This document shows, piece after piece, positions 1-64,000 of a DNA stretch of 64,000 bases (position 1 is its first letter; each line of letters starts with the position of its first letter). The notes beneath the pieces were generated by a model that worked only from the letters and a program-made list of their open reading frames with translations, ran no database searches and had not been told where the DNA came from. The stretch lies in contig NZ_BFCB01000002.1 of the NCBI RefSeq assembly GCF_003569045.1, positions 1,097,506 to 1,161,505 of the forward strand, given 5' to 3'. Source of the DNA: Aggregatilinea lenta (GTDB taxonomy: Bacteria; Chloroflexota; Anaerolineae; Aggregatilineales; Aggregatilineaceae). A program made the position numbers and the translations under genes.

Positions 1-354
1 GTTGGCCTTCTGGCTGCGCGCCACGCGCTGCGGATCGATGCTGGTCTGGGCCTTCTTGTTGGTGGACGCGATGATCTGGTACAGCACGTCGTACTCGCCG
101 ATCGCGTAGTACGGCACGGGGTCCATGAAGTCAAGCTGGTGCTCGTCGGCCAGACGATAATACAGATCGCTCAGGCCCGGCAGCATGGCATGCACAGACG
201 GATTTCCGCCGCGCCGCAGCACCGCTTCGTACAGCGCGACGATCAGCGGTTCCGCTGCCGTGCTCGCCACAATTCCCACATAGTCGCCCTCCTGGACCGG
301 CACGCTGTATGCCGTGAGCACGTCTGCCATCCGGGGCGCGAGATCTTCGTACAT
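1..354 (-). CDS. M29-family aminopeptidase, N-terminal part (cut by window edge)
   Basis: This is the first 118 residues of a protein whose remainder lies left of the window. The N-terminus (MYEDLAPRMADVLTAYSVPV, then a valine/alanine-rich strand, a helix and the NPSVHAMLPG segment) resembles the AmpS/thermophilic metalloprotease M29 family, dinuclear-metal exopeptidases that remove N-terminal residues. The metal ligands of the family lie in the missing C-terminal half, so activity cannot be judged. The ATG at 354 is preceded by GGAG at a good distance. It is transcribed leftward, in the same direction as the thiolase at 581-1798, with about 225 bases between them. Confidence 0.72.
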   Translation of the reverse strand, partial: MYEDLAPRMADVLTAYSVPVQEGDYVGIVASTAAEPLIVALYEAVLRRGGNPSVHAMLPGLSDLYYRLADEHQLDFMDPVPYYAIGEYDVLYQIIASTNKKAQTSIDPQRVARSQKAN

Positions 355-580
355 AGGTGTCTTCTCCACAAGTATCTAGACTCAACAGGCCGGGCAACCT
401 GCACCCAACCATTCTCTTACCATCCTGAATTCTTATACGTGCGCAATCCGCCAAACGCTCAGGGCCTCGCGCCGCTGCCAGACAGGCTGAGCGGCCCCGG
501 TCGTCGGTGGGGCCGCCCATTGAGGAGGGAGTTATGTCTTTCGCGCCGCCTGTCACGGCGCGGCAGTCATCAAGTTGAGA

Positions 581-1798
<1,218 letters not shown>

Positions 1799-1850
1799 GC
1801 TAAGGGGTCCTTTCAAAATCTACTTGGGGCCAGCGTCCCATTGATAAACG

Positions 1851-2357
1851 TTATTCATCCGGCGCGGCAATTGGAGCATCCCAGGCCGCGCGCAGTTCAC
1901 GGTAGGTGTTGTCGAGCAGGTCCGGGATCACGCGCGTCCCGGCGGTCACGGTCATAAAATTGGTGTCGGCCCCCCAGCGCGGCACGACGTGCACGTGGAA
2001 GTGCGCCGCAATGCCCGCCCCAGCAGCCTCGCCGATGTTCGCGCCCACATTGAACGCCTGCGGGTTGTACACTCGCCGCAGCGCCGCGATGGACTTGTTC
2101 AGCGTTTGCATCAGGTCCAGCAGCGCCTCCGGCGGCAGATCCTCCACCGACGGCACGTGCGCATAGGGCACGATCAGCAGGTGCCCGTTGTTATAAGGGT
2201 ACGCGTTCAGCGTGACAAAGACGTACTCGCTGCGCGCCACCACGTATTCGACATCGTCGTCCGCATCGACCTTGTTGCAAAAGACGCAGCCGGACGGTTT
2301 GCCGCCTTCGCCGCGCAGGTAGGGCATCCGCCAGGGCGTCCACAAGATGGGATCCAT
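1851..2357 (-). CDS. HIT-family nucleotide hydrolase/phosphorylase
   Basis: A 168-residue histidine-triad protein. The HIT motif HFHVHVVPRW has its histidines at about 119, 121 and 123. A CVFC pair at residues 24-27 is typical of the Ap4A phosphorylase-like/zinc-binding bacterial HIT branch. Such enzymes act on diadenosine polyphosphates or AMP-amidates in the cytoplasm; the exact substrate cannot be read from sequence. It ends about 50 bases before the thiolase start on the same strand, so the two may be co-transcribed. It is divergent from birA. Confidence 0.88.
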   Translation of the reverse strand: MDPILWTPWRMPYLRGEGGKPSGCVFCNKVDADDDVEYVVARSEYVFVTLNAYPYNNGHLLIVPYAHVPSVEDLPPEALLDLMQTLNKSIAALRRVYNPQAFNVGANIGEAAGAGIAAHFHVHVVPRWGADTNFMTVTAGTRVIPDLLDNTYRELRAAWDAPIAAPDE

Positions 2358-2643
2358 ACCACGCCAACCTTTTCATGAGCGCTGCTACACAGGGTAATCA
2401 TGCCCTGATTCTAGTCGCTCACAGATCGGTGAGGCAATCCCGGCGCCCAACCTGCCCTGACGATACCCCGCCGGAGTTACGTGCAGGTTACATCTGCGTC
2501 GCACAATGGAAAAAGCGAAGCGCAAGCATGCCGAAGCTCGCGCCGCATTTGACAGACGCGCCGCGCGGCGTAGGATCGAGCCAGACAGAGCGACCCATCT
2601 CCATCACACGCCCGGCAGCGCCGGGACACAAGGAGGTCAACCC

Positions 2644-3447
2644 ATGTCCGATCGCTTCACGTCCGACTCGCTGCGTATGGCGCTGGGGCACCGTCCGTTC
2701 CGCTTCTACGAGGTCACCACCAGCACACAGGACAAAGCGCGCGCCTGGGCGGTCGACGATCCGCAGCTACCCGGCGGCGCGGTGGTCATCGCCGAGGAGC
2801 AGCAGAAGGGGCGCGGTCGCCAGGGGCGGCAGTGGCTGTCGCCGCCCGAATCGAGCATCATGTGCAGCATCGTGCTGCAGCCGCACATCGTGCCCGAACA
2901 GCTCCCGCGCGTGACGATGGTCGGCGCGGTCGCTGTCGCGGAGACGCTGGGCACGATCCTGCCCGACGAGGTCGCGCTCAAGTGGCCCAACGACGTGCTG
3001 GTGCACGGGCGCAAAATCTGCGGCATCCTGGCCGAAGCGACGTGGCTCGGCAACCGGCTCAACGCGGTGATCCTGGGCATCGGGCTGAACGTGCGTACCG
3101 ACTTCACCGGGACCGATCTGGAAACTGTCGCCACCTCGGTCGAGCAAGAGCTAGGGCGCGCGGTGGATCGCCACTTGATCCTGGCCAATCTGCTGCACCA
3201 CGTGGATAGCTGGGTGCGGCGCATCGAGCAGCCCGCCCTGTTCGACACGTGGCAGCGGCAGCTCAACACGCTCGGCAAGCGCGTGACGGTGTTCCCACAG
3301 CAGGAAGAGGGCCAGCCTTACGAGGGCGTGGCGGAGTCCGTGGACGAGAACGGCGCGCTGATGGTGCGGCTGGAGTCCGGCACGCTGCGGCGCGTGCTGG
3401 CCGCCGACGTCGGGCTGCGCGAGGGGTCGGCAGGGAATAGGGAATAG
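2644..3447 (+). CDS. birA: Biotin--[acetyl-CoA-carboxylase] ligase
   Basis: A 267-residue biotin protein ligase that attaches biotin to the carrier lysine of carboxylases. Visible motifs are GRGRQGR (residues 56-62, biotinyl-AMP binding), KWPNDV (113-118) and GRKICGILAE (122-131), followed by a C-terminal SH3-like cap. There is no N-terminal helix-turn-helix, so this is a monofunctional ligase without the E. coli-type repressor domain. The start at 2644 is fixed by a near-perfect AAGGAGGT; an upstream in-frame start would add about 46 low-quality residues. Its likely client is the biotin carrier at 22126-22623. Confidence 0.95.
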   Translation: MSDRFTSDSLRMALGHRPFRFYEVTTSTQDKARAWAVDDPQLPGGAVVIAEEQQKGRGRQGRQWLSPPESSIMCSIVLQPHIVPEQLPRVTMVGAVAVAETLGTILPDEVALKWPNDVLVHGRKICGILAEATWLGNRLNAVILGIGLNVRTDFTGTDLETVATSVEQELGRAVDRHLILANLLHHVDSWVRRIEQPALFDTWQRQLNTLGKRVTVFPQQEEGQPYEGVAESVDENGALMVRLESGTLRRVLAADVGLREGSAGNRE

Positions 3448-3494
3448 GGATTAGGGAGCAGCGACGCCCCCTACAGATCGCGCGAAATGTGCCT

Positions 3495-3537
3495 GTCTCC
3501 CCTCTCCAACTTGATTGGAGAGGGGCCGGGGGTGAGG
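3495..3537 (-). repeat. R1 palindromic repeat (CCTCACCCCCGGCCCCTCTCC type)
   Basis: One of about eleven copies of a 40-46 bp element. It reads CCTCACCCCCGGCCCC followed by CTCTCCAA, a short loop and TTGGAGAGGGG. The arms form a hairpin of about 10 bp. This copy is in reverse orientation between birA and the next gene. Confidence 0.85.
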
Positions 3538-3672
3538 TCGCGTTTGCCTTTACCGTTGCTCATCACCGGCGGTTGATTACGCCTTGACGCACCCCATGCG
3601 CGGGTTAGAATCGAGCGGCTCGGCGGCGGACCCGTCCTCGCCCGGCACACCGACCAATACGAGCGGACGTCT

Positions 3673-5085
3673 ATGGGTATCAAACTCGACTGGGAAATCG
3701 AATCCGAACAAACACAGGCGCGCGCCGCCGAAGACCCGGAAGCGCGGCGACGACGACACGCCGCGCGCCGCCGCCTGCTGCTGCTGATCCTGGGGCTGGC
3801 GGTCGGACTGCTGATCGCCGCCGGGGCGGCCCTATGGCGGCTGGATCAGGTTGACAGCCAGTACCGGCAGGATCTGCTCGACACGGTCGAGATCGAGACG
3901 ACCGCGCTGCGTATTGGGGATTTCGCCGGATTCATGGCAATCCAGCGCAGCGCCAGCGATGCCTTCATGCTGGAGCAAAGCCGCACGTTCGAGGACTACC
4001 AGCAGATCAAGCAAACACACGAGGTCGAGCTGCCGGGCACCGTCGTCGACGCGACCATCGACCGCCTGCGCGGGCGCGTGGTCGTGCAGGAAGTCATCGA
4101 CGGCGTGCCGTATAACGTGGTGTGGTTCTATTGGTTTTACGAAGACAAGGGATCGACCGGGCAAGGCGGCTGGCGGCATGTGCCCGCCGACCTCACGTTT
4201 TGGGGGGACGAAGCGGAGATCACATCTGGCGCGGCGCACGTGACGTACCGCGCGCTCGACGCGGATCTGGCCCAGGCGCTGGCTCCGCGTCTCGGATCGT
4301 GGTGGGCGCAGGGCTGCGAGGCGCTGCAATGCGCCGCGCCCCCACCGGAGCTGCAAGTGGACATCGTCGCGGAGCGGCCCGCCGCGCTGGAATGGGCCAC
4401 TTATGATGCCTGGACGCTGCGCGTGACGTCGCCGCTGGTGGGCCGCGCGCGCGCCGACGCCGTCGTGCCACCCGATCTCAACCAGGCCGTCGCAGGGCAG
4501 ATCGCATCGCGGCTGGTGCGCTACGCCGCCAACGACAGCATCACGCCGCCGCCCACCGATGCCGCGTGGGTCGCGGACGAGCTGAGCGGCTGGCTGCGCT
4601 GGCAGTTCACCGGCAGCGCCAGCGGCGACTTCACCCGCACGCTGGTCGCGCAGTACGGCGCGGGCGCCCCCGGTACGCTGGCGCGCACGCTCGGCACGCA
4701 GCCCACGCTCGACGCGGCGCTGAGCGCCGTCACCGGGCAGTCGCTGGCGCAGATGCCGGTCGAGACACTGTCTGCGCTGGACTGGCGCGGGTTCTTCCAG
4801 TGGCGGCTGGACGTCGAGGCGCAGTTGTTGAGTCAGGTGGACGGCAGCACGGCGCTGCTGGACCTCTACGACCTGGATATATCCAGCGCCGCGTCGGAAG
4901 TCGCCCGGCGCATCGAGGACCCAACCTACGCCAGCCGGACCGCGCCGCAGGTGCAGGCGGTCAACGTGCTGCGCGACGAGAGCGGGCAGACGTACGCTTA
5001 CGTGGACGCGGTCCGCGCGGAAGACGGTGCAACGATTCAGATTATTTGGCGGCTGGTGAACGGCACCTGGAAGCGCACGAATTAG
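3673..5085 (+). CDS. Membrane-anchored protein of unknown function
   Basis: A 470-residue protein I do not recognise. The N-terminus is cytoplasmic and Arg-rich (residues 22-34), followed by one strong transmembrane helix (about 34-57). The long remainder, presumably outside the membrane, has a Trp/Tyr-rich segment (VVWFYWFYEDKG) and a final beta-rich stretch ending in IIWRLVNGTWKR, which resembles NTF2/SnoaL- or lumazine-type folds. The start at 3673 gives a sensible cytoplasmic head. It stands alone between two R1 repeats. Confidence 0.7.
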   Translation: MGIKLDWEIESEQTQARAAEDPEARRRRHAARRRLLLLILGLAVGLLIAAGAALWRLDQVDSQYRQDLLDTVEIETTALRIGDFAGFMAIQRSASDAFMLEQSRTFEDYQQIKQTHEVELPGTVVDATIDRLRGRVVVQEVIDGVPYNVVWFYWFYEDKGSTGQGGWRHVPADLTFWGDEAEITSGAAHVTYRALDADLAQALAPRLGSWWAQGCEALQCAAPPPELQVDIVAERPAALEWATYDAWTLRVTSPLVGRARADAVVPPDLNQAVAGQIASRLVRYAANDSITPPPTDAAWVADELSGWLRWQFTGSASGDFTRTLVAQYGAGAPGTLARTLGTQPTLDAALSAVTGQSLAQMPVETLSALDWRGFFQWRLDVEAQLLSQVDGSTALLDLYDLDISSAASEVARRIEDPTYASRTAPQVQAVNVLRDESGQTYAYVDAVRAEDGATIQIIWRLVNGTWKRTN

Positions 5086-5120
5086 CGGCAGGCAGCGGTT
5101 AGTAAGAAGGCAAAAACAAA

Positions 5121-5163
5121 CCTCACCCCCGGCCCCTCTCCAATCGGATTGGAGAGGGGAAGC
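5121..5163 (+). repeat. R1 palindromic repeat
   Basis: Forward copy of the CCTCACCCCCGGCCCC element, with CTCTCCAAT and ATTGGAGAGGGG arms. It lies between convergent genes ending at 5085 and 5201. Confidence 0.85.
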
Positions 5164-5200
5164 AGGAGCCAGGGACGAATTGCGGAGCCGGGGTTAAACG

Positions 5201-5902
5201 TCAGGCCACGATCTGCGCCATTTCCTCGATCAGCGGGTTGCCCGCGTAGTGGCCGTGATACGCTTCCGGCAGCATGGCCGCAACAGCGCACATGATGCGC
5301 TCGGTGTATTCGGAGAGCTGGTCCCCGCGTGCGCGGCCTTCTGGCAGACGGAACGGCTTGCCGACGCGCACATGCGTTTCGGGGCGAGGCGTTTTAAGTA
5401 TCTTCTCCGTGCCCCAGATGCCCACCGGCACCAGCGGCACACCCGTGCGCGTCGCCAGGAAGGACGCGCCATCGGTGCCCTTCGCCAGCTTACTGCTGCG
5501 GCTGCGCGTGCCTTCGACCGCGACCCCCAACGGCACACCGCCTTCGAGCACGCGCTGGGCCGCGCGCAGAGCTTCGCGGTCGGCGCTGAACTGCGTCACC
5601 CAGATCACCGCCGTCAGCGCAAACATGGGAGCCAGCCAGCTATGCTGGTACTTGCGTGCGGCCAGTCCCACGATGCCGAAAGGCGCGCAGGCCATCATCG
5701 CAGGCACGTCGAAGTAACTCAGGTGATTGGTCACAGCGATATAGGGCGGCTCAGGGAAATTTTCAGTGCCCTCCGGTTTGTAGTTTGAGGTCACAGCCAT
5801 CAGCGTGCGGCACAGCGGCTTGAGCAGGCGCGACTGCTGCGTGGCGGGCCAATCGGCTGGAAATTCTTTACGAGGCGTGTCGGGCACACATCCCTCCATC
5901 AT
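5201..5902 (-). CDS. Lysophospholipid acyltransferase family protein (PlsC-like)
   Basis: A 233-residue acyltransferase. It has NHLSYFD (59-65), a form of the NHx4D catalytic motif, and EGTRSR (130-135), the acyl-acceptor phosphate-binding motif; a PVGIWGTE strand follows, as in the family. It probably transfers a fatty acyl chain to lysophosphatidate or a related lipid at the inner membrane face. The annotated ATG pair has no clear ribosome site, but GGAGGG just inside points to a GTG start 15 bases downstream (5887), which would give 228 residues. Confidence 0.86.
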   Translation of the reverse strand: MMEGCVPDTPRKEFPADWPATQQSRLLKPLCRTLMAVTSNYKPEGTENFPEPPYIAVTNHLSYFDVPAMMACAPFGIVGLAARKYQHSWLAPMFALTAVIWVTQFSADREALRAAQRVLEGGVPLGVAVEGTRSRSSKLAKGTDGASFLATRTGVPLVPVGIWGTEKILKTPRPETHVRVGKPFRLPEGRARGDQLSEYTERIMCAVAAMLPEAYHGHYAGNPLIEEMAQIVA

Positions 5903-6068
5903 GATTCAGGTATATGGTCAATCGTCCGCGCCAGCATACCCCAAGCGCGTGCAGGCGTGCAACTGGCGCTTTTTCTTGCGCAAAACTGATAGGCAGGCAC
6001 CGGGCGGCGTGCTATGTTCTCGCTATCGGATACCAACCGGGGCGGGATGCCCTCAGGGAGAAAACAAC

Positions 6069-6746
6069 GTGGACATCGGTGTGCTCGGTTCGGGAATGGT
6101 CGGACAGGCGATCAGCGCCAAGCTGGTCGATCTGGGACACAGCGTCATCCTCGGCACGCGCGACGTCGAGCGGCTCAAAATGCGCCCGGCGACCGAACGG
6201 GGTCCCGCCTTTGCGGAGTGGCACGCGCAGCACCCGGCGGTGCGCCTGGGCACCTTCGCCGAGGCGGCGGCGCACGGGGAGATCCTGTTCAACTGCACCA
6301 GCGGCCAGGGATCGCTGAACGCGCTGGAGATGGCGGGCCAGACCGCGCTGAACGGCAAGGTGCTGATCGATATCTCGAATCCGCTCGACTTCTCGCACGG
6401 AATGCCGCCCAGCCTGACCGTCTGCAATACCGACTCGCTGGCGGAGCAGATCCAGCGCGCCTACCCCAGCGTGAAGGTGGTTAAAACGCTGAACACGGTC
6501 ACTGCACCCGTGATGGTCAACCCGGCCTCGGTCGCGAACGGCGATCACACCATGTTCGTCAGTGGTGACGACGCGAACGCCAAGGCACAAGTCGTCGATC
6601 TGCTGAAAAGCGAGTTCGGCTGGCAGGACGTGATCGACCTGGGCGGGATCAGTGCAGCGCGCGGCATGGAGATGTACCTGCCGCTGTGGGTCAGCCTGAT
6701 GGGCGCGCAGGGCACGCCCATGTTCAATGTGAAGATCGCGCGGTAA
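6069..6746 (+). CDS. NADPH-dependent F420 reductase-like Rossmann oxidoreductase
   Basis: A 225-residue protein with an N-terminal Rossmann fold (VLGSGMVG at residues 5-12) and a second-strand Arg (GTRD), which suggests NADP(H) use. The later segments (DISNPLDF, KVVKTLNTV) are typical of the F420-oxidoreductase/NADP-binding family (COG2085). The actual partner, F420 or another cofactor, cannot be read from sequence. The GTG at 6069 is chosen because GGGAG lies 8-10 bases upstream and the Rossmann strand begins at once; longer in-frame starts add unrelated residues. The next gene follows after 39 bases and may be co-transcribed. Confidence 0.85.
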   Translation: MDIGVLGSGMVGQAISAKLVDLGHSVILGTRDVERLKMRPATERGPAFAEWHAQHPAVRLGTFAEAAAHGEILFNCTSGQGSLNALEMAGQTALNGKVLIDISNPLDFSHGMPPSLTVCNTDSLAEQIQRAYPSVKVVKTLNTVTAPVMVNPASVANGDHTMFVSGDDANAKAQVVDLLKSEFGWQDVIDLGGISAARGMEMYLPLWVSLMGAQGTPMFNVKIAR

Positions 6747-6785
6747 CAGGCCGCACAACGACTCTCAAGCGACAAAGGAGCACAC

Positions 6786-7847
6786 ATGACCGGAGAAGCG
6801 GCGCAAAGCCTTGCCGCCACCCGCGACTACTGGCCGACACGCGGCTGGCGCGAAGCCGATCCCGCCGCGCGCGGCATGGACGCAACCCAACTGGCCGAAG
6901 CCGACCGCGTGCTGTCGGCGGACTACCCCAACATCGAAAGCCTGCTCGTCGTGCGCGGCGGTGATATCGTCTACGAGCGCTACAGCGAGGGGACCGGGCC
7001 GGACAAGCTGCACAATCTGAAGTCCGCCACCAAGAGCGTGCTGTCATCGCTGGCCGGTATCGCGCTGCACGCGGGCGACCTGAACAGCCTGGACGATCGC
7101 CTGGGCGACTTTCTGCCGGACCTGCTGCCCGCCAGCACGGACCAGCGCAAGCGCGCGATCACCGTGCGCGACCTGCTGCGCCTGCGGTCGGGCATCGAGT
7201 GGAACGAGTGGGGCGGCTGCACGATCGAGATGACGTCGCGCCCCCACTGGCTGCGCTTCGTGCTGGACCAGCCCCTCGCGTATGAGCCGGGCGAGATCCA
7301 CACCTACAGCACGGGCGACACCCAGTTACTCTCCGGCATTCTTCAAAAAGCGACCGGCATGACCGCGCTGGACTTCGCGGACCTGATGCTGTTCAAGCCG
7401 CTGGGCATCACGCACCGCACCTGGCCCAGCGATCCGCAAGGCTACACTATCGGCGGCACGGAGCTGGCGCTCGCCCCGCGTGACCTGGCCAAGTTCGCGT
7501 ACCTGTACCTGAACGGGGGCCGCTGGGAAGACCGGCAGGTCGTGCCTGCCGAGTGGGTAGCCGAATCGACACAGCAGCACTCGCTGGTCGTACCGCCAGA
7601 CGCCAGCGACCGCCCGCCCATCGGCTACGGCTACCTGTGGTGGCTGCGCGAGCAGGCCGGGCATCCGAGCTTCATGGCGGTGGGCTACGCCGGGCAGTTC
7701 GCCTACGTGATCCCCGACCTGGATCTGATCGTGGTGATGACGGGCCGTCTGCGCCGCGTCCCCGCCATGTTCGCGGACAACCGCATGATCCGCGAGTTTA
7801 ACGTCGTGGCCGATTATGTAGTTCCGGCAGTAACGGACAGGGCATAA
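6786..7847 (+). CDS. Serine hydrolase, beta-lactamase class C/PBP4-like family
   Basis: A 353-residue enzyme without a signal peptide. It carries the SxxK nucleophile motif (S80-A-T-K83) and a YxT/YxN motif (Y174-S-T176); a GYAGQ segment near residue 300 replaces the third (HxG/KTG) motif. Family members are esterases, peptidases or beta-lactam-interacting hydrolases, and the substrate is unknown. The lack of export signal argues for a cytoplasmic esterase role. AAAGGAG precedes the ATG. A strong terminator follows at 7872. Confidence 0.88.
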   Translation: MTGEAAQSLAATRDYWPTRGWREADPAARGMDATQLAEADRVLSADYPNIESLLVVRGGDIVYERYSEGTGPDKLHNLKSATKSVLSSLAGIALHAGDLNSLDDRLGDFLPDLLPASTDQRKRAITVRDLLRLRSGIEWNEWGGCTIEMTSRPHWLRFVLDQPLAYEPGEIHTYSTGDTQLLSGILQKATGMTALDFADLMLFKPLGITHRTWPSDPQGYTIGGTELALAPRDLAKFAYLYLNGGRWEDRQVVPAEWVAESTQQHSLVVPPDASDRPPIGYGYLWWLREQAGHPSFMAVGYAGQFAYVIPDLDLIVVMTGRLRRVPAMFADNRMIREFNVVADYVVPAVTDRA

Positions 7848-7871
7848 CTCATCGCGAATCTGCGATGCGTG

Positions 7872-7908
7872 CCGCGCCGGGTGGAAGCTTCCATCCGGCG
7901 CGGTTTTT
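7872..7908 (+). terminator. Intrinsic terminator after the serine hydrolase
   Basis: A long hairpin with arms CCGCGCCGGGTGGAAGC and GCTTCCATCCGGCGCGG (one G-T pair) is followed by TTTTT. It ends the 6069-7847 transcription unit. Confidence 0.9.
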
Positions 7909-7953
7909 GATCGCATTTATCACAGTGATTACGTGAAGATTTTCACCGATCCC

Positions 7954-7962
7954 TGTTATAAT
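7954..7962 (+). promoter_or_regulatory. Extended -10 promoter (TGTTATAAT)
   Basis: TGTTATAAT is a full extended -10 box 57 bases before the GT39 gene at 8019. No good -35 is visible at 16-18 bases, which the extended -10 could compensate for. Confidence 0.5.
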
Positions 7963-8018
7963 TCGCGCCAGGACTAACACCACCTCGCCAGCCCTCGCTG
8001 GCCCTCACAAGTGATTTT

Positions 8019-9581
8019 ATGTCTAAAAATTCACGCACCTTTTGGATTATGTTATGCATGATCCTGCTGGCCGGGCTTACCGTTCGCCTCGTGATTGCGG
8101 ATCACGGCCTGCCGGGGCTGCAAATTGGGGATGAGAACAGCGACCTCTCCACGGCGCTGCGCCTGACACGCGGCGAGCTTCCAGAGCCGCATGTGCGCTA
8201 TCACCGCTCGTTGATCGCCTATACCGACGGGGCCTCGGTCGCGGGGCTGCTGGGCCTGCGCCTGCTGGTGGGGGACGTTCACAACCTGCACGAGTTCCAG
8301 GACCTGTACTTCAAGGATCACGATCAGTTCACGCTGGCAACGCGGCTGATGATGGCCCTGCTGACCACACTGGCGATCGGGCTGGTCGGGCTGGCGGGCC
8401 GGTATATCAGCGACCGAGTCGGGCTGCTGGCGGCGGCAGCACTGGCCGTCAACGGCTTTTTCCTCACGAACTCGATGATCGCCCTGCCGGATGGGCTGGT
8501 CACCTTCAGCATGGCGCTGTTCGTGTGGCTGCTGATGCGCCTGTGGAAGTACCGCCGGAACCGCGACTATTTCCTGGCGGGCATCGGGCTGGCACTGATC
8601 ATGCTCAGCAAACTGAGCGCCGCCGTCGCCGCGACCGGGCTGATCGTCGCGCACGCCAGCATCGCCTGGGACGCTGCCGGGCACGATCTGCGCCGCCTGC
8701 CCAAACACCTGATCCTGCATCGCGGCGTGCTGTGGACCGTGGCAGGCATCGCGGCGGGCAACCTGATCTTCAACCCGGTAGCCTTCCTCTACCCCAACGA
8801 TTTGCGCTTCGAGATCAAGCGCCTCGACACCTACGCCTATACGCCCTACGAGTCGTCCCTGGCGGCGCAGCTCAAAATCATCCGGGCGCAGCTCGAAGAA
8901 ATGGCCCGCCTCGCGTGGCGCTGGATGCTGCCCGCGTCGATCCTGGGCGTGCTCGCGGCTGCCCGCTGGAAGCGGCACGCGCCGTACTGGATCGTGCTCG
9001 TCACGTTCGCGTCGCTGCTGATCTCCATTGGCCGCGTGATCAGCATTTTCTATAAAGTGTTTTACTGGACGCCGTGGCTGATCCCGATGGCGCTGCTCAG
9101 CGGGATCGGGCTGGACGTGCTGCTGGCAGGCAAACGGCGCGCGCTGCAAGTAGCAGGCGGCGTGATCGTCGCCGGATTGTTGGCGCTCGAAGGCACTTAC
9201 ACCGTGCAGTTGGTCCGTCTTCTGGATCGGGCGGACACGCGCGTCGAGGCAGCGCGGTACATCGAGCACACACTCCATCCTGACACGGCGATCATGTCCG
9301 GTGCGCCGATCGCCTATTCGGTCCCGCTGATGCGCGACGAGAGCAGTATCCGCCGCGCCGTGGACCTGGGCAATCCGCAGCTTGAAGCGTGGAAATGGTG
9401 GGTGGAAGAACCGCCCGAGCATCGCCCCGGCCCGGCATACGACATTTACGGGCCGGAACTGCAAAAAGTCATCGATACGTATGACGACATGGATCGCCTG
9501 ATTGCGGACAACGGCATCACGTATGTCGTGGAAGCTGATTTCTGTTACGGGCCTAAAGATCCGTCCTCACCGTCCGATTGA
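8019..9581 (+). CDS. GT39-like membrane glycosyltransferase, frameshifted near the 3' end
   Basis: The reading frame gives 520 residues with about ten membrane helices. The first periplasmic loop is acidic (GDENSD, about 37-42), as in protein-mannosyl/ArnT-type transferases (GT39/GT83) that use polyprenyl-phosphate sugars. The frame ends abruptly after FCYGPKDPSS. The next frame (+1) continues with a plausible family C-terminus up to 9765, so the gene appears to carry one inserted base or two deleted bases near 9545-9590. Whether this is a real mutation or a sequencing error cannot be told here. Confidence 0.82.
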   Translation: MSKNSRTFWIMLCMILLAGLTVRLVIADHGLPGLQIGDENSDLSTALRLTRGELPEPHVRYHRSLIAYTDGASVAGLLGLRLLVGDVHNLHEFQDLYFKDHDQFTLATRLMMALLTTLAIGLVGLAGRYISDRVGLLAAAALAVNGFFLTNSMIALPDGLVTFSMALFVWLLMRLWKYRRNRDYFLAGIGLALIMLSKLSAAVAATGLIVAHASIAWDAAGHDLRRLPKHLILHRGVLWTVAGIAAGNLIFNPVAFLYPNDLRFEIKRLDTYAYTPYESSLAAQLKIIRAQLEEMARLAWRWMLPASILGVLAAARWKRHAPYWIVLVTFASLLISIGRVISIFYKVFYWTPWLIPMALLSGIGLDVLLAGKRRALQVAGGVIVAGLLALEGTYTVQLVRLLDRADTRVEAARYIEHTLHPDTAIMSGAPIAYSVPLMRDESSIRRAVDLGNPQLEAWKWWVEEPPEHRPGPAYDIYGPELQKVIDTYDDMDRLIADNGITYVVEADFCYGPKDPSSPSD

Positions 9582-9765
9582 CTTCCCGGCGATCAGTGAT
9601 GCGCAGCGCGCCCGGTGGCAGCTGGTGACGGTGTTCTCGCCGTTCGAAGGGGACCGGTGCGTGGGGAAAATCGACGACCGGACCGGCTTTGGACCCATTC
9701 AGGACATTCCCGAACAGCGTCGCACCGGCCCGATCGTTCGTATTTATTACGTACCGGGCAGCTAA
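9559..9765 (+). pseudogene. Out-of-frame 3' part of the GT39 gene
   Basis: In the +1 frame the text reads through IDFPAISDAQRARWQLVTVF and ends with IVRIYYVPGS. This matches the pattern of the other GT39 C-termini in the window, where a Tyr-Val-Val segment is followed by a Trp-Leu-hydrophobic strand and a final short beta strand. There is no ribosome site of its own. Its TAA overlaps the stop codon of the convergent wecE-like gene. Confidence 0.75.
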
Positions 9766-10907
9766 ACTTTCCAGTCGAAGTCGAGGATCGCTTCGATGAC
9801 GCGCGTTTGTTCCTCGGGCGTCATGGAGTTGTAGAACGGCAGCCGGACCAGCCGGTCGCTGATGTCCTCGGTCACAGGGCACGCGCCCGGCTCGCCGCCG
9901 AACTTACGGCCCATATCGGACAGGTGCAGCGGCAGGTAGTGGAACACCGGCAGGATCCCGCGCGATTTCATGTGATCGATGAACGCCGTGCGCAGCGCCA
10001 GCGAGGGCATCAGCATGTAGAACATGTGATAGGCCTGATCGCAGTCCTCCGGCACGACCGGCATGCGCACGTGAAACTCGCAGGCCCAATCGTCGAGCGC
10101 GTCGTAATAGGTGTGCCACAGGGCCGCCCGCGCGCCCTGGATCGCGTCGCGCTGCTCAAGCTGCGCCGTCAGGAACGCGGCCAGGACCTCGGACGGCAGA
10201 TAGCTCGATCCCACGTCTACCCACGTGTACTTATCGACCTGCCCACGGAAGAAGCGGCTGCGGTTCGTGCCCTTCTCGCGGATGATCTCGGCGCGTTCGG
10301 CGTGACGCGGATCGTTGATCAGCAGCGCTCCGCCCTCTCCGCACTGGAAGTTCTTGGTTTCGTGGAAGCTCTGCGTCGCCATGCTGCCAAACGTGCCCAG
10401 CCACTGGCCCTTGTACTTGCCGAACAGGCCGTGCGCGTTGTCTTCGATCACCTCGACGCCGTGGCGGTGGGCGATGTCCATGATCGCGTCCATCTCGCAG
10501 CCGACGCCCGCGTAATGCACCGGCACGATGGCGCGCGTGCGGGGCGTGATCAGCGCTTCGAGCTTCGTTTCGTCCATGTTAAGCGTATCTTCGCGCACGT
10601 CGGCAAAGACCGGCGTCGCGCCGCGCAGCACGTAGGCATTGACCGTCGAGACGAAGGTGAATGACGGCACGATCACCTCGTCGCCCGGCTTCAGGTCCAG
10701 GATCATTGCGGACATTTCGAGCGCGTGGGTGCACGAGGTGGTCAGCAGCACCTTCGGCACGCCGAGCGCCTCCTGCACGATCGCGCTGGCCCGCTTGGTG
10801 AACGCGCCATCGCCCGACAGGTGTCCGCTGGCGATAGCTTCCGCGATGTAACTCTGCTCAATGCCCGTCACGCCGGGCTTGTTAAACGGAATCGGGAAAC
10901 TGCTCAT
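9762..10907 (-). CDS. wecE: dTDP-4-amino-4,6-dideoxygalactose transaminase (WecE/RffA-like)
   Basis: A 381-residue PLP enzyme of the DegT/DnrJ/EryC1/StrS family. It is very close in pattern to enterobacterial WecE: the IPFNKPxVxG start, SCTHALEMSA, PSFTFVSTVNAYVLRGA, EDNAHG (Asp about 156), the Schiff-base Lys in SFHETKN (K185), and REKGTNRSRFFRGQVDKYTW. WecE aminates dTDP-4-keto-6-deoxyglucose to dTDP-Fuc4N. It overlaps the upstream acetyltransferase by 4 bases (ATGA), so the two are translationally coupled; the same wecD-wecE order is found in E. coli. Confidence 0.93.
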   Translation of the reverse strand: MSSFPIPFNKPGVTGIEQSYIAEAIASGHLSGDGAFTKRASAIVQEALGVPKVLLTTSCTHALEMSAMILDLKPGDEVIVPSFTFVSTVNAYVLRGATPVFADVREDTLNMDETKLEALITPRTRAIVPVHYAGVGCEMDAIMDIAHRHGVEVIEDNAHGLFGKYKGQWLGTFGSMATQSFHETKNFQCGEGGALLINDPRHAERAEIIREKGTNRSRFFRGQVDKYTWVDVGSSYLPSEVLAAFLTAQLEQRDAIQGARAALWHTYYDALDDWACEFHVRMPVVPEDCDQAYHMFYMLMPSLALRTAFIDHMKSRGILPVFHYLPLHLSDMGRKFGGEPGACPVTEDISDRLVRLPFYNSMTPEEQTRVIEAILDFDWKV

Positions 10908-11644
10908 CGAGGGAGATCGTCCTCCTGTGTCGTAAACCAGCGGTGATACCACAAATCCACTGCACGCGTCATGAAGCCGCAGCGTTGGTACAGGCGCTGT
11001 GCGGGGATGTTGCGCCCCTGCGTCACCACCGTGACCCGCTCCAGACCCTGGGACTTGAACCAGTCCAGCGAGGCCACCACCAGCGCCCGGCCCAGGCCGC
11101 GACCCTGGGCGCGTTCGTCCACGCCCACCAGCCCGATATCGCCCACGCCGTCGCGGATGTGGCACGAGATATAGCCTGCTGCCGCACCCTGATACTCGGC
11201 AACCAGCACCTGCTCCGCGTAGCCGCTACAGCTTTTTTCGATCCATGTTTCATAGAGAGCGTCGCACTGCGCTTCGGGGAAGCGCTCGTCGAAGTAGAAG
11301 CGCGAATCGCGGTAACTGACCCGCGCGACCTTGCGCAGAATGGGCAGATCGTCCGGCTTCCACGGGCGAATATCCGGTTCGGGCGCGGGCAGCTCGTCGC
11401 GCAGCGAACGATCGAGCAGCGTGCGCAGGTCCATCAGGCGAAAGCCGTTGTCCTCCGCCAGCCGGATCGTGTCGCGGGCGCTGAAGTCCGCCAGGAAATA
11501 CAGGCAGTCGATCTGCTCGGCGTCGGCCCAGGCCAGCACACGCGACATGTCGTCCGCGTCCAACTGCGACGGGACCACGCGCCCGATGCGGCGGCTAAAA
11601 AACTCGGAATCCCACGGTAGCGGGCGGCACAGCACAGTGCTCAC
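10904..11644 (-). CDS. wecD: GNAT acetyltransferase, WecD/RffC-like (dTDP-fucosamine N-acetyltransferase)
   Basis: A 246-residue protein with a C-terminal GNAT domain (V-D-x-x-x-Q-G-R-G-L-G-R-A acetyl-CoA loop at about 175-187) and an N-terminal LPWDSEFF segment characteristic of WecD. WecD acetylates dTDP-Fuc4N at N4 to give dTDP-Fuc4NAc. It sits between the GT2 gene (4-base overlap) and wecE (4-base overlap). Function is inferred from the N-terminal motif plus the conserved pairing with WecE. Confidence 0.85.
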   Translation of the reverse strand: MSTVLCRPLPWDSEFFSRRIGRVVPSQLDADDMSRVLAWADAEQIDCLYFLADFSARDTIRLAEDNGFRLMDLRTLLDRSLRDELPAPEPDIRPWKPDDLPILRKVARVSYRDSRFYFDERFPEAQCDALYETWIEKSCSGYAEQVLVAEYQGAAAGYISCHIRDGVGDIGLVGVDERAQGRGLGRALVVASLDWFKSQGLERVTVVTQGRNIPAQRLYQRCGFMTRAVDLWYHRWFTTQEDDLPR

Positions 11645-12588
11645 AGGCGCTCCACTTCGTACACGCCGACCTCTTCACGCACGGTGTAGATCGGGCGGTT
11701 CATGGTACGCTGGTACACGCGCGCCAGATATTCCCCGAAGATGCCGACCACGAACAACTGCACGCCGGAGAAAATGGCGATCATCGAGGCCAGGAACGGG
11801 AAGCCCGGCACGCTGCCGCCGTTGATCGCGTAGCGCACCAGGACGTAAATGAAAATTATAATGCCGAACAGCATCGTACCAAAGCCCACGTAACTCGCCA
11901 GTTGCAGCGGCAGCACGCTGAAGCCGGTGATCATGTTGACGGCGTGCGTCAGCAGCTTCTTGAACGTGTAGTTCGAGACGCCGATCGTGCGCGCCTCGTG
12001 CCGGACCGGCATCGCGGTGAAACGCTTGGTCGCCCAGGTCAGCAGCACGTCGATGTTCACGTTGGGGCTGCTGTAATCCTTGAACGCATCCCGCAGCGCG
12101 GTGCGAAACACGCGAAACGCGCTCACACTGCGGGCGATGTCGGTGCCCATCGCGCTTTGCAGCGCCAGCTTGGTGAGCTGCGACGCCATGTCGCGCCAGA
12201 GGCCGTGCTGCTCCTGCTGCGGCGTGCCGTATACCACGTCATAGCCGTCGCCCAGCTTCGCCAGCAGGTTCGGGATCTCCTCCGGCGGGTGCTGGAGGTC
12301 GTCGTCCATCGTGATCACCACGTCACCCTGCGCCGCGCGAATCCCGCACAGCAGCGCGTTGTGCTGCCCGTAGTTGCGCATCAGGTTGATGCCGTGCACC
12401 GCCGGATAGATCCCGGCCAGCCGGGTGATCGCGTCCCAGGTGCCGTCGCGGCTGTCGTCGTTGACCAGGATCACCTCGGCACGGGACGCTTCAGCCTCAA
12501 GCACGGGGAGCAGACGTTCCAGCAGCAGCGGCAGGCTCGCCTCACTGTTGTAGCAGGGAACGACCACCGACAAAAACTCGAACGTCAT
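11641..12588 (-). CDS. GT2 glycosyltransferase, ArnC/GtrB/DPM-like
   Basis: A 315-residue enzyme with an N-terminal GT-A domain (VVVPCYNSE, VNDDSRDGT, the metal-binding MDDDLQHP at about 94-101) and two C-terminal membrane helices (about 220-285). This is the layout of enzymes that load sugars from nucleotide donors onto undecaprenyl phosphate. First gene of the three-gene operon, with GAGGG upstream of the ATG at 12588. The neighbours suggest the sugar is a 4-acetamido-4,6-dideoxyhexose; the GT39 proteins could use the lipid-linked product. That link is inference. Confidence 0.9.
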   Translation of the reverse strand: MTFEFLSVVVPCYNSEASLPLLLERLLPVLEAEASRAEVILVNDDSRDGTWDAITRLAGIYPAVHGINLMRNYGQHNALLCGIRAAQGDVVITMDDDLQHPPEEIPNLLAKLGDGYDVVYGTPQQEQHGLWRDMASQLTKLALQSAMGTDIARSVSAFRVFRTALRDAFKDYSSPNVNIDVLLTWATKRFTAMPVRHEARTIGVSNYTFKKLLTHAVNMITGFSVLPLQLASYVGFGTMLFGIIIFIYVLVRYAINGGSVPGFPFLASMIAIFSGVQLFVVGIFGEYLARVYQRTMNRPIYTVREEVGVYEVERL

Positions 12589-12703
12589 CAGCTACCCTCA
12601 GGGGTAAAGGGGACACAAGTGCGAATGGGGACAAGAATAGATCAAATGGGGCCACCTGTCGAGGGATATCAGGCAATCGCCGGGTTGCCATCCGGCACGA
12701 CAA

Positions 12704-12733
12704 CGGCAGCACCCCGCGTTCGGAGTGCTGCCG
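12704..12733. terminator. Hairpin between divergent/tandem minus-strand genes
   Basis: Perfect arms CGGCAGCAC and GTGCTGCCG with a 12-base loop lie downstream of the GlsB-like gene. There is no clear T tract, so terminator function is likely but not certain. Confidence 0.45.
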
Positions 12734-12794
12734 TGATAGGCCGGTCATCGTGCGGCGCGAGGCGCAAAAACGGGACGCGCCCTAATCTTGGTGG

Positions 12795-13133
12795 CTAATC
12801 GTAACGACGCCTGCGGAACATCGCGCCCACCAGTGCAAACACGATCAGCGAGCCGATGATGGCCGCCACCACGTCGATCCACTCGATCACCAGCTCGCCG
12901 CCCAGCGCGCCGGACGGGTCGATGCCCAGGCGGTCGAAGATGAAGCCGCCGATAAACGCGCCCACCAACCCCAGCAGGACCAGCGCCGTCAGGCTCATGC
13001 GGCCCCGCGTGAACAGGTTGGCGAACATCCCGGCGATGAGTCCGATCACGATCCAGGTAACGATCTGGCCGACGGTCGTGTTGAGACTAACGGGCCTGTC
13101 GGTAATATCTTGAAAAAGTAGAAAGAACGGCAT
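12795..13133 (-). CDS. GlsB/YeaQ/YmgE-family stress-response membrane protein
   Basis: A 112-residue, very hydrophobic protein with three membrane helices and glycine-rich faces (WIVIGLIAGMFANLF, LGLVGAFIGGFIF, IIGSLIVFALVGAMF), ending in Arg-Arg-Arg-Arg. This is the transglycosylase-associated/GlsB family, often induced by stress, with no known enzymatic activity. The N-terminal extension of about 20 residues is longer than usual, so a start further in is possible. Confidence 0.85.
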   Translation of the reverse strand: MPFFLLFQDITDRPVSLNTTVGQIVTWIVIGLIAGMFANLFTRGRMSLTALVLLGLVGAFIGGFIFDRLGIDPSGALGGELVIEWIDVVAAIIGSLIVFALVGAMFRRRRYD

Positions 13134-13286
13134 AACGCCTCCTTGTGCGCAACAGGTCTTGGCTGGCCCTCGCAGCGAGCGCCAGGACGTAGGCTTGCTA
13201 ACAGATTATGAGATAATCGAGGCACAATTGGCAAGGCGGCGGCGAAAGTGTAAGGAAGCGCCGGGCGCTCGCCGCGTCCCGTGCGC

Positions 13287-13316
13287 TTGGCCGCACATGC
13301 CGCCCCACGCTATAAT
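13287..13316 (+). promoter_or_regulatory. Sigma-70 type promoter, probably giving a leaderless mRNA
   Basis: TTGGCC at 13287-13292 and TATAAT at 13311-13316 are separated by 18 bases. The ATG at 13325 is only 9 bases after the -10, so transcription would begin at or next to the start codon. Confidence 0.6.
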
Positions 13317-13324
13317 GCTAATTC

Positions 13325-13792
13325 ATGTCACATTTATTGCGTCCCCCGGTCCGCAGACCGTGGAGCCTGTGGGCATTCAGCCTGATCGTGGCCGCGATGG
13401 GTGGCTACAACCTCGCCCTGGCGCTCGATCACGTCCGCCACGCGGACGCGTACCGCGCGCTCGCCATCTCCTACCCACCGCTGCTGCGCGCCGTCCTGGC
13501 CCTGGTCTGGGCCGGGCTGCTGCTGGCGCTCGCCGTCGGGATGGCAGGTCGCCGCAGATGGGCGCGCCGCTGGAGCCTGATGCTGCTGAGTAACTACGGT
13601 GCGTTTGGCGTGTTATGGATGGTGGTGTTTGCCCGTACGGACTTTGCGCGCGGGCGCATCGGGTTTCAAGCTGCCGCCACTGTTCTGCTCCTGGTCCTGG
13701 CCGGGCTGGCACTGCGCACACGGCGCATTCGGACGGCATTTACGCCGCCGATCACCTCTGAACCTGGGCTGCATCCATCGCCCGCCGACTGA
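13325..13792 (+). CDS. Small four-helix membrane protein of unknown function
   Basis: A 155-residue protein with four predicted membrane helices (about 14-34, 48-72, 83-103, 112-131) joined by short Arg-rich loops (RRRWARR, RTRRIRT). I do not recognise the family. It lies 30 bases before the carboxyltransferase gene and is probably the first gene of that transcript. The promoter position predicts a leaderless start, and no ribosome site is visible. Confidence 0.65.
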   Translation: MSHLLRPPVRRPWSLWAFSLIVAAMGGYNLALALDHVRHADAYRALAISYPPLLRAVLALVWAGLLLALAVGMAGRRRWARRWSLMLLSNYGAFGVLWMVVFARTDFARGRIGFQAAATVLLLVLAGLALRTRRIRTAFTPPITSEPGLHPSPAD

Positions 13793-13822
13793 CCGGAGCC
13801 GATGCTTGGAGAAGGGTCCCCT

Positions 13823-15379
13823 ATGACGAACGGCAATCACATCGACAAGTTGAACCAGATGCGGCTGCGCAGTGCGGCTGGCGGCGGTTCGGACCGCATC
13901 GAGAAGCAGCACAAATCCGGTAAGCTGACGGCCCGCGAGCGGCTGGACCTGCTGCTCGATCCCGGCAGCTTCCGCGAAATGGACGCATTCGTCGTGCACC
14001 GCGAGCGCAACTTTGGCATGGGCGATCCGAGCAACCAATACCTGGGCGACAGCGTCGTGACCGGCTGGGGCACGATCAACGGGCGGCTGGTGTACGTCTA
14101 TTCGCAGGACTTCACCGTGATGGGCGGCTCGCTGAGCGAGGTTCACGCCGAAAAAATCTGCAAGATTATGGACATGGCCGTGAAGAACGGCGCGCCGGTC
14201 ATCGGCGTGAACGACTCCGGCGGGGCGCGCATTCAGGAAGGCGTGACCAGCCTGGGTGGCTTCGCGGACATCTTCCTGCGCAATACGCTCGCCAGCGGCG
14301 TGATCCCGCAGCTCAGCCTGATCATGGGGCCGTGCGCGGGCGGCGCGGTGTACAGTCCGGCCCTGACCGACTTCATCTTCATGGTCAAAGACACGTCGTA
14401 CATGTTCGTGACCGGGCCGGACGTGGTCCGCGCGGTGACACACGAGGACGTCTCGTTCGAGGAGCTGGGCGGCGCGATGACGCACAACGCCGTCAGCGGC
14501 GTGAGCCACGTGGCGGCCAACACGGAAGAAGACGCGCTGTTCCTCACGCGCGAGCTGCTGGGTTACATCCCGCAGAATAATATGGAAGATCCGCCCTTCG
14601 AGCCGACGAAAGACGATCCGCTGCGCACGGAGGAAGCGCTCAACAACCTCGTGCCGGACGACCCGAGCAAGCCTTACGACGTCAAAGAACTCATTAAGCT
14701 CATTATGGACGAGGGCCGCTTCTTCGAGATCCACGAGCACTTCGCGCAGAACGTGGTGGTCGGCTTCGCGCGGCTGGGCGGGCACAGCGTCGGCATCGTC
14801 GCCAACCAGCCTGCCGTGCTGGCGGGCGTGCTGGACATCGACGCCAGCGAGAAAGCGGCGCGTTTCATCCGCTTCTGTGACGCGTTCAACATCCCGGTGC
14901 TCACCTTCGAGGATGTGCCCGGTTTCATGCCCGGCATGGCGCAGGAGCACGCGGGCATCATCCGCTCCGGCGCGAAGCTGCTCTACGCGTACTGCGAGGC
15001 GACCGTGCCCAAGATCACAATCGTGACGCGCAAGGCGTACGGCGGCGCGTACTGCGTGATGAACAGCAAGCACATCCGCAGCGACCTGAACCTGGCCTGG
15101 CCGACCGCCGAGATCGCGGTGATGGGGCCGGACGGCGCGGTGAACATCATCTTCCGGCGCGAGCTGATGGAGGCGGACGACCCGGTGGCGCGCAAGGCGG
15201 AGCTGGTTCAGGAATACCGCGAAAAGTTCGCCAATCCGTACGTGGCGGCGGCGCGCGGCTTCATCGACGACGTGATCATGCCGTCCGAGACGCGCCCGCG
15301 CCTGATCAATGCGCTGGAGATGCTGCAAAACAAGCGCGACAGCAATCCGCCGAAGAAGCACGGCAACATTCCGCTGTGA
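13823..15379 (+). CDS. Acyl-CoA (propionyl/methylmalonyl-CoA) carboxylase, carboxyltransferase subunit
   Basis: A 518-residue carboxyltransferase of the PccB/MmdA family with both crotonase-like halves. Visible are the acyl-CoA oxyanion region ([19 protein letters not shown]), the [16 protein letters not shown] stretch, and in the second half [19 protein letters not shown] with [14 protein letters not shown]. It moves carboxybiotin CO2 onto propionyl-CoA or a related acyl-CoA. The ATG at 13823 follows GGAGAAGGG; another start 21 bases upstream is possible. The mutase and epimerase elsewhere in the window favour propionyl-CoA as substrate. Confidence 0.93.
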
Positions 15380-15419
15380 GAAGCGGTTAGCTGAGAACTA
15401 AAGGCCAAGGCAAAAGCCA

Positions 15420-15465
15420 CCTCACCCCCGGCCCCTCTCCAATCAAGTTGGAGAGGGGAGACAGG
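15420..15465 (+). repeat. R1 palindromic repeat
   Basis: Forward copy (CCTCACCCCCGGCCCC, arms CTCTCCAA and TTGGAGAGG). It lies 40 bases after the carboxyltransferase stop. Confidence 0.85.
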
Positions 15466-15501
15466 CATAGAGTCGCAGGGGTGGAGGGCTTGCTCCGCCG
15501 G

Positions 15502-15529
15502 GTAGGGGCAATTCATGAACTGCCCCTAC
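15502..15529. repeat. R2 palindrome (GTAGGGGC...GCCCCTAC type)
   Basis: A 28-bp near-perfect palindrome with ends GTAGGGGCA and TGCCCCTAC around TTCATGAA. R2 copies vary in the middle but keep the GTAGGGGC/GCCCCTAC ends. Confidence 0.85.
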
Positions 15530-15555
15530 GCTATGCGCCCAGCGAGACGGCAAAA

Positions 15556-15585
15556 TACAGGGGCGGGTTTAAAACCCGCCCCTAC
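15556..15585. repeat. R2 palindrome
   Basis: Arms AGGGGCGGGTTT and AAACCCGCCCCT with the CTAC end preserved on the right. The adjacent R1 and R2 copies make this 270-base gap almost entirely repeat. Confidence 0.85.
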
Positions 15586-15650
15586 ACAACCGCCGGTAAT
15601 TTTGCTTATCTCCCCAATCCAGATCGGGGCCGGGGATGAGGTGGTTTGAA

Positions 15651-15857
15651 ATGTCCGCTGCGCGCGCACCTGAATCATCGTCGCCACAACCTCCCCGCTG
15701 GCCGACCGGATCGCTGACACTGGCCGGGGCGGTGGGCGGCGCGCTCATCGGGGCGCTGATCGGGTTCGTGCCCGCCGGGCTGGCGGGTGGGCTGGCGCTT
15801 GGCGTTGGCATCGACTCACTGTTAAACCATCTAATGAACGAGCGATTCGAAGCGTAG
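15651..15857 (+). CDS. Small hydrophobic glycine-zipper protein
   Basis: A 68-residue protein with a Pro/Ser-rich head and one or two helices rich in Gly and Ala (AGAVGGALIGALIGF, AGLAGGLALGVGIDSL). It ends in a short polar tail. No family is recognised. The start at 15651 is preferred because GAGGTGG precedes it; an in-frame ATG 15 bases upstream overlaps the repeat region. It sits 11 bases before the next gene, inside the carboxylase locus. It may be a membrane anchor, but nothing shows this directly. Confidence 0.55.
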   Translation: MSAARAPESSSPQPPRWPTGSLTLAGAVGGALIGALIGFVPAGLAGGLALGVGIDSLLNHLMNERFEA

Positions 15858-15867
15858 GAGAGCGGAT

Positions 15868-16566
15868 GTGAACGGCGTCGAAGACGAGCAGCGCGTACCC
15901 GACGAGCCGGTTGACGGCGCGGCGGACGCCCCTGTCCGCGCGCCGGACGCCGAGGCTGCAGCCGAAGCGCCGGAACCGGTCGCCGCGCCATCTGCCGAAC
16001 CGGAGCCGGAACCAGTCGCCGCTGCGGAAGTCGCGGTGGAAGACGCGGTGGAGCCGGAACCCGCGACCCCGTCCGGGCGGTGGCTGATCGTGCAGACCTC
16101 GGCCACGCTGCGCACGGTCGCGTCACAGAACTGCGCGTGTTTCGGCACGGACGGCGTACCGCGTTACGGCCCGGAGGAATCCGGCCCCGCACACGGCCCC
16201 GCCGCGCTGCGGGTGGCGCTGGCCCTGCGTGCCGGGCGTGACACGCGGCTCGCGGCGGACGCCCTGCGCATGACGCTGCTGCGCTCGAACGAGAAGGAAA
16301 TGGTGTGGAGCGGGTTCGACGCGGACCGGCAGCTTCAGGTGCTGTGGGTGTGGGACTTTTACCGCATCCAGAGTCACGTCGCGCTGCGTGTGGCCCTGCC
16401 GGACGCCGGCCTTCTGCCCGACACGTGGCGCGCGGCAGTGGACGCCCTGCGCGCTGCCGGACCGGACGACGAGATCGAGCTGGAAGTCGCGTCTGCGTGC
16501 GGCGATTTCGAGCAGCCGCACACGCTGGTGCGCGGCGCGGTCGAGTGGGAGAAAAGCAGCGGCTAG
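15868..16566 (+). CDS. Unknown protein with an acidic Ala/Glu/Pro head, in the carboxylase locus
   Basis: A 232-residue protein starting with GTG after AGGAGAG. The first 70 residues are low-complexity, acidic and rich in Ala, Glu and Pro (EAPEPVAAPSAEPEPEPVAA), like a linker. The remaining 160 residues form a compact domain (WLIVQTSATLRTV, the VLWVWDFYRIQSHVALRVAL strands, then DEIELEVASACGDF). No enzyme motif is seen. It lies between the carboxyltransferase and biotin-carboxylase genes. By position it could be an accessory subunit, but this is only inference. Confidence 0.6.
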   Translation: MNGVEDEQRVPDEPVDGAADAPVRAPDAEAAAEAPEPVAAPSAEPEPEPVAAAEVAVEDAVEPEPATPSGRWLIVQTSATLRTVASQNCACFGTDGVPRYGPEESGPAHGPAALRVALALRAGRDTRLAADALRMTLLRSNEKEMVWSGFDADRQLQVLWVWDFYRIQSHVALRVALPDAGLLPDTWRAAVDALRAAGPDDEIELEVASACGDFEQPHTLVRGAVEWEKSSG

Positions 16567-16634
16567 CGGTTAGCTGGCAGCGATTAGCTGGCCCCCTTCC
16601 CCCACGCAAGCGATACTGTTGGCGAGTTGGTTTT

Positions 16635-16687
16635 GTAGGGGCAGTTCATGAACTGCCCCTACCGGGCGGAGCAAGCCCCGCCCCTAC
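16635..16687. repeat. Two adjacent R2 palindromes
   Basis: 16635-16662 is a perfect 28-bp palindrome (GTAGGGGCAGTTCA and its complement). 16664-16687 is a second hairpin with GGGCGGAGCAAGC and GCCCCTAC. Confidence 0.85.
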
Positions 16688-16710
16688 GAAAAATAGCTAG
16701 TGCATGGCTT

Positions 16711-16756
16711 GTCTCCCCTCTCCAGCTCAGACTGGAGAGAGGGGCCGGGGGTGAGG
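16711..16756 (-). repeat. R1 palindromic repeat
   Basis: Reverse copy (ends in GGCCGGGGGTGAGG). With the R2 pair it fills most of the 267-base gap before the biotin carboxylase gene. Confidence 0.85.
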
Positions 16757-16833
16757 TGCTTTCGTTTTTGCTTTTTGCTGATCGCTGACCACCAATTACT
16801 GACCACTGACTGCTAGTCGCTAAAGGCTGTGCC

Positions 16834-18348
16834 ATGACCGAAACGACCCTGATCCGAAAAGTGCTTGTCGCCAACCGGGGCGAGATCGCCGTGCGCATCA
16901 TCCGCGCCTGCCGCGAACTGGGCGGCATCCAGACCGTCGCCGTGTATTCCGAGGCGGACCGCGAGGCGCTGCACGTGCGCTACGCAAACGAAGCGTACCC
17001 CATCGGCGTGCCTGCCCCGCGCGAAAGTTACCTGAACATCGGCAAGCTGATCGACGTGGCGCGCAAGTCCGGTGCGGACGCGATCCATCCCGGCTATGGC
17101 TTCCTCAGCGAGCGCGCGGAGTTCGCGCAGGCCGTGGAAGACGCCGGGCTGGTCTTCATCGGGCCATCGCCGGACGCCATCGCACGCATGGGGGATAAGC
17201 TCGCCGCGCGCGACCTGATGGTCAAAGCAGGTGTGCCGGTCGTGCCGGGCACCGAGCCAGGCCTGGACGACGACGAGCTGCGCGCTGCCGCGCCTAAAGT
17301 GGGCTACCCGCTGATGGTCAAGGCGGCAGCCGGCGGCGGCGGCAAGGGCATGCGCGTCGTGCGCGAACCGTCGCAGCTCGACGCGGCGCTGGCGGCGGCT
17401 CACCGTGAAGCGGAGGCGGCCTTCGGCGATGGCACGGTCTACCTCGAAAAGATGCTGGAAGGCGCGCGCCACATCGAGTTCCAGATCCTGGCCGACCAGC
17501 ACGGCAACACGATCCATCTGGGCGAGCGCGAGTGCAGCATTCAGCGCCGCCACCAAAAGCTGTTCGAGGAGTCTCCTAGCCCGTTCATGGACGACGACCT
17601 GCGCGAGCGCATGGGCGCGGCGGCGATCCGGGCGGCGCAGGCGGTGAACTACGTCAACGCCGGGACGATCGAGTTCCTGGTCGATGCCGACAAAAACTTC
17701 TATTTCCTCGAAATGAACACGCGCCTCCAGGTCGAGCACCCGGTCACCGAGCTAGTGACGGGCGTGGACATGGTCAAGGAACAGATCCGCATCGCACGCG
17801 GGCGGCGGATGGGGCCGGAACACGGGGTCACGCTCAAGGGCTGGGCGGTCGAATGCCGTATCAACGCCGAGGACCCGTACAATAATTTCCTGCCATCGGT
17901 GGGCCGGATCTCGGTGCATGTCGCGCCGACCGGGCCAGGGGTCCGGCTGGACAGCGGCATCTACGCCGGGTACGAGGTCACGCCCTATTACGACTCGCTG
18001 CTCGCTAAAGTGATCGCATGGGGCGAGACGCGCGGTGAGGCGCTGCTGCGCATGCGCCGCGCCCTGGCCGAGTATAAGATCATGGGTCTGAAGACGAATC
18101 TACCGTTCCACCAGAAGCTGATCGACAGCACTCGCTTCCTCGCCGGGCGCTACGATACGCAGTTCGTGGAAGAATATCTGCCGATGCAGGACGAGGTGCA
18201 AAACAGCCAGGACGAAGAAGTCGCCGCGATTCTGGCGACCGTCGTCGAGCACCTGTACCGGCAGCAGGCGTCACAGATCGTGGCGCGACCCAAGCGCGAT
18301 GCGTCCAACTGGAAGTGGATCGGGCGCTACGAACGGATGCACCGCTAA
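16834..18348 (+). CDS. accC: Acyl-CoA carboxylase, biotin carboxylase subunit
   Basis: A 504-residue biotin carboxylase of usual length that carboxylates the biotin carrier with ATP and bicarbonate. Motifs are KVLVANRGEIAVRI (start), HPGYGFLSE, the ATP-grasp loop GGGGKGM (167-173), ERECSIQRRHQKL, EMNTRLQVEHPVTE and the RINAEDP C-terminal segment. A biotin-carrier domain is not fused; the separate carrier at 22126-22623 would supply it. About 55 residues at the C-terminus, Arg/Gln-rich, extend past the AccC core. It can serve acetyl- or propionyl-CoA carboxylase. Confidence 0.95.
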   Translation: MTETTLIRKVLVANRGEIAVRIIRACRELGGIQTVAVYSEADREALHVRYANEAYPIGVPAPRESYLNIGKLIDVARKSGADAIHPGYGFLSERAEFAQAVEDAGLVFIGPSPDAIARMGDKLAARDLMVKAGVPVVPGTEPGLDDDELRAAAPKVGYPLMVKAAAGGGGKGMRVVREPSQLDAALAAAHREAEAAFGDGTVYLEKMLEGARHIEFQILADQHGNTIHLGERECSIQRRHQKLFEESPSPFMDDDLRERMGAAAIRAAQAVNYVNAGTIEFLVDADKNFYFLEMNTRLQVEHPVTELVTGVDMVKEQIRIARGRRMGPEHGVTLKGWAVECRINAEDPYNNFLPSVGRISVHVAPTGPGVRLDSGIYAGYEVTPYYDSLLAKVIAWGETRGEALLRMRRALAEYKIMGLKTNLPFHQKLIDSTRFLAGRYDTQFVEEYLPMQDEVQNSQDEEVAAILATVVEHLYRQQASQIVARPKRDASNWKWIGRYERMHR

Positions 18349-18464
18349 ACGTCGCGCTCCGGCTGCCGGTTGCCCGTTCTGACTCTATGCTTCTCCTTCT
18401 CCTGACGCGATCCTCGCGCCGGGAGGAGCTTCATCGACCGCACTATGAAAAGCAGGAGGCAGAC

Positions 18465-19025
18465 ATGCGCAAGACGGTAATTGTTCTCGGAATGGGGTTG
18501 GGGGTGTTGTTCGCGGTGGCGCTGTGCCTGATGCCGGGCGGCGTGCAGGCGCAGGGCGATCCGACGCCGACGATCAACCTGTCCGGTATTCTGGGGGGCG
18601 CGACCGCGACCCCGCAGGCGGACGAGTCGATGGACACGAACGCCCTGCAACTGGTGTGGGTCCGCGTCGAGGCCGGGTTCGGCGCGATGAACTTCGACGC
18701 GGTGACGGTCGGCGGCCCGGTGGACACCTATGCGTTCGTCGGCGATCCATGCGCGCAGGGCGCGTTCTCGGCCATGCTGCCCGTGTTCGAGTTCCACCTG
18801 CTGTCCGATACGGGGGCGGTTCGCATCGGCTACGTGGCGGACGACGGCAGCGCGACGGCCCTGCTGATGTGGGACGAAGGGCAGGAAACGTGGTGGTGCA
18901 CCACGGAGCTTGAACCGGGTGCCGAGATGAACTTCGAGTCGATGATGGCGGGCGACTACCCGATTTACGTCGGCGTGGAGGGCGGCGGCCCGGTGACGGG
19001 CGCGCTGTACATCGAGGAAGGCTAG
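18465..19025 (+). CDS. Secreted protein of unknown function
   Basis: A 186-residue protein with a clear signal peptide (MRKTVIVLGMGLGVLFAVAL, cut near VQA-QG), a short Thr/Pro linker and an acidic beta-rich domain (VWVRVEAGFGAMNFDAVTVG, then a Trp-Trp-Cys segment). Two Cys residues may form a disulfide outside the cell. No family is recognised. AGGAGG precedes the ATG at 18465. An R3 repeat begins within its TAG stop codon. Confidence 0.72.
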   Translation: MRKTVIVLGMGLGVLFAVALCLMPGGVQAQGDPTPTINLSGILGGATATPQADESMDTNALQLVWVRVEAGFGAMNFDAVTVGGPVDTYAFVGDPCAQGAFSAMLPVFEFHLLSDTGAVRIGYVADDGSATALLMWDEGQETWWCTTELEPGAEMNFESMMAGDYPIYVGVEGGGPVTGALYIEEG

Positions 19026-19119
19026 TACGTCGGGGCGCAAACATGTCTCTGGTTACGTAGGGGGTGAGCAAGCATCGCCCCTACGTAAAACCACCGGCTT
19101 ACTTCTGCATCGCGGTACG
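19024..19119 (+). repeat. R3 repeat, 96 bp, short copy
   Basis: It shares its outer segments with 48546-48698: the left end AGTAC-RTC-GGGGCG, then AAACATGTCTCTG, TACGTAGGGGGTGAGC in the middle, and ACCACCGGCT and CTTCTGC on the right, ending GGTAC. The left end lies on the stop codon of the upstream gene. Confidence 0.75.
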
Positions 19120-19156
19120 AGCGCCGCCCCGGTGGGTGCATCCGCGTCGACTTTGA

Positions 19157-19221
19157 GATACTTTAACTGGTGATACTTTAAGCGGGCCGGGCTGCCGGAC
19201 CCTGGGCAGCCCAGCCCGCTT
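19157..19221 (+). promoter_or_regulatory. Direct repeat and hairpin in the leader of the Ca2+/H+ antiporter gene
   Basis: GATACTTTAA occurs twice (19157-19166 and 19172-19181). It runs into a hairpin with 17-bp arms (AAGCGGGCCGGGCTGCC and GGCAGCCCAGCCCGCTT, one mismatch) at 19180-19221. There is no T tract. It could be an operator plus an mRNA structure, or an end structure of the upstream transcript. Confidence 0.4.
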
Positions 19222-19275
19222 CGCGCGTGCCGCTTGCACGTCCGATTCATATCAAACGCACCTGAAAGGGGTCCT

Positions 19276-20361
19276 ATGTCGTCCTCATCCATCCTGAAGA
19301 ACCTGCTCAGCCTGAATGCCTTGCTCGTTTTTGTAGTGATTGCCGTAATCCTGCGAGTGATGGGCGCGGACGACGTATTGATCTTTGGCGCGTCGGCGCT
19401 GGCGATTGTGCCCCTGGCGGGCCTCATCGGTTCCAGCACGGAAGAGATTGCGGTCCGCACGGGGCCGCAGGTGGGCGGGCTGCTCAACGCGACGCTGGGC
19501 AATGCCGCCGAGCTGATCATCACCATATTTGCGCTGCGCGAAGGGCTGCTGGAGCTGGTGCGCGCCTCGCTGATCGGCTCCGTGCTGGGCAACCTGCTGC
19601 TGGTCATGGGGCTGGCGATCCTGCTCGGCGGGCTGAAAAACGGGATTCAGGTATTCAACCAGCGATCCGCCACGATGAACGCCACGCTGTTGATCCTCGC
19701 CTTTATGGCGCTGGCGATTCCGTCCCTGTTCGACGCGACGTTCGTCGCGCAGGAGGCGTTTGATTCCGAGCTGCTGCTGAGTGAGGGCATCGCGGTTATT
19801 CTGATCCTGCTCTATGCGGCCCACGTGGTGTATTCGCTGTTCGGCGGCGGGACGCAGCGCGAAGAAGTGGCTGAGCACCACGAGCCGAAGTGGTCGGTCC
19901 GCACGGCAGTGATCGTGCTGGTCTTTGCGACGGCGGCGATCGTGGTGATGTCCGAGTTCCTGGTGAGCACGGTCGAGCCGGTCGTCGAGGAGCTGGGCTG
20001 GAGCGAGCTGTTTGTCGGCGTGATCATCGTGCCGGTGATCGGCAATGTCGCCGAACACCTCGTCGCGGTGCAGCAGGCGATGAAAAACCGCATGGAACTG
20101 GGGATATCAATTGCGCTGGGGTCCAGCTTGCAGATTGCGTTGTTCGTCGCGCCAGTGCTGGTGTTCATCAGCCTGCTGTTCGAAGAGAAGCTGATCCTGG
20201 CCTTCACCGTGCCGGAAGTGATCGCGCTGGCGGCGGCGTCCTACATCGCCGCGCTGGTGGCGCAGGACGGTGAATCGAACTGGTATGAAGGACTCATGCT
20301 GCTGGGCGTGTACTTAATCATTGGGCTGGCGTTCTTCCTGCTGCCGGAAGCGGTTCATTAG
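19276..20361 (+). CDS. Calcium/proton antiporter (CaCA/CAX family)
   Basis: A 361-residue transporter with about eleven membrane helices in two inverted repeats. Each repeat carries the alpha motif of the family: GNAAELIITIFALREG in the first half and GNVAEHLVAVQQAMKN in the second, with the acidic ion-binding Glu in each. An acidic/His-rich linker (REEVAEHHEPKW) joins the halves. It exchanges cytoplasmic Ca2+ for protons. The start at 19276 has GAAAGGGG upstream. Termination probably uses the R2-type hairpin at 20425-20455. Confidence 0.92.
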   Translation: MSSSSILKNLLSLNALLVFVVIAVILRVMGADDVLIFGASALAIVPLAGLIGSSTEEIAVRTGPQVGGLLNATLGNAAELIITIFALREGLLELVRASLIGSVLGNLLLVMGLAILLGGLKNGIQVFNQRSATMNATLLILAFMALAIPSLFDATFVAQEAFDSELLLSEGIAVILILLYAAHVVYSLFGGGTQREEVAEHHEPKWSVRTAVIVLVFATAAIVVMSEFLVSTVEPVVEELGWSELFVGVIIVPVIGNVAEHLVAVQQAMKNRMELGISIALGSSLQIALFVAPVLVFISLLFEEKLILAFTVPEVIALAAASYIAALVAQDGESNWYEGLMLLGVYLIIGLAFFLLPEAVH

Positions 20362-20424
20362 AGCGCTTTATGCACTTTCTGAGGGAAAATACGGGCTTCT
20401 CACGTGCCCATTGGCCCTTGAACC

Positions 20425-20455
20425 GTAGGGGCGGGGCTTGCTCCGCCCGTTTTTT
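20425..20455 (+). terminator. R2-type repeat acting as an intrinsic terminator
   Basis: GTAGGGGCGGGGC is followed by TTGCTCCGCCC and a run of T (GTTTTTT). The GGGCGG/CCGCCC stem plus T tract 65 bases after the antiporter stop is a textbook terminator shape built from the repeat. Confidence 0.7.
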
Positions 20456-20494
20456 CACGGGGTCCCCGCGCAACATGTGTTGCGTGGGGTGGTT

Positions 20495-20531
20495 CTCCCT
20501 TCCCTCCTTGCGGGGGAAGGGCCGGGGATGG
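20495..20531 (-). repeat. R1-variant repeat (CCCTTCCC/GGGGGAAGGGCCGGG)
   Basis: Arms CTCCCTTCCCTCC and GCGGGGGAAGGG followed by CCGGGGATGG. A second copy of this subtype is at 34675-34710. Confidence 0.75.
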
Positions 20532-20639
20532 AAGCCTCAGGGCATAACACGCTCCAGAGCCGCCCGCGCGTACAACCAGCCGCGCCAGAAGTCCATCCGG
20601 GCACAATCGAGCTGCCCGTATCGCTATGAGGAGAAGCAA

Positions 20640-21971
20640 ATGAAGTTAAGTCGCAGTGTATTGAGCGCCTTCACCGCTGCGCTGGTGATCGCGCTGCCGG
20701 TCTCCGTGGCGAGCGCCGCCGTGGACCAGCCGCAGCGCACGATCCAGGCCCAGGACGGCGCGACAACCCCGGCGGAGATCTGCAACGCGGCAGCGGCGGA
20801 CCTCGCCGCGCCGGACTCGCTGGAGTTCGACGGGGCCGAAGACGTGCTGGAAGAAGGCGTCGATTATGGGGCGATCCTGTGCACCGCGCAGGGGCCGATT
20901 TACGTGGATCTGTTCGAAGCGCAGACGCCGGTCACTGTGAATAACTTCGTGTTCCTGGCGCAGCAGGGTTATTACAACAACACGACCTTCCACCGCGTCA
21001 TTCCGGGCTTCATGGCCCAGGGCGGCGACCCGACCGGGACCGGCTCCGGCGGGCCGGGCTACACCTTCGAAGACGAAACCGACACCGGCATGACCTTCGA
21101 CAGTTACGGCATGCTGGCGATGGCGAACGCCGGGGCGGACACCAACGGCAGCCAGTTCTTCATCACCTACGGCCCGACCGACTGGCTGAACGGCGCGCAC
21201 ACCATCTTCGGCAGCGTGATTCAGGGCATGGACGTAGCCGAACTGCTCACCCCGCGCGACCCCAACCAGTCGCCCGGCTACACCGGCGATACGCTTGAGA
21301 CGGTTGTGATCGTGGACGATCCCGCATCCGTCACCGTGACGCCGGACAGCGCGCCGGATGCGGAGCACTTCCAGACGCTGCTGGGTGTCAACGTGGCGGG
21401 CCTCGAAGATGTGCTGCCCGCCGTGCCCGGCGCGACCGGTCCGCTGGACCCGGACGCGACGGCTGCGCTGTGGGCCGGTGACGCAGGCGACGACACGGTC
21501 GAGACGCTGCGCACGGACCTGGAAGCGCGCGGTCTGGCCGGCACGGCCTCGGTCGGCTTCCAGATGAATGAAGATGAATGCGTCGATCCCGAAACGCTGC
21601 CGATCCTGTATCTGAGCTACCAGATCGCGGACTTCGGCGCGGCGGATGCGGCGGAGAGCGTCCTGGCGGACGACGCCTGGGCCAACCAGTTCACCGACCT
21701 GGGCATCTATGACACGACTACGCCCGCGACGACCATCGACGGCACCCTCTATACGCGCCCATCGGACATCTGCGGCACGGGCACGCTCTACCGCGCCGAA
21801 GTTTCGCAGGGCCGCTACATGGTCGTGGTAGAGATCGCCCTGGACGACAGCGTGATCAACGCCGAGTCGTCGCCCACCGGCCTCGAAGTGGCCGAGTCGG
21901 TGGCGTCGGATCTGCTCGGCAGTTTCCAGGGCGTGCTCGATCGCGGGAACGCCGCCAGCGCAGCAGAATAA
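20640..21971 (+). CDS. Secreted cyclophilin-type peptidyl-prolyl isomerase
   Basis: A 443-residue exported protein: signal peptide (1-27, ending VASAA), acidic linker, cyclophilin domain (about 66-225) and a C-terminal domain of about 200 residues not recognised. Cyclophilin hallmarks are FHRVIPGFMAQGGDPTGTG (catalytic Arg), LAMANAG, SQFFITYGPTDWLNGAHTIFG. It would catalyse proline isomerisation outside the cytoplasm. GAGGAG precedes the ATG. The C-terminal domain contains three Cys and may bind clients or substrates; that is inference. A 125-bp element starts in its stop codon. Confidence 0.93.
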   Translation: MKLSRSVLSAFTAALVIALPVSVASAAVDQPQRTIQAQDGATTPAEICNAAAADLAAPDSLEFDGAEDVLEEGVDYGAILCTAQGPIYVDLFEAQTPVTVNNFVFLAQQGYYNNTTFHRVIPGFMAQGGDPTGTGSGGPGYTFEDETDTGMTFDSYGMLAMANAGADTNGSQFFITYGPTDWLNGAHTIFGSVIQGMDVAELLTPRDPNQSPGYTGDTLETVVIVDDPASVTVTPDSAPDAEHFQTLLGVNVAGLEDVLPAVPGATGPLDPDATAALWAGDAGDDTVETLRTDLEARGLAGTASVGFQMNEDECVDPETLPILYLSYQIADFGAADAAESVLADDAWANQFTDLGIYDTTTPATTIDGTLYTRPSDICGTGTLYRAEVSQGRYMVVVEIALDDSVINAESSPTGLEVAESVASDLLGSFQGVLDRGNAASAAE

Positions 21972-22095
21972 GAGTGTGTACGGAAACCCTCATCCTCCGG
22001 CCCCTTCTCCCTGAGGGCGAAGGGGGGCAACACAGCGGAGGGTGCGTGCGGCGAGTAACGTGAAGGGGTGTAAAGCCGCTTTCCATACACGCTCT
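21971..22095 (+). mobile_element. 125-bp MITE-like element, copy A
   Basis: The ends are AGAGTGTGTACGGAAA and, in reverse complement, AGAGCGTGTATGGAAA (two differences in 16). Inside is an R1-like segment (CCCTCATCC...GGCCCCTTCTCCC). It is the same length as copy B at 60574-60698. The first base is the last base of the cyclophilin TAA stop codon. There is no coding capacity. Confidence 0.7.
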
Positions 22096-22125
22096 AAACA
22101 TCCGTAGGGGCAACACGAGGCGCGC

Positions 22126-22623
22126 ATGAAGTACCAAACGATAGTCAACGGCAAGACTTACGAGATCGAAATCAACGAGGATGGCCGCCTGCTGGTCAAC
22201 GGCGAGGAGCACGAGCTGGACTTCCGCGTGCTGCGCGAAGGCGAGCTGTATTCGATGCTGCTGGACAACTGCAGCTTCGAGGCGGTCGTGGACCAGCGGG
22301 ACGAGATCCTGAACGTGCTGATGAACGGCAACCTGTACGAGGTGCAGGTCACCGACGAACGCAGCCGCCGCCTCGCCAGCGCGTTTATGCACTTCGGCGA
22401 CATTTCCGGCGAGGTGCACATCCGCGCACCGATGCCGGGCCTGATCGCGCGCATCCCGGTGACCGAAGGCCAGCAGGTGAGCAAGGGCGAGACGCTGGTC
22501 ATCCTCGAATCGATGAAGATGGAAAACGAGCTGAAAGCCCCGCGCGACGGCACGGTGCATCGCATCAACGTGGCCGTGGGCGCCAGCGTGGAGCAGAACA
22601 AAGTGCTGGTCACCCTCGCGTAG
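22126..22623 (+). CDS. Biotin carboxyl carrier protein
   Basis: A 165-residue carrier with a C-terminal biotinyl domain (about 95-165) containing ESMKMENE; Lys131 is the predicted biotin site. The N-terminal 90 residues are beta-rich (YQTIVNGKTYEIEI...) and resemble the BT/linker region of propionyl-CoA-type carboxylases or decarboxylase gamma subunits. It would shuttle carboxybiotin between the biotin carboxylase (16.8 kb) and carboxyltransferase (13.8 kb), and be charged by BirA. GAGG lies 8 bases upstream. It is separated from the other subunits by three unrelated genes. Confidence 0.93.
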   Translation: MKYQTIVNGKTYEIEINEDGRLLVNGEEHELDFRVLREGELYSMLLDNCSFEAVVDQRDEILNVLMNGNLYEVQVTDERSRRLASAFMHFGDISGEVHIRAPMPGLIARIPVTEGQQVSKGETLVILESMKMENELKAPRDGTVHRINVAVGASVEQNKVLVTLA

Positions 22624-22684
22624 GATCACATAGGATTGCGTAGGTCAAGCGCGGGCCGCGTGCCTCGCAGGTAGGATATAATCG

Positions 22685-22720
22685 GCCCGCCAGGGCAACC
22701 GCGCTCTGGCGGGCGTTTTT
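22685..22720 (+). terminator. Intrinsic terminator after the biotin carrier gene
   Basis: Arms GCCCGCCAG and CTGGCGGGC with a 12-base loop, followed by GTTTTT. Confidence 0.85.
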
Positions 22721-22752
22721 GCGGCACGTGCCGGTGTTTGCCAGGACTTTTC

Positions 22753-24114
22753 ATGCAGCAAGTGAACCTCTCATCGCGATGGATCGCGCGGGCGCTGGAT
22801 GCCGTGTGGCTGGCGGCGCTGGCGCTGTACGTCGTCGCGGGCTGTTGGGATGTGCCGTTCCACGGCGACGAATCCTCACTGATCGCCATGAGCCGCGACT
22901 ATGCCTCGCTCGTCCAGCAACACGACCTCGACGCCGTGCTGTACAGCCCGCACCCCGCCGATCCCGCCATGCAAGAGCTGCGCATCCTCAACGGCACGGT
23001 CGGCAAGATGGCGATGGGCCTCGGCTGGGACCTCGCCGGGCTGTCGGCAGGTGACCTCAACGGACCGTGGGACTGGAGCCTCGACTACGATCTCAACGCC
23101 GCGCTGGGGCACGTTCCCGGCGACCGCCTGCTGCACGCGGCCCGCCTGTCGTCCGCGCTGCTGGCGGCGCTGGCCGTCGTCGCCGTATTCGGCATCGTGC
23201 GGATCGCCTCCGGCAGCCGGATCGCGGCGTGGGCCGCCAGCCTGATCCTCGCCACCGATCCCGCCGTGCTGCTGAATGGCCGCCGTGCGATGATGGAAGG
23301 CTCGCTGCTGGGCTTCGGCACGCTGGCCGCGCTGGCCGCCGTGTGGCTGGTCCGTGAGCAGCGCCGCGCCGCGCCGCCGCGCCGCTTGTGGCTGGGCGCA
23401 ACCGCGCTCGGCATCGCGAGCGGATTGGCGATCGCCAGCAAGCACAGCGCCGCGATCGTGATTGCCGCGCTGGTCGTCGCGCTCGTCGTCGAACCGGGGC
23501 TGCGCCGCGTCACCGAAGCCCACCGCGAGCAGCGCGATCGCCGCCTGCGGCTGGCCTGGGCGGGCGCGCTGACCGCCGCCGTGTTCCTGCTGCTCACCCC
23601 GGCGTGGTGGTCCGATCCGTCCGGCATGCCGGACCGCGTGCTGCATGCCCGGTCCGTGCTGATGGACGGGCAGGTCGCCAAGTACGGCGGGTTCGACGGC
23701 GCAAGCGAGCGCCTCGGCGCGCTGGTCAGCCGGGCGTTCTTCGACGGGCCGCAGTACTACGAAGATCCCGACTGGGCGGCTTATGTTGGCGGCCAGATCG
23801 CCGCCTACGACGGATCGTGGCTGGCCGGGCGCGGCGGCGGGAGCGTGTGGGGTGCGCTGCTGGTGACCGCGTTCACCGCCGGGTGCGTCGCGTGTGTCGT
23901 CAACGTCGCGGCGCGCGGAGAGGACGGCGGACCGGCGTGGGTCGTACTGGCCTGGGCCGGGCTGACGGCGCTGGCCCTGCTGGTGACGAATCCGCTCGAC
24001 TGGCAGCGCTACTATTTGCCGCTCCAGCCGCCGGTCGCCGCGATTGCGGGGATCGGGGTTGGGGCCGCCGCACGCTGGAGCATTCGAGACTGGCGTGAAA
24101 GGACTCCTGCGTGA
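22753..24114 (+). CDS. GT39-like polyprenyl-phosphate glycosyltransferase
   Basis: A 453-residue polytopic protein with about nine helices. The first outside loop carries HGDESS (about 36-41), where the acidic pair corresponds to the catalytic Asp/Glu of GT39/GT83 enzymes. Later loops include a Tyr-rich periplasmic segment (GPQYYEDPDW) and NPLDWQRYYLPL before the last helix, as in PMT-like proteins. It overlaps the next gene by four bases (GTGA), so the two are coupled. The ATG at 22753 is preceded by AGGA. Confidence 0.83.
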   Translation: MQQVNLSSRWIARALDAVWLAALALYVVAGCWDVPFHGDESSLIAMSRDYASLVQQHDLDAVLYSPHPADPAMQELRILNGTVGKMAMGLGWDLAGLSAGDLNGPWDWSLDYDLNAALGHVPGDRLLHAARLSSALLAALAVVAVFGIVRIASGSRIAAWAASLILATDPAVLLNGRRAMMEGSLLGFGTLAALAAVWLVREQRRAAPPRRLWLGATALGIASGLAIASKHSAAIVIAALVVALVVEPGLRRVTEAHREQRDRRLRLAWAGALTAAVFLLLTPAWWSDPSGMPDRVLHARSVLMDGQVAKYGGFDGASERLGALVSRAFFDGPQYYEDPDWAAYVGGQIAAYDGSWLAGRGGGSVWGALLVTAFTAGCVACVVNVAARGEDGGPAWVVLAWAGLTALALLVTNPLDWQRYYLPLQPPVAAIAGIGVGAAARWSIRDWRERTPA

Positions 24115-26687
24115 TTCCCGACTGGTTCGAGCCGAGCCTGACGCTGTTTCCCTTCGCGGCGTGGATGTTCCTGGGCGTGGGACTGCCCTGGGCGCTGGCG
24201 CTGCTGCCGCGCTCGCTGTGGCGCGAAAAGCTGACCGTGCTCGCGGTCAGCATGGCGTTGGGGCCGCTGATCACGACGACGGTCATGTTCGTGCTCGGCA
24301 CAGTCGGCACGCTGACGCTGACTGGTACGCTGATCGGCAGCGCGCTGGCAGCGGGCGCGCCGGGGATCTTCGCGTGGCGGGCGTGGCGCAACGGCCCCTC
24401 GCCCACCGAGGCGATCTTCACATATTTGAAGCAGGACACGGCCCCGTCGATGCACGTCGCGCGCACCGAAGCCCTGCTGATCGCCGGGATCGTGCTGCTG
24501 CTGCTGCTCAACGTGGTGGCGACCGCCTACTGGCCGTTCCTCTCCTACGATCCGCTGTGGGTCTACGCCTATAACGCGAAAATCTTCGTCATGGAGCGCG
24601 CCATCCCCGACAGCATGGGCTATTACCCGCAGCTCGTGCCGCTGTCCTACACCTATTTGCAGCAGGCGTGGGGCGGCGTAAACGACCACGCCGCGCGCGT
24701 GGTCATTCCGTGGCTCAACGTGGCGATGGTGCTGATGGCCTACGAACTGGGCGTGCGCGTGTTCCGATCGCGCCGGGTGGGGCTGCTGACCGCCGCGATC
24801 TGGACCTTCTACCCGCACGTGGCCGCGTGGAACGGCTCCGGCGATTTGGAGATCCCGCTGACGCTGTACGTCACGGGCGCGTCGGCGTTTTTCGTGGAGG
24901 CGTGGCGCACGGAGCGCGCGCGCTTCGCCGTGCTGAGCGGGCTACTGCTGGCCGGGGCGCTGTGGACCAAGCCGACCGGCGGCGCGCTGGCAATCGGGAT
25001 CGCGCTGGCGGTCGGGGTGTGGGCGGTGCGGGTGCGCTTCGTGCCGCGCGCGATCTGGCCCAAGCTGCGGCTGGCGATCATCGCCGGGCTGGCGTGCGCG
25101 CCCATCGGTGGCATGTGGTACGTGCGCAATTTGATCCTGGGGCATACGGCGGTCGTTTTCCCGGCGGGCTACTGGCACAGCTTCGCGCAGCGCTCCGGCC
25201 AGGAATTCGGCTGGCCGCTGCTGATCGCGGCGCTGGCCGTCGGCGCACTGCTGGCCCACCCGCCCGACCTGCTGCGCGCGCGGTCCCGCTGGCTGCGCGT
25301 GGCTTTGCCGCTGCTGGCGCTGGCCCTGCTGCTGGCTGGAACTCTGCCTACCGCGCTGAACACGGATCTGATCGGACACGGCGACAACGGGTGGCGCTGG
25401 CTGCGCGGCGACCTGACGGCGGGTGGACGGCTGAGCGTGCTCGAATCGCTGCTGATCGCCGCCGGGTTCGCGCTGCTGGCGTGGATCGGGTGGGGCATCT
25501 GGCGGCGCTGGCCCGCCGGATACCGCGAGACGTCGTGGCTGGTATGGGCGCTGCTGCTGCCCTACGGCGTGGTGTGGTTCTTCGACTTCTCCTACCATTA
25601 CCGCCTGAGCTTCGCCATCGTGCCACTGTTCGCGGTGCAGGTCGCCGTGCTGATCGACGGCTGGCTGTGGCCGTGGCTGGCCGGGCGCCCCTGGATTGGG
25701 CGGGCGGCGGGCGCGCTGGTGATTGGCGCGTGGGGCGTGGCGATGGCGGTCGGCGTGCAGCACAACCTCGACTACTGGTTTGGCGACAAGAAGCTGGCCG
25801 ACGACCGCGCCAAGTACGACGCGGGCAACGCCTCGCTGATGGTCGTGGTGCACATGCTCGAAGACTACGCGGCACAACATGGCGAGCCGCCGGTGGTCGC
25901 CATCCCCGGCGAGGACCGCCTGCCGTTTTTCTTCCCCTCCTGGGATATCCGCAACAGCCGCGAACCGGACGAACTGCCCACCACGCTCGACGACCTCGAC
26001 GAAGCGGATCTGTTCATCAATGGCTCGGTACCGCGCTTCCTGTGGCAGGACGCAGGCCTGTACCCCAATCCGCTCGACGACCTGTCGAACGTGGCGGCGG
26101 CGTACCACTATCTGGCCGTGCCGGAGTCGGACGGATCGCGCTGGCCGACGCCACTGCAACCGATCCCGCTCAATGCGGACGGATCGCTGGCAGTGGACGA
26201 CGGCAACTTCCGTTTCGAGGCGTACGAAATCCACCCGGAGGCGCGCACCGCCACCATGAAGCCGATCGTGCCCGCCGAGGGCGAGGTGATCGTCGGGGAC
26301 TTCGCGCAGTACGTAGGGCACAACATCGTCAGCGGGACGTGGTATCGCGGCGACAAGACGTTCCTCACGCTGTACTGGCGGCCCACCGACACCGCCCCGC
26401 CGCAGCGCGACTACAGCATCTACATCCACCTGCTCGACGCGGATGGGAGCCGGGTCGCGGGCTGGGACGGCCAGCCGCTGCAGGGCGAGTACCCGACGCG
26501 CGACTGGCAGCCGGGCGAGTCGCTGCTGGACTATTGGGTGCTGCAAATTCCACCCGACACGCCCGCCGGGACGTTCGATCTGCGCGTCGGGATCTACGAT
26601 TCGCTGACCGGCGAGCGTCTGCCCGTGACCGTGGATGGCGATCCGGCAGACGACGGGTTGACGATTGACACGATTACAGTCGAATGA
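24111..26687 (+). CDS. Large GT39-like membrane protein with a C-terminal beta domain
   Basis: An 858-residue protein starting with GTG inside the previous stop. About twelve membrane helices (residues 10-570) include a first large loop with SYDPLWVYAYNAKIF and the GDLEIPLTLY segment. The C-terminal 250 residues are soluble and outside; they end in a beta-sandwich-like domain with IYIHLLDADGSR and LRVGIYDSLTGERLPV. The same C-terminal domain type is present in the protein at 36164-38125. Function is probably transfer of a lipid-linked sugar; the C-terminal domain may bind glycan. Confidence 0.8.
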   Translation: MIPDWFEPSLTLFPFAAWMFLGVGLPWALALLPRSLWREKLTVLAVSMALGPLITTTVMFVLGTVGTLTLTGTLIGSALAAGAPGIFAWRAWRNGPSPTEAIFTYLKQDTAPSMHVARTEALLIAGIVLLLLLNVVATAYWPFLSYDPLWVYAYNAKIFVMERAIPDSMGYYPQLVPLSYTYLQQAWGGVNDHAARVVIPWLNVAMVLMAYELGVRVFRSRRVGLLTAAIWTFYPHVAAWNGSGDLEIPLTLYVTGASAFFVEAWRTERARFAVLSGLLLAGALWTKPTGGALAIGIALAVGVWAVRVRFVPRAIWPKLRLAIIAGLACAPIGGMWYVRNLILGHTAVVFPAGYWHSFAQRSGQEFGWPLLIAALAVGALLAHPPDLLRARSRWLRVALPLLALALLLAGTLPTALNTDLIGHGDNGWRWLRGDLTAGGRLSVLESLLIAAGFALLAWIGWGIWRRWPAGYRETSWLVWALLLPYGVVWFFDFSYHYRLSFAIVPLFAVQVAVLIDGWLWPWLAGRPWIGRAAGALVIGAWGVAMAVGVQHNLDYWFGDKKLADDRAKYDAGNASLMVVVHMLEDYAAQHGEPPVVAIPGEDRLPFFFPSWDIRNSREPDELPTTLDDLDEADLFINGSVPRFLWQDAGLYPNPLDDLSNVAAAYHYLAVPESDGSRWPTPLQPIPLNADGSLAVDDGNFRFEAYEIHPEARTATMKPIVPAEGEVIVGDFAQYVGHNIVSGTWYRGDKTFLTLYWRPTDTAPPQRDYSIYIHLLDADGSRVAGWDGQPLQGEYPTRDWQPGESLLDYWVLQIPPDTPAGTFDLRVGIYDSLTGERLPVTVDGDPADDGLTIDTITVE

Positions 26688-26729
26688 CGGGCATCACGCG
26701 GGCAAGCAGGCCACCCGGTGAATGGTTTT

Positions 26730-26771
26730 CTCCCCTCTCCAGCGACGACTGGAGAGGGGCCGGGGGTGAGG
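26730..26771 (-). repeat. R1 palindromic repeat
   Basis: Reverse copy in the 250-base gap between convergent genes. Confidence 0.85.
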
Positions 26772-26836
26772 TCTTCACGAGAACCCAATCAATTTGTGGA
26801 TCCGCGTGATGTCCGTATCGGGTTTCGGATAAAAAA

Positions 26837-26863
26837 CGGGCGAGTTTGGAAACCCGCCCCTAC
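26837..26863. repeat. R2 palindrome
   Basis: Arms CGGGCGAGTTT and AAACCCGCCCCTAC, preceded by an A run. Apart from this and the R1 copy the gap shows nothing. Confidence 0.75.
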
Positions 26864-26938
26864 AAAACCATGTTTGATGCGGACCGGAGGCAAGATGCTC
26901 TGGCTCCCAGCCAACCCCTAATCCCTATTCCCCGATCC

Positions 26939-28255
26939 CTACAACGCCGCAATCGCCAGCGCGAGGTTGCGCCGCACGTCCTCGCGGGTGAACGTCTCCC
27001 AGGCGGCGGGGAACGTGTCGATCAGGCGGCGCTTCTCGTCCTGCTTGGCGATCATGTACTGGCGCACGCCGCTCACGTCGGGCTGGCGCATGAAGCGCGG
27101 CATACCGCTGTTCTTGCGGTCCTCGTTCTCCACGAAGTCCCGCAGGATCTGCTCGGCCACCTCGGCGTCGTTCATGTCGCCCAGGTGATCTTGCAGCGCC
27201 TTGACCTCTTTAATCACGGCGCGACCTTCCGGCCCCAGGACCTCCTCGAAGAATTCCAGCGCGTAGCGCAGCCGCTTCAGCTCGATCCGCAGCGCGTGCA
27301 GCGTGGCCACCTCGCGCGAGTCCACGAGGTCGTCGTAGACACGCACCTGCTCGTACAGCCCGTACAGCAGCCGGGGCAGTACGTGCCGCACCTCGTACGG
27401 CTCGCGATCTTCGGGATCGGGCTGGGGACGCGCGCCCTTACCGGGCGTCGTCAGGAAGTCGTCAAACGCGCCCGTGAAGCGGTCGAACTCGCGGCTGTCG
27501 AGGCCGTGGACAAGACGCTCGCGGGCGACGTCGAGGCGCACCTGCCATTCGTCGAACAACGGCGTCAGATTCACGTCCGGCGACTTCTTGGCAAAGCGCT
27601 GCGCTTTCTCCATGAACACGTCCAGGTCGCGCACTTCGCCCAGCACGCCGCCTGCTTTTTTCAGCGAGGCGTTGAACGGCGTGAGGCGTCCCGGCTTGAA
27701 GAACGGCTCGAACAAGCGGATCGCGCTGCGCATCCGGCGCGTGGCGACACGCATGTCGTGCACGCCCTCGATGTCATCGCCCAGGCGCGCGCCCGGCTCG
27801 TTGAGCAGCATACGCTCGAAATGGAATAGCAGCACCTTGCGCCCGGCCTCGGCCATCGAATCGCCCGGCTCGACGCCAGGTGCGTCTTGTAAGCTCAGCG
27901 CACGCCGAGGCTCGCCGACGCCCGGCAGTGCGACGGCATCCGGGGATGCGCCATTGCCGGACAACGAGGCGTCCTCGATCGATGCGCCCAGACTGCTGAC
28001 CGGCTCGTCCTGATCGGACGATAACAACGCCTGTGCTTCAGGCGGGAAGATGTCGATTCCGCGCTTTTCCCACTCACGTCGCCAATAGCGGACCTGCCCG
28101 TCCGTGCCTTCGACCGCCGCCGCGATGTCCGCCGTAGACATCGCCTCGTCGACCAGCAGCAGGATCTGTGCTCGCTGCGTGAGCTTCGGATCGGTCATGC
28201 AATCGCGCAACCGAGCGAGAGCGCTGCGATCGCGCTCGTTGAGAAACTGGGGCAT
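26939..28255 (-). CDS. CHAD-domain protein with N-terminal helix-turn-helix
   Basis: A 438-residue protein. Residues 1-75 look like a helix-turn-helix of the homeodomain-like/IS630-type (LTQRAQILLLVDEAMSTADI, then a QVRYWRREW recognition-type helix). A Pro/Ser-rich linker follows. Residues 135-430 are a CHAD domain with its two basic helical repeats (HDMRVATRRMRSAIRLF and LHALRIELKRLRYALEFF). CHAD domains bind polyphosphate with Arg/Lys/His helices. The combination suggests polyphosphate-responsive DNA binding, which is inference. It is divergent from the HD-hydrolase gene. Confidence 0.88.
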   Translation of the reverse strand: MPQFLNERDRSALARLRDCMTDPKLTQRAQILLLVDEAMSTADIAAAVEGTDGQVRYWRREWEKRGIDIFPPEAQALLSSDQDEPVSSLGASIEDASLSGNGASPDAVALPGVGEPRRALSLQDAPGVEPGDSMAEAGRKVLLFHFERMLLNEPGARLGDDIEGVHDMRVATRRMRSAIRLFEPFFKPGRLTPFNASLKKAGGVLGEVRDLDVFMEKAQRFAKKSPDVNLTPLFDEWQVRLDVARERLVHGLDSREFDRFTGAFDDFLTTPGKGARPQPDPEDREPYEVRHVLPRLLYGLYEQVRVYDDLVDSREVATLHALRIELKRLRYALEFFEEVLGPEGRAVIKEVKALQDHLGDMNDAEVAEQILRDFVENEDRKNSGMPRFMRQPDVSGVRQYMIAKQDEKRRLIDTFPAAWETFTREDVRRNLALAIAAL

Positions 28256-28378
28256 GGCGATTGCTCCTTTTGTCTATCTACTGATTCAGTCGCTTAGGTG
28301 GCCTGTGTTTGACCTGAATCTGGCCTATCAGGAGGGATTCACAGGCCAAAGATATGGGGAGTGTAGCATAATTAAAGG

Positions 28379-28394
28379 AATTTAACGTTAAATT
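28379..28394. promoter_or_regulatory. Perfect 16-bp palindrome AATTTAACGTTAAATT, candidate operator
   Basis: An AT-rich perfect palindrome in an otherwise GC-rich genome, placed between the divergent CHAD and HD genes. It lies about 45 bases before a TATAAT box at 28440-28445 that fits the HD gene. Confidence 0.45.
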
Positions 28395-28439
28395 TAACCA
28401 AGGAGTTTTGCTGCGCGACGCGTCTGGAACCGTTTCCTG

Positions 28440-28445
28440 TATAAT
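28440..28445 (+). promoter_or_regulatory. -10 box (TGTATAAT context) for the HD gene
   Basis: CTGTATAAT lies 37 bases before the start codon at 28482. No convincing -35 is seen. The same CTGTATAAT string precedes the gene at 36164. Confidence 0.4.
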
Positions 28446-28481
28446 CCCTGTAATGGCAAAACATCGTTGAAGGGGTTCGTT

Positions 28482-29228
28482 ATGCCCGGAGTATATTACG
28501 ACCAGCAAGCGCTGAAACCCTTGCTGGAAAAACTGCTTGTGGGTGCTGCACAGCCGATGGATTCGGTCGGTCACTGGGCCGACCGCTTGCTGGACGACCC
28601 ACCCTCTCCGCTGGCGATTCGATTCCTGGATCAGCTCAACGGCGAATGGCAGGACGTTCAGGCACCCGACCGCGCCAGCGAGCGCATCGCGTCGATGGTC
28701 AAGCGCTACCTGGCGACCCGGCAGCCGGGCTGGCCCCACCTCTGGGCGCACACGCTGCGCGTGACCGGCGCGGCAGTTGCTATCGCGCGGGAGCGGCAGA
28801 CCGACCCCGTACTCAGCTTTCTGGCGGGCGTGCTGCACGACGTCGCCAAGCTTGACGAAGCCAACAGCAGCGAGTCGCACGAGGAACTCGGCGCAGAGTT
28901 CGCCGGGCGCGTGCTGCACGACCGGTTTTCTGAAGACACCATCCGCCAGATTCAGGCCGCAATTCTAAAGGAAAATGGCAGCGTCCTGGGCGAAGTGCTG
29001 CACGACGCGGATAAATTGGACAAGATCGGCGCGGCAGGGGTACTGCGGCGCATCTCGACCGATACGCACACCACGTGGATCCCAGACGCGCTCGACCGCG
29101 TCGCCGACGACCGCGACGACTTTCCGGCCATGCATGCCGATACCAGCCGCGACATGGCCGACAGCAAGCTGGCCTTTTTAGACATGTTTCTCCCGGCGGC
29201 GCAAACCGCCGCGCAGAGCTGGCGCTGA
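28482..29228 (+). CDS. HD-domain phosphohydrolase
   Basis: A 248-residue protein with HD-superfamily metal ligands in order: His in WPHLWAHTLRV (about 83-93), the HD pair in LHDVAKLDE (about 117-125), a His in SESHEEL, and the distal Asp in LHDADKLDKIG. Such enzymes hydrolyse phosphate monoesters or nucleotides; the substrate is not evident. The ATG at 28482 has GAAGGGG upstream; an in-frame TTG 15 bases earlier is less likely. Confidence 0.85.
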   Translation: MPGVYYDQQALKPLLEKLLVGAAQPMDSVGHWADRLLDDPPSPLAIRFLDQLNGEWQDVQAPDRASERIASMVKRYLATRQPGWPHLWAHTLRVTGAAVAIARERQTDPVLSFLAGVLHDVAKLDEANSSESHEELGAEFAGRVLHDRFSEDTIRQIQAAILKENGSVLGEVLHDADKLDKIGAAGVLRRISTDTHTTWIPDALDRVADDRDDFPAMHADTSRDMADSKLAFLDMFLPAAQTAAQSWR

Positions 29229-29489
29229 GCGCCAGACGCGCCGCCCCACGCGTCGGGCCATGCAGCGGCACGAGCCGCGCGTGACCTGACTTTCCCCTTA
29301 CAATACCCAATCATAGCGACTCCAGATGGCGCTCAGGCAGACTGTAAGCGGCGGATCGTATACTCTGTTCCCTGTTTATGAAAAGTGTTAATTCCAGTTT
29401 GCAATTTTATTGGATATTAATTCTAGATTGATTATCATTTAATAACGCCGTGCGATACTGAAGGTAGAAAGCTATACGGAGAATGAGCT

Positions 29490-29960
29490 ATGAGCGTTCC
29501 AATTTGGTTTCCACAAAACAATCGCTCAGGCATATCGATATATGAAGTGGGGAGAAGCGCGATGAGCCTGAACAATCCGATCGAACCCGATCCCGACTTC
29601 ACGATCACCTTCGACGACGACGCGCTATGCACGATTGCCGTTCGCGGTGATTTCATGCCCGACCTGATCCGCACCATCGCACAGCAGGTCCACACGGAGC
29701 ATGACAACGGGCAGGCGATTTCGGGCATTCTGCTCGACTTGCAGGCGGTGCAGCTTATCAGCCTCATCCGGCTGAGCGGCCTGCTGGACCTGATCAGCCG
29801 CTACGAGATTCCGATTGGGGTCGTGCTGGAAATGACGGTGCAGCAGCAGCGCCTGGTCGAGCTGCTACACCAGACCCTGCCCTACCGCGAGCGGGTGGCC
29901 TACTTCGACGTGATGGACGACGCGCGCGCCTTCGTCGACGAACGGCGCGCCGCCGGTTAA
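29490..29960 (+). CDS. STAS-like small protein
   Basis: A 156-residue protein. A beta-alpha pattern (FTITFDDDALCTIAVRG, ISGILLDLQAVQLISLIRLS, EIPIGVVLEMTVQQQRLVELL, VAYFDVMDDARAFVDE) resembles SpoIIAA/STAS-like domains, which act in protein-protein signalling. The region before it is AT-rich. Two starts are possible: 29490 (GGAGA upstream) and 29562 (GGGGAGAA upstream), the latter giving 132 residues. Similar small folds are encoded at 41735 and 62663. Confidence 0.6.
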   Translation: MSVPIWFPQNNRSGISIYEVGRSAMSLNNPIEPDPDFTITFDDDALCTIAVRGDFMPDLIRTIAQQVHTEHDNGQAISGILLDLQAVQLISLIRLSGLLDLISRYEIPIGVVLEMTVQQQRLVELLHQTLPYRERVAYFDVMDDARAFVDERRAAG

Positions 29961-30005
29961 TTCTACACGCTTCGCTTCCCCTGCCGGACGTCCGGCGCGC
30001 CGCGA

Positions 30006-31352
30006 CTAGGCGGCCTCGCGATTAATCAACGTGCGCAGCAGCGCCAGCCCCTGCGCCACAACCAGCCCCAACAACGCGACCCATACCATTTGCTGCCCGC
30101 GCGCCGCGCTTTCGGATGACGGCGACGGCGGGGTAATGATTTCCACGATCTGCCGTTCCACTTCTTCGAACAAATCGCGTCCCTGGGCCATCAGCCGCGC
30201 CGCCTCGCCCGGCGACAGTTTTTCGGGCCGGTAGGGCGTCGTCGTCACCACGAAGTACTCGCCGCCGTCGGGCCGGAAGTGCGTTTCAAGCTGGGCCGAG
30301 CGCGAGTTCAGCACGTCGGTGACGTAGACTTCTTTGGTCAGGATCATGATGACCACCGCCAGCGGCACGGCCAGCACCAGGCCCATAAACCCGAACAGCG
30401 CGCTGGCGATCACCTGCGAGATCAGCACCACCGCCGCGGGCAAATCGACCTGGCGGCTCATCAGGCGCGGCGCGATCAGGTTGCTCTGGATCTGCTGCGT
30501 GCCGAGGTAGAGCACGATCACCCAGGGTACGAGCGCCGGATCTTCGGCCAGCGCGATCAGCACGCCGGGGATGACGCCGATCACCGAGCCGAAGTTGGGA
30601 ATGAACTCCATCAGCCCGGCGAAGGCACCGAGCGCCAGCGGATTCTCCAGCCCCAGGATCAGACCGGTCCCCAGCGTAATCATGGCCGCCAGAATGCTCA
30701 TCGAGAGCAACTGGCCCACGAACCAGCGCTGCAAACCCTGGCCCAGCAGGATGAAAATTTCCAATGCGCGGGCACGGTAGCTGCGTGGGACGAGCGTCAG
30801 CGCCCCTTCGAGGTAGTCCGTCGGCCCGACGACGATGAACAGCGAGATGAAGGCCAGCACGATCAGGCTGGTCACCACCGCGCCCAGGCCGGACACGAAC
30901 GGGAACACGCGCTGCGGAAGCTGCCGCGTCTGGTCCACGACGAAGTCGCGCAGATTCTCGCCGGTGGCCTCATCCCAGTTGATCTTCGGGAGCCAGTCGT
31001 ACTTTTCCACCTCCTGATCGTACTGCTCGCGCGCCTGATCGTAGGCATCGGGAAGCTGATCGGCGATGCTCGACACCTGCTCGACCAGCACCGGCACGAA
31101 CAACAGCAGCAGCAGGACGAAGATCACGATCAGCCCGGCAAAGCTGACCAGTACGCTCAGGCCCCGGCTCAGTCCCAGCCGCTGGAGCCGCTGGACCGGC
31201 ATCTGGAGCGCCAGCGCGATGATCACCGCCAGGAAGATCAGCAGCAGGGCGTCACGCAGCTGCCACGCAGCCAGCGCAAGCGCACCCATCAGCAGCGCGA
31301 CGAAGACCTTGAGCGTAAATTGGCCGACGGAGTTCAGCTCGGAAGATGCCAT
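30006..31352 (-). CDS. AI-2E family transporter / PerM-like permease
   Basis: A 448-residue membrane protein with about eight helices in the AI-2E (UPF0118) layout: two N-terminal helices, a long coiled segment outside (about 85-150), then the conserved core with FIPNFGSVIGVIPGVLIAL and the ASALFGFMGLVLAVPLAVV segment. The family exports small molecules or ions; the substrate here is unknown. An extra C-terminal helix and a cytoplasmic tail of about 100 residues extend beyond the core. The ATG at 31352 is preferred over a TTG 18 bases upstream. It follows a small membrane-protein gene by 38 bases. Confidence 0.88.
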   Translation of the reverse strand: MASSELNSVGQFTLKVFVALLMGALALAAWQLRDALLLIFLAVIIALALQMPVQRLQRLGLSRGLSVLVSFAGLIVIFVLLLLLFVPVLVEQVSSIADQLPDAYDQAREQYDQEVEKYDWLPKINWDEATGENLRDFVVDQTRQLPQRVFPFVSGLGAVVTSLIVLAFISLFIVVGPTDYLEGALTLVPRSYRARALEIFILLGQGLQRWFVGQLLSMSILAAMITLGTGLILGLENPLALGAFAGLMEFIPNFGSVIGVIPGVLIALAEDPALVPWVIVLYLGTQQIQSNLIAPRLMSRQVDLPAAVVLISQVIASALFGFMGLVLAVPLAVVIMILTKEVYVTDVLNSRSAQLETHFRPDGGEYFVVTTTPYRPEKLSPGEAARLMAQGRDLFEEVERQIVEIITPPSPSSESAARGQQMVWVALLGLVVAQGLALLRTLINREAA

Positions 31353-31390
31353 AGACGGTGGCGACCTCAATCGTTATAGGTTGTCACAGG

Positions 31391-31606
31391 TTAAGGGAGC
31401 GCAATTTTGTCGAGCACGAGCAGCAGCAAGAATCCCGACAGCGACACGACCAGGAAGCAGCCGATCGAGACGAACATGCGCTCGACGGCGGTCATGCCAA
31501 AGATATGTTCCGGCGGCTCTTCCGGCGCGGCGAATACTTCATAGCTTTCGACGACTTCTTCTTCCTCGAGTGCGCGGCGGCGCAGCTCATCCAGGTTGTC
31601 CGACAT
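31391..31606 (-). CDS. Small single-pass membrane protein
   Basis: A 71-residue protein with a charged, Glu-rich head (RRRALEEEEVVESYEVF) and one C-terminal membrane helix (VSIGCFLVVSLSGFLLLLVL). GGGGAGA precedes the ATG. It is directly upstream of the AI-2E transporter gene on the same strand, so it is probably co-transcribed. No family is recognised. Confidence 0.65.
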   Translation of the reverse strand: MSDNLDELRRRALEEEEVVESYEVFAAPEEPPEHIFGMTAVERMFVSIGCFLVVSLSGFLLLLVLDKIALP

Positions 31607-31898
31607 GTGCCCTGTCTCCCCAACTGAAAAGCGTCACGGTTAGCATACTGGAAAACTCGCGTTGCGCCAATGCTGAGCCGCCCAGTGCCCTGCCGGGCCA
31701 TTGTACCGGATTGCACACAGCGCGCATGGGCCGGATGGACGAGATCGGGTCCTGGACCGCCGCTCCGCCCCGCAGTAGAGAGCGTTTGGCAGCCGCGCAG
31801 CGACGGATGGGGAGGTCTGGTAGCTTTTGAGAGACTGCCGCTGCTACACTCTGCACGATTAATAAGCGGAACATGCACACTCAAAGGCGCATGGCATC

Positions 31899-33206
<1,308 letters not shown>

Positions 33207-33238
33207 GGCGAAAAGCGGTACACGAATACCGGGTCACC

Positions 33239-33266
33239 GTAGGGGCAATTCATGAATTGCCCCTAC
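33239..33266. repeat. R2 palindrome, perfect 28 bp
   Basis: GTAGGGGCAATTCA followed by its exact reverse complement. Confidence 0.9.
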
Positions 33267-33286
33267 ACGACGAAGATTGACGCTTT

Positions 33287-33329
33287 TCTCCCCTCTCCAG
33301 CCCAGACTGGAGAGGGGCCGGGGGTGAGG
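33287..33329 (-). repeat. R1 palindromic repeat
   Basis: Reverse copy with arms CTCTCCAG and CTGGAGAG, just after the R2 palindrome. Confidence 0.85.
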
Positions 33330-33425
33330 TCTTTACGATGACCGAATTGTCCCCCTTAAAAACCCGAACGCAACTCGATTTTGACCCTGGCACGTACAGG
33401 CTGAATACGGGAGAGATGTGAGATC

Positions 33426-34514
33426 ATGACCGACGGAACGAATCCCTTGAAGGTAGGCCAGACACTGCTGAAGACCGATCGCCCGGTGGGGATCGTCGGC
33501 TACGGGGCCTACGTGCCGCGCTACCGGCTGCCGGGCACGGAGGTCGCGCGCGTCTGGACCGGCGGCACAGGCGGGTCCCCGATCAAGGAAAAGGCGGTCG
33601 CCGGGCTGGACGAGGACGTGATCACCATGTCCATCGAGGCGGCGCAGAACGCGCTGGCCCGCGCGAGCATCGATCCGCGCCTGATCCGTGCGGTGTGGGT
33701 CGGCAGCGAAAGCCACCCCTACGCGGTCAAGCCGTCCTCGACCATCGTCGCGGAGAGCATCGGCGCGGCCCCCAACATCCAGGCCGCGGACTGGGAGTTC
33801 GCGTGCAAGGCCGGGTCGGAGGCGATGCAGGCGGGCCTGGGTTTCGTCGGCAGCGGCATGGGCCGGTACGTGCTGGCGATCGGCATGGATACCGCCCAGG
33901 GACGCCCCGGCGACGCGCTCGAATACACCGCGGCGGCGGGCGGCGCGGCTTTCCTGCTCGGCCCGGCGGACGAGAGTCTCGCGCTCTACCAGGGCAGCTA
34001 CAGCTACGTGACCGACACGCCCGACTTCTGGCGGCGCGCGCACGAGCATTACCCCTCCCACGGCGACCGCTTCACGGGTGAACCGGCCTACTTCCAGCAT
34101 ACGCTCAGCGCGTCGCAGCGCCTCATGGACATGATGGGCACGACCGCACAGGACTACACCTGGGCCGTGTTCCACCAGCCCAACGTCAAGTTCCCGCAGC
34201 GCGCGGCCAAGATGCTGGGCTTTAACGACGCGCAAATCGAGCCAGGGCTGCTGTCGGGTGTGGTCGGCAACGTCTACGCGGGATCGTGCCTGCTGGGGCT
34301 GACGGCCACGCTCGACGTCGCGCAGCCGGGCGACCGCATCCTGATGGTCAGCTATGGCAGCGGCGCGGGGTCGGACGCGTTCGATCTCGTGGTGACGGAT
34401 CGCATCACCGAGCGCCGCGACCGCGCCCCGCGCACGCAGGATTACGTCGCACGCCGCACCGAGGTCGATTACGCGATCTACACGCGCTATCGCGGCAAGC
34501 TGCTGACGGACTAA
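33426..34514 (+). CDS. Hydroxymethylglutaryl-CoA synthase, archaeal type
   Basis: A 362-residue synthase of the short archaeal-type branch. It has the nucleophilic Cys127 in WEFACKAG, His250 in VFHQPN, the N-terminal [15 protein letters not shown] strand and [12 protein letters not shown] near the C-terminus. It condenses acetyl-CoA with acetoacetyl-CoA to form HMG-CoA. In archaea this enzyme forms a complex with a thiolase and a DUF35 zinc protein. Here a thiolase homologue follows, but no DUF35 gene is seen nearby. The ATG at 33426 comes 11 bases after GGGAGA. Confidence 0.95.
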
Positions 34515-34525
34515 GGCAACGCGAC

Positions 34526-34569
34526 CTCACCCCCGCTCCTCTCCAATCATGTTGGAGAGGGGAGACAAG
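34526..34569 (+). repeat. R1 palindromic repeat
   Basis: Forward copy, 12 bases after the HMG-CoA synthase stop. Confidence 0.85.
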
Positions 34570-34589
34570 CACGATCAGGGACGGATCCG

Positions 34590-34614
34590 TAGGGGCGTAT
34601 CGCAATACGCCCCG
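34590..34614. repeat. R2 palindrome
   Basis: GTAGGGGCGTAT with the complementary ATACGCCCC arm; the right CTAC end has been lost. Confidence 0.8.
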
Positions 34615-34674
34615 AATTCCCCCACCCCAAACCCCGCCCCCATAAAGAGGGAGGGGCTTCACAAGGCGGATTTT

Positions 34675-34710
34675 TCCCTTCCCTCCTCGCGGGGGAAGGG
34701 CCGGGCATGG
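34675..34710 (-). repeat. R1-variant repeat
   Basis: CCCTTCCCTCC and GCGGGGGAAGGGCCGGG arms, the same subtype as 20495-20531. A decayed relative (CCCCGCCCCC...GGGAGGGGC) lies just left, at about 34633-34657. Confidence 0.7.
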
Positions 34711-34762
34711 GGGCAACAGGCAATTTGCAACCCGACAAGGTACACACGAGGATAAACACACG

Positions 34763-35920
34763 ATGCGCGATGTGTCGATGGTAGGAGTAGGACAGGTCCC
34801 GGTCGGCGAGCACTGGGACATGAGCTTGCGGCAGTTGGCCCTCGGCGCGATCCAGGCCGCGCAGGCCGACGCGGGGATCGAGCAGGTGGACGCGGTGATC
34901 GTCGCCAATGCGCTGGGCGGCAACCTCAGCGGGCAGAATCACCTCGGCGCGCTGATCGCGGAATACGCGGGGCTGCCGGGCGTGGAAGCGTACCGCGTCG
35001 AGGCGGCGGACGCATCGGGCGGGGTGGCGCTGCGCCAGGGTTATCTGGCCGTCGCGTCCGGCGCGGCGGATACGGTGCTGGTGGTCGGCGTGGAAAAGGC
35101 CACCGACCGCACCGGCACTGAGCGTGACACGTCGCTGGCAACCGTGCTCGACGCGGACTTCGAGGCGGCGCGCGGCGCGACCCCGGCAGGCGTGGCGGCG
35201 CTGCTGATGCAGCGTTACATGTACGAGTACGGCGTGACGCTCGATCAATTTGAGGCGTTCAGCGTCAACGCGCACGCCAACGGCGCGCTGAATCCCTTCG
35301 CCATGTACCGCAACAAGCTGCGTCCCGGCGCATTTGCGAAGGCGCCCGTGCTGGCCGCACCCGTGAACCTGTTCGACAGTGCGCCGGAAGGCGACGGTGC
35401 AGCGGCGGTGATCCTGACCACCACCGAGCGCGCGCTGGACGCCGTACCGCGTCCCGTGCGCGTGCGAGGCAGCGCGATGGCGACGGATACGCTGGCGCTG
35501 CACAACCGTGCGGATCTGCTGTTCCTGCGCGCGGTGAATCTGGCGGCGGGCCGCGCGTACGAGCAGGCGGGGGTCCGCCCCGGCGATGTCGACATGGCCG
35601 AGCTGCACGACAGCTACACGATCCTCTCCGCGCTCCAACTCGAAGCGGCGGGCTTTGCCGCGCGCGGCGAAGGCTGGAAGCGCGCGCAGGAGGATGGCAT
35701 CGGGCGCGAGGGATCGCTGCCGGTCAGCACCTTCGGCGGGCTGAAGGCGCGCGGCAATCCGCTGGGCGCGACGGGCGTTTACCAGGCGGTCGAGATCGCG
35801 CTGCAACTGCGGCGCGTGGCGGGGGACAATCAGGTTCCCAACGCGCGGCTCGGGCTGGCGCTGAGCATCGGCGGGATCGGCAGCACGGCGGTCGCCCACA
35901 TCCTTGAACGCGTGGAATAG
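34763..35920 (+). CDS. Thiolase homologue (archaeal/SCP2 type) lacking catalytic residues
   Basis: A 385-residue protein with the full thiolase fold and a normal length. Every expected active-site residue is replaced: the nucleophile position in the CxS motif is Asp83 (EAADASGG), the HDCF motif is HDSY (282-285, Cys to Ser), the GHP motif is GNPLGATG (His to Asn332), and the C-terminal Cys region reads STAVAHI. The remaining sequence is well conserved, so this does not look like a decaying gene. It follows HMG-CoA synthase, as thiolase does in the archaeal thiolase/HMGS/DUF35 complex. A structural or regulatory role is likely; chemistry by another route cannot be excluded. Confidence 0.85.
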   Translation: MRDVSMVGVGQVPVGEHWDMSLRQLALGAIQAAQADAGIEQVDAVIVANALGGNLSGQNHLGALIAEYAGLPGVEAYRVEAADASGGVALRQGYLAVASGAADTVLVVGVEKATDRTGTERDTSLATVLDADFEAARGATPAGVAALLMQRYMYEYGVTLDQFEAFSVNAHANGALNPFAMYRNKLRPGAFAKAPVLAAPVNLFDSAPEGDGAAAVILTTTERALDAVPRPVRVRGSAMATDTLALHNRADLLFLRAVNLAAGRAYEQAGVRPGDVDMAELHDSYTILSALQLEAAGFAARGEGWKRAQEDGIGREGSLPVSTFGGLKARGNPLGATGVYQAVEIALQLRRVAGDNQVPNARLGLALSIGGIGSTAVAHILERVE

Positions 35921-36025
35921 CGGCGCGAACGGCATTCGGACGACTTAATGCTTTTTGTGCCCTAACCGACCAGCCAGCAGATTGCGGCAGCGTAGCCGAT
36001 CAGCGCCGCACGATTCGAATGCAAA

Positions 36026-36057
36026 CGGCTCACCGGCAGACACCGGTGAGCCGTTTT
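36026..36057 (+). terminator. Intrinsic terminator
   Basis: Perfect 11-bp arms CGGCTCACCGG and CCGGTGAGCCG with a 6-base loop and TTTT. It separates the HMG-CoA genes from the GT39 gene at 36164. Confidence 0.9.
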
Positions 36058-36121
36058 CGATGCCTCCACATGAAAACACCCCGACGGGTCACCAGAGGTG
36101 GAGCGAATCCAGCGCGATCTG

Positions 36122-36127
36122 TATAAT
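36122..36127 (+). promoter_or_regulatory. -10 box TATAAT upstream of the GT39 gene
   Basis: CTGTATAAT lies 36 bases before the TTG start. No clear -35 is visible. Confidence 0.4.
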
Positions 36128-36163
36128 ATCGGCGCTTAAATAACATAGTGAGGACATTACATT

Positions 36164-38125
36164 TTGGCAACCTACACCATCGAGCGGCGCCATTTTCCGC
36201 TGGCGAACGGCAGCCGCACCACCCCGCGCCGCGATACCATCGCGCTCGTGGTGATTCTGCTGGTCGCTGCCATCGCGCGCCTGCACGATCTGGCGGGCAT
36301 CACGGTGTACCTGTTCGACCAGGGCGAGCTTGTCGTCGCCGCGCAGAATATGGCGGCGGGCCAGGGCATCCCGCTGGAGGGCATCGCGTCCTCGGCGGGC
36401 GTGCCGAACTCGCCCGTAACCGTGTATACGCTGGCGCTGCCCGCCCTGTTCACCCACAACGTACAGGTCATCACGGCAATCATCGCGCTGTTCAACGTGA
36501 TCGGCGTGGGGCTGCTGTGGGCGCTCGTGCGGCGCACGGTGGGGCCGACCGCCGCGGCGCTGGCCGGATTCGCGTACGCGCTGCACCCCTACGCCGTCAC
36601 CTACAGCCGCTCGATCTGGGCGCAGGACTACCAGATCACGTTTATCCTGGCGGCGCTGCTGCTCGGCGTGATCGGCTTCATCGAGGGCAAACGCTGGGCG
36701 CAGGTCTTGTGCCTGCCCGTGCTAATCTGGGGCGTGCAGATTCACTATGCCGCCTGGACGATGACGCCCGTGGTCCTGGGGCTGTTGTGGCTGGGCCGCC
36801 GCCGCATTGCGTGGCGCGCGCTGATCGCCAGCGGCGTGCTCGCAGTGCTGCTTCTGGTTCCGTTCGTGCTGGGCGCGTCGGAGTCGTCGGGCAGCTTTGA
36901 GAGCCGCACGGCGGACATGCGCGCGATCATCAAGTACGATCTACGGCTGCGCGGCGAAACGATCGATCGCGTGGTGGACGTGGCGACCGGGCGCGGCGTG
37001 GAATATCTGGCCGATCCCGCGCTGGCGGATCATGCCCTGCCTGCGCCGCTCGGCGTGTGGTACGCGCTGGGCGTGCTGATGATCGGCGGCTACGCGGCGG
37101 CATGGGCGATCCGCGCGTGGCGCCCGCTGGCGCTGCTGCTGACGCTGTGGATCGTGCCACCGGTCGCATTTTTCCTGCCCAACTGGACCGGGACCGGCAT
37201 TTACACGCACTACTTCATCTACCTGATCCCGGCGTTCTGCCTGCTGCTGGCGCTCAGCGTGACGATGCTTCTGCGCGCTCTGCACGATCGCCGCATCGCG
37301 CAGGGGGTGGTCGTGAGCGCGTTCGGGCTGGCGGTGCTATCGTGGGGCTGGTGGCAGATCAGCGTGCTGCGCGCCGCCGATACGCATTACACGCCGGATG
37401 GCCTGCCCACGCCGCTGCATTACCTGATGAACATCCGTGAGACGCTGCTGTCCTACGATGACGTGCTGATCGTGGGCGGCGACAGCAAATCGAGCGGCTA
37501 CGAAGTCTGGGACGGGCTGCTCTACGACACGGATCGCTGCGTGCGCGAGGTGGTGGCGACCGGCGGCGATCTGGCCGTCTTCCCCGCCAGACCGTTCGCC
37601 GTGATCAGCCCGCCGACCGCCCCGCCCTCCGCGCTGGACGCGCTTTACGGCCTGGGGGGGGCGCGCGCGATCCCGTTGCGACCCGGCGAAGGCGCGTACC
37701 TCGTGCAGACGTTCGACAGTGGGCTGATGTGGGCAGGCGTCCCGTTCGCGGATCTGGCTCCGGCGCGGTTCGGCAGCGGCGTGCAGATCACCGGGTACGC
37801 GCTCGACGGCGACACGATCTGGCTACGGTGGGCGCTCCCGGCGGCGGACGACGATCAGGGCCACCTGCGCTTCTTCGTGCACCTGCTCGACGCGGATGGC
37901 AGCAGGCTCGCGCAGCAGGACGTGGATTTCTGGCGCGGGCGGTACTGGTGCGCGGGCGATACGCTCGTAACGGGCATCGCGCTGCCGCAGCCCGCGGGGA
38001 CGGTGACGCTGCGCGTGGGCCAGTACCGGCTGGACGAGGAGACCGGCGCGATCACGGGGATCGACGTGGTGGACGACGCCGGGCAGCCCCTCGCGCCCTG
38101 GGTAGACGTGCCGCTGGCGGGCTAA
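36164..38125 (+). CDS. GT39-like membrane glycosyltransferase with C-terminal beta domain
   Basis: A 653-residue protein starting with TTG (GAGGAC about 10 bases upstream). About ten helices lie in residues 25-400. The first outside loop has YLFDQGE (about 49-55), an acidic site in the GT39/GT83 position, and there is SIWAQDYQITF in a later loop. The C-terminal 230 residues are soluble, ending in a domain with FFVHLLDADGSR and LRVGQYRLDEETGAI; this matches the C-terminal domain of the 24111-26687 protein. It probably transfers a sugar from a polyprenyl carrier outside the membrane. Confidence 0.8.
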   Translation: MATYTIERRHFPLANGSRTTPRRDTIALVVILLVAAIARLHDLAGITVYLFDQGELVVAAQNMAAGQGIPLEGIASSAGVPNSPVTVYTLALPALFTHNVQVITAIIALFNVIGVGLLWALVRRTVGPTAAALAGFAYALHPYAVTYSRSIWAQDYQITFILAALLLGVIGFIEGKRWAQVLCLPVLIWGVQIHYAAWTMTPVVLGLLWLGRRRIAWRALIASGVLAVLLLVPFVLGASESSGSFESRTADMRAIIKYDLRLRGETIDRVVDVATGRGVEYLADPALADHALPAPLGVWYALGVLMIGGYAAAWAIRAWRPLALLLTLWIVPPVAFFLPNWTGTGIYTHYFIYLIPAFCLLLALSVTMLLRALHDRRIAQGVVVSAFGLAVLSWGWWQISVLRAADTHYTPDGLPTPLHYLMNIRETLLSYDDVLIVGGDSKSSGYEVWDGLLYDTDRCVREVVATGGDLAVFPARPFAVISPPTAPPSALDALYGLGGARAIPLRPGEGAYLVQTFDSGLMWAGVPFADLAPARFGSGVQITGYALDGDTIWLRWALPAADDDQGHLRFFVHLLDADGSRLAQQDVDFWRGRYWCAGDTLVTGIALPQPAGTVTLRVGQYRLDEETGAITGIDVVDDAGQPLAPWVDVPLAG

Positions 38126-38243
38126 ACGCGCTTCATGCTGCGCGCATAAAAAGTCCCTTATCCGGTCCGTTTGGTTCATTGATGCGGGAGATGATGTCCT
38201 GCGTTTTGTGACAGCATATCCCCAGTGAAAGGCGGTTACGCTC

Positions 38244-38471
38244 ATGCATGAACTGGATCAGGTCGTGTTAACGACCGACATTCCCGAACACGACCTCAAG
38301 GCGGGTGACATCGGTACGAGCGTGCTGGTGCACGACGCGCATGAAGGCTACGAAATCGAGTTCGTGACGCTGGGCGGAAAAACAATCGCGGTCGTCACGG
38401 TGACAGCGTCGCAGGTCCGCCCCATCCGAGAGCAGGAGATCGCGCACGCCCGGCCAATCGCTGCAGTGTAA
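38244..38471 (+). CDS. DUF4926-family small protein
   Basis: A 75-residue protein that fits DUF4926: ELDQVVLTTDIPEHDLKAGD, then YEIEFVTLGGKTIAVVT and SQVRPI. The fold is a small beta barrel. Members are often found beside DUF6883-like proteins in putative toxin-antitoxin pairs, but no partner is seen here. Its own terminator follows directly. Confidence 0.8.
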   Translation: MHELDQVVLTTDIPEHDLKAGDIGTSVLVHDAHEGYEIEFVTLGGKTIAVVTVTASQVRPIREQEIAHARPIAAV

Positions 38472-38502
38472 GCAATCGACGCCCCTGCAATTTAAACGCA
38501 CA

Positions 38503-38535
38503 CGGCTCCCCGGTGATCGGGGAGCCGTTTTTTTT
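38503..38535 (+). terminator. Intrinsic terminator after the DUF4926 gene
   Basis: Perfect arms CGGCTCCCCG and CGGGGAGCCG with a 5-base loop, followed by eight T. Confidence 0.92.
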
Positions 38536-38550
38536 GCGGAAATCGCCCAC

Positions 38551-38577
38551 AAAACCGCCCCGACTCTCGCCGGGGCG
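38551..38577 (-). terminator. Intrinsic terminator for the mutase gene (minus strand)
   Basis: Read on the minus strand, CGCCCCG and CGGGGCG arms with an 8-base loop are followed by GTTTT. It faces the plus-strand terminator at 38503. Confidence 0.7.
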
Positions 38578-38627
38578 TCGCATATACATTTGGCTTGTGC
38601 TAACCGCTGTCCGTTCTCCGCTCTCCG

Positions 38628-40298
<1,671 letters not shown>

Positions 40299-40611
40299 GG
40301 TGCTCTCGCTCTGCTCGCTAGCGGGTGGATGGCAAAACAACGGCCCGCATCACCCTACTATACCCGATGCAGGCGCGTACATTAGTTATAACCCTCACCC
40401 ATTCGGGCGTTACGGATCACACGCGGCGCGAGGCGGGAAGGCTTGACCGGCAGGAAAAGGCCACAGTACAATGAGTTCACTTCGACCTTCACTCTGACCA
40501 CCCAGTTTCAAGCCGCTCCCCCAACAACCCGCCACGCCGCCCTCCGTGGGAGCCAGTCGCGTGCTGATGACCATTACCGATCGATCACCGATCGCGTTAA
40601 AGGAATGGGAA

Positions 40612-41370
40612 ATGGGGACACAGGCTCCGCCCTCGACGATTGCCAACCCGCCAGCCGGTAACGCCAACCGTCTCGGATTTTATATCTCGATTCTCACCGC
40701 AATGATCGCCGTCATCACCCTTGGCATCGCCGTTTTTACGCCGCCTATCTCCGGCTCATACTGCCGTAAAGACTGCATTGACTATCCGTATCTAGACATC
40801 GTCTCGCGCTTTCCCAGGGATTATATCTGGATGTACTCGGCCATCGTGCTAACGCTGCTGTTCGTGGCGCTGATGGTTTGCATCCACGAGTACGCCCCGG
40901 CAGAAAAGAGGATTTTCAGCCACATCGGGCTGGCCTTCGCCATCATTTCGGCGGTGCTGCTGGTCGGGGATTATTTCGTGCAGGTGTCGGTCATCCAGCC
41001 CAGCCTGGAAAACGGCGAAACCGACGGTATCGCGTTATTGACCCAGTACAACCCGCACGGGCTTTTCATCGCCCTCGAAGATATCGGCTACTTGATGATG
41101 AGCGCGGCACTGCTGTGCGCCGTCCCAGTTTTTTCGAGGACCAACCGGGTGGAGAAGGCGATTCGTTGGATTTTCATCGGCAATTTCATCCTCGCGATCA
41201 TCGCGCTTGTGGCGCTATCGATTCAATATGGGGTCGATCGCGGCTACCGGTTCGAGGTGCTCGTCCTTTCGCTCGACTGGATCGTGTTGTTCGTGACGGG
41301 GATTCTGCTGAGCACTGTGTTCAGAAGGGCGATGAGCGTAGCAACCCACCCCGCCACGACGGGTAGCTGA
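40612..41370 (+). CDS. Six-helix membrane protein of unknown function
   Basis: A 252-residue protein with six predicted membrane helices. The first outside loop carries a Cys pair (YCRKDCIDYPYL). Three acidic residues lie between helices (HEYAPAEK, LENGETDG, ALEDIGY). The family is not identified. The start at 40612 follows AAAGGA at a good distance; an upstream in-frame ATG would add 22 polar residues. Base use is slightly less GC-rich than the neighbours. Confidence 0.68.
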   Translation: MGTQAPPSTIANPPAGNANRLGFYISILTAMIAVITLGIAVFTPPISGSYCRKDCIDYPYLDIVSRFPRDYIWMYSAIVLTLLFVALMVCIHEYAPAEKRIFSHIGLAFAIISAVLLVGDYFVQVSVIQPSLENGETDGIALLTQYNPHGLFIALEDIGYLMMSAALLCAVPVFSRTNRVEKAIRWIFIGNFILAIIALVALSIQYGVDRGYRFEVLVLSLDWIVLFVTGILLSTVFRRAMSVATHPATTGS

Positions 41371-41394
41371 CGCCTTGCTCGCCAGTGCCCCGCA

Positions 41395-41598
41395 TCACAC
41401 CCGGCGCGCGGGGCGCGGCGCAGGCTCGCCTTCCACCACGTAGGCCGTATTGCAGATCTTGCAGTGGATCACGTCGCCGGGGCGGTTCTGGCCGCGCGGC
41501 TGGCAGCCGTCCACGGTGCAGTCCCACACGTACGCGCCGCATACCAGACAGCCGCGCAGCAGGTCCGCCGAGCTGTCGATCATAATCACTTCGGCCAT
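41395..41598 (-). CDS. Small zinc-ribbon-like protein
   Basis: A 67-residue protein with six Cys: GCLVCG (17-20), two single Cys (27, 32) and HCKIC (46-49). The two CxxC pairs could bind one zinc as a ribbon; the extra Cys could serve a second site. A strong GGAGGAGGG precedes the ATG at 41598. It is divergent from the STAS-like gene, with overlapping promoters between them. Confidence 0.72.
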   Translation of the reverse strand: MAEVIMIDSSADLLRGCLVCGAYVWDCTVDGCQPRGQNRPGDVIHCKICNTAYVVEGEPAPRPARRV

Positions 41599-41636
41599 GT
41601 GCTCGCCCTCCTCCGCGCCAACGGTTATTTCAACAG

Positions 41637-41664
41637 AATGTAATAGCGCCTTTACAATTGACAA
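41637..41664 (-). promoter_or_regulatory. Promoter for the zinc-ribbon gene
   Basis: On the minus strand TTGTCA and TACATT are spaced by 16 bases. The -35 overlaps the plus-strand TTGACA. Confidence 0.6.
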
Positions 41665-41686
41665 ATGATTATTGTTTCATTAGAAT
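41658..41686 (+). promoter_or_regulatory. Sigma-70 promoter for the STAS-like gene
   Basis: A consensus TTGACA (41658-41663) and TAGAAT (41681-41686) with a 17-base spacer. Confidence 0.78.
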
Positions 41687-41705
41687 TGAGCTGATTCCTC
41701 AATTC
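41683..41705. promoter_or_regulatory. Inverted repeat over the -10/start site, candidate operator
   Basis: GAATTGAG and CTCAATTC are perfect 8-bp arms around a 7-base centre. They cover the end of the -10 and the predicted transcription start. Confidence 0.5.
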
Positions 41706-41734
41706 TTCCCATACACTTACGGAGTGATCTTCTC

Positions 41735-42118
41735 ATGGCGTTCCAACACGACATCCTCCCCGGCGAACCGATTATAGTTGTCACTTTGTTTGAAGGCTTC
41801 GATTTTGGAAGCGAACTGACTGCATCAGCCGGTCGGACTTATGAGTTGCTGCAGCAAGCCGTCCGCCCCGTGTTCCTCATTGACGATCTGTTGCAGGTGG
41901 ACATGGACCTGGACGAGCTGACGGTGGCGGCTTCCTTCACCAGCCGGGGCGAACACCCCATCTACCACCACCCCAACCTTCGCGCCGTCTTGTTTGTCAC
42001 CAACAGTGACATGGTTAGACTGGCCGTGAAGGGCCTCATGTCCGACACGTTCGGCAACGTCAACGCGCACCTGTTCAACACGCTGGACGACGCACTGCGC
42101 TACGCACGCAGCAACTAG
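41735..42118 (+). CDS. STAS/SpoIIAA-like small protein
   Basis: A 127-residue cytoplasmic protein. Alternating strands and helices (EPIIVVTLFEGFDF, RPVFLIDDLLQVDMDLDELT, PNLRAVLFVTNSDMVRLAVK, VNAHLFNTLDDALRYARS) give the beta-alpha pattern of SpoIIAA/STAS-like proteins. No catalytic motif is visible. It has the best promoter of the region and an inverted repeat over its start site, so it is probably regulated. Confidence 0.6.
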   Translation: MAFQHDILPGEPIIVVTLFEGFDFGSELTASAGRTYELLQQAVRPVFLIDDLLQVDMDLDELTVAASFTSRGEHPIYHHPNLRAVLFVTNSDMVRLAVKGLMSDTFGNVNAHLFNTLDDALRYARSN

Positions 42119-42202
42119 CCCGCCGTCCTCCCGCGACAAAAAACAGCCGCAGTGCGTCGTGCCCTGCGGCTATTTCGTTTTCGTTTACGCCTGATTTGCG
42201 GG

Positions 42203-42553
42203 CTATCGCTCGTCGCCGCTGCCGTGCAGCATGCCGCGCGCCTGCCGCGACGCGAGCTTGTCCAGGTTAGCCTGCGCCACGTCGTCCAGGTCCAGCCCCA
42301 GCTCCGCCGCCAGCCGCGCCACGTACCACAGCACGTCGCCCAACTCCTTGCGGATGGCCGCGACGGCGGTTTCGTCAAACTGGCCGCCGTTATCGCGCAG
42401 GACCTTCTTGACCTTTTCGGCGACCTCGCCCGCTTCGCCCGCCAACCCCAGCGTCGGATAGATCGGGTTATGCCCGGCGTCCGGGTATTTGGCGGTGAGC
42501 GCGGCGCGCGCCTGATACTCGCGCAGGGTTAACTCGTGGGGTTCGCCCGTCAT
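42203..42553 (-). CDS. MazG-like nucleotide pyrophosphohydrolase
   Basis: A 116-residue all-alpha NTP-PPase. The metal-binding EAGEVAEKVKK (ExxE type) and KELGDVLWYVARLAAELG (ExxD type) motifs are intact, as in MazG-like enzymes that hydrolyse (d)NTPs to NMP and pyrophosphate. Its ATG overlaps the stop of the preceding malQ gene (ATGA), so translation is coupled. The link to glucan metabolism is not obvious; the pair may simply share a transcript. Confidence 0.88.
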   Translation of the reverse strand: MTGEPHELTLREYQARAALTAKYPDAGHNPIYPTLGLAGEAGEVAEKVKKVLRDNGGQFDETAVAAIRKELGDVLWYVARLAAELGLDLDDVAQANLDKLASRQARGMLHGSGDER

Positions 42554-44100
42554 GAGCCGGTCACTTTCGGAGCGCGGTCGTGCGCCTGGGCCAGCGCCAT
42601 CAGCCGGTCCCAATCCGCGCCTTCCAGCTCGTCGGCAGTCGCGCGCCAACGCCACTGCTGCGACGGTACGCCGGGCTTGTTCATGCGCGCACTGGCTCCC
42701 AGGCCGATCACGTCTTGCAGCAGCGCGATGAAGGTGTGCGCCGGCGACGACATGCCCATTTCGATCAGCGCCCAGTTCGGCTGCTTGATCTCGTCCTGGC
42801 CGACCGCCTGCCGCATACGCTCGCGGTCGTCCGGCGACGATTCGCACCACCACCAGCCGAGCACGGTGTTGTTGTCGTGCGTACCCGTGTAGACGATCGA
42901 GTTCTCGCGGTGCGCGGCGGGGAGGAAGCGCTCCTGCTCGCTCTCGTTCGCGCCAAACGCAAACTGAAGGATCACCATGCCCGGTAGATTCAGTTCGTCG
43001 CGCAGCACCAGCGCGTGGCCCAGGTCGTCGCCCAGGTCCTCCGCGATCAACGGCAGCTCGTCCAGTTCCGACTCCAGGCCCGCGCTCAGCGCCTCGAAGA
43101 AGTCCATCTGCGGTCCCTGGACCCAGTGCCCGCCCACGGCGGTCGGCTCCTCCGCCGGGATGCTCCAGTAACGGTCGAAGCCCCGGAAGTGGTCAATGCG
43201 CACGATGTCCGCGGTGCTGAGCGCGGCCTTGATGCGCTTGATCCACCAGTCATAGCCGGTGCGCTTGTTTTCGGCCCAGTCGTAGAGCGGGTTGCCCCAG
43301 CGCTGGCCGGTCGCGCTGAAGTAGTCCGGCGGCACGCCCGCGATGGAAATCGGCTGGCCCTTCTCGTCGAGCTGGAACAAGTGCGGCTGCGTCCAGACGT
43401 CGCTGCTGTCGTGGGCGACATAGATCGGGATGTCGCCCACGATACGGATGCCTTTGCCGTGCGCGTAGGCGCGCAGCGCGTCCCACTGCTGCGCGAAGAC
43501 CCACTGCCGCCAGCGGTGCTCGTCGATGCGGCAGGCGTGCATCGCGCGCATCGCCTTGAGCGTCTCCTCGTCACGCAGGGCTTCGCCTTCCGGCCACTCC
43601 GTCCACGCGCGGCCCTCGTGGTGCTCCTTGAGCGTCATGAACAGCGCGAAGTCGTCCAGCCACCACTGCTGCGGCACTTCGACCCACGCCTGGAATGCGG
43701 CTTTCTGCTGCGGGACATCGCGGATGACGAAATTATCGTAGGCGCGTGTCAGCAGATCGTCGTGATAGCGCACCGCGCGCTCGTAATCGACCTGATGCGG
43801 TGGGAACCACGGCTGGCTGGCGAGGTCGCTGCGGGTGAGCCAGCCCTGGTCGGCCAGCCCGTCAAGCGCGATCAGGTGGTTGTTACCCGCGAAGGTCGAA
43901 TAGACCTGATAGGGCGAGTTCCCAAACCCGGTCGGGCCGAGCGGCAGCACCTGCCACACGCTCTGCCCGGCGGCGGCGAGCAGGTCCACAAACCGGTACG
44001 CCCACGTGCCCAGGTCGCCCATACCATACGGGCCGGGCAGCGAGGTGGGATGCATCAGGATGCCACTGGAACGGGGGAAAATCGAGTCACGATCAGCCAT
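42550..44100 (-). CDS. malQ: 4-alpha-glucanotransferase (GH77)
   Basis: A 516-residue amylomaltase/disproportionating enzyme that transfers maltooligosaccharyl units. GH77 features are RSSGILMHPTSLPGPYGMGD at the start, the nucleophile region TADIVRIDHFRGFDRYW (Asp in RIDH), the acid/base Glu in LIAEDLGD, and the VYTGTHDNNTVLGW transition-state Asp. GGAG lies 6 bases before the ATG at 44100. It is the first gene of a pair with the MazG-like gene. Confidence 0.95.
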   Translation of the reverse strand: MADRDSIFPRSSGILMHPTSLPGPYGMGDLGTWAYRFVDLLAAAGQSVWQVLPLGPTGFGNSPYQVYSTFAGNNHLIALDGLADQGWLTRSDLASQPWFPPHQVDYERAVRYHDDLLTRAYDNFVIRDVPQQKAAFQAWVEVPQQWWLDDFALFMTLKEHHEGRAWTEWPEGEALRDEETLKAMRAMHACRIDEHRWRQWVFAQQWDALRAYAHGKGIRIVGDIPIYVAHDSSDVWTQPHLFQLDEKGQPISIAGVPPDYFSATGQRWGNPLYDWAENKRTGYDWWIKRIKAALSTADIVRIDHFRGFDRYWSIPAEEPTAVGGHWVQGPQMDFFEALSAGLESELDELPLIAEDLGDDLGHALVLRDELNLPGMVILQFAFGANESEQERFLPAAHRENSIVYTGTHDNNTVLGWWWCESSPDDRERMRQAVGQDEIKQPNWALIEMGMSSPAHTFIALLQDVIGLGASARMNKPGVPSQQWRWRATADELEGADWDRLMALAQAHDRAPKVTGS

Positions 44101-44182
44101 AAAACACTCCAAAAGCAAAAGTCAAAAGTCAGCGATTAGCCGTTAGTGGCTAGCGGTTAGCAGGCGCAAAGAACAAACGCGA

Positions 44183-44228
44183 CCTCACCCCCGGCCCCTC
44201 TCCAGTCTGGGCTGGAGAGGGGAGACAG
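44183..44228 (+). repeat. R1 palindromic repeat
   Basis: Forward copy, upstream of malQ. Confidence 0.85.
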
Positions 44229-44248
44229 ACAGCGCCCGATGGGGTTTT

Positions 44249-44274
44249 GTAGGGGCGGGTTTGTAACCCGCCCT
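44249..44274. repeat. R2 palindrome
   Basis: GTAGGGGCGGGTTTG with the TAACCCGCCC arm, followed by a T run (CTGCTTTTTTCG). It could also terminate the plus strand. Confidence 0.75.
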
Positions 44275-44354
44275 GCTTTTTTCGCCCATCCTTCCGAACG
44301 AGGTCAAAGGATGAGGTGCCTTGTGCGTCTCTCTCGCCCGCGCGACCGCCTAAA

Positions 44355-45386
44355 CTACCCCAAAAGCTCGGCGCAGTCGAGATCTTCGAAGGCCAGCAGC
44401 GAGCGTTCCAGGTTGGGCCACCACAGTTCCGGCGCGCCCTTCACCGACCAATGGAATACCGGCCAAAACAGGTTGCCGATTACCGAGATGCGGTAGTCCA
44501 GCCAGCACTGATCCCATTCGTAATTGCCGACGCCGTACTCCAACAGGCGGTCATGATAAAAGCGTACCAGCGCCTTCTCCATGCGCTCGCGGTGATCGGG
44601 ATAGTCGTGCATGGCGATCATGTACGAGAGATCGTCGGTGCACACGCTGACCTGCCACACTGCCCAGTCCACGATCACCAGCGATCCGGCACCGGGCTTG
44701 ACCGGGTGCATGAAGTTCCAGGCATGCGCGTCGCCGTGAATGATGGTCAGCGCCTTGCCCGTCCGCAGGCGCACGGCACGCGGCACGGGCGGCCACGCAG
44801 CGAACACGCGCTCGTAGATCTTACGCCGCGCCACAGAGAGGCGGTCGTCCAGAAAGTCCACAAAGTTCCCGAACTGCTCCTGTGCGACGCTGCACGCAAA
44901 GTTGCGCACCGCCCCGCCGAGGTCGCCCAGATCCCCTTCAAAGCGCGGATGCTCCCACCACTGCGCGTGAAAGCACGCCAGCGCGTCGAGCATGGCCTCA
45001 TACTGCGGGCGCGTCGGCGGCAGCGCCTTGACCGGCTCCGCGTGCGTCTTCGAGACGTCCTCTATCAGCAGGTGCGCGCGGTTCTGCGTCTCGGAATACG
45101 CCGCGCTGTAACACGTCAGCGTCGGGGACGCGTCGGTCGCGGGCGCGATCAGCCGGTAAAAATCGACCTCACGGCGGCGGTCGTCGAACTTCATGAACAG
45201 GCGCTCCGGGGCGGCCTCCGGCGCGTCGCCGGAATACGTCAGCCGGAGCTGCGCTACCTGCGCGGTGTTCGTGTCCGCGACGTTTTTCTCTACCTCGGTG
45301 ACCTCGCCCTGCGGCAGATCGCCGTGATCGCGCAGAACGCCGGTCAGCCAGTCCGGCGTCACCTGGGCGAAGTCAGTCAACACCAT
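44355..45386 (-). CDS. Aminoglycoside-phosphotransferase/ecdysteroid-kinase-like protein
   Basis: A 343-residue small-molecule kinase fold. The catalytic loop is IIHGDAHAWN (about 215-224), and the metal-binding Asp is in VIVDWAVWQ (about 237-245). The N-lobe Lys is in LFMKFDDRR. The substrate is unknown; relatives phosphorylate antibiotics, sugars or choline-like compounds. Its start overlaps the CYTH gene by 14 bases, so the two are coupled. Confidence 0.83.
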   Translation of the reverse strand: MVLTDFAQVTPDWLTGVLRDHGDLPQGEVTEVEKNVADTNTAQVAQLRLTYSGDAPEAAPERLFMKFDDRRREVDFYRLIAPATDASPTLTCYSAAYSETQNRAHLLIEDVSKTHAEPVKALPPTRPQYEAMLDALACFHAQWWEHPRFEGDLGDLGGAVRNFACSVAQEQFGNFVDFLDDRLSVARRKIYERVFAAWPPVPRAVRLRTGKALTIIHGDAHAWNFMHPVKPGAGSLVIVDWAVWQVSVCTDDLSYMIAMHDYPDHRERMEKALVRFYHDRLLEYGVGNYEWDQCWLDYRISVIGNLFWPVFHWSVKGAPELWWPNLERSLLAFEDLDCAELLG

Positions 45387-45984
45387 AAAACAGCTCCGGG
45401 GGCACGTCGATGCCGTCGAAGTTGGCGAACGTCAAGTCGTGCGCCGCGAGGCCCAGCGCCAGCTTGACGCGGGCAAACAGGTCCATGTAGCTGCCCAGGA
45501 TGCGCGGCGCGTCCGCCAATCCGAGCGCCGCCAGCGCCGACTCGATGCCCTCCGCCGGGCCTTCGACCTCGATGAAATTACCAAACGGCATCTCGTCCAA
45601 CACGATCTCGACCTCGCCATAGTCGTACGTGGTCCGGTACTTCTCATAAACCACGTTCGGATGGTAGCCGAGCCGCCGCAGGATGAGGTCCATCGTCTCG
45701 AAATTGTCTACCGTGACCTCGGCTTCGAAGCGGGTGCGGACGTTGGCGGGCAGATCCGCGTCTTCCGCCGGGGGCGCTTTGAAGGTCAGGCGGGCGCGCG
45801 TGTCCTGGCGCATGCGCAGCACCATGCCACTGGGCGACAGGCTGTTCGCCGCGTCCTCGTAGCGGATATTGTGCTCGTACACGCGCGGCTTGACCTCTGC
45901 CGCGCCGATCTGCGCCAGCCGCGCAGTGATCGCGTCCAGGTCCGGCATGTAAATTTTGATCTCGGTTTCGACCAGCTTGCTCAT
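45373..45984 (-). CDS. CYTH-domain protein (class IV adenylate cyclase/ThTPase-like)
   Basis: A 203-residue triphosphate-tunnel protein. The diagnostic ExEIK reads ETEIK (residues 6-10). Inward-facing basic and acidic strands follow (LRMRQDTRARLTFK, RTRFEAEVTV, VEIVLDEMPFGNFIEVEG). Such proteins act on ATP, thiamine triphosphate or inorganic tripolyphosphate; the exact one cannot be told. GAGGTCAC precedes the ATG at 45984. First gene of the pair with the kinase-like gene. Confidence 0.9.
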   Translation of the reverse strand: MSKLVETEIKIYMPDLDAITARLAQIGAAEVKPRVYEHNIRYEDAANSLSPSGMVLRMRQDTRARLTFKAPPAEDADLPANVRTRFEAEVTVDNFETMDLILRRLGYHPNVVYEKYRTTYDYGEVEIVLDEMPFGNFIEVEGPAEGIESALAALGLADAPRILGSYMDLFARVKLALGLAAHDLTFANFDGIDVPPELFYGVD

Positions 45985-46200
45985 GTGACCTCGTCCCCTG
46001 TGGCGTCGTGCATCCCCGCGTGCAGCTACCCTTAAGTTTCGCAGACATCCCCAAGATGTACCATAAGGCAGCCCGGCCAGCGACGAGCGCCTGCCATTGC
46101 ACACAGGTCGATGCAGCGGATGACCAGACGGCAGCCAACGACCGGTTTTCTTGTAGGCGTAACGCAGTGCAAATTAGCGAATGAATCCGGCCCTCGCAAA

Positions 46201-46244
46201 GACCGCCCCCGGCCCCTCTCTAATCGGGGTTGGAGAGGGGAGGC
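46201..46244 (+). repeat. R1 palindromic repeat, left end eroded
   Basis: GCCCCCGGCCCCTCTC with a TTGGAGAGGGGAGG arm; the CCTCAC end is changed. Confidence 0.75.
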
Positions 46245-46264
46245 AAGCCCAGTACGCGTGATCC

Positions 46265-46288
46265 ATAGGGGCGGGGCCTGGTCCGCCC
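46265..46288. repeat. R2 palindrome
   Basis: ATAGGGGCGGGGCC and GGTCCGCCC arms. Confidence 0.7.
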
Positions 46289-46337
46289 GGCGGAGCAGAT
46301 AGCCAGATTTATACGGTTGATGTGCTAACCGCTGAGG

Positions 46338-46754
46338 TCACTGATTCCACGTCTTCACGTGCTCATACGCGCGCTTGATGAGCTGGCGCAGGGCGTCTTC
46401 ATCCACATCGGCAAGCTTGTTGACGTACAAACAGGCCTTGCCGATCTTGTGTTTGCCCAGATCGGCCAGCAGGCCCTCATACTCGTCAAAGCCGGGCATG
46501 ATGTAGAGCGTCATGCTCTGTTTGCGCGGCGAGAAGCCCACCAGCGGCATGTCGCCCTCGCGCCCGGTCTCGTACTTATAATGGTGCAGCCCAAAGCCCA
46601 CGATGCTGCTGCCCCACATGACCGCCTGCTCGCCTGTTTCTTCCTGCATAATTTCCAGCAGCGCAAAACCGTCCTTGCGGCGGGTTTGGTTCTCCACGGT
46701 GTTGAGAAAGTCGATCACATTCTGGTCAGTGGGGCGAGTCTTGTTTTCGGACAT
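46338..46754 (-). CDS. DUF1801 (YdhG-like) protein
   Basis: A 138-residue protein of the DUF1801/YdhG family (CyaY-like alpha-beta fold). It shows GEQAVMWGSSIVGFGLHHYKY, the FSPRKQSMTLYIMPGF strand and LGKHKIGKACLYVNKLADVD. Its function is poorly known. AGGAGG precedes the ATG at 46754. Confidence 0.88.
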   Translation of the reverse strand: MSENKTRPTDQNVIDFLNTVENQTRRKDGFALLEIMQEETGEQAVMWGSSIVGFGLHHYKYETGREGDMPLVGFSPRKQSMTLYIMPGFDEYEGLLADLGKHKIGKACLYVNKLADVDEDALRQLIKRAYEHVKTWNQ

Positions 46755-46870
46755 GCTCAAACCTCCTGATTCTGCTACGCGTGCTCCGGTGTGTTCCGGC
46801 GGATGGGTTTGAATGCCGCGATGACTGTCATACGCTATTTTCGCACAACCTATCAACACGTCAGAATCAT

Positions 46871-46898
46871 CGAGGCCCGGTCGGGTGACCGGGCCTCG
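46871..46898. terminator. Strong hairpin between two minus-strand genes
   Basis: Perfect 12-bp arms CGAGGCCCGGTC and GACCGGGCCTCG with a 4-base loop. No T tract follows on either strand. It probably ends the 46923-47396 transcript. Confidence 0.55.
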
Positions 46899-46922
46899 TC
46901 GCGTTCGGGCTGAAACGTCCGT

Positions 46923-47396
46923 CTAGCTGGGAATCTCGCGCAGGGCCTCTTTGAGGTGTGTGCGTAGCGCCAGGATCAGCTCGCGGTAGAAGCCGCGCGC
47001 GCTGTCCGGCGAGAGCACGACGTCATGATAGAAGCTGCCCGACGCGCGCTCCACCAGCCACAGATCGACGCCGAAGAACGGCACTTCCGGCTGGTCGTCG
47101 AGCTTGTCGAACTTGATGCGGCGCAGAGCCAGCAGCAGCGACTGGTAACGCTCCGGCGGAATGGGATAGCTGAAACGCACATCCTTGCCCGGTTTGTCGT
47201 AGACGACCGTCAGCGGCGCGGCCCCGGTATGGTTGCGCGTCAGCGTCGCCACCTGATTCGGATGCCGCCCGTCATGGTATTGAATCGTGATCCGGAATGC
47301 CTCGTTGATGCCGGGCTGAAACGTCAGGTGTCGCAGTTCGTCCTGACTCAGCCGCAGCGCGATGAGGCGGATCGGGTCCGCACGTCGTACTTCCAT
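46923..47396 (-). CDS. Protein of unknown function
   Basis: A 157-residue cytoplasmic protein. It starts with an Arg-rich strand (VRRADPIRLIALRLSQDELR), then beta strands with Arg/His (FRITIQYHDGRH) and a C-terminal helix pair (FYRELILALRTHLKEAL). No domain is recognised. It is preceded by an AT-richer 200-base gap (47397-47601) with no repeat. Confidence 0.6.
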   Translation of the reverse strand: MEVRRADPIRLIALRLSQDELRHLTFQPGINEAFRITIQYHDGRHPNQVATLTRNHTGAAPLTVVYDKPGKDVRFSYPIPPERYQSLLLALRRIKFDKLDDQPEVPFFGVDLWLVERASGSFYHDVVLSPDSARGFYRELILALRTHLKEALREIPS

Positions 47397-47601
47397 CGCC
47401 AGGCCCCCCTGGTCTAACTATTTATCTTCAATTTTAGTACGAAAAAGGTCAATCACCCGCTTTGATAGGACTAAAGTATGCCCCGCGCTTATCGATTTAA
47501 AAAATCGCCCCAGTCAGCGCGACGCAGTGAACCGTGAGGAATTCGGACGCGACGTTCTTGCTACAATTTATAACACATCCGGTTTTTAATCGTTGCGCCG
47601 C

Positions 47602-48249
47602 TCAAAGCAGCGATCGCAGCATGGGCAGCAGCGGCGTAAGATCCGGTTCCTCGAGCGTGATCGTCGCCGCCTCGCGCACGCGGCTATCGTAGGGCATGAT
47701 CGCCGCGCTCCACCCCACTTGCTCGAACATGGGGATGTCGAGCATCGACGCCCCAAACGCGATGCACTCATCCGCCGCCGCACCCGCCTGCACCCTGACC
47801 TGCGCGACCAGCTCACCGCGTGCGTTGTCGTCCAGGCACAGGTCGATCTCGCCCGTCAGCCGCCCATCTTCGACGCACAGCGTATTAGCGAACCAGTAGC
47901 GCGCGTCAAGCTGTGCCGCCTCTGGCCGGAGCTGCAAATCAAACCCGCTGCTGATCAGCACCAACTCCACACCCGACGACCGCAGCAGCTGCGCCACATC
48001 CGCCGCGCCGGGCAACCAGGCGAGCTGGCCGAGCAGCATTTCGACCCGCTCCGCGTCCTGCCCTTCCCACAGTTCCGCTTCGGCCTCGTGCCAGCGGGCC
48101 ACGTCCTGCGGGCGGCGCTGGTACTGGAACGTGTATTCCAGCGACTCGTCCATCAGGTCGAGGCGGCGGTGCAGGTAGTCGTACGGGTTGAATTGGGGGT
48201 GCAGCGTGCCGATGACGTTAAAAAACGCGAGTTTGATAGGACGGGGCAT
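47602..48249 (-). CDS. HAD-superfamily protein with degenerate catalytic motifs
   Basis: A 215-residue HAD fold similar to phosphoserine-phosphatase-like proteins. Motif I, normally DxDGT, reads FFNVIGTL: the nucleophile Asp is Asn11 and the acid/base Asp is Ile13. Motif II survives (VLISSGFD). Motif III/IV reads FGASMLDIPMF, with the GD pair changed to GA. Phosphatase activity is therefore unlikely; it may bind a ligand or partner. The rest is well conserved in pattern and the frame is intact. The ATG at 48249 lies in a weak context (GGGAGAC). Confidence 0.75.
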   Translation of the reverse strand: MPRPIKLAFFNVIGTLHPQFNPYDYLHRRLDLMDESLEYTFQYQRRPQDVARWHEAEAELWEGQDAERVEMLLGQLAWLPGAADVAQLLRSSGVELVLISSGFDLQLRPEAAQLDARYWFANTLCVEDGRLTGEIDLCLDDNARGELVAQVRVQAGAAADECIAFGASMLDIPMFEQVGWSAAIMPYDSRVREAATITLEEPDLTPLLPMLRSLL

Positions 48250-48437
48250 GACAGTCTCCCAGGCTTAGTTTGTGAATGAAATCACTATTGCCTCCAGTCT
48301 AGCGTGCGGAGCCGCTCGCGCTGTAGTGCCAAACGGCGCGATCCGCATCACCAATGAGCATCAAGGGGGCGGAGAATGGGGAACGGGGTTGGCGCTTTGG
48401 GATCATAGTCAGCCGAAACGGTGTCGTACCAAGAGCA

Positions 48438-48508
48438 CCTCACCCCCTGGCCCCTCTTCAATCAGATTGGAGAGGGGGGAAACGAGCGGCAGCGAGTGGG
48501 GGTGAGGT
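48438..48508 (+). repeat. R1 repeat with extended outer arms
   Basis: The usual element (CCTCACCCCC...CTCTTCAATC/GATTGGAGAGG) is followed by an outer GGGGGTGAGG, so CCTCACCCCC can pair with it in a nested hairpin. In the 48250-48700 gap the first 190 bases hold nothing I can identify. Confidence 0.75.
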
Positions 48509-48545
48509 TGCTTGTTTCACACCTCAACGCGCTAAAAATCAGTCC

Positions 48546-48698
48546 AGTACATCGGGGCGTAAACATGTCTCTGATTACGTAGGGGGTGAGCTTGCTCGAC
48601 CCGGTAGGGGCATGTCATGAATTGCCCCTAGACACAAACGGGCGATGCAAGCATCGCCCCTACGAAAAACCACCGGCTGACTTCTGCGGCGCTGTACT
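48546..48698 (+). repeat. R3 repeat, 153 bp, long copy with R2 inside
   Basis: The outer segments match 19024-19119 (AGTACATCGGGGCG, AAACATGTCTCTG, TACGTAGGGGGTGAGC, ACCACCGGCT, CTTCTGC, ending GTACT). An R2 palindrome (GGTAGGGGCATGTCAT with ATTGCCCCTA) and GGGCGATGCAAGCATCGCCC lie within it. The right end stops three bases before the stop codon of the gene at 48701. Confidence 0.75.
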
Positions 48699-48700
48699 CG

Positions 48701-49930
48701 CTACTCTGCCGGGGCACTCACCACCAGGAAGCCCAGGTCGCGGGCGAAGACCATCTGATGCCACGCCAGCACGCGCACGCCGCCCAACTGATCCCCCTCG
48801 GCCAGCGGGGCGGGATCGTCCACGCGCATCACCACCAGCGCGACCGGCGGCAGCCCATCTGCTTCCACGCCCACTGCGCGGTCGAGCGTCCACAGATCGG
48901 ACATCGGCTGCCGGGTGCGCAGACTCGTGTATTTCTGCATGCGCTCGGCCAGCGCGTCCGCCATCGCCTGCGCATCGACGCCGGGCGGGAAGGTCACGGC
49001 CAGCACCAGCGACGTCGCGCCCGGCGTATGAAACGTGGCAAAGGTCGTCAGCAGATAGGGCAAGAGCGCGGGATCGTTCTGCTCGACCAGCTGCGCCTGG
49101 AGCGCGGCGATCTGTTCTGCCGTAGCGTTCTGGCCCAGCAGCATCAGGGCCGGATCGTCGGCCTGCAAGCCCTCGACGAAGATCGCCCCGACGAGCGGCC
49201 CCGCGTCGGCCAGCGCCTCGTCGTTCAGCGCGGTCACAGCTGCGCGGTAGATGGGCAGATCCGCAACCGATTCAGCCTTGGAGGCATCCGCAGCCAGCGC
49301 GTCAGTCGCGATCGCCGTCGCCCGCGCGACCAGCAGCGTGCCGTCATCCAGTACGGCGATCCGGTTCAGCGCCCCCAGACGCCCCACCGGGGGGCCGTCG
49401 AAAGTGAGGTCCATCTCGTAATCGTCCTGGTAGCTGTACAGCATACCCGGATCTGCCGCCGTCGCGGCGTAACCGTTGGCGGTCAGCGCCGCCGCAATGG
49501 CATCGGGATCGGCGTTGGTCTGCAGCACCGTCAGCGTATCCGGCGGGTTGGAGGTGTAGACGAAACGATCGGTAGTAAACAGGTCGAAGCCGTAATAGTC
49601 GCCCTGGTCCGGCTCGGTGAAGAGGTAGTGCAGGCCCAGCACCTCCGGCGGCAGGGTTTGATCCGGCATGACGAACAGCACTTTGGCGCGCGTGTCCGGG
49701 TCGAGGTCGTCCAGCTCATCCTGATCCGCCAGCGGCGTGATGCCCCAGCTATCGTACCACGCGGCCAGATCGCCGTACACGATCATGCTGCGGTTTTCCG
49801 GCGTATCGAGCACGAGGCCCATCAGCGGCAGCCTGCTGCGATCCGCCGACTGCCCGCGTACGGACGCGCCCGGCAGCAGCGCCGCCAGCGCAAGCACGCT
49901 CACCAGCACCAGGATAAGAATCCGTTTCAT
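48701..49930 (-). CDS. Secreted protein of unknown function
   Basis: A 409-residue exported protein: signal peptide (1-27, ending VRGQS) and a long acidic alpha/beta region. It has repeated DP/Asp-rich turns (LADQDELDDLDPDTRAK, TNADPDAIAAALTANG). No Cys-based or enzyme motif is visible. AGGAGGCGATC precedes the ATG at 49930. The next upstream gene on the same strand encodes a lipoprotein, 59 bases away. Confidence 0.72.
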   Translation of the reverse strand: MKRILILVLVSVLALAALLPGASVRGQSADRSRLPLMGLVLDTPENRSMIVYGDLAAWYDSWGITPLADQDELDDLDPDTRAKVLFVMPDQTLPPEVLGLHYLFTEPDQGDYYGFDLFTTDRFVYTSNPPDTLTVLQTNADPDAIAAALTANGYAATAADPGMLYSYQDDYEMDLTFDGPPVGRLGALNRIAVLDDGTLLVARATAIATDALAADASKAESVADLPIYRAAVTALNDEALADAGPLVGAIFVEGLQADDPALMLLGQNATAEQIAALQAQLVEQNDPALLPYLLTTFATFHTPGATSLVLAVTFPPGVDAQAMADALAERMQKYTSLRTRQPMSDLWTLDRAVGVEADGLPPVALVVMRVDDPAPLAEGDQLGGVRVLAWHQMVFARDLGFLVVSAPAE

Positions 49931-49989
49931 GATCGCCTCCTGTAAATGTCTTGTATGTGGATTCATGATTCCAACTGACGCGCTGTGGC

Positions 49990-50394
49990 TCACCTGACGT
50001 CGAATTCGAGCGTGTACTGCAATACCCGGTCCAGGTACAGATCGACGGCATACTGGCCCACCGGCCAGCCTTCATCCGGGGCCTGAGCGCGGAAGACCTT
50101 GCCGCCGCTGCCTTCCAGCGAAAACGAGCCGATCAGGTAGTCCGGCTCCACGCCGGCAGCCTGCACGATGCGCCACGCCGCCGTCGAGGACGTGTCATCG
50201 CTCCCGCCCTTCACCTCGACCAGGAGATAAAACGTGTCGCCGGGCGCATAGGTGTACGTCTCGCGATCGCCGTCTTCGTCGGCGGCCATGCGCGCGTTCT
50301 CGAAATGGGCCGGACCGCCGCCGCTGCAAGCTGCCGCCGCCAGCACCAGCGCGCCCAGGACCACACTCAGCATCCACCATGTTCGTCTCGCCAT
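49990..50394 (-). CDS. Small lipoprotein
   Basis: A 134-residue lipoprotein. The lipobox LAAAAC puts the lipidated Cys at residue 23, after a hydrophobic segment (WWMLSVVLGALVLAAAA). The mature part is a beta-sandwich-like domain (YTYAPGDTFYLLVEVKG, WPVGQYAVDLYLD). No enzyme motif. It probably acts at the outer face of the membrane. It is co-directional with the secreted protein at 48701. Confidence 0.75.
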   Translation of the reverse strand: MARRTWWMLSVVLGALVLAAAACSGGGPAHFENARMAADEDGDRETYTYAPGDTFYLLVEVKGGSDDTSSTAAWRIVQAAGVEPDYLIGSFSLEGSGGKVFRAQAPDEGWPVGQYAVDLYLDRVLQYTLEFDVR

Positions 50395-50520
50395 GCCGCC
50401 TCTGTTTCCCGATCGCCGTCCATACCTTTCATCCCATGCCTTGATATCATAACGCGAGCGCGGCGTCCGTTCCCACCCGCCGGGGCAGCCCGGCATCGGC
50501 CAACCGACGGGAAGCCGTCC

Positions 50521-50548
50521 GTGACAGCACTCACAGAGGTGTTATGAT
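50521..50548 (+). promoter_or_regulatory. Promoter of the SH3/PD40 secreted-protein gene
   Basis: GTGACA (50521-50526) and TATGAT (50543-50548) with a 16-base spacer, 32 bases before the ATG. Confidence 0.6.
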
Positions 50549-50580
50549 CGGCGCGCGCTGCCCGTACCAGGAGGTCTGTC

Positions 50581-52167
50581 ATGAGTCGGTTCGCGCGCCG
50601 GGGACTGCCCGGCCTTGTCGCGTGTGTGATCCTGCTGCTCGCCCTGCCCATCGTGCCCGGAGCACCCGCCGCCCACGCCCAAAACGGCTGCGACGGCCTG
50701 ATCGCGCCCCGCCTGACACCGGGCGGCGCGGGACGCGTCAGCTCGTCTCTCGGCGTCAGCCTGAAAAACGTACCCGCGACCAGCGCAGGCGGCGCAACCG
50801 AACTCGCCACGCTGCCCACAGACACCGTGTTCACCGTGCTCGACGGGCCGCAGTGCAACCAGGGCTACGCCTGGTGGCAGATCCAGTTACCGAGTGGCGT
50901 TACAGGGTGGGCCGCCGAGGGCAACGCGACCGATTACTTCCTGGAGCCGACCACGATCGGGCTGTATACCTACCGTCGCAGCCCGGACGCGACGACCGTC
51001 ACGCGCTTCTTCGTGACGCCGGATGGCGCGGCGCGGCAGGAAGCCGTGTTCACCGTGCCGCCCCTCGACGCGACGCCCGCCAGCGCATGGCAGCAGGTCG
51101 AGCTGGACACGCTCACGCAAGGACTCACCGACGTCGCGCAGAACTGCCCGGAGCGGTTCGTGGGCACGCCCTGGGCGGACGAGGCAGCGCGAACCGATCC
51201 CACCAACGTGGCACTGCCCGTACTGGATTACACTATTTATCCCGCCCCGGCGGGCGACCGGCTGCTGCTGGTGCGCTCACTGATGCTGCCCCTGCCGCGC
51301 TGCGTGACCGCCCTGCCGGACGAAGCCGGCATGACGCGCGTCACGCTGCTCGCCGAAGACGGCACGGAAACCGAGTTGTTCCCCTTCCCGCAGCACGGAA
51401 CGATCCCGGCGTCCCAGGATCGCTACGCGCTCTCCGAGCCGGACGCGCCGCGCGTGTATCTGGACGAGATCAAATGGTCGCCGGACGGGGGATACATCGC
51501 GTTCGTGGTGGCCTACCGCGACACGTGCGAGGACGCGGACTGCTACCGCTTCCAGATGTACGTCTATAACACGGGCAGTGGCCAGCTCTACGTGCCCGGC
51601 GAGGGGCGGCACGTCGCCTGGGCCAACAACGGCGCGCAGCTTCTGGCCTTCCGCCTGCTGGCCGAAGGCGACACGCAGCGCGGCCACCTGTACAGCATGA
51701 ATCCCGACGGCACGGGGCGCCAGGAGGTGTGGCTTCCGGGCGGCGCGGTGTACCTCTCCTCGACGCAGACCGCGCTCGGCTTCCCCTGGAACGCGGGCGG
51801 CACGCGTGTGCTGATCGGCAACGGCGGGACCGAGCAAGTGATGATGCTCAACATCGTGGACCGGGGCCTGACCTCGCCCGCCGCCGTGCCGGACATCGCC
51901 GCGCCGCTGAACCGGCTCTCGGTCGATTTCGTCAAGGGCGATTCGGCGCTGCTGTGGACGACGATCCGGGGCCAGTTCGTGCTGCAGGACGTGCGCAGCG
52001 GGGAAGCGGTACGCCTGACCAGTGAAGTCGCCTCGACCGGCGTGCCCCTGCGCGAGGTGCGGCCCTTCTCGACCGGGCTGCACGTGCTATTGGAAATGTC
52101 GAACGGCACGGCCTACGTGCTCGACCTCACCGCCGACCGCCTGACGCAGGTCGTATTCGGGGGATAA
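50581..52167 (+). CDS. Secreted SH3-like plus PD40/TolB-like protein
   Basis: A 528-residue exported protein with a signal peptide (1-33, ending AHAQN). An SH3b-like segment (about 45-115, with YAWWQIQLPSGVTGWAAEG) is followed by a WD40-like beta-propeller of PD40 type (IKWSPDGGYIAFVVAYRD, LYSMNPDGTGRQEVW). It could bind cell-wall or surface polymers. AGGAGGT precedes the ATG. It belongs to the run of exported proteins from 48.7 to 59.3 kb. Confidence 0.83.
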   Translation: MSRFARRGLPGLVACVILLLALPIVPGAPAAHAQNGCDGLIAPRLTPGGAGRVSSSLGVSLKNVPATSAGGATELATLPTDTVFTVLDGPQCNQGYAWWQIQLPSGVTGWAAEGNATDYFLEPTTIGLYTYRRSPDATTVTRFFVTPDGAARQEAVFTVPPLDATPASAWQQVELDTLTQGLTDVAQNCPERFVGTPWADEAARTDPTNVALPVLDYTIYPAPAGDRLLLVRSLMLPLPRCVTALPDEAGMTRVTLLAEDGTETELFPFPQHGTIPASQDRYALSEPDAPRVYLDEIKWSPDGGYIAFVVAYRDTCEDADCYRFQMYVYNTGSGQLYVPGEGRHVAWANNGAQLLAFRLLAEGDTQRGHLYSMNPDGTGRQEVWLPGGAVYLSSTQTALGFPWNAGGTRVLIGNGGTEQVMMLNIVDRGLTSPAAVPDIAAPLNRLSVDFVKGDSALLWTTIRGQFVLQDVRSGEAVRLTSEVASTGVPLREVRPFSTGLHVLLEMSNGTAYVLDLTADRLTQVVFGG

Positions 52168-52216
52168 GACAGACACCCGCTTCTCCCACGCAAGCGGAGA
52201 GAAGCGGGAAAAAGAT

Positions 52217-52244
52217 GTAGGGGCGTATTGCGATACGCCCCTAC
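52217..52244. repeat. R2 palindrome, 28 bp
   Basis: GTAGGGGCGTATTG followed by its near-exact complement CGATACGCCCCTAC; it sits between convergent genes. Confidence 0.88.
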
Positions 52245-52262
52245 GAAGGCCTGCGTCCCGCC

Positions 52263-53396
52263 CTACTCCGGCCCGATCAGCGTGACGGTCACCGAGTCGC
52301 GCGTGAACTCGAACGGCACCTGGATCGTCACGAGCGTGCCGTCCGGCTCCAACGTGGTGTTCAGCGTCCCGGCCAGCGGCAGCGCGCTGCCGTCCGCACC
52401 GACACCCAACGCCGGACCGTACCCGTACGGTGTGGCCTCGGTATAGGCCTGGACGTGCGCGCCCGTGCCCTCCGTCACCTCCACGTCGATCACCACGGCC
52501 TCGCCATCGCCCGGTTCCAGCCGGACCAGAGCCAGCGGCTCGCGGTAGGACACGATCACGTCCAGCGGCTCGCCAGCGGCCAGATCGTACACCGGCATCA
52601 CCGCCGGGTGCAGCGCATATGGCTCGGTCGCGTGCACCAGCAGGTGGAACGTCCCACCGCCCACGTAATACAGGATCATCCTGGCCAGCGGCGCGTCGTC
52701 GTCGCTGCTCCACGCGTTGTCGAGCACATCCGGCGTGACCAGCGGCGTATCGGACGGCATCCAGCCCGAATTCCGGTACGGCTGTTGATACGCAACCCAC
52801 AAAAAGCCGCCATCCGCCGCACCGTCTTCCGCTTCGACGGTGAACGGCTCATCCGTCGCCGCGTCGAATGCCAGGACCTGATAGGGCTGGTCCGCATCCG
52901 GCGTCACGCTCGTATCCTCCCACGCCATCGCCTGCGGCGTGACCGCAAACGCCTGCACCGTGTACGGCGCTGCGCCTTCCAGCGACGCCGGACGCCGCAG
53001 CGTCAGCTCGACCGCGAGCTGTGAATCGGGATCGTCCAGGCCGGGATAGAGGAGCACGAAGCGCACCGGACCGTCGCCGCCCCCACCGCCCTCGCTCGAA
53101 CAGTCGGTGTTGTCCGACGAGGCGGTCACCACGCGCGTGCAGGTGCCGGGCAGGACCACCCGCTCGGCGTCCACCGCGAGGACCACATCCTGCCCGGCAG
53201 GCACGTCAACGCTGTAGGTGATGCCCGCACCGGACGCAAGCGTGCCGCTGACCGGCTCCCCAAAGACCAGGGGCGTGGACGGTACATCGTCGGGTGGCGG
53301 GGTCGAGTCGCCAGACTGGGCCAGCGCCGGGCTGAACGACGCCAGCAGAAGGAGGGCCAGTGATGCCAAACCCAATAACCGCGCCAAACACGACAT
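52263..53396 (-). CDS. Secreted beta-rich protein of unknown function
   Basis: A 377-residue exported protein with a signal peptide (1-26, ending ALAQS). The first mature domain resembles a pre-peptidase C-terminal (PPC)-like beta sandwich (SGTLASGAGITYSVDVPAGQ). A Gly-rich turn (EGGGGGDG) follows, then more strands and a final VPFEFTRDSVTVTLIG. No catalytic motif. AGGAGATCAGC precedes the ATG at 53396. It is divergent from the SH3 gene at 53654. Confidence 0.72.
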   Translation of the reverse strand: MSCLARLLGLASLALLLLASFSPALAQSGDSTPPPDDVPSTPLVFGEPVSGTLASGAGITYSVDVPAGQDVVLAVDAERVVLPGTCTRVVTASSDNTDCSSEGGGGGDGPVRFVLLYPGLDDPDSQLAVELTLRRPASLEGAAPYTVQAFAVTPQAMAWEDTSVTPDADQPYQVLAFDAATDEPFTVEAEDGAADGGFLWVAYQQPYRNSGWMPSDTPLVTPDVLDNAWSSDDDAPLARMILYYVGGGTFHLLVHATEPYALHPAVMPVYDLAAGEPLDVIVSYREPLALVRLEPGDGEAVVIDVEVTEGTGAHVQAYTEATPYGYGPALGVGADGSALPLAGTLNTTLEPDGTLVTIQVPFEFTRDSVTVTLIGPE

Positions 53397-53653
53397 GCTG
53401 ATCTCCTGGGTATGCGTTCGACAACGCAGAATGCACAAGGCCTATCTATGGCTTAGAGCTGCATAGATCTGCACTTAGTATAAACAACAACGTGGCCAGC
53501 CTGGAAGATAATTTCTTCTATACACTTATATAAACGTGCAAAGCCCCGTCGCATTTTGCGTTCCCCTCGTGGCAGCGTACAATCGTGAAGGGTCGAAGCT
53601 GGAATGCGCGCCAGGATCGGGCCGAGCGCAGCCAAGACGAGATGGAGCAGCGG

Positions 53654-54157
53654 ATGAGGGGCCTCGTAAATTTCTTCTTGTTCGTACTGGTGACTGCCGT
53701 CGTGTGCGCGGGGGTGGCGGGCGCGGCCTACGTGATGGCGGATCGCTTCGAGGTCAAGACCGACGCCCACACGGAGCAGATCGAGACGGACGACGTCACG
53801 CCCACCGCAAACGACGGCCCAGTGACTACATCGCCTGCCGCGACGGAGGACGCCTCCAGCGCAGCGCCGGATCTGGCTGCCACGGCCACCCCCCGGCCCA
53901 GCGCCACACCGAACGTCACCGCCACGCCCAACGCGACCAGCACACCCGCCTTCACCGTCTGGACGATCTTCGCCCAGCAGAGCGTCAACATACGCGAATG
54001 CCCGGCCCAGACCTGCCGCCTGATCGCGCTGCTGCGGCCCGGCACGGAGATCCACGTACTGGATACAGTGGACAACTGGCACGAGATCCTGCTGGACGAT
54101 GGCCAGATCGGCTACGTCGCCACCTACTTGACCCGCGAGGCGACACCCGCCCCCTAA
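53654..54157 (+). CDS. Membrane-anchored SH3-domain protein
   Basis: A 167-residue protein: one N-terminal membrane helix (LVNFFLFVLVTAVVCAGVAG), a Thr/Pro/Ala linker (about 50-105) and a C-terminal SH3b domain (VNIRECPAQTCRLIALLRPG, ending GQIGYVATYL). SH3b domains often bind peptidoglycan. The start at 53654 has GGAG six bases upstream; an in-frame GTG at 53585 would add 23 polar residues. The next gene begins 26 bases later and may be co-transcribed. Confidence 0.78.
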   Translation: MRGLVNFFLFVLVTAVVCAGVAGAAYVMADRFEVKTDAHTEQIETDDVTPTANDGPVTTSPAATEDASSAAPDLAATATPRPSATPNVTATPNATSTPAFTVWTIFAQQSVNIRECPAQTCRLIALLRPGTEIHVLDTVDNWHEILLDDGQIGYVATYLTREATPAP

Positions 54158-54183
54158 CCTGCCGGATAGCGAGATCACCCTTC

Positions 54184-55809
54184 ATGCCTTCAGCCAAGCG
54201 CTCCCTCCCGCTCCTGCTGGTCGTTGCCGTATTGCTCGGCGGCTTCGCGCTGCGCGTGCACAACGCGGACGCGGTGCCGGTCTTCGTGGACGAGTACAAC
54301 CACATCCGGCGCGCGCAGGCCGCCTATGATTTTTCGTATAACCCCATGGAAATTAGCCACGGCAAGCTGCTGTTTTATTACTGGATCGGGCTGTTCGATC
54401 CGCAGGGAGAAGGTACGCTGCTGGTGTCGCGCTGGGCGGATGCCCTGGCCTCGCTGCTGACCTGCGCGGCGGCGGGCGGCGCGGCCAAACTGCTCTTTGG
54501 ACGGCGCGCGCTGGTGCCCGCGATGGCCTTCTACGCGCTGGTGCCGTTCGCGGTATTCTTCGACCGCACCGCCCTGGCCGACCCACTGGCGGGCGCACTG
54601 GCGTCGCTGGCAGCGTGGAGCAGCCTGATCGTTGTGCGCCGCCCGACCGTACGCCGAGGGCTGGCGGCGGGCCTGCTGATTACGCTGGCCGTGCTGGCCA
54701 AGCTGACCACGGCTGGCGTCCTGGCGCTGCCGGTTGCCGGTGCGATCGTGCTGGGTGACGTCGCGTGGCCGCGCCGGGATTGGACCAGCGTCCGCGCCTG
54801 GATCGGGGCGTTGTGGCGGCGCTACCGGCGCGCGTGGATCGCGGTGGGCGGCGTGTTTACGCTGGCAGCGGCAGTGGTGCTTGCGCTCACCCTGGAGAGC
54901 GCGATCAACGGCGAAAACACCTATCTGCTCGATACGCATCTCGTCCAGCAGGAACCGGGCACGAACAGCCTGCTGGTCGAAAAGTGGGGCGACATCCGCG
55001 ACCGGGGCGAAACCCTGATCTCCGCACCGCTGTCGCTGGTAATGATCGTGCTGCTGGTCGTGCTGCTGTGGCGCAAGCCGCGCCCGGCGATCTACGCGCT
55101 GGCATGGCTGCTGGCGATCTGGATTCCTAATCTGGCGCTGGCGGATGACGTGCAGTCGCGCTACCTCATGGCGGGTGTCGGCGCGCTGGCGGCGCTGTTC
55201 GGCGGGGAGATGGTCGCCGGGGGCGCACTGCTGGGCGACTGGATCGCGCGGGGCCGCGACGAGCTTGCGCGCGCCAGGTGGCGGCACTGGGCCACGGCAG
55301 GTCTGGCAAGCGTGATCCTGGTCGTGTGGGCGGTAGGCTTCGCGCTGCCGTTCGACGTGAAAGCCTCGACCGATCCGGCGTCGCTCAAGCTGCCCTGGCG
55401 GGATTCGCACGACTACTTCAATTATATCTACAACGCGTGGGGCATCCGCGAGACGATGGCCTGGGCCGACGATCACGGCGAGCGCGTGGGGGATCAGCTT
55501 CCCGTTGTGGCGGTGCTCAACCACTGCGGCCCGGTGAACCTGTACGTCGAGGAGAATATGGCGTTCCGCTGTCAGGATCGCTGGGCATTCCCCGGATCGC
55601 GCATGCCGTCGAACGTCGAGCGCTGGACTACGCTGATCAACGCGGCGAAGCAGTGGCCGTTCGTGTACGTCGTCAGCGAGTATCCGGCCATCGTGCCGCC
55701 AGACGATCCGCCCACGAACGGATCGTTGAATTGGGACCTGCAAACCACGTTCGACCGGCCCCAGGGCGGCCTGACCATCGCGCTGTGGCGGGTCACCATG
55801 AAGCACTAG
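54184..55809 (+). CDS. GT39-like membrane glycosyltransferase
   Basis: A 541-residue protein with about ten membrane helices. The first outside loop contains FVDEYNHIRRAQAAY (DE pair at about 38-39), the expected catalytic site of GT39/GT83 enzymes, and SHGKLLFYYWIG follows. The last 150 residues are soluble and Trp/Tyr-rich, with LNHCGPVNLYVEENMAFRCQ. The ATG at 54184 has only a weak GAGAT before it. A longer open frame from 53536 merely runs through the SH3 gene in another frame and is not used. Confidence 0.82.
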   Translation: MPSAKRSLPLLLVVAVLLGGFALRVHNADAVPVFVDEYNHIRRAQAAYDFSYNPMEISHGKLLFYYWIGLFDPQGEGTLLVSRWADALASLLTCAAAGGAAKLLFGRRALVPAMAFYALVPFAVFFDRTALADPLAGALASLAAWSSLIVVRRPTVRRGLAAGLLITLAVLAKLTTAGVLALPVAGAIVLGDVAWPRRDWTSVRAWIGALWRRYRRAWIAVGGVFTLAAAVVLALTLESAINGENTYLLDTHLVQQEPGTNSLLVEKWGDIRDRGETLISAPLSLVMIVLLVVLLWRKPRPAIYALAWLLAIWIPNLALADDVQSRYLMAGVGALAALFGGEMVAGGALLGDWIARGRDELARARWRHWATAGLASVILVVWAVGFALPFDVKASTDPASLKLPWRDSHDYFNYIYNAWGIRETMAWADDHGERVGDQLPVVAVLNHCGPVNLYVEENMAFRCQDRWAFPGSRMPSNVERWTTLINAAKQWPFVYVVSEYPAIVPPDDPPTNGSLNWDLQTTFDRPQGGLTIALWRVTMKH

Positions 55810-55842
55810 GGGCAAAACGGGCGGGACAGATCGCCGGGCAGA

Positions 55843-55887
55843 CCTCACCCCCGACCCCTCGCCAATCAAGTTGGAGAGAGGAGATAA
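55843..55887 (+). repeat. R1 palindromic repeat
   Basis: Forward copy (CCTCACCCCCGACCCC, arms CGCCAATC and GTTGGAGAG). Confidence 0.8.
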
Positions 55888-55906
55888 GCCCAATTGCACG
55901 CGATCC

Positions 55907-55936
55907 GTAAGGGCGGGGCTTGCTCCGCCCGTTTTT
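55907..55936 (+). terminator. R2-type repeat with terminator shape
   Basis: GTAAGGGCGGGGC, then TTGCTCCGCCCG and TTTTT. It is nearly identical to 20425-20455 and lies 100 bases after the GT39 stop. Confidence 0.65.
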
Positions 55937-55977
55937 GGCATACCGCGTATCAACGCAGGGGCGTATAGCACGTCCAC

Positions 55978-56001
55978 GGGCGATGCAAGCATCGTCCCTA
56001 C
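55978..56001. repeat. R2/R3-related hairpin
   Basis: GGGCGATGC and GCATCGTCCCTAC arms, the same core found inside the R3 copy at 48546-48698. Confidence 0.7.
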
Positions 56002-56029
56002 GAAAAACCGGGCATCGATCCTCTGTCTG

Positions 56030-56728
56030 CTAAATCACGTAATCCGGCAGTTGCTCGATGCGCTCGGCGGCACTGTGGCCGTTGCCGTTCGCCTGCGCGG
56101 CCTTCTCCACGTCGTCCAGGCGCGCCAGGATGCGATCGAGCCGCTCGGAAATGATATCCGGCAAAATATTGTGATCCAGGTCTGGGCGATGCGCTTCCGG
56201 CTCTGCGCCGCTGCGATGCACCGGCCTGCCGGGAATGCCCACCACGACCATATCCGGTTCCACGTCTTTGACGACCACTGCGTTCGCTCCAATGCGTGTA
56301 TTACGCCCAATGGTGATCGCGCCCAACACCTTCGCCCCGGCGCCGATCACAACCCCATCCTCGATGGTAGGGTGACGCTTGCCGTGATGCAGGCTCACAC
56401 CGCCCAGCGTCACCCCGTGATAAATCGTCACGTTCGCGCCGACCTCAGCCGTCTCGCCAATCACGACGCCCATGCCGTGATCGATGAACAGGCGCGGGCC
56501 GATGCGCGCGCCGGGGTGAATTTCGATCCCCGTCAGCCAGCGCGTGAACTGCGAGAGCCAGCGTGCAGGCAGATACAAATGCGCGTTCCACAGCCGGTGC
56601 GAAACCCGGTAGGCCCACAACGCGTGCAGCCCGGAATAGCTCGTAAGCACCTCAAGCCGGTTGCGCGCCGCCGGATCGCGCTCCAGTACACACTGGACAT
56701 CGTCACGAATCGACGCCAAGATCGACAT
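56030..56728 (-). CDS. cysE: Serine O-acetyltransferase
   Basis: A 232-residue CysE that makes O-acetylserine from serine and acetyl-CoA. The left-handed beta-helix hexapeptides are clear ([60 protein letters not shown]), with the catalytic HG and the KRHPTIEDG loop. The tail past about residue 180 is long and polar ([17 protein letters not shown]) and may dock to CysK. It follows cysK by 51 bases on the same strand. It would be controlled by the cysK leader. Confidence 0.94.
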
Positions 56729-56779
56729 GATCGTTCACCTCATTCCCATTTCCAGCCGGTCGGCAGCGCCTCCGGCGCG

Positions 56780-57712
56780 TTAAACATCCAGATCTTCGTA
56801 CAGCACGGTCGACAGATAGCGCTCGCCGAAGGACGGGATAATCACCACGATGAGCTTGCCCGCGTTTTCGGGGCGGCTGCCCACCTGAATCGCGGCCCAC
56901 GTCGCCGCGCCCGACGAGATACCGACCAGCAGCCCTTCTTCGGTCGCCATGCGGCGCGCGGTCTGAATCGCGTCCTCGCCGCTGACCGTCACCACCTCGT
57001 CGTAAACGTGCGTGTTGAGCACGTTCGGCACGAAACCCGCGCCGATGCCCTGAATGGGGTGCGGCCCCTTCTGCCCGCCGGACAGGATCGGCGACGCGGC
57101 AGGCTCCACCGCGACGATCTTCACCGACGGCTTGCGCTCCTTGAGCACCTCGCCCACGCCCGTGATCGTGCCGCCCGTGCCGATGCCCGCCACCACCAGA
57201 TCGACGCTGCCGTCCGTATCGCGCCAGATTTCTTCGGCGGTGGTGCGGCGGTGGACTTCGGGATTGGCGGGATTCTGGAACTGCTGGGGGATAAAGACGT
57301 TGGGATCGGCGGCGGCGAGTTCTTCGGCTTTGGCGATGGCGGCGTTCATCCCGCCGGGGCCGGGCGTGAGGATGAGTTCTGCGCCGAAGGCCTTCAACAG
57401 CTTGCGCCGCTCCTTACTCATCGACTCGGGCATGGTCAGGATCAGGCGGTAGCCGCGCTGCGCCGCGACCATCGCCAGCGCGATCCCGGTGTTGCCGCTG
57501 GTCGGCTCGACGATGATCGTGTCCGGGCCGATCTTGCCGTCGCGCTCGGCGGCTTCGATCATGGCTACGCCGATCCGGTCCTTGACGCTGTTGGCGGGAT
57601 TATAAAATTCGAGCTTGGCGACGATCTGCGCTGGGATGTCACCCACGATCCGGTTCAGACGAACGAGCGGGGTATTACCAACCAGCTGCGTGACGTTGTC
57701 TGCGATTTTCAT
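56780..57712 (-). CDS. cysK: Cysteine synthase A (O-acetylserine sulfhydrylase)
   Basis: A 310-residue PLP enzyme that makes cysteine from O-acetylserine and sulfide. The PLP Lys44 lies in [11 protein letters not shown], the substrate loop TSGNTG is at 71-76, and the phosphate loop is [10 protein letters not shown]. Length and order match CysK. It is first in the cysK-cysE operon. A 270-base leader separates it from a strong promoter; that leader contains a short Cys-containing reading frame and a terminator, which suggests control by cysteine supply. Confidence 0.96.
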
Positions 57713-57781
57713 CGGTTACCCTTCTGCCTCTTCCGGCGAATATGGGGAGTCTGTCGCCCCAGATTGAACGCGAACGGAAAC

Positions 57782-57814
57782 AAAAACCGGCCACGCTTGA
57801 GTGCGCGACCGGTT
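57782..57814 (-). terminator. Intrinsic terminator inside the cysK leader
   Basis: On the minus strand AACCGGTCGCGC and GCGTGGCCGGTT pair fully (two G-U pairs) around ACTCAA, followed by TTTG; with the arm's last T the run is five. It lies 70 bases before the cysK ATG and after the promoter, so read-through must be controlled. Confidence 0.85.
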
Positions 57815-57844
57815 AGAAACACCATGAGTAGCCTTTAAGCAGGA

Positions 57845-57928
57845 TCAAGGCGTGACGGCACACCACAAGCGGTGCTTGAGCCCTCCGTTGAAGCCTGTAC
57901 ACGAGCAAACCTGCATCTGGGCCGACAC
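57845..57928 (-). CDS. Short leader peptide with three Cys, upstream of cysK
   Basis: A 27-codon reading frame in the cysK leader. It starts with GTG (AGAAGG 9 bases upstream) or with an ATG four codons in. Cys is encoded at positions 8, 10 and 23, the first two as Cys-Ser-Cys. It ends 31 bases before the terminator stem. Its CGCTTG (codons 20-21) can pair with CAAGCG in the terminator, which would block it. Predicted role: a ribosome stalls or slows at Cys codons when Cys-tRNA is low. Expression is not proven. Confidence 0.55.
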   Translation of the reverse strand: MSAQMQVCSCTGFNGGLKHRLWCAVTP

Positions 57929-57973
57929 GTCAAACTGCCTTCTAATACACGCCAATTAAATCGATCTGAGTCG

Positions 57974-58002
57974 ATTATATGCCCGCGCCGCTCATTTGGC
58001 AA
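57974..58002 (-). promoter_or_regulatory. Sigma-70 promoter of the cysK-cysE operon
   Basis: On the minus strand TTGCCA (58002-57997) and TATAAT (57979-57974) have a 17-base spacer. The transcript would begin near 57967, giving a leader of about 255 bases. The rest of the 57713-58134 gap holds the leader and the upstream region of the PD40 gene. Confidence 0.82.
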
Positions 58003-58134
58003 CAGGTTGTTTAGATCTAAACCTTATCTTGACGCAAAACGCCCCTGACACGACGATTACCCCGCGCGATCCCCGCCCCGGCCCGCTGCGGCGCTATACT
58101 GAAACCACGTACCCCATCCCACAGGAGCGCGCGC

Positions 58135-59280
58135 ATGAATGTCTGGATCGCCCGGCACCGGCTCGTCCTCGGTCTCACCCTGGCCCTGTTTGCGATCGTC
58201 CTCGCGGTTCTCGCGGCGATCCTGCTGCGACAGTCCACCCCGGACCGGCCCGCGCCCGCCGGAAGCCTCCTGGTCGCCGCCGCCGAGGGGGACAACGTCA
58301 CGACCGTGCTGGCGCGGTTCGACGCGGCGTCCGGCGTGCTGACCCCGCTGGACATGCCCGGTGATCTCCCCCGCGACGCGCTGAGCAACGTTTCGCCCGA
58401 CGGCGCGCACTACTGGACCATCGAAACGCACTGGCACGAAGAACTGAACGCCAACCAGATGCAGGTGTGGGTCGCCGCGAGCGATGGCAGCGACACGCGC
58501 CCGCTGACGGACGACGGGCATTTCGGCACGCCGGTCTGGTCGCCGGATGGGGAGCGGCTGGTCTTCACGCACAGCGTCAACTATCACTCGGCGCTGTTCG
58601 TGGCGGAGGTCGAGACGGGCGCGTTGGCGCAGCTCACTGACTACCAGAACGACATCGAGCCGAGTTGGTCGCCGGACGGATCGCGCATCCTGTTCACCAC
58701 CTCGCGCGACGGCTTCCAGGAACTCTATACGATGGCCCCCGACGGCTCCGATCTGCGGCGGCTCACCGACAACGAGCAGATCAACGACTTCGCGGCGCGC
58801 TGGTCCCCGGACGGCGAGTGGATCGCGTTCCAGCAGAACTATGCCGTGGGCGACGGGTCGTCGGAGGTGTGGATCATGCGCCCCGATGGATCCGGCAAGC
58901 GCCAGATCACCGACAACGACAAAGACGATCACTCGCTGGTCTGGTCACCGGACAGCCGCTCGATCGCGTTCGTGCGCACCACGGTCACGATCCTCTCGGA
59001 GACGCAGGTCGAGCGCACCACCGACATTTACGTGTACGACCTCAAGCGCGACCGCGTGCGCCGCCTGACCGATCACCCCGACTACGACGGCAGCCCGGTC
59101 TGGTCGCCGGACAGCATGTGGATCGCGTTCCGCTCGCACCGCGACACGCCGGAGCGCATGTACCTCATCCGCGCCGACGGCTCCGGCCTGCGCCAGCTGG
59201 ACACCGCGAACCCCGACGCGCCGCACATCACCGCGATCTACCGCTGGGAAGCGCCGTCCCCGACCGCCCCAGATCTGTAA
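58135..59280 (+). CDS. Membrane-anchored PD40/TolB-like beta-propeller protein
   Basis: A 381-residue protein with an N-terminal signal anchor (about 8-32, LVLGLTLALFAIVLAVLAAI) and a propeller of repeated PD40 units: WSPDGERLVFTHS, WSPDGSRILFTTSRD, WSPDGEWIAFQQN, WSPDSRSIAFVRT, WSPDSMWIAFRSH. Such propellers bind proteins or polymers. No peptidase domain is attached. TATACT at 58095 may be its -10. It is divergent from the cysK operon. Confidence 0.85.
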   Translation: MNVWIARHRLVLGLTLALFAIVLAVLAAILLRQSTPDRPAPAGSLLVAAAEGDNVTTVLARFDAASGVLTPLDMPGDLPRDALSNVSPDGAHYWTIETHWHEELNANQMQVWVAASDGSDTRPLTDDGHFGTPVWSPDGERLVFTHSVNYHSALFVAEVETGALAQLTDYQNDIEPSWSPDGSRILFTTSRDGFQELYTMAPDGSDLRRLTDNEQINDFAARWSPDGEWIAFQQNYAVGDGSSEVWIMRPDGSGKRQITDNDKDDHSLVWSPDSRSIAFVRTTVTILSETQVERTTDIYVYDLKRDRVRRLTDHPDYDGSPVWSPDSMWIAFRSHRDTPERMYLIRADGSGLRQLDTANPDAPHITAIYRWEAPSPTAPDL

Positions 59281-59299
59281 TGAAGCTGCAACTGGATTT

Positions 59300-59308
59300 T
59301 GTTACAAT
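59300..59308 (+). promoter_or_regulatory. Extended -10 promoter (TGTTACAAT)
   Basis: The box lies 80 bases before the acyl-CoA dehydrogenase gene; the -35 region is poor. Confidence 0.45.
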
Positions 59309-59321
59309 GGGGGCGTTCTAT

Positions 59322-59348
59322 ACACGGACTTCATACGAGAGTCCGTGT
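59322..59348. promoter_or_regulatory. Inverted repeat just after the promoter, candidate operator
   Basis: ACACGGACT and AGTCCGTGT are perfect 9-bp arms around a 9-base centre. They lie about 14 bases after the -10, covering the early transcribed region of the acyl-CoA dehydrogenase gene. A TetR-type operator or mRNA hairpin is possible. Confidence 0.5.
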
Positions 59349-59387
59349 GAATAAACTTCATTCAGAAGATTTCAGGAGCAGCCTGCG

Positions 59388-60575
59388 ATGTCAGAATCAC
59401 TGAGCACCGGCCCCACGCTCGACCTGTCCGAAGAACACATCATGCTGCGCGACGCCGTGCGCGACTTCGCCCAACACGAGATCGTGCCCATCGCCGCCGA
59501 GTTCGACGAGAGCGGCGAGTTCCCGCTGGACACCGTGCGCCAGATGGGCCAGATGGGCCTGATGGGCATCGAAGTCCCCGAGGAATACGGCGGCGCGGAA
59601 ATGGATACGCTGGCCTACGTGCTGGCGATGATCGAAATCGCCAAGGCGGACGCGGCGCACAGCACCGTCGTCAGCGTGAACAACAGCCTTGTCTGCCACG
59701 CGCTGTTGAAGTTCGCTACGGAGGAGCAGAAACAGAAATACCTCGTGCCCATCGCGTCCGGCGAGAAGATCGGCGCGTATTCGCTCACCGAGCCGATGAG
59801 CGGCAGCGACGCCGCGACCATGCGCAGCCGCGCCGTGCTCAACGCCGCCGGGACGCACTACGTCATCAACGGGCGCAAAAGCTGGGTGACCAGCGGCCCC
59901 GTCGCAGACACGGTGATCCTGTTCACCATGACCGAGCCGGAAAAGGGCCATCGGGGCATCACCGCATTCATCATCGACACGACTCTGCCCGGTTTCGTGC
60001 GCGGCAAAAAGGAGCCGAAGCTCGGCATCCGCGCCAGCGCCACCAGCGAGCTGGGCTTCGACGACTACGAGTGCCCGGTCGAAAACGTGCTCGGCGAGCC
60101 GGGCATGGGCTTCAAGATCGCCATGACCGTGCTCGACGCGGGGCGCATCGGCATCGCGGCGCAGGCGGTCGGCATCGCGGAGGCAGCCTACGAGGCGTCG
60201 GTGCAGTATGCGCGCGAGCGCGAGGCGTTCGGGCAGCCCATCGGCGGTTTCCAGATGATCCAGCAGAAGATCGCGGACATGAAAACGCGGCTCGAAGCGG
60301 CCCGCCTGTTGACCTACCAGGCGGCGCTGGCGAAGACGCGCGGCAAGCAGACCGGCGCGCGTTATACGCTCGAAGCCAGCATGGCCAAGCTGTTCGCCAG
60401 CGAGACGGCGATGTACGTTGCGCACGAAGCCGTACAAATCCACGGCGGCATGGGGTATAGTAAGGAGCTGCCGGTCGAACGGTACTTCCGCGACGCCAAG
60501 ATCACCGAAATTTACGAAGGTACCAGCGAAATCCAGCGCGTCGTGATCGCCCGCAACGAGCTGGAGCTGCGGTAG
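59388..60575 (+). CDS. Acyl-CoA dehydrogenase
   Basis: A 395-residue FAD enzyme of short/medium-chain type that oxidises acyl-CoA to enoyl-CoA. It has AYSLTEPMSGSDAA (FAD/substrate loop), WVTSGPVADTVILF, YARERAFGQPI-type ETF-contact sequence and the catalytic Glu377 in IYEGTSEIQ. VQIHGGMGYSKELPVERYFRDAKI is the usual signature. Electrons pass to ETF. It could generate propionyl-CoA precursors for the carboxylase route. A 125-bp element starts in its stop codon. Confidence 0.95.
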   Translation: MSESLSTGPTLDLSEEHIMLRDAVRDFAQHEIVPIAAEFDESGEFPLDTVRQMGQMGLMGIEVPEEYGGAEMDTLAYVLAMIEIAKADAAHSTVVSVNNSLVCHALLKFATEEQKQKYLVPIASGEKIGAYSLTEPMSGSDAATMRSRAVLNAAGTHYVINGRKSWVTSGPVADTVILFTMTEPEKGHRGITAFIIDTTLPGFVRGKKEPKLGIRASATSELGFDDYECPVENVLGEPGMGFKIAMTVLDAGRIGIAAQAVGIAEAAYEASVQYAREREAFGQPIGGFQMIQQKIADMKTRLEAARLLTYQAALAKTRGKQTGARYTLEASMAKLFASETAMYVAHEAVQIHGGMGYSKELPVERYFRDAKITEIYEGTSEIQRVVIARNELELR

Positions 60576-60698
60576 AGTGTGTATGCAAACCCTCATCCCC
60601 CGGCCCTTTCTCCCATAGGGAGAAGGGGAGCCATTCTTTCGAGGGCTGAGCGTTAAGGGACAATCGTTTTACCAGGAGCCACTTTGTATACACACCCT
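60574..60698 (+). mobile_element. 125-bp MITE-like element, copy B
   Basis: The left end AGAGTGTGTATGCAAA matches the reverse complement of the right end (AGGGTGTGTATACAAA) at 14 of 16 bases. The left third is like copy A (21971-22095): CCCTCATCC-CCCGGCCC-TTTCTCCC and AGAAGGGG. The right third differs. The first base is inside the TAG stop codon of the acyl-CoA dehydrogenase. Confidence 0.7.
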
Positions 60699-60749
60699 GG
60701 ACCAGGGCGAGCCAGTACCACCCATTTGAACGTGACAAGGAGACGATGA

Positions 60750-62657
60750 ATGAGTATTGAAGACTCCCGGCCAGACGCCCCCGACGCCGCTGACGAGACC
60801 GTCCGCCCCGAAGGGCCCGATCCATTTATGGACAAGCTGCGCGACCTGCCGCGCATGTCGACGTCAGTTGCCAGCGGCAAGGCGTCGCTGCCGCCCGCCC
60901 CTACCGCCAGCCGTCTCGGTGCCATCGCGCAGGGCTGCGCGGGTATCGTCGCGATTCTGCTCGGCACGCTGATGCTGCTGACGGCCTGGCTGTACGGATT
61001 TTACGTGTGGGGACCGGGCCTGATTCTAACCGGGGGCATCGTGTTGGCCGTCGCCGTGATGGGCGTCTGGCGCGGGCGGCGCGTGCCGCTGCTGGTATCG
61101 CTCGCCGCGATCGCCGGCATCGCCGTCGTGGTCTACCGCTGGTACGAGTTCGTGCTGGCCGCCGCCGGGCTGTCCATCCTGGGGCAGATCAGCGACATCA
61201 TCTTCAACATCGGCCTGATGCTGGGCGCGCTCGCGCTGCTCGGCTCGGTCCTGATCCACATCTTCAGCCTCGTGAGCTGGAAGCGCCTGCTGTCGCCGCC
61301 CAGCCAGCGGGCCATCGGCCTGTGGATCGTGCTGCTGGTGCTGGCCATCGGCCTGCCCATCGGCTTCCACGTGGCGGCCCAGCAGGAACGCGAGCGCGCG
61401 CTCACCAACGACCGCGACGACTTTTTGGAAGACGCCGCCACCGACCATCTGGTCATGGGCGTGAACGGCGGCGTGGCGCTCGGCTACAGTTTCGCGATCA
61501 ACAGCGACGACGCGACGCGCGGCGAGGACTACTTCAAGTCGCGCATGGCCGAGCTGGACGCCGCGATCGACACGGGATCTTCCCCTATCCGCATCGAGGC
61601 CAGCGGCGACACGCTGCTCGAAGCCGAGGAGCCGCGCATCTTTGTGCCCTCGTCCGAGAACACCAACGAGACGCCGGAGCCGGACCCCGAATATTCGGCG
61701 GCGCGGCTGGCGGAGCAGCTCGATTACGAGACGCAGTACATGGACCACATCGCGGAATCCGGCGCGGCGTTGATGATTGCCGACTCGCAGTACTCGCCCT
61801 ACCTACTCACCCGCGCCAACGAAGAGGACACCGATCCGCTGCCCTGGGACGAGTTCACCGCGCTGCACGAGGAACGCATCCGTTACTACGCCAGTATCTA
61901 TCAGCCGTCAGTGTACGTCGTGGTGAACAACCCCAGCACGTACGAGAACTACAGCGGCATTGCGCTGCCCTCGGACGACGAGGACGAGAACCTCAACGCC
62001 TGGGTCGCGCACACCGAACAGCTCATTGCCGCCGTGCGTGATGAGCTGCCGGACGTGCTGGTCGGGGTGACGGTCATGCCGACTGACGACTTCGATCTCG
62101 CCTACTACGAGCGCGCGCTGGAGATCGACGGGCTGGACTTCATCAGCATCGAGGTGCGCCAGGAACCCTTCTTCACCTTCGTGCAGGATATGCTGGACGA
62201 GCACGGACGCCCCTCCGATTACGGCAAGACGCTGTGGATCGACCAGACGTGGTACGGCTACTGCATGGCGCCGCAGCGCAGCATGGACCTGGACTCGCTC
62301 TGGTTGGAAGCGGTAACCGCCTTCGCCGCCAAAGAGAACTTCGGGGCCGTGATGCCTACCAGTTTCGGCTGCTTCCTGCAGCCGGGCGGCACGCTCATCC
62401 AGACCTCGGTCGATTACGAGGGTCGCACGCCCGTGTTCGATACGTGGCAGCGGCTGGTGCAGCAGTGGGGTGCCCCGCTGCCCACACACGCCGACGCGGA
62501 AGCGGATGCAGCGCCGGAAGCCACCGGAGAAGCCGACGTGACCGCGCCGGAAGCGACGGAAGAAGCAGGCATGGAAGCAACGGTAGAAGCGACCGAAGCG
62601 CCAACCGTCGAGGCGGCGGAAGCGGCAGCGCCGGAAGCCACCGAAGAAGCGGGATAG
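60750..62657 (+). CDS. Polytopic membrane protein with external TIM-barrel-like domain
   Basis: A 635-residue protein. After an acidic head, five membrane helices lie at about 55-215. The outer part (about 225-560) has alternating strands and helices with acidic ends: YYASIYQPSVYVVVNNPSTY, LIAAVRDELPDVLVGVTVMP, LEIDGLDFISIEVRQEP, GKTLWIDQTWYGYCM. This looks like a glycoside-hydrolase-type barrel with the Glu of ISIEV and the Asp of LWIDQ at strand ends. The last 70 residues repeat Glu-Ala-Thr/Ala-Pro. AAGGAG precedes the ATG. Enzyme activity is inference. Confidence 0.72.
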   Translation: MSIEDSRPDAPDAADETVRPEGPDPFMDKLRDLPRMSTSVASGKASLPPAPTASRLGAIAQGCAGIVAILLGTLMLLTAWLYGFYVWGPGLILTGGIVLAVAVMGVWRGRRVPLLVSLAAIAGIAVVVYRWYEFVLAAAGLSILGQISDIIFNIGLMLGALALLGSVLIHIFSLVSWKRLLSPPSQRAIGLWIVLLVLAIGLPIGFHVAAQQERERALTNDRDDFLEDAATDHLVMGVNGGVALGYSFAINSDDATRGEDYFKSRMAELDAAIDTGSSPIRIEASGDTLLEAEEPRIFVPSSENTNETPEPDPEYSAARLAEQLDYETQYMDHIAESGAALMIADSQYSPYLLTRANEEDTDPLPWDEFTALHEERIRYYASIYQPSVYVVVNNPSTYENYSGIALPSDDEDENLNAWVAHTEQLIAAVRDELPDVLVGVTVMPTDDFDLAYYERALEIDGLDFISIEVRQEPFFTFVQDMLDEHGRPSDYGKTLWIDQTWYGYCMAPQRSMDLDSLWLEAVTAFAAKENFGAVMPTSFGCFLQPGGTLIQTSVDYEGRTPVFDTWQRLVQQWGAPLPTHADAEADAAPEATGEADVTAPEATEEAGMEATVEATEAPTVEAAEAAAPEATEEAG

Positions 62658-62662
62658 AGACG

Positions 62663-63070
62663 TCAGCCGTCTGCGCCGGGAGCGTCGCCTTCCGGCGCGG
62701 GCGGCTCCTCGAAGCTCAGCAGATATTCGCGGGCTTCGGCGCGGGTGGCAAACTCGCGCGCTGCCTCGCTCCCGGCGCGCCGGTTTAGTTCTTCGATCAG
62801 GGTCGCGATATCATCCCGTGTCGAGGCGATGGCAAGCCGTCCGCGATGGGGATGGGTCGGAATGGGGCTTTGGAGATAAGTGGGCAGCACGGCAGGCTGA
62901 ATGGTGCGTACTTCGGTCAGATCGAGCAGTGAATGCACGGCGCGATCGGCAGCATCGAGTATGATGCCCAATTCCTCGACCAGAACTTGCATATCGGCTG
63001 GACCGACGTCATCCGTCCAGCGCGACAGCAGGATCTGGTCCGGGATCAGCCACATCAATTCGATAGGCAT
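62663..63070 (-). CDS. STAS-like small protein
   Basis: A 135-residue protein with a beta-alpha pattern (ELMWLIPDQILLSRWTDDVG, VHSLLDLTEVRTIQPAVLP, GRLAIASTRDDIATLIEEL, EFATRAEAREYLLSFEE). It resembles SpoIIAA/STAS-like proteins and has the same order of elements as 29490-29960. The C-terminal tail is Pro/Asp-rich. The ATG at 63070 follows AAAGGGCG. Confidence 0.6.
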   Translation of the reverse strand: MPIELMWLIPDQILLSRWTDDVGPADMQVLVEELGIILDAADRAVHSLLDLTEVRTIQPAVLPTYLQSPIPTHPHRGRLAIASTRDDIATLIEELNRRAGSEAAREFATRAEAREYLLSFEEPPAPEGDAPGADG

Positions 63071-63262
63071 CCTACGCCCTTTAACCAGCCGCCCCATCAA
63101 TTAAAGCAGCGCCATAATCATTACTTTAAGTAGGATCGGACTGACAAAACTCCGATCAGGAACTCTACATGTTGTTATACGCCTGCCTCGCGATACGTGT
63201 CAAATGGGTCGATGATGCCCGTGCGCTGTGCATGCGTATCATCAAGAAACTGAGGGGATGCA

Positions 63263-63673
63263 ATGATCAAGCAAATTAATCACGTGGCGATTCTCGTGGA
63301 AAATCTCGACCAGTCGCTGACCTTCTGGCGCGACGCGCTGGGCCTGCCAGTCGGCAAGACGGAAAACAACCCCGGCGAAAACGTGAATATCGCCTTTTTG
63401 CCGGTAGGCGACAGCGAGATCGAACTGCTGGAGCCAATCAGCACGGACAGCGCGCTCGGCAAGTTTCTGGCTAAACGCGGCCAGGGCATGCATCACATCT
63501 GCGTGGAGGTGGACGACATCGAGGCGACCATGCAGCAGATGGTGGCGCACGACATCCAGATGATCAACGACACGCCCAAGGCGCGCGAGGACGGCACGCG
63601 CTACGCGTTCGTGCACCCCAAGAGCACGTCCGGCGTGCTGGTGGAACTGTACGAACTACCGAACGACGCGTAA
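63263..63673 (+). CDS. mce: Methylmalonyl-CoA epimerase
   Basis: A 136-residue VOC-fold enzyme that interconverts R- and S-methylmalonyl-CoA. Metal-binding residues appear in order: His7 (IKQINHVAI), Glu in IELLEP (52-54), His77/78 in MHHICVEVDD, and Glu in LVELYEL near the end. FLAKRGQGMHHIC and PLAREGKIA-like family residues are in place. It links the carboxylase with the mutase at 38.6 kb. GAGGGG lies six bases before the ATG. Confidence 0.94.
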   Translation: MIKQINHVAILVENLDQSLTFWRDALGLPVGKTENNPGENVNIAFLPVGDSEIELLEPISTDSALGKFLAKRGQGMHHICVEVDDIEATMQQMVAHDIQMINDTPKAREDGTRYAFVHPKSTSGVLVELYELPNDA

Positions 63674-63720
63674 AGGGCAAGCGTCGCGCGGAATTAAGCC
63701 ATGGCACTCAAACAGCAAAA

Positions 63721-63747
63721 ACGGGCAGCGTGCGCTGCCCGTTTTTT
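63721..63747 (+). terminator. Bidirectional intrinsic terminator
   Basis: CGGGCAGCG and CGCTGCCCG arms are followed by TTTTTT on the plus strand and preceded by a run of A, so it can also end the minus-strand DUF1328 gene. Confidence 0.92.
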
Positions 63748-63784
63748 GGTTAAGGTTCCTGTTTCGATTCAGGCGGGACTACCG

Positions 63785-63949
63785 CTAGACCGCTGCGCGA
63801 CGACCAAACAGCAGCGACACCACGAACAGAACCAGGAAGACGAAGAACGCAATTTTCGCCAGTGTCGCGGCGGCTCCAGCGATCACACCAAAGCCCAAAA
63901 TCGCCGCGATGATAGCTACCACCAGAAACAACAGTGCCATGTTCAACAT
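63785..63949 (-). CDS. DUF1328 small membrane protein
   Basis: A 54-residue protein with two membrane helices ([20 protein letters not shown] and [17 protein letters not shown]) ending in Arg-Arg. This matches DUF1328 (YtjA-like), a common small membrane family of unknown function. AAGGAG lies nine bases before the ATG at 63949. Like the GlsB-like protein at 12795, it may be stress-related. Confidence 0.88.
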
Positions 63950-64000
63950 TTCTCATTACTCCTTAGTCATCAGCTTGTGTGCAGTGCTCACGGTTCAATC

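Follow-up and report, generated by a model that had tools for sequence, protein, structure and literature searches.

Cysteine-codon leaders and the cysK-cysE locus

The enterobacterial trp, his and leu attenuators comprise a leader peptide, regulatory codons and alternative 1:2, 2:3 and 3:4 pairing. The cysK-cysE leader described here, located in 64 kb of Aggregatilinea lenta DNA (hereafter the window, i.e., the whole stretch that was analyzed), resembles them in these parts, while the amino acid, genes and phylum differ and no sequence relation is claimed. An attenuator with Cys codons and an intrinsic terminator has been predicted before cysS in Rhodobacterales, namely the uORFC-8-2 motif (PMC8632094), in which an AUG frame with two conserved Cys codons, in tandem at positions 14-15, precedes the cysteinyl-tRNA synthetase gene of alphaproteobacteria. 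Like uORFC-8-2 (PMC8632094), the present leader combines a short frame carrying conserved Cys codons with a subsequent intrinsic terminator, and ribosome-mediated attenuation by Cys-tRNA supply is proposed for both. Unlike it, the leader precedes cysK-cysE in Chloroflexota, its Cys codons have one codon between them in a CxC(xC) cluster, and it has no matching Rfam family. Leader frames with Cys codons also precede cys operons of actinobacteria, with no conserved terminator hairpin and, in mycobacteria, with Cys runs near the stop codon (PMC1262725); the mycobacterial frames are described as cysteine-responsive in the passages of PMC9094748 and PMC13236596 that cite Canestrari et al. 2020. The window's leader shares with the actinobacterial polycysteine frames (PMC1262725) the presence of Cys codons before sulfur genes, whereas the early Cys cluster and covarying intrinsic terminator set it apart from the mycobacterial leaders (PMC1262725).

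The original prediction had mentioned Cys-rich upstream frames in actinobacteria, which the literature bears out (PMC1262725), and knew of no attenuator described for a Chloroflexota-like cysK. The latter stands insofar as a literature search, with most subscription journals outside its reach, returned no report of an attenuator for cysK or in Chloroflexota; it is narrowed by the Cys-codon attenuator already predicted for cysS in Rhodobacterales (PMC8632094). The mechanism is classical and this kind of attenuator has been predicted before; what appears new is its occurrence before cysK and in Chloroflexota.

We consider it highly likely that the cysK-cysE leader is a trp-type ribosome-mediated transcription attenuator keyed to cysteine. 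If so, amino-acid attenuation extends to Chloroflexota, and cysteine synthesis would be placed under a complete terminator/antiterminator switch; in the cys leaders of actinobacteria, no terminator is conserved. For a phylum that has received little study, this also offers a specific account of sulfur control that can be put to the test. The window's genome, although it encodes cysK and cysE, yielded no match to the sulfite/nitrite reductase domain PF01077 and seems to lack assimilatory sulfite reduction by enzymes of this family. The bacterium may therefore rely on ready-made sulfide for its cysteine, in which case strict regulation of cysK-cysE would be plausible.

Composition of the leader

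The features of the locus are collected in Table 1. Transcription is inferred to start near 57967, giving a leader of about 255 nt up to the cysK ATG. The promoter, leader length, 27-codon frame with Cys at positions 8, 10 and 23 and intrinsic terminator of the original prediction were all recovered, the frame with a GTG start and the terminator as a hairpin of 12 pairs. A TTGGCA..TATAAT version of the promoter lies upstream of the short frame in family members, and a cysE-like frame follows cysK in L030-L032 as well.

Table 1. Coordinates of the cysK-cysE leader and its genes in the window.
Feature	Position	Strand	Remarks
Promoter TTGCCA-17-TATAAT	58002-57974	minus	11/12 consensus matches
Probable ribosome-binding site AGAAGG of short frame	57943-57938	minus	
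Segment 1	57940-57909	minus	Spans frame start; partner is segment 2 (57873-57837)
Leader peptide frame	57928-57845	minus	GTG start, 27 codons plus stop, VSAQMQVCSCTGFNGGLKHRLWCAVTP; counterparts in relatives
Cys codons of short frame	57907-57905 (Cys8), 57901-57899 (Cys10), 57862-57860 (Cys23)	minus	
Proposed regulatory Cys codons 8 and 10 (TGC TCG TGT)	57907-57899	minus	Cluster kept in relatives
Segment 2	57875-57837	minus	3' of Cys codons; 57875-57856 used in 2:3, 57873-57837 in 1:2
Segment 3 (antiterminator use)	57811-57790	minus	5' arm and loop of terminator plus initial part of 3' arm
Intrinsic terminator (3:4)	57814-57785	minus	Followed by TTTGTTT at 57784-57778
cysK, cysteine synthase A	57712-56780	minus	TIGR01139 above NCBIfam cut-off
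cysE, serine O-acetyltransferase	56728-56030	minus	Second gene of presumed operon; TIGR01172 above NCBIfam cut-off

The terminator stem (8 G-C and two G-U among its pairs) carries a 6-nt loop and the tail TTTGTTT. It scores higher than all of 1000 dinucleotide-shuffled versions of the leader and is among only six sites with a score of at least 26 on both strands of the 64 kb. As in trp-type leaders, this intrinsic terminator lies between the leader frame and the first structural gene, and codons for the product amino acid appear clustered in a short frame between promoter and terminator. No Rfam family matches the window at its gathering score, including T-box and known riboswitch leaders; across 15 related loci, Rfam yields a single match, to a SAM-I/IV aptamer that lies outside the cysK leader of L039.

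The minus strand carries no gene from promoter to terminator, and the closest gene upstream is divergently oriented; the leader transcript is hence the only one that the hairpin can end. It indeed closes a promoter-proximal unit of around 190 nt, as would be expected if the unit encoded a functional small Cys-rich protein (CxC motifs could bind metal) or a small RNA, with the hairpin as its ordinary terminator and a separate promoter for cysK. This explanation has very little likelihood: a search of 55800-58300 gave no further promoter-like site, the peptide outside the Cys cluster is unconserved in the order, and the 1:2 and 2:3 complementarity described below would be left unexplained.

Conservation of the short frame

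A short frame with clustered Cys codons followed by a terminator precedes cysK in 31 of the 36 leaders examined in the window's order, i.e., in 12/12 leaders of its family and 19/24 others; its absence from relatives had been named as what would count against the prediction. The shared plan runs from promoter to clustered-Cys short frame, terminator and cysK, with 26-46 nt between stop codon and terminator throughout. These numbers refer to the leaders that were fetched, mostly from metagenome bins, and related genomes are not independent. Frames with at least three Cys within five codons occur in 11/12 family leaders and 17/24 other leaders of the order, where shuffles lead to an expectation of 0.6 and 0.4, respectively; examples of the encoded peptides are MNRTRICSCTCLATIKAQRLGCGAMG, MKMYAAYPTCCCPCCDIITESSCGVIRRR and MFRSFAACCCCPSPSGLTLMV. 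Outside the phylum, none of 47 cysK leaders has both frame and terminator (one has a terminator). A covariance model of the family, run against 154 genomes of the order, gives three weak matches outside the family, all directly before cysK. Further copies were found in the window's genome neither with the family RNA model, nor with a Cys-plus-core pattern, nor in the leaders of its two sulfurtransferase genes. The arrangement is absent from five of the 36 leaders. One of these, L047 (G139:C629), has no leader and a thioredoxin-like frame just 5' of cysK, for which reason it is possibly a contaminating contig.

Where the frame in most relatives begins with ATG and has three Cys codons in its cluster, that of the window begins with GTG and has two; the usual third Cys codon is GGC (Gly) here. 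Two Cys within five codons of some short frame arise in about 40% of shuffled leaders. Judged from the window alone, its two-Cys frame could have arisen by chance; what lifts it above chance is its conservation in relatives. Likewise, the window alone would not prove an attenuator, and it is the comparison with relatives that, at the level of sequence, settles this reading. Cys23 is replaced by Arg in L006, L007 and L010 and lies beyond an earlier stop codon in L011, where the frame ends before Trp-Cys and the pairing segment is nonetheless retained. Cys23 is, by this comparison, apparently dispensable and not part of the sensor, the kept feature being the early CxC(xC) cluster. In four leaders of one genus (L035, L036, L037 and L038), only 6-8 nt separate the -10 box from the ATG of the leader frame, a spacing suggestive of leaderless translation like that of the polycysteine frames of mycobacteria.

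Conservation of the terminator

A DNA similarity search with the whole leader returned matches confined to the terminator region of two relatives, and conservation was therefore tested by structure. In the family comparison, 4 of the 12 terminator pairs show compensatory changes on both sides, and terminator cells are paired in 95% compared to 22-38% when slid. This bears on the idea that the Cys codons act via translation, with stalling altering cysK initiation or Rho access, and that the terminator is incidental. Mycobacterial cys operons, preceded by Cys-rich leader frames without conserved terminator (PMC1262725), offer a precedent for such action, but the terminator here is conserved, covarying and similarly spaced from the frame, and its 5' arm keeps its pairing with the frame, leaving control via translation very improbable.

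Alternative pairing of the leader segments

Each genome's segments were paired with their own partner and with that of every other genome, using duplex energies as a proxy for structure (one genome per genus, n = 17; 20000 permutations). For 2:3, own pairs average -26.3 kcal/mol compared to -22.5 +/- 0.9 when permuted; for 1:2, these values are -28.0 and -23.1 +/- 1.0, and in both cases 0/20000 permutations are as good. The control pairings (segment 1 with the 5' part of the terminator, and segment 2 with either the post-terminator stretch or the one lying 5' of segment 1) are flat. The signal persists without the window's family, with 4 (2:3) and 34 (1:2) of 20000. Within the family, the own-versus-cross signal remains for 1:2 (55/20000) and is absent for 2:3, because the core is nearly invariant there. 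Compensated pairs include CTCTTGTGG with CCACAAGAG in L033, for which the family counterpart is CGCTTGTG with CACAAGCG, and CACGCC with GGCGTG in L010 versus CACGCT with AGCGTG in L011. A mutually exclusive antiterminator (2:3) is thus supported by covariation across the order, and support is likewise obtained for a protector pairing (1:2) located 5' of the proposed regulatory codons. The stems that were to be sought in relatives were hence both recovered: the terminator covaries, and 2:3 pairing is kept despite sequence change.

In the window, CGCTTG (57871-57866) is, as had been noted, complementary to both CAAGC (57878-57874) and CAAGCG (57799-57794). Of the two exclusive folds proposed on this basis, the antiterminator and the existence of a competing fold stand; the competitor is mainly the long 1:2 helix between the frame start and the post-Cys segment rather than the local hairpin. 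The 5-bp CAAGC/GCTTG hairpin was rejected as main alternative fold, as it is not kept throughout the family (e.g., L003, L005, L012).

The window's own 2:3 pairing ranks only 10th of 17 candidate partners. Together with the frequency of Cys pairs in shuffled leaders, this would fit a short frame that happens to contain two Cys and to lie beside a terminator. Such a coincidence is contradicted by the comparison (31/36 leaders of the order share the plan, 0/47 outside the phylum do, and the permutation tests add to this) and has next to no likelihood.

Ribosome position and proposed mechanism

Equilibrium folding of the complete leader is ordinary (z -0.88), and in this model the finished terminator always wins. 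The switch must therefore be kinetic, and shortened transcripts were modeled instead: a 28-nt ribosome footprint was moved along 27 leaders, and the antiterminator was scored before the 3' arm emerges. Averaged over these leaders, the antiterminator is at 0.36 when a ribosome occupies the first Cys codon, compared to 0.07 for the free leader and 0.03 when the ribosome is at the stop codon. With the A-site near the Cys cluster, out to about +7 codons counted from the first Cys, the value is around 0.3; from +9 codons onwards it is below 0.08. According to these models, the geometry is that of classical attenuation: a stall at the sensor codons would expose segment 2, while a ribosome finishing the frame would cover it. 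For the window leader alone, the antiterminator is 0.17-0.19 at Cys8 or Cys10, 0.09 when free and 0.05 at the stop codon; its own modeled energetics are weak and the predicted switch is small. Cys23 falls within the blocking zone of the model. The proposal that a ribosome at Cys codons chooses between the folds can therefore be kept for Cys8 and Cys10, based on the position-dependent folding, and is to be dropped for Cys23, which is neither conserved nor outside the blocking zone.

The same RNA switch could also be operated by nascent-peptide arrest, in which the leader peptide, responding in the exit tunnel to cysteine or to a precursor, would stall the ribosome near the C-terminus of the peptide. 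A C-terminal stretch resembling RLWCGAMG does recur in many family members, but it overlies the pairing segment, is removed by the stop codon in L011 and altered in L006, L007 and L010, and does not occur elsewhere in the order, whose peptides (e.g., MFRSFAACCCCPSPSGLTLMV) have only the Cys cluster in common. In the folding model, moreover, a late stall would cover segment 2 and favor termination, and we regard arrest by the peptide as very improbable.

We therefore retain attenuation by stalling at the Cys codons. This reading builds on the observed parts, their conservation, the maintained 1:2 and 2:3 complementarity, the covariation of the terminator and the position dependence in the folding models; from these, we infer translation of the frame, stalling, read-through and a response to cysteine. 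Transcription would begin near 57967 and a ribosome would start the 27-codon frame. Under a shortage of Cys-tRNA, this ribosome would wait at Cys8/Cys10 and cover segment 1, leaving segment 2 free to pair with the emerging segment 3; no terminator would form and cysK-cysE would be transcribed. When Cys-tRNA is plentiful, the ribosome would reach the stop codon and cover segment 2, upon which 3:4 would form and transcription would end before cysK. In the absence of translation, 1:2 would form and termination would again be favored; since segment 1 includes the start codon of the frame, an untranslated leader should terminate too. Taken together, the leader very probably switches cysK-cysE on when cysteine is short.

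Other cysteine leaders in the class

Other orders of the class have a second type of leader, whose mini-peptides (e.g., MYTCMCLRRGS and MFTCSCLRRGS) are encoded within around 280 nt upstream of cysK. The mini-peptide M..CxCx(R/G)RG is present approximately 130-245 nt before cysK in L060, L064, L065, L067, L068, L069, L080, L088, L093 and L108, and its GGCGGGG segment has possible partners just after the stop codon or further downstream. A DNA pattern for this type matches in 16 of 298 genomes, compared to one match for a reversed-pattern control. In 12/16, the leader is followed by cysK, by cysM or by a gene for a rhodanese-type sulfurtransferase or sulfite/nitrite reductase (unscanned loci were judged from their frames). 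CxC-RRG leaders stand before a sulfurtransferase in L240-L244 and L252, before a sulfite/nitrite reductase in L246-L248, and before cysM, followed by a JAMM protein, in L249. In L242, the post-Cys segment GCGGGGGCGTTAGCC can, by eye, pair over 15 bases with GGCTAACGCTCCCGC beside the terminator 5' arm. The distribution of CxC-RRG leaders across sulfur genes suggests a wider sulfur regulon under cysteine attenuators. We lean slightly towards Cys-codon attenuation being the standard sulfur control of the class Anaerolineae. Ribosome stalling would then govern a sulfur regulon through no fewer than two RNA architectures: the trp-like one before cysK-cysE, and the near-invariant CxCx(R/G)RG mini-peptide before cysK, cysM, sulfurtransferase and sulfite/nitrite-reductase genes. 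A third leader form is seen in L191, L195 and L207, where ten-residue peptides ending in CIC[LM] lie around 230-290 nt before cysK, with a distant GACTCATTGCAT-type terminator.
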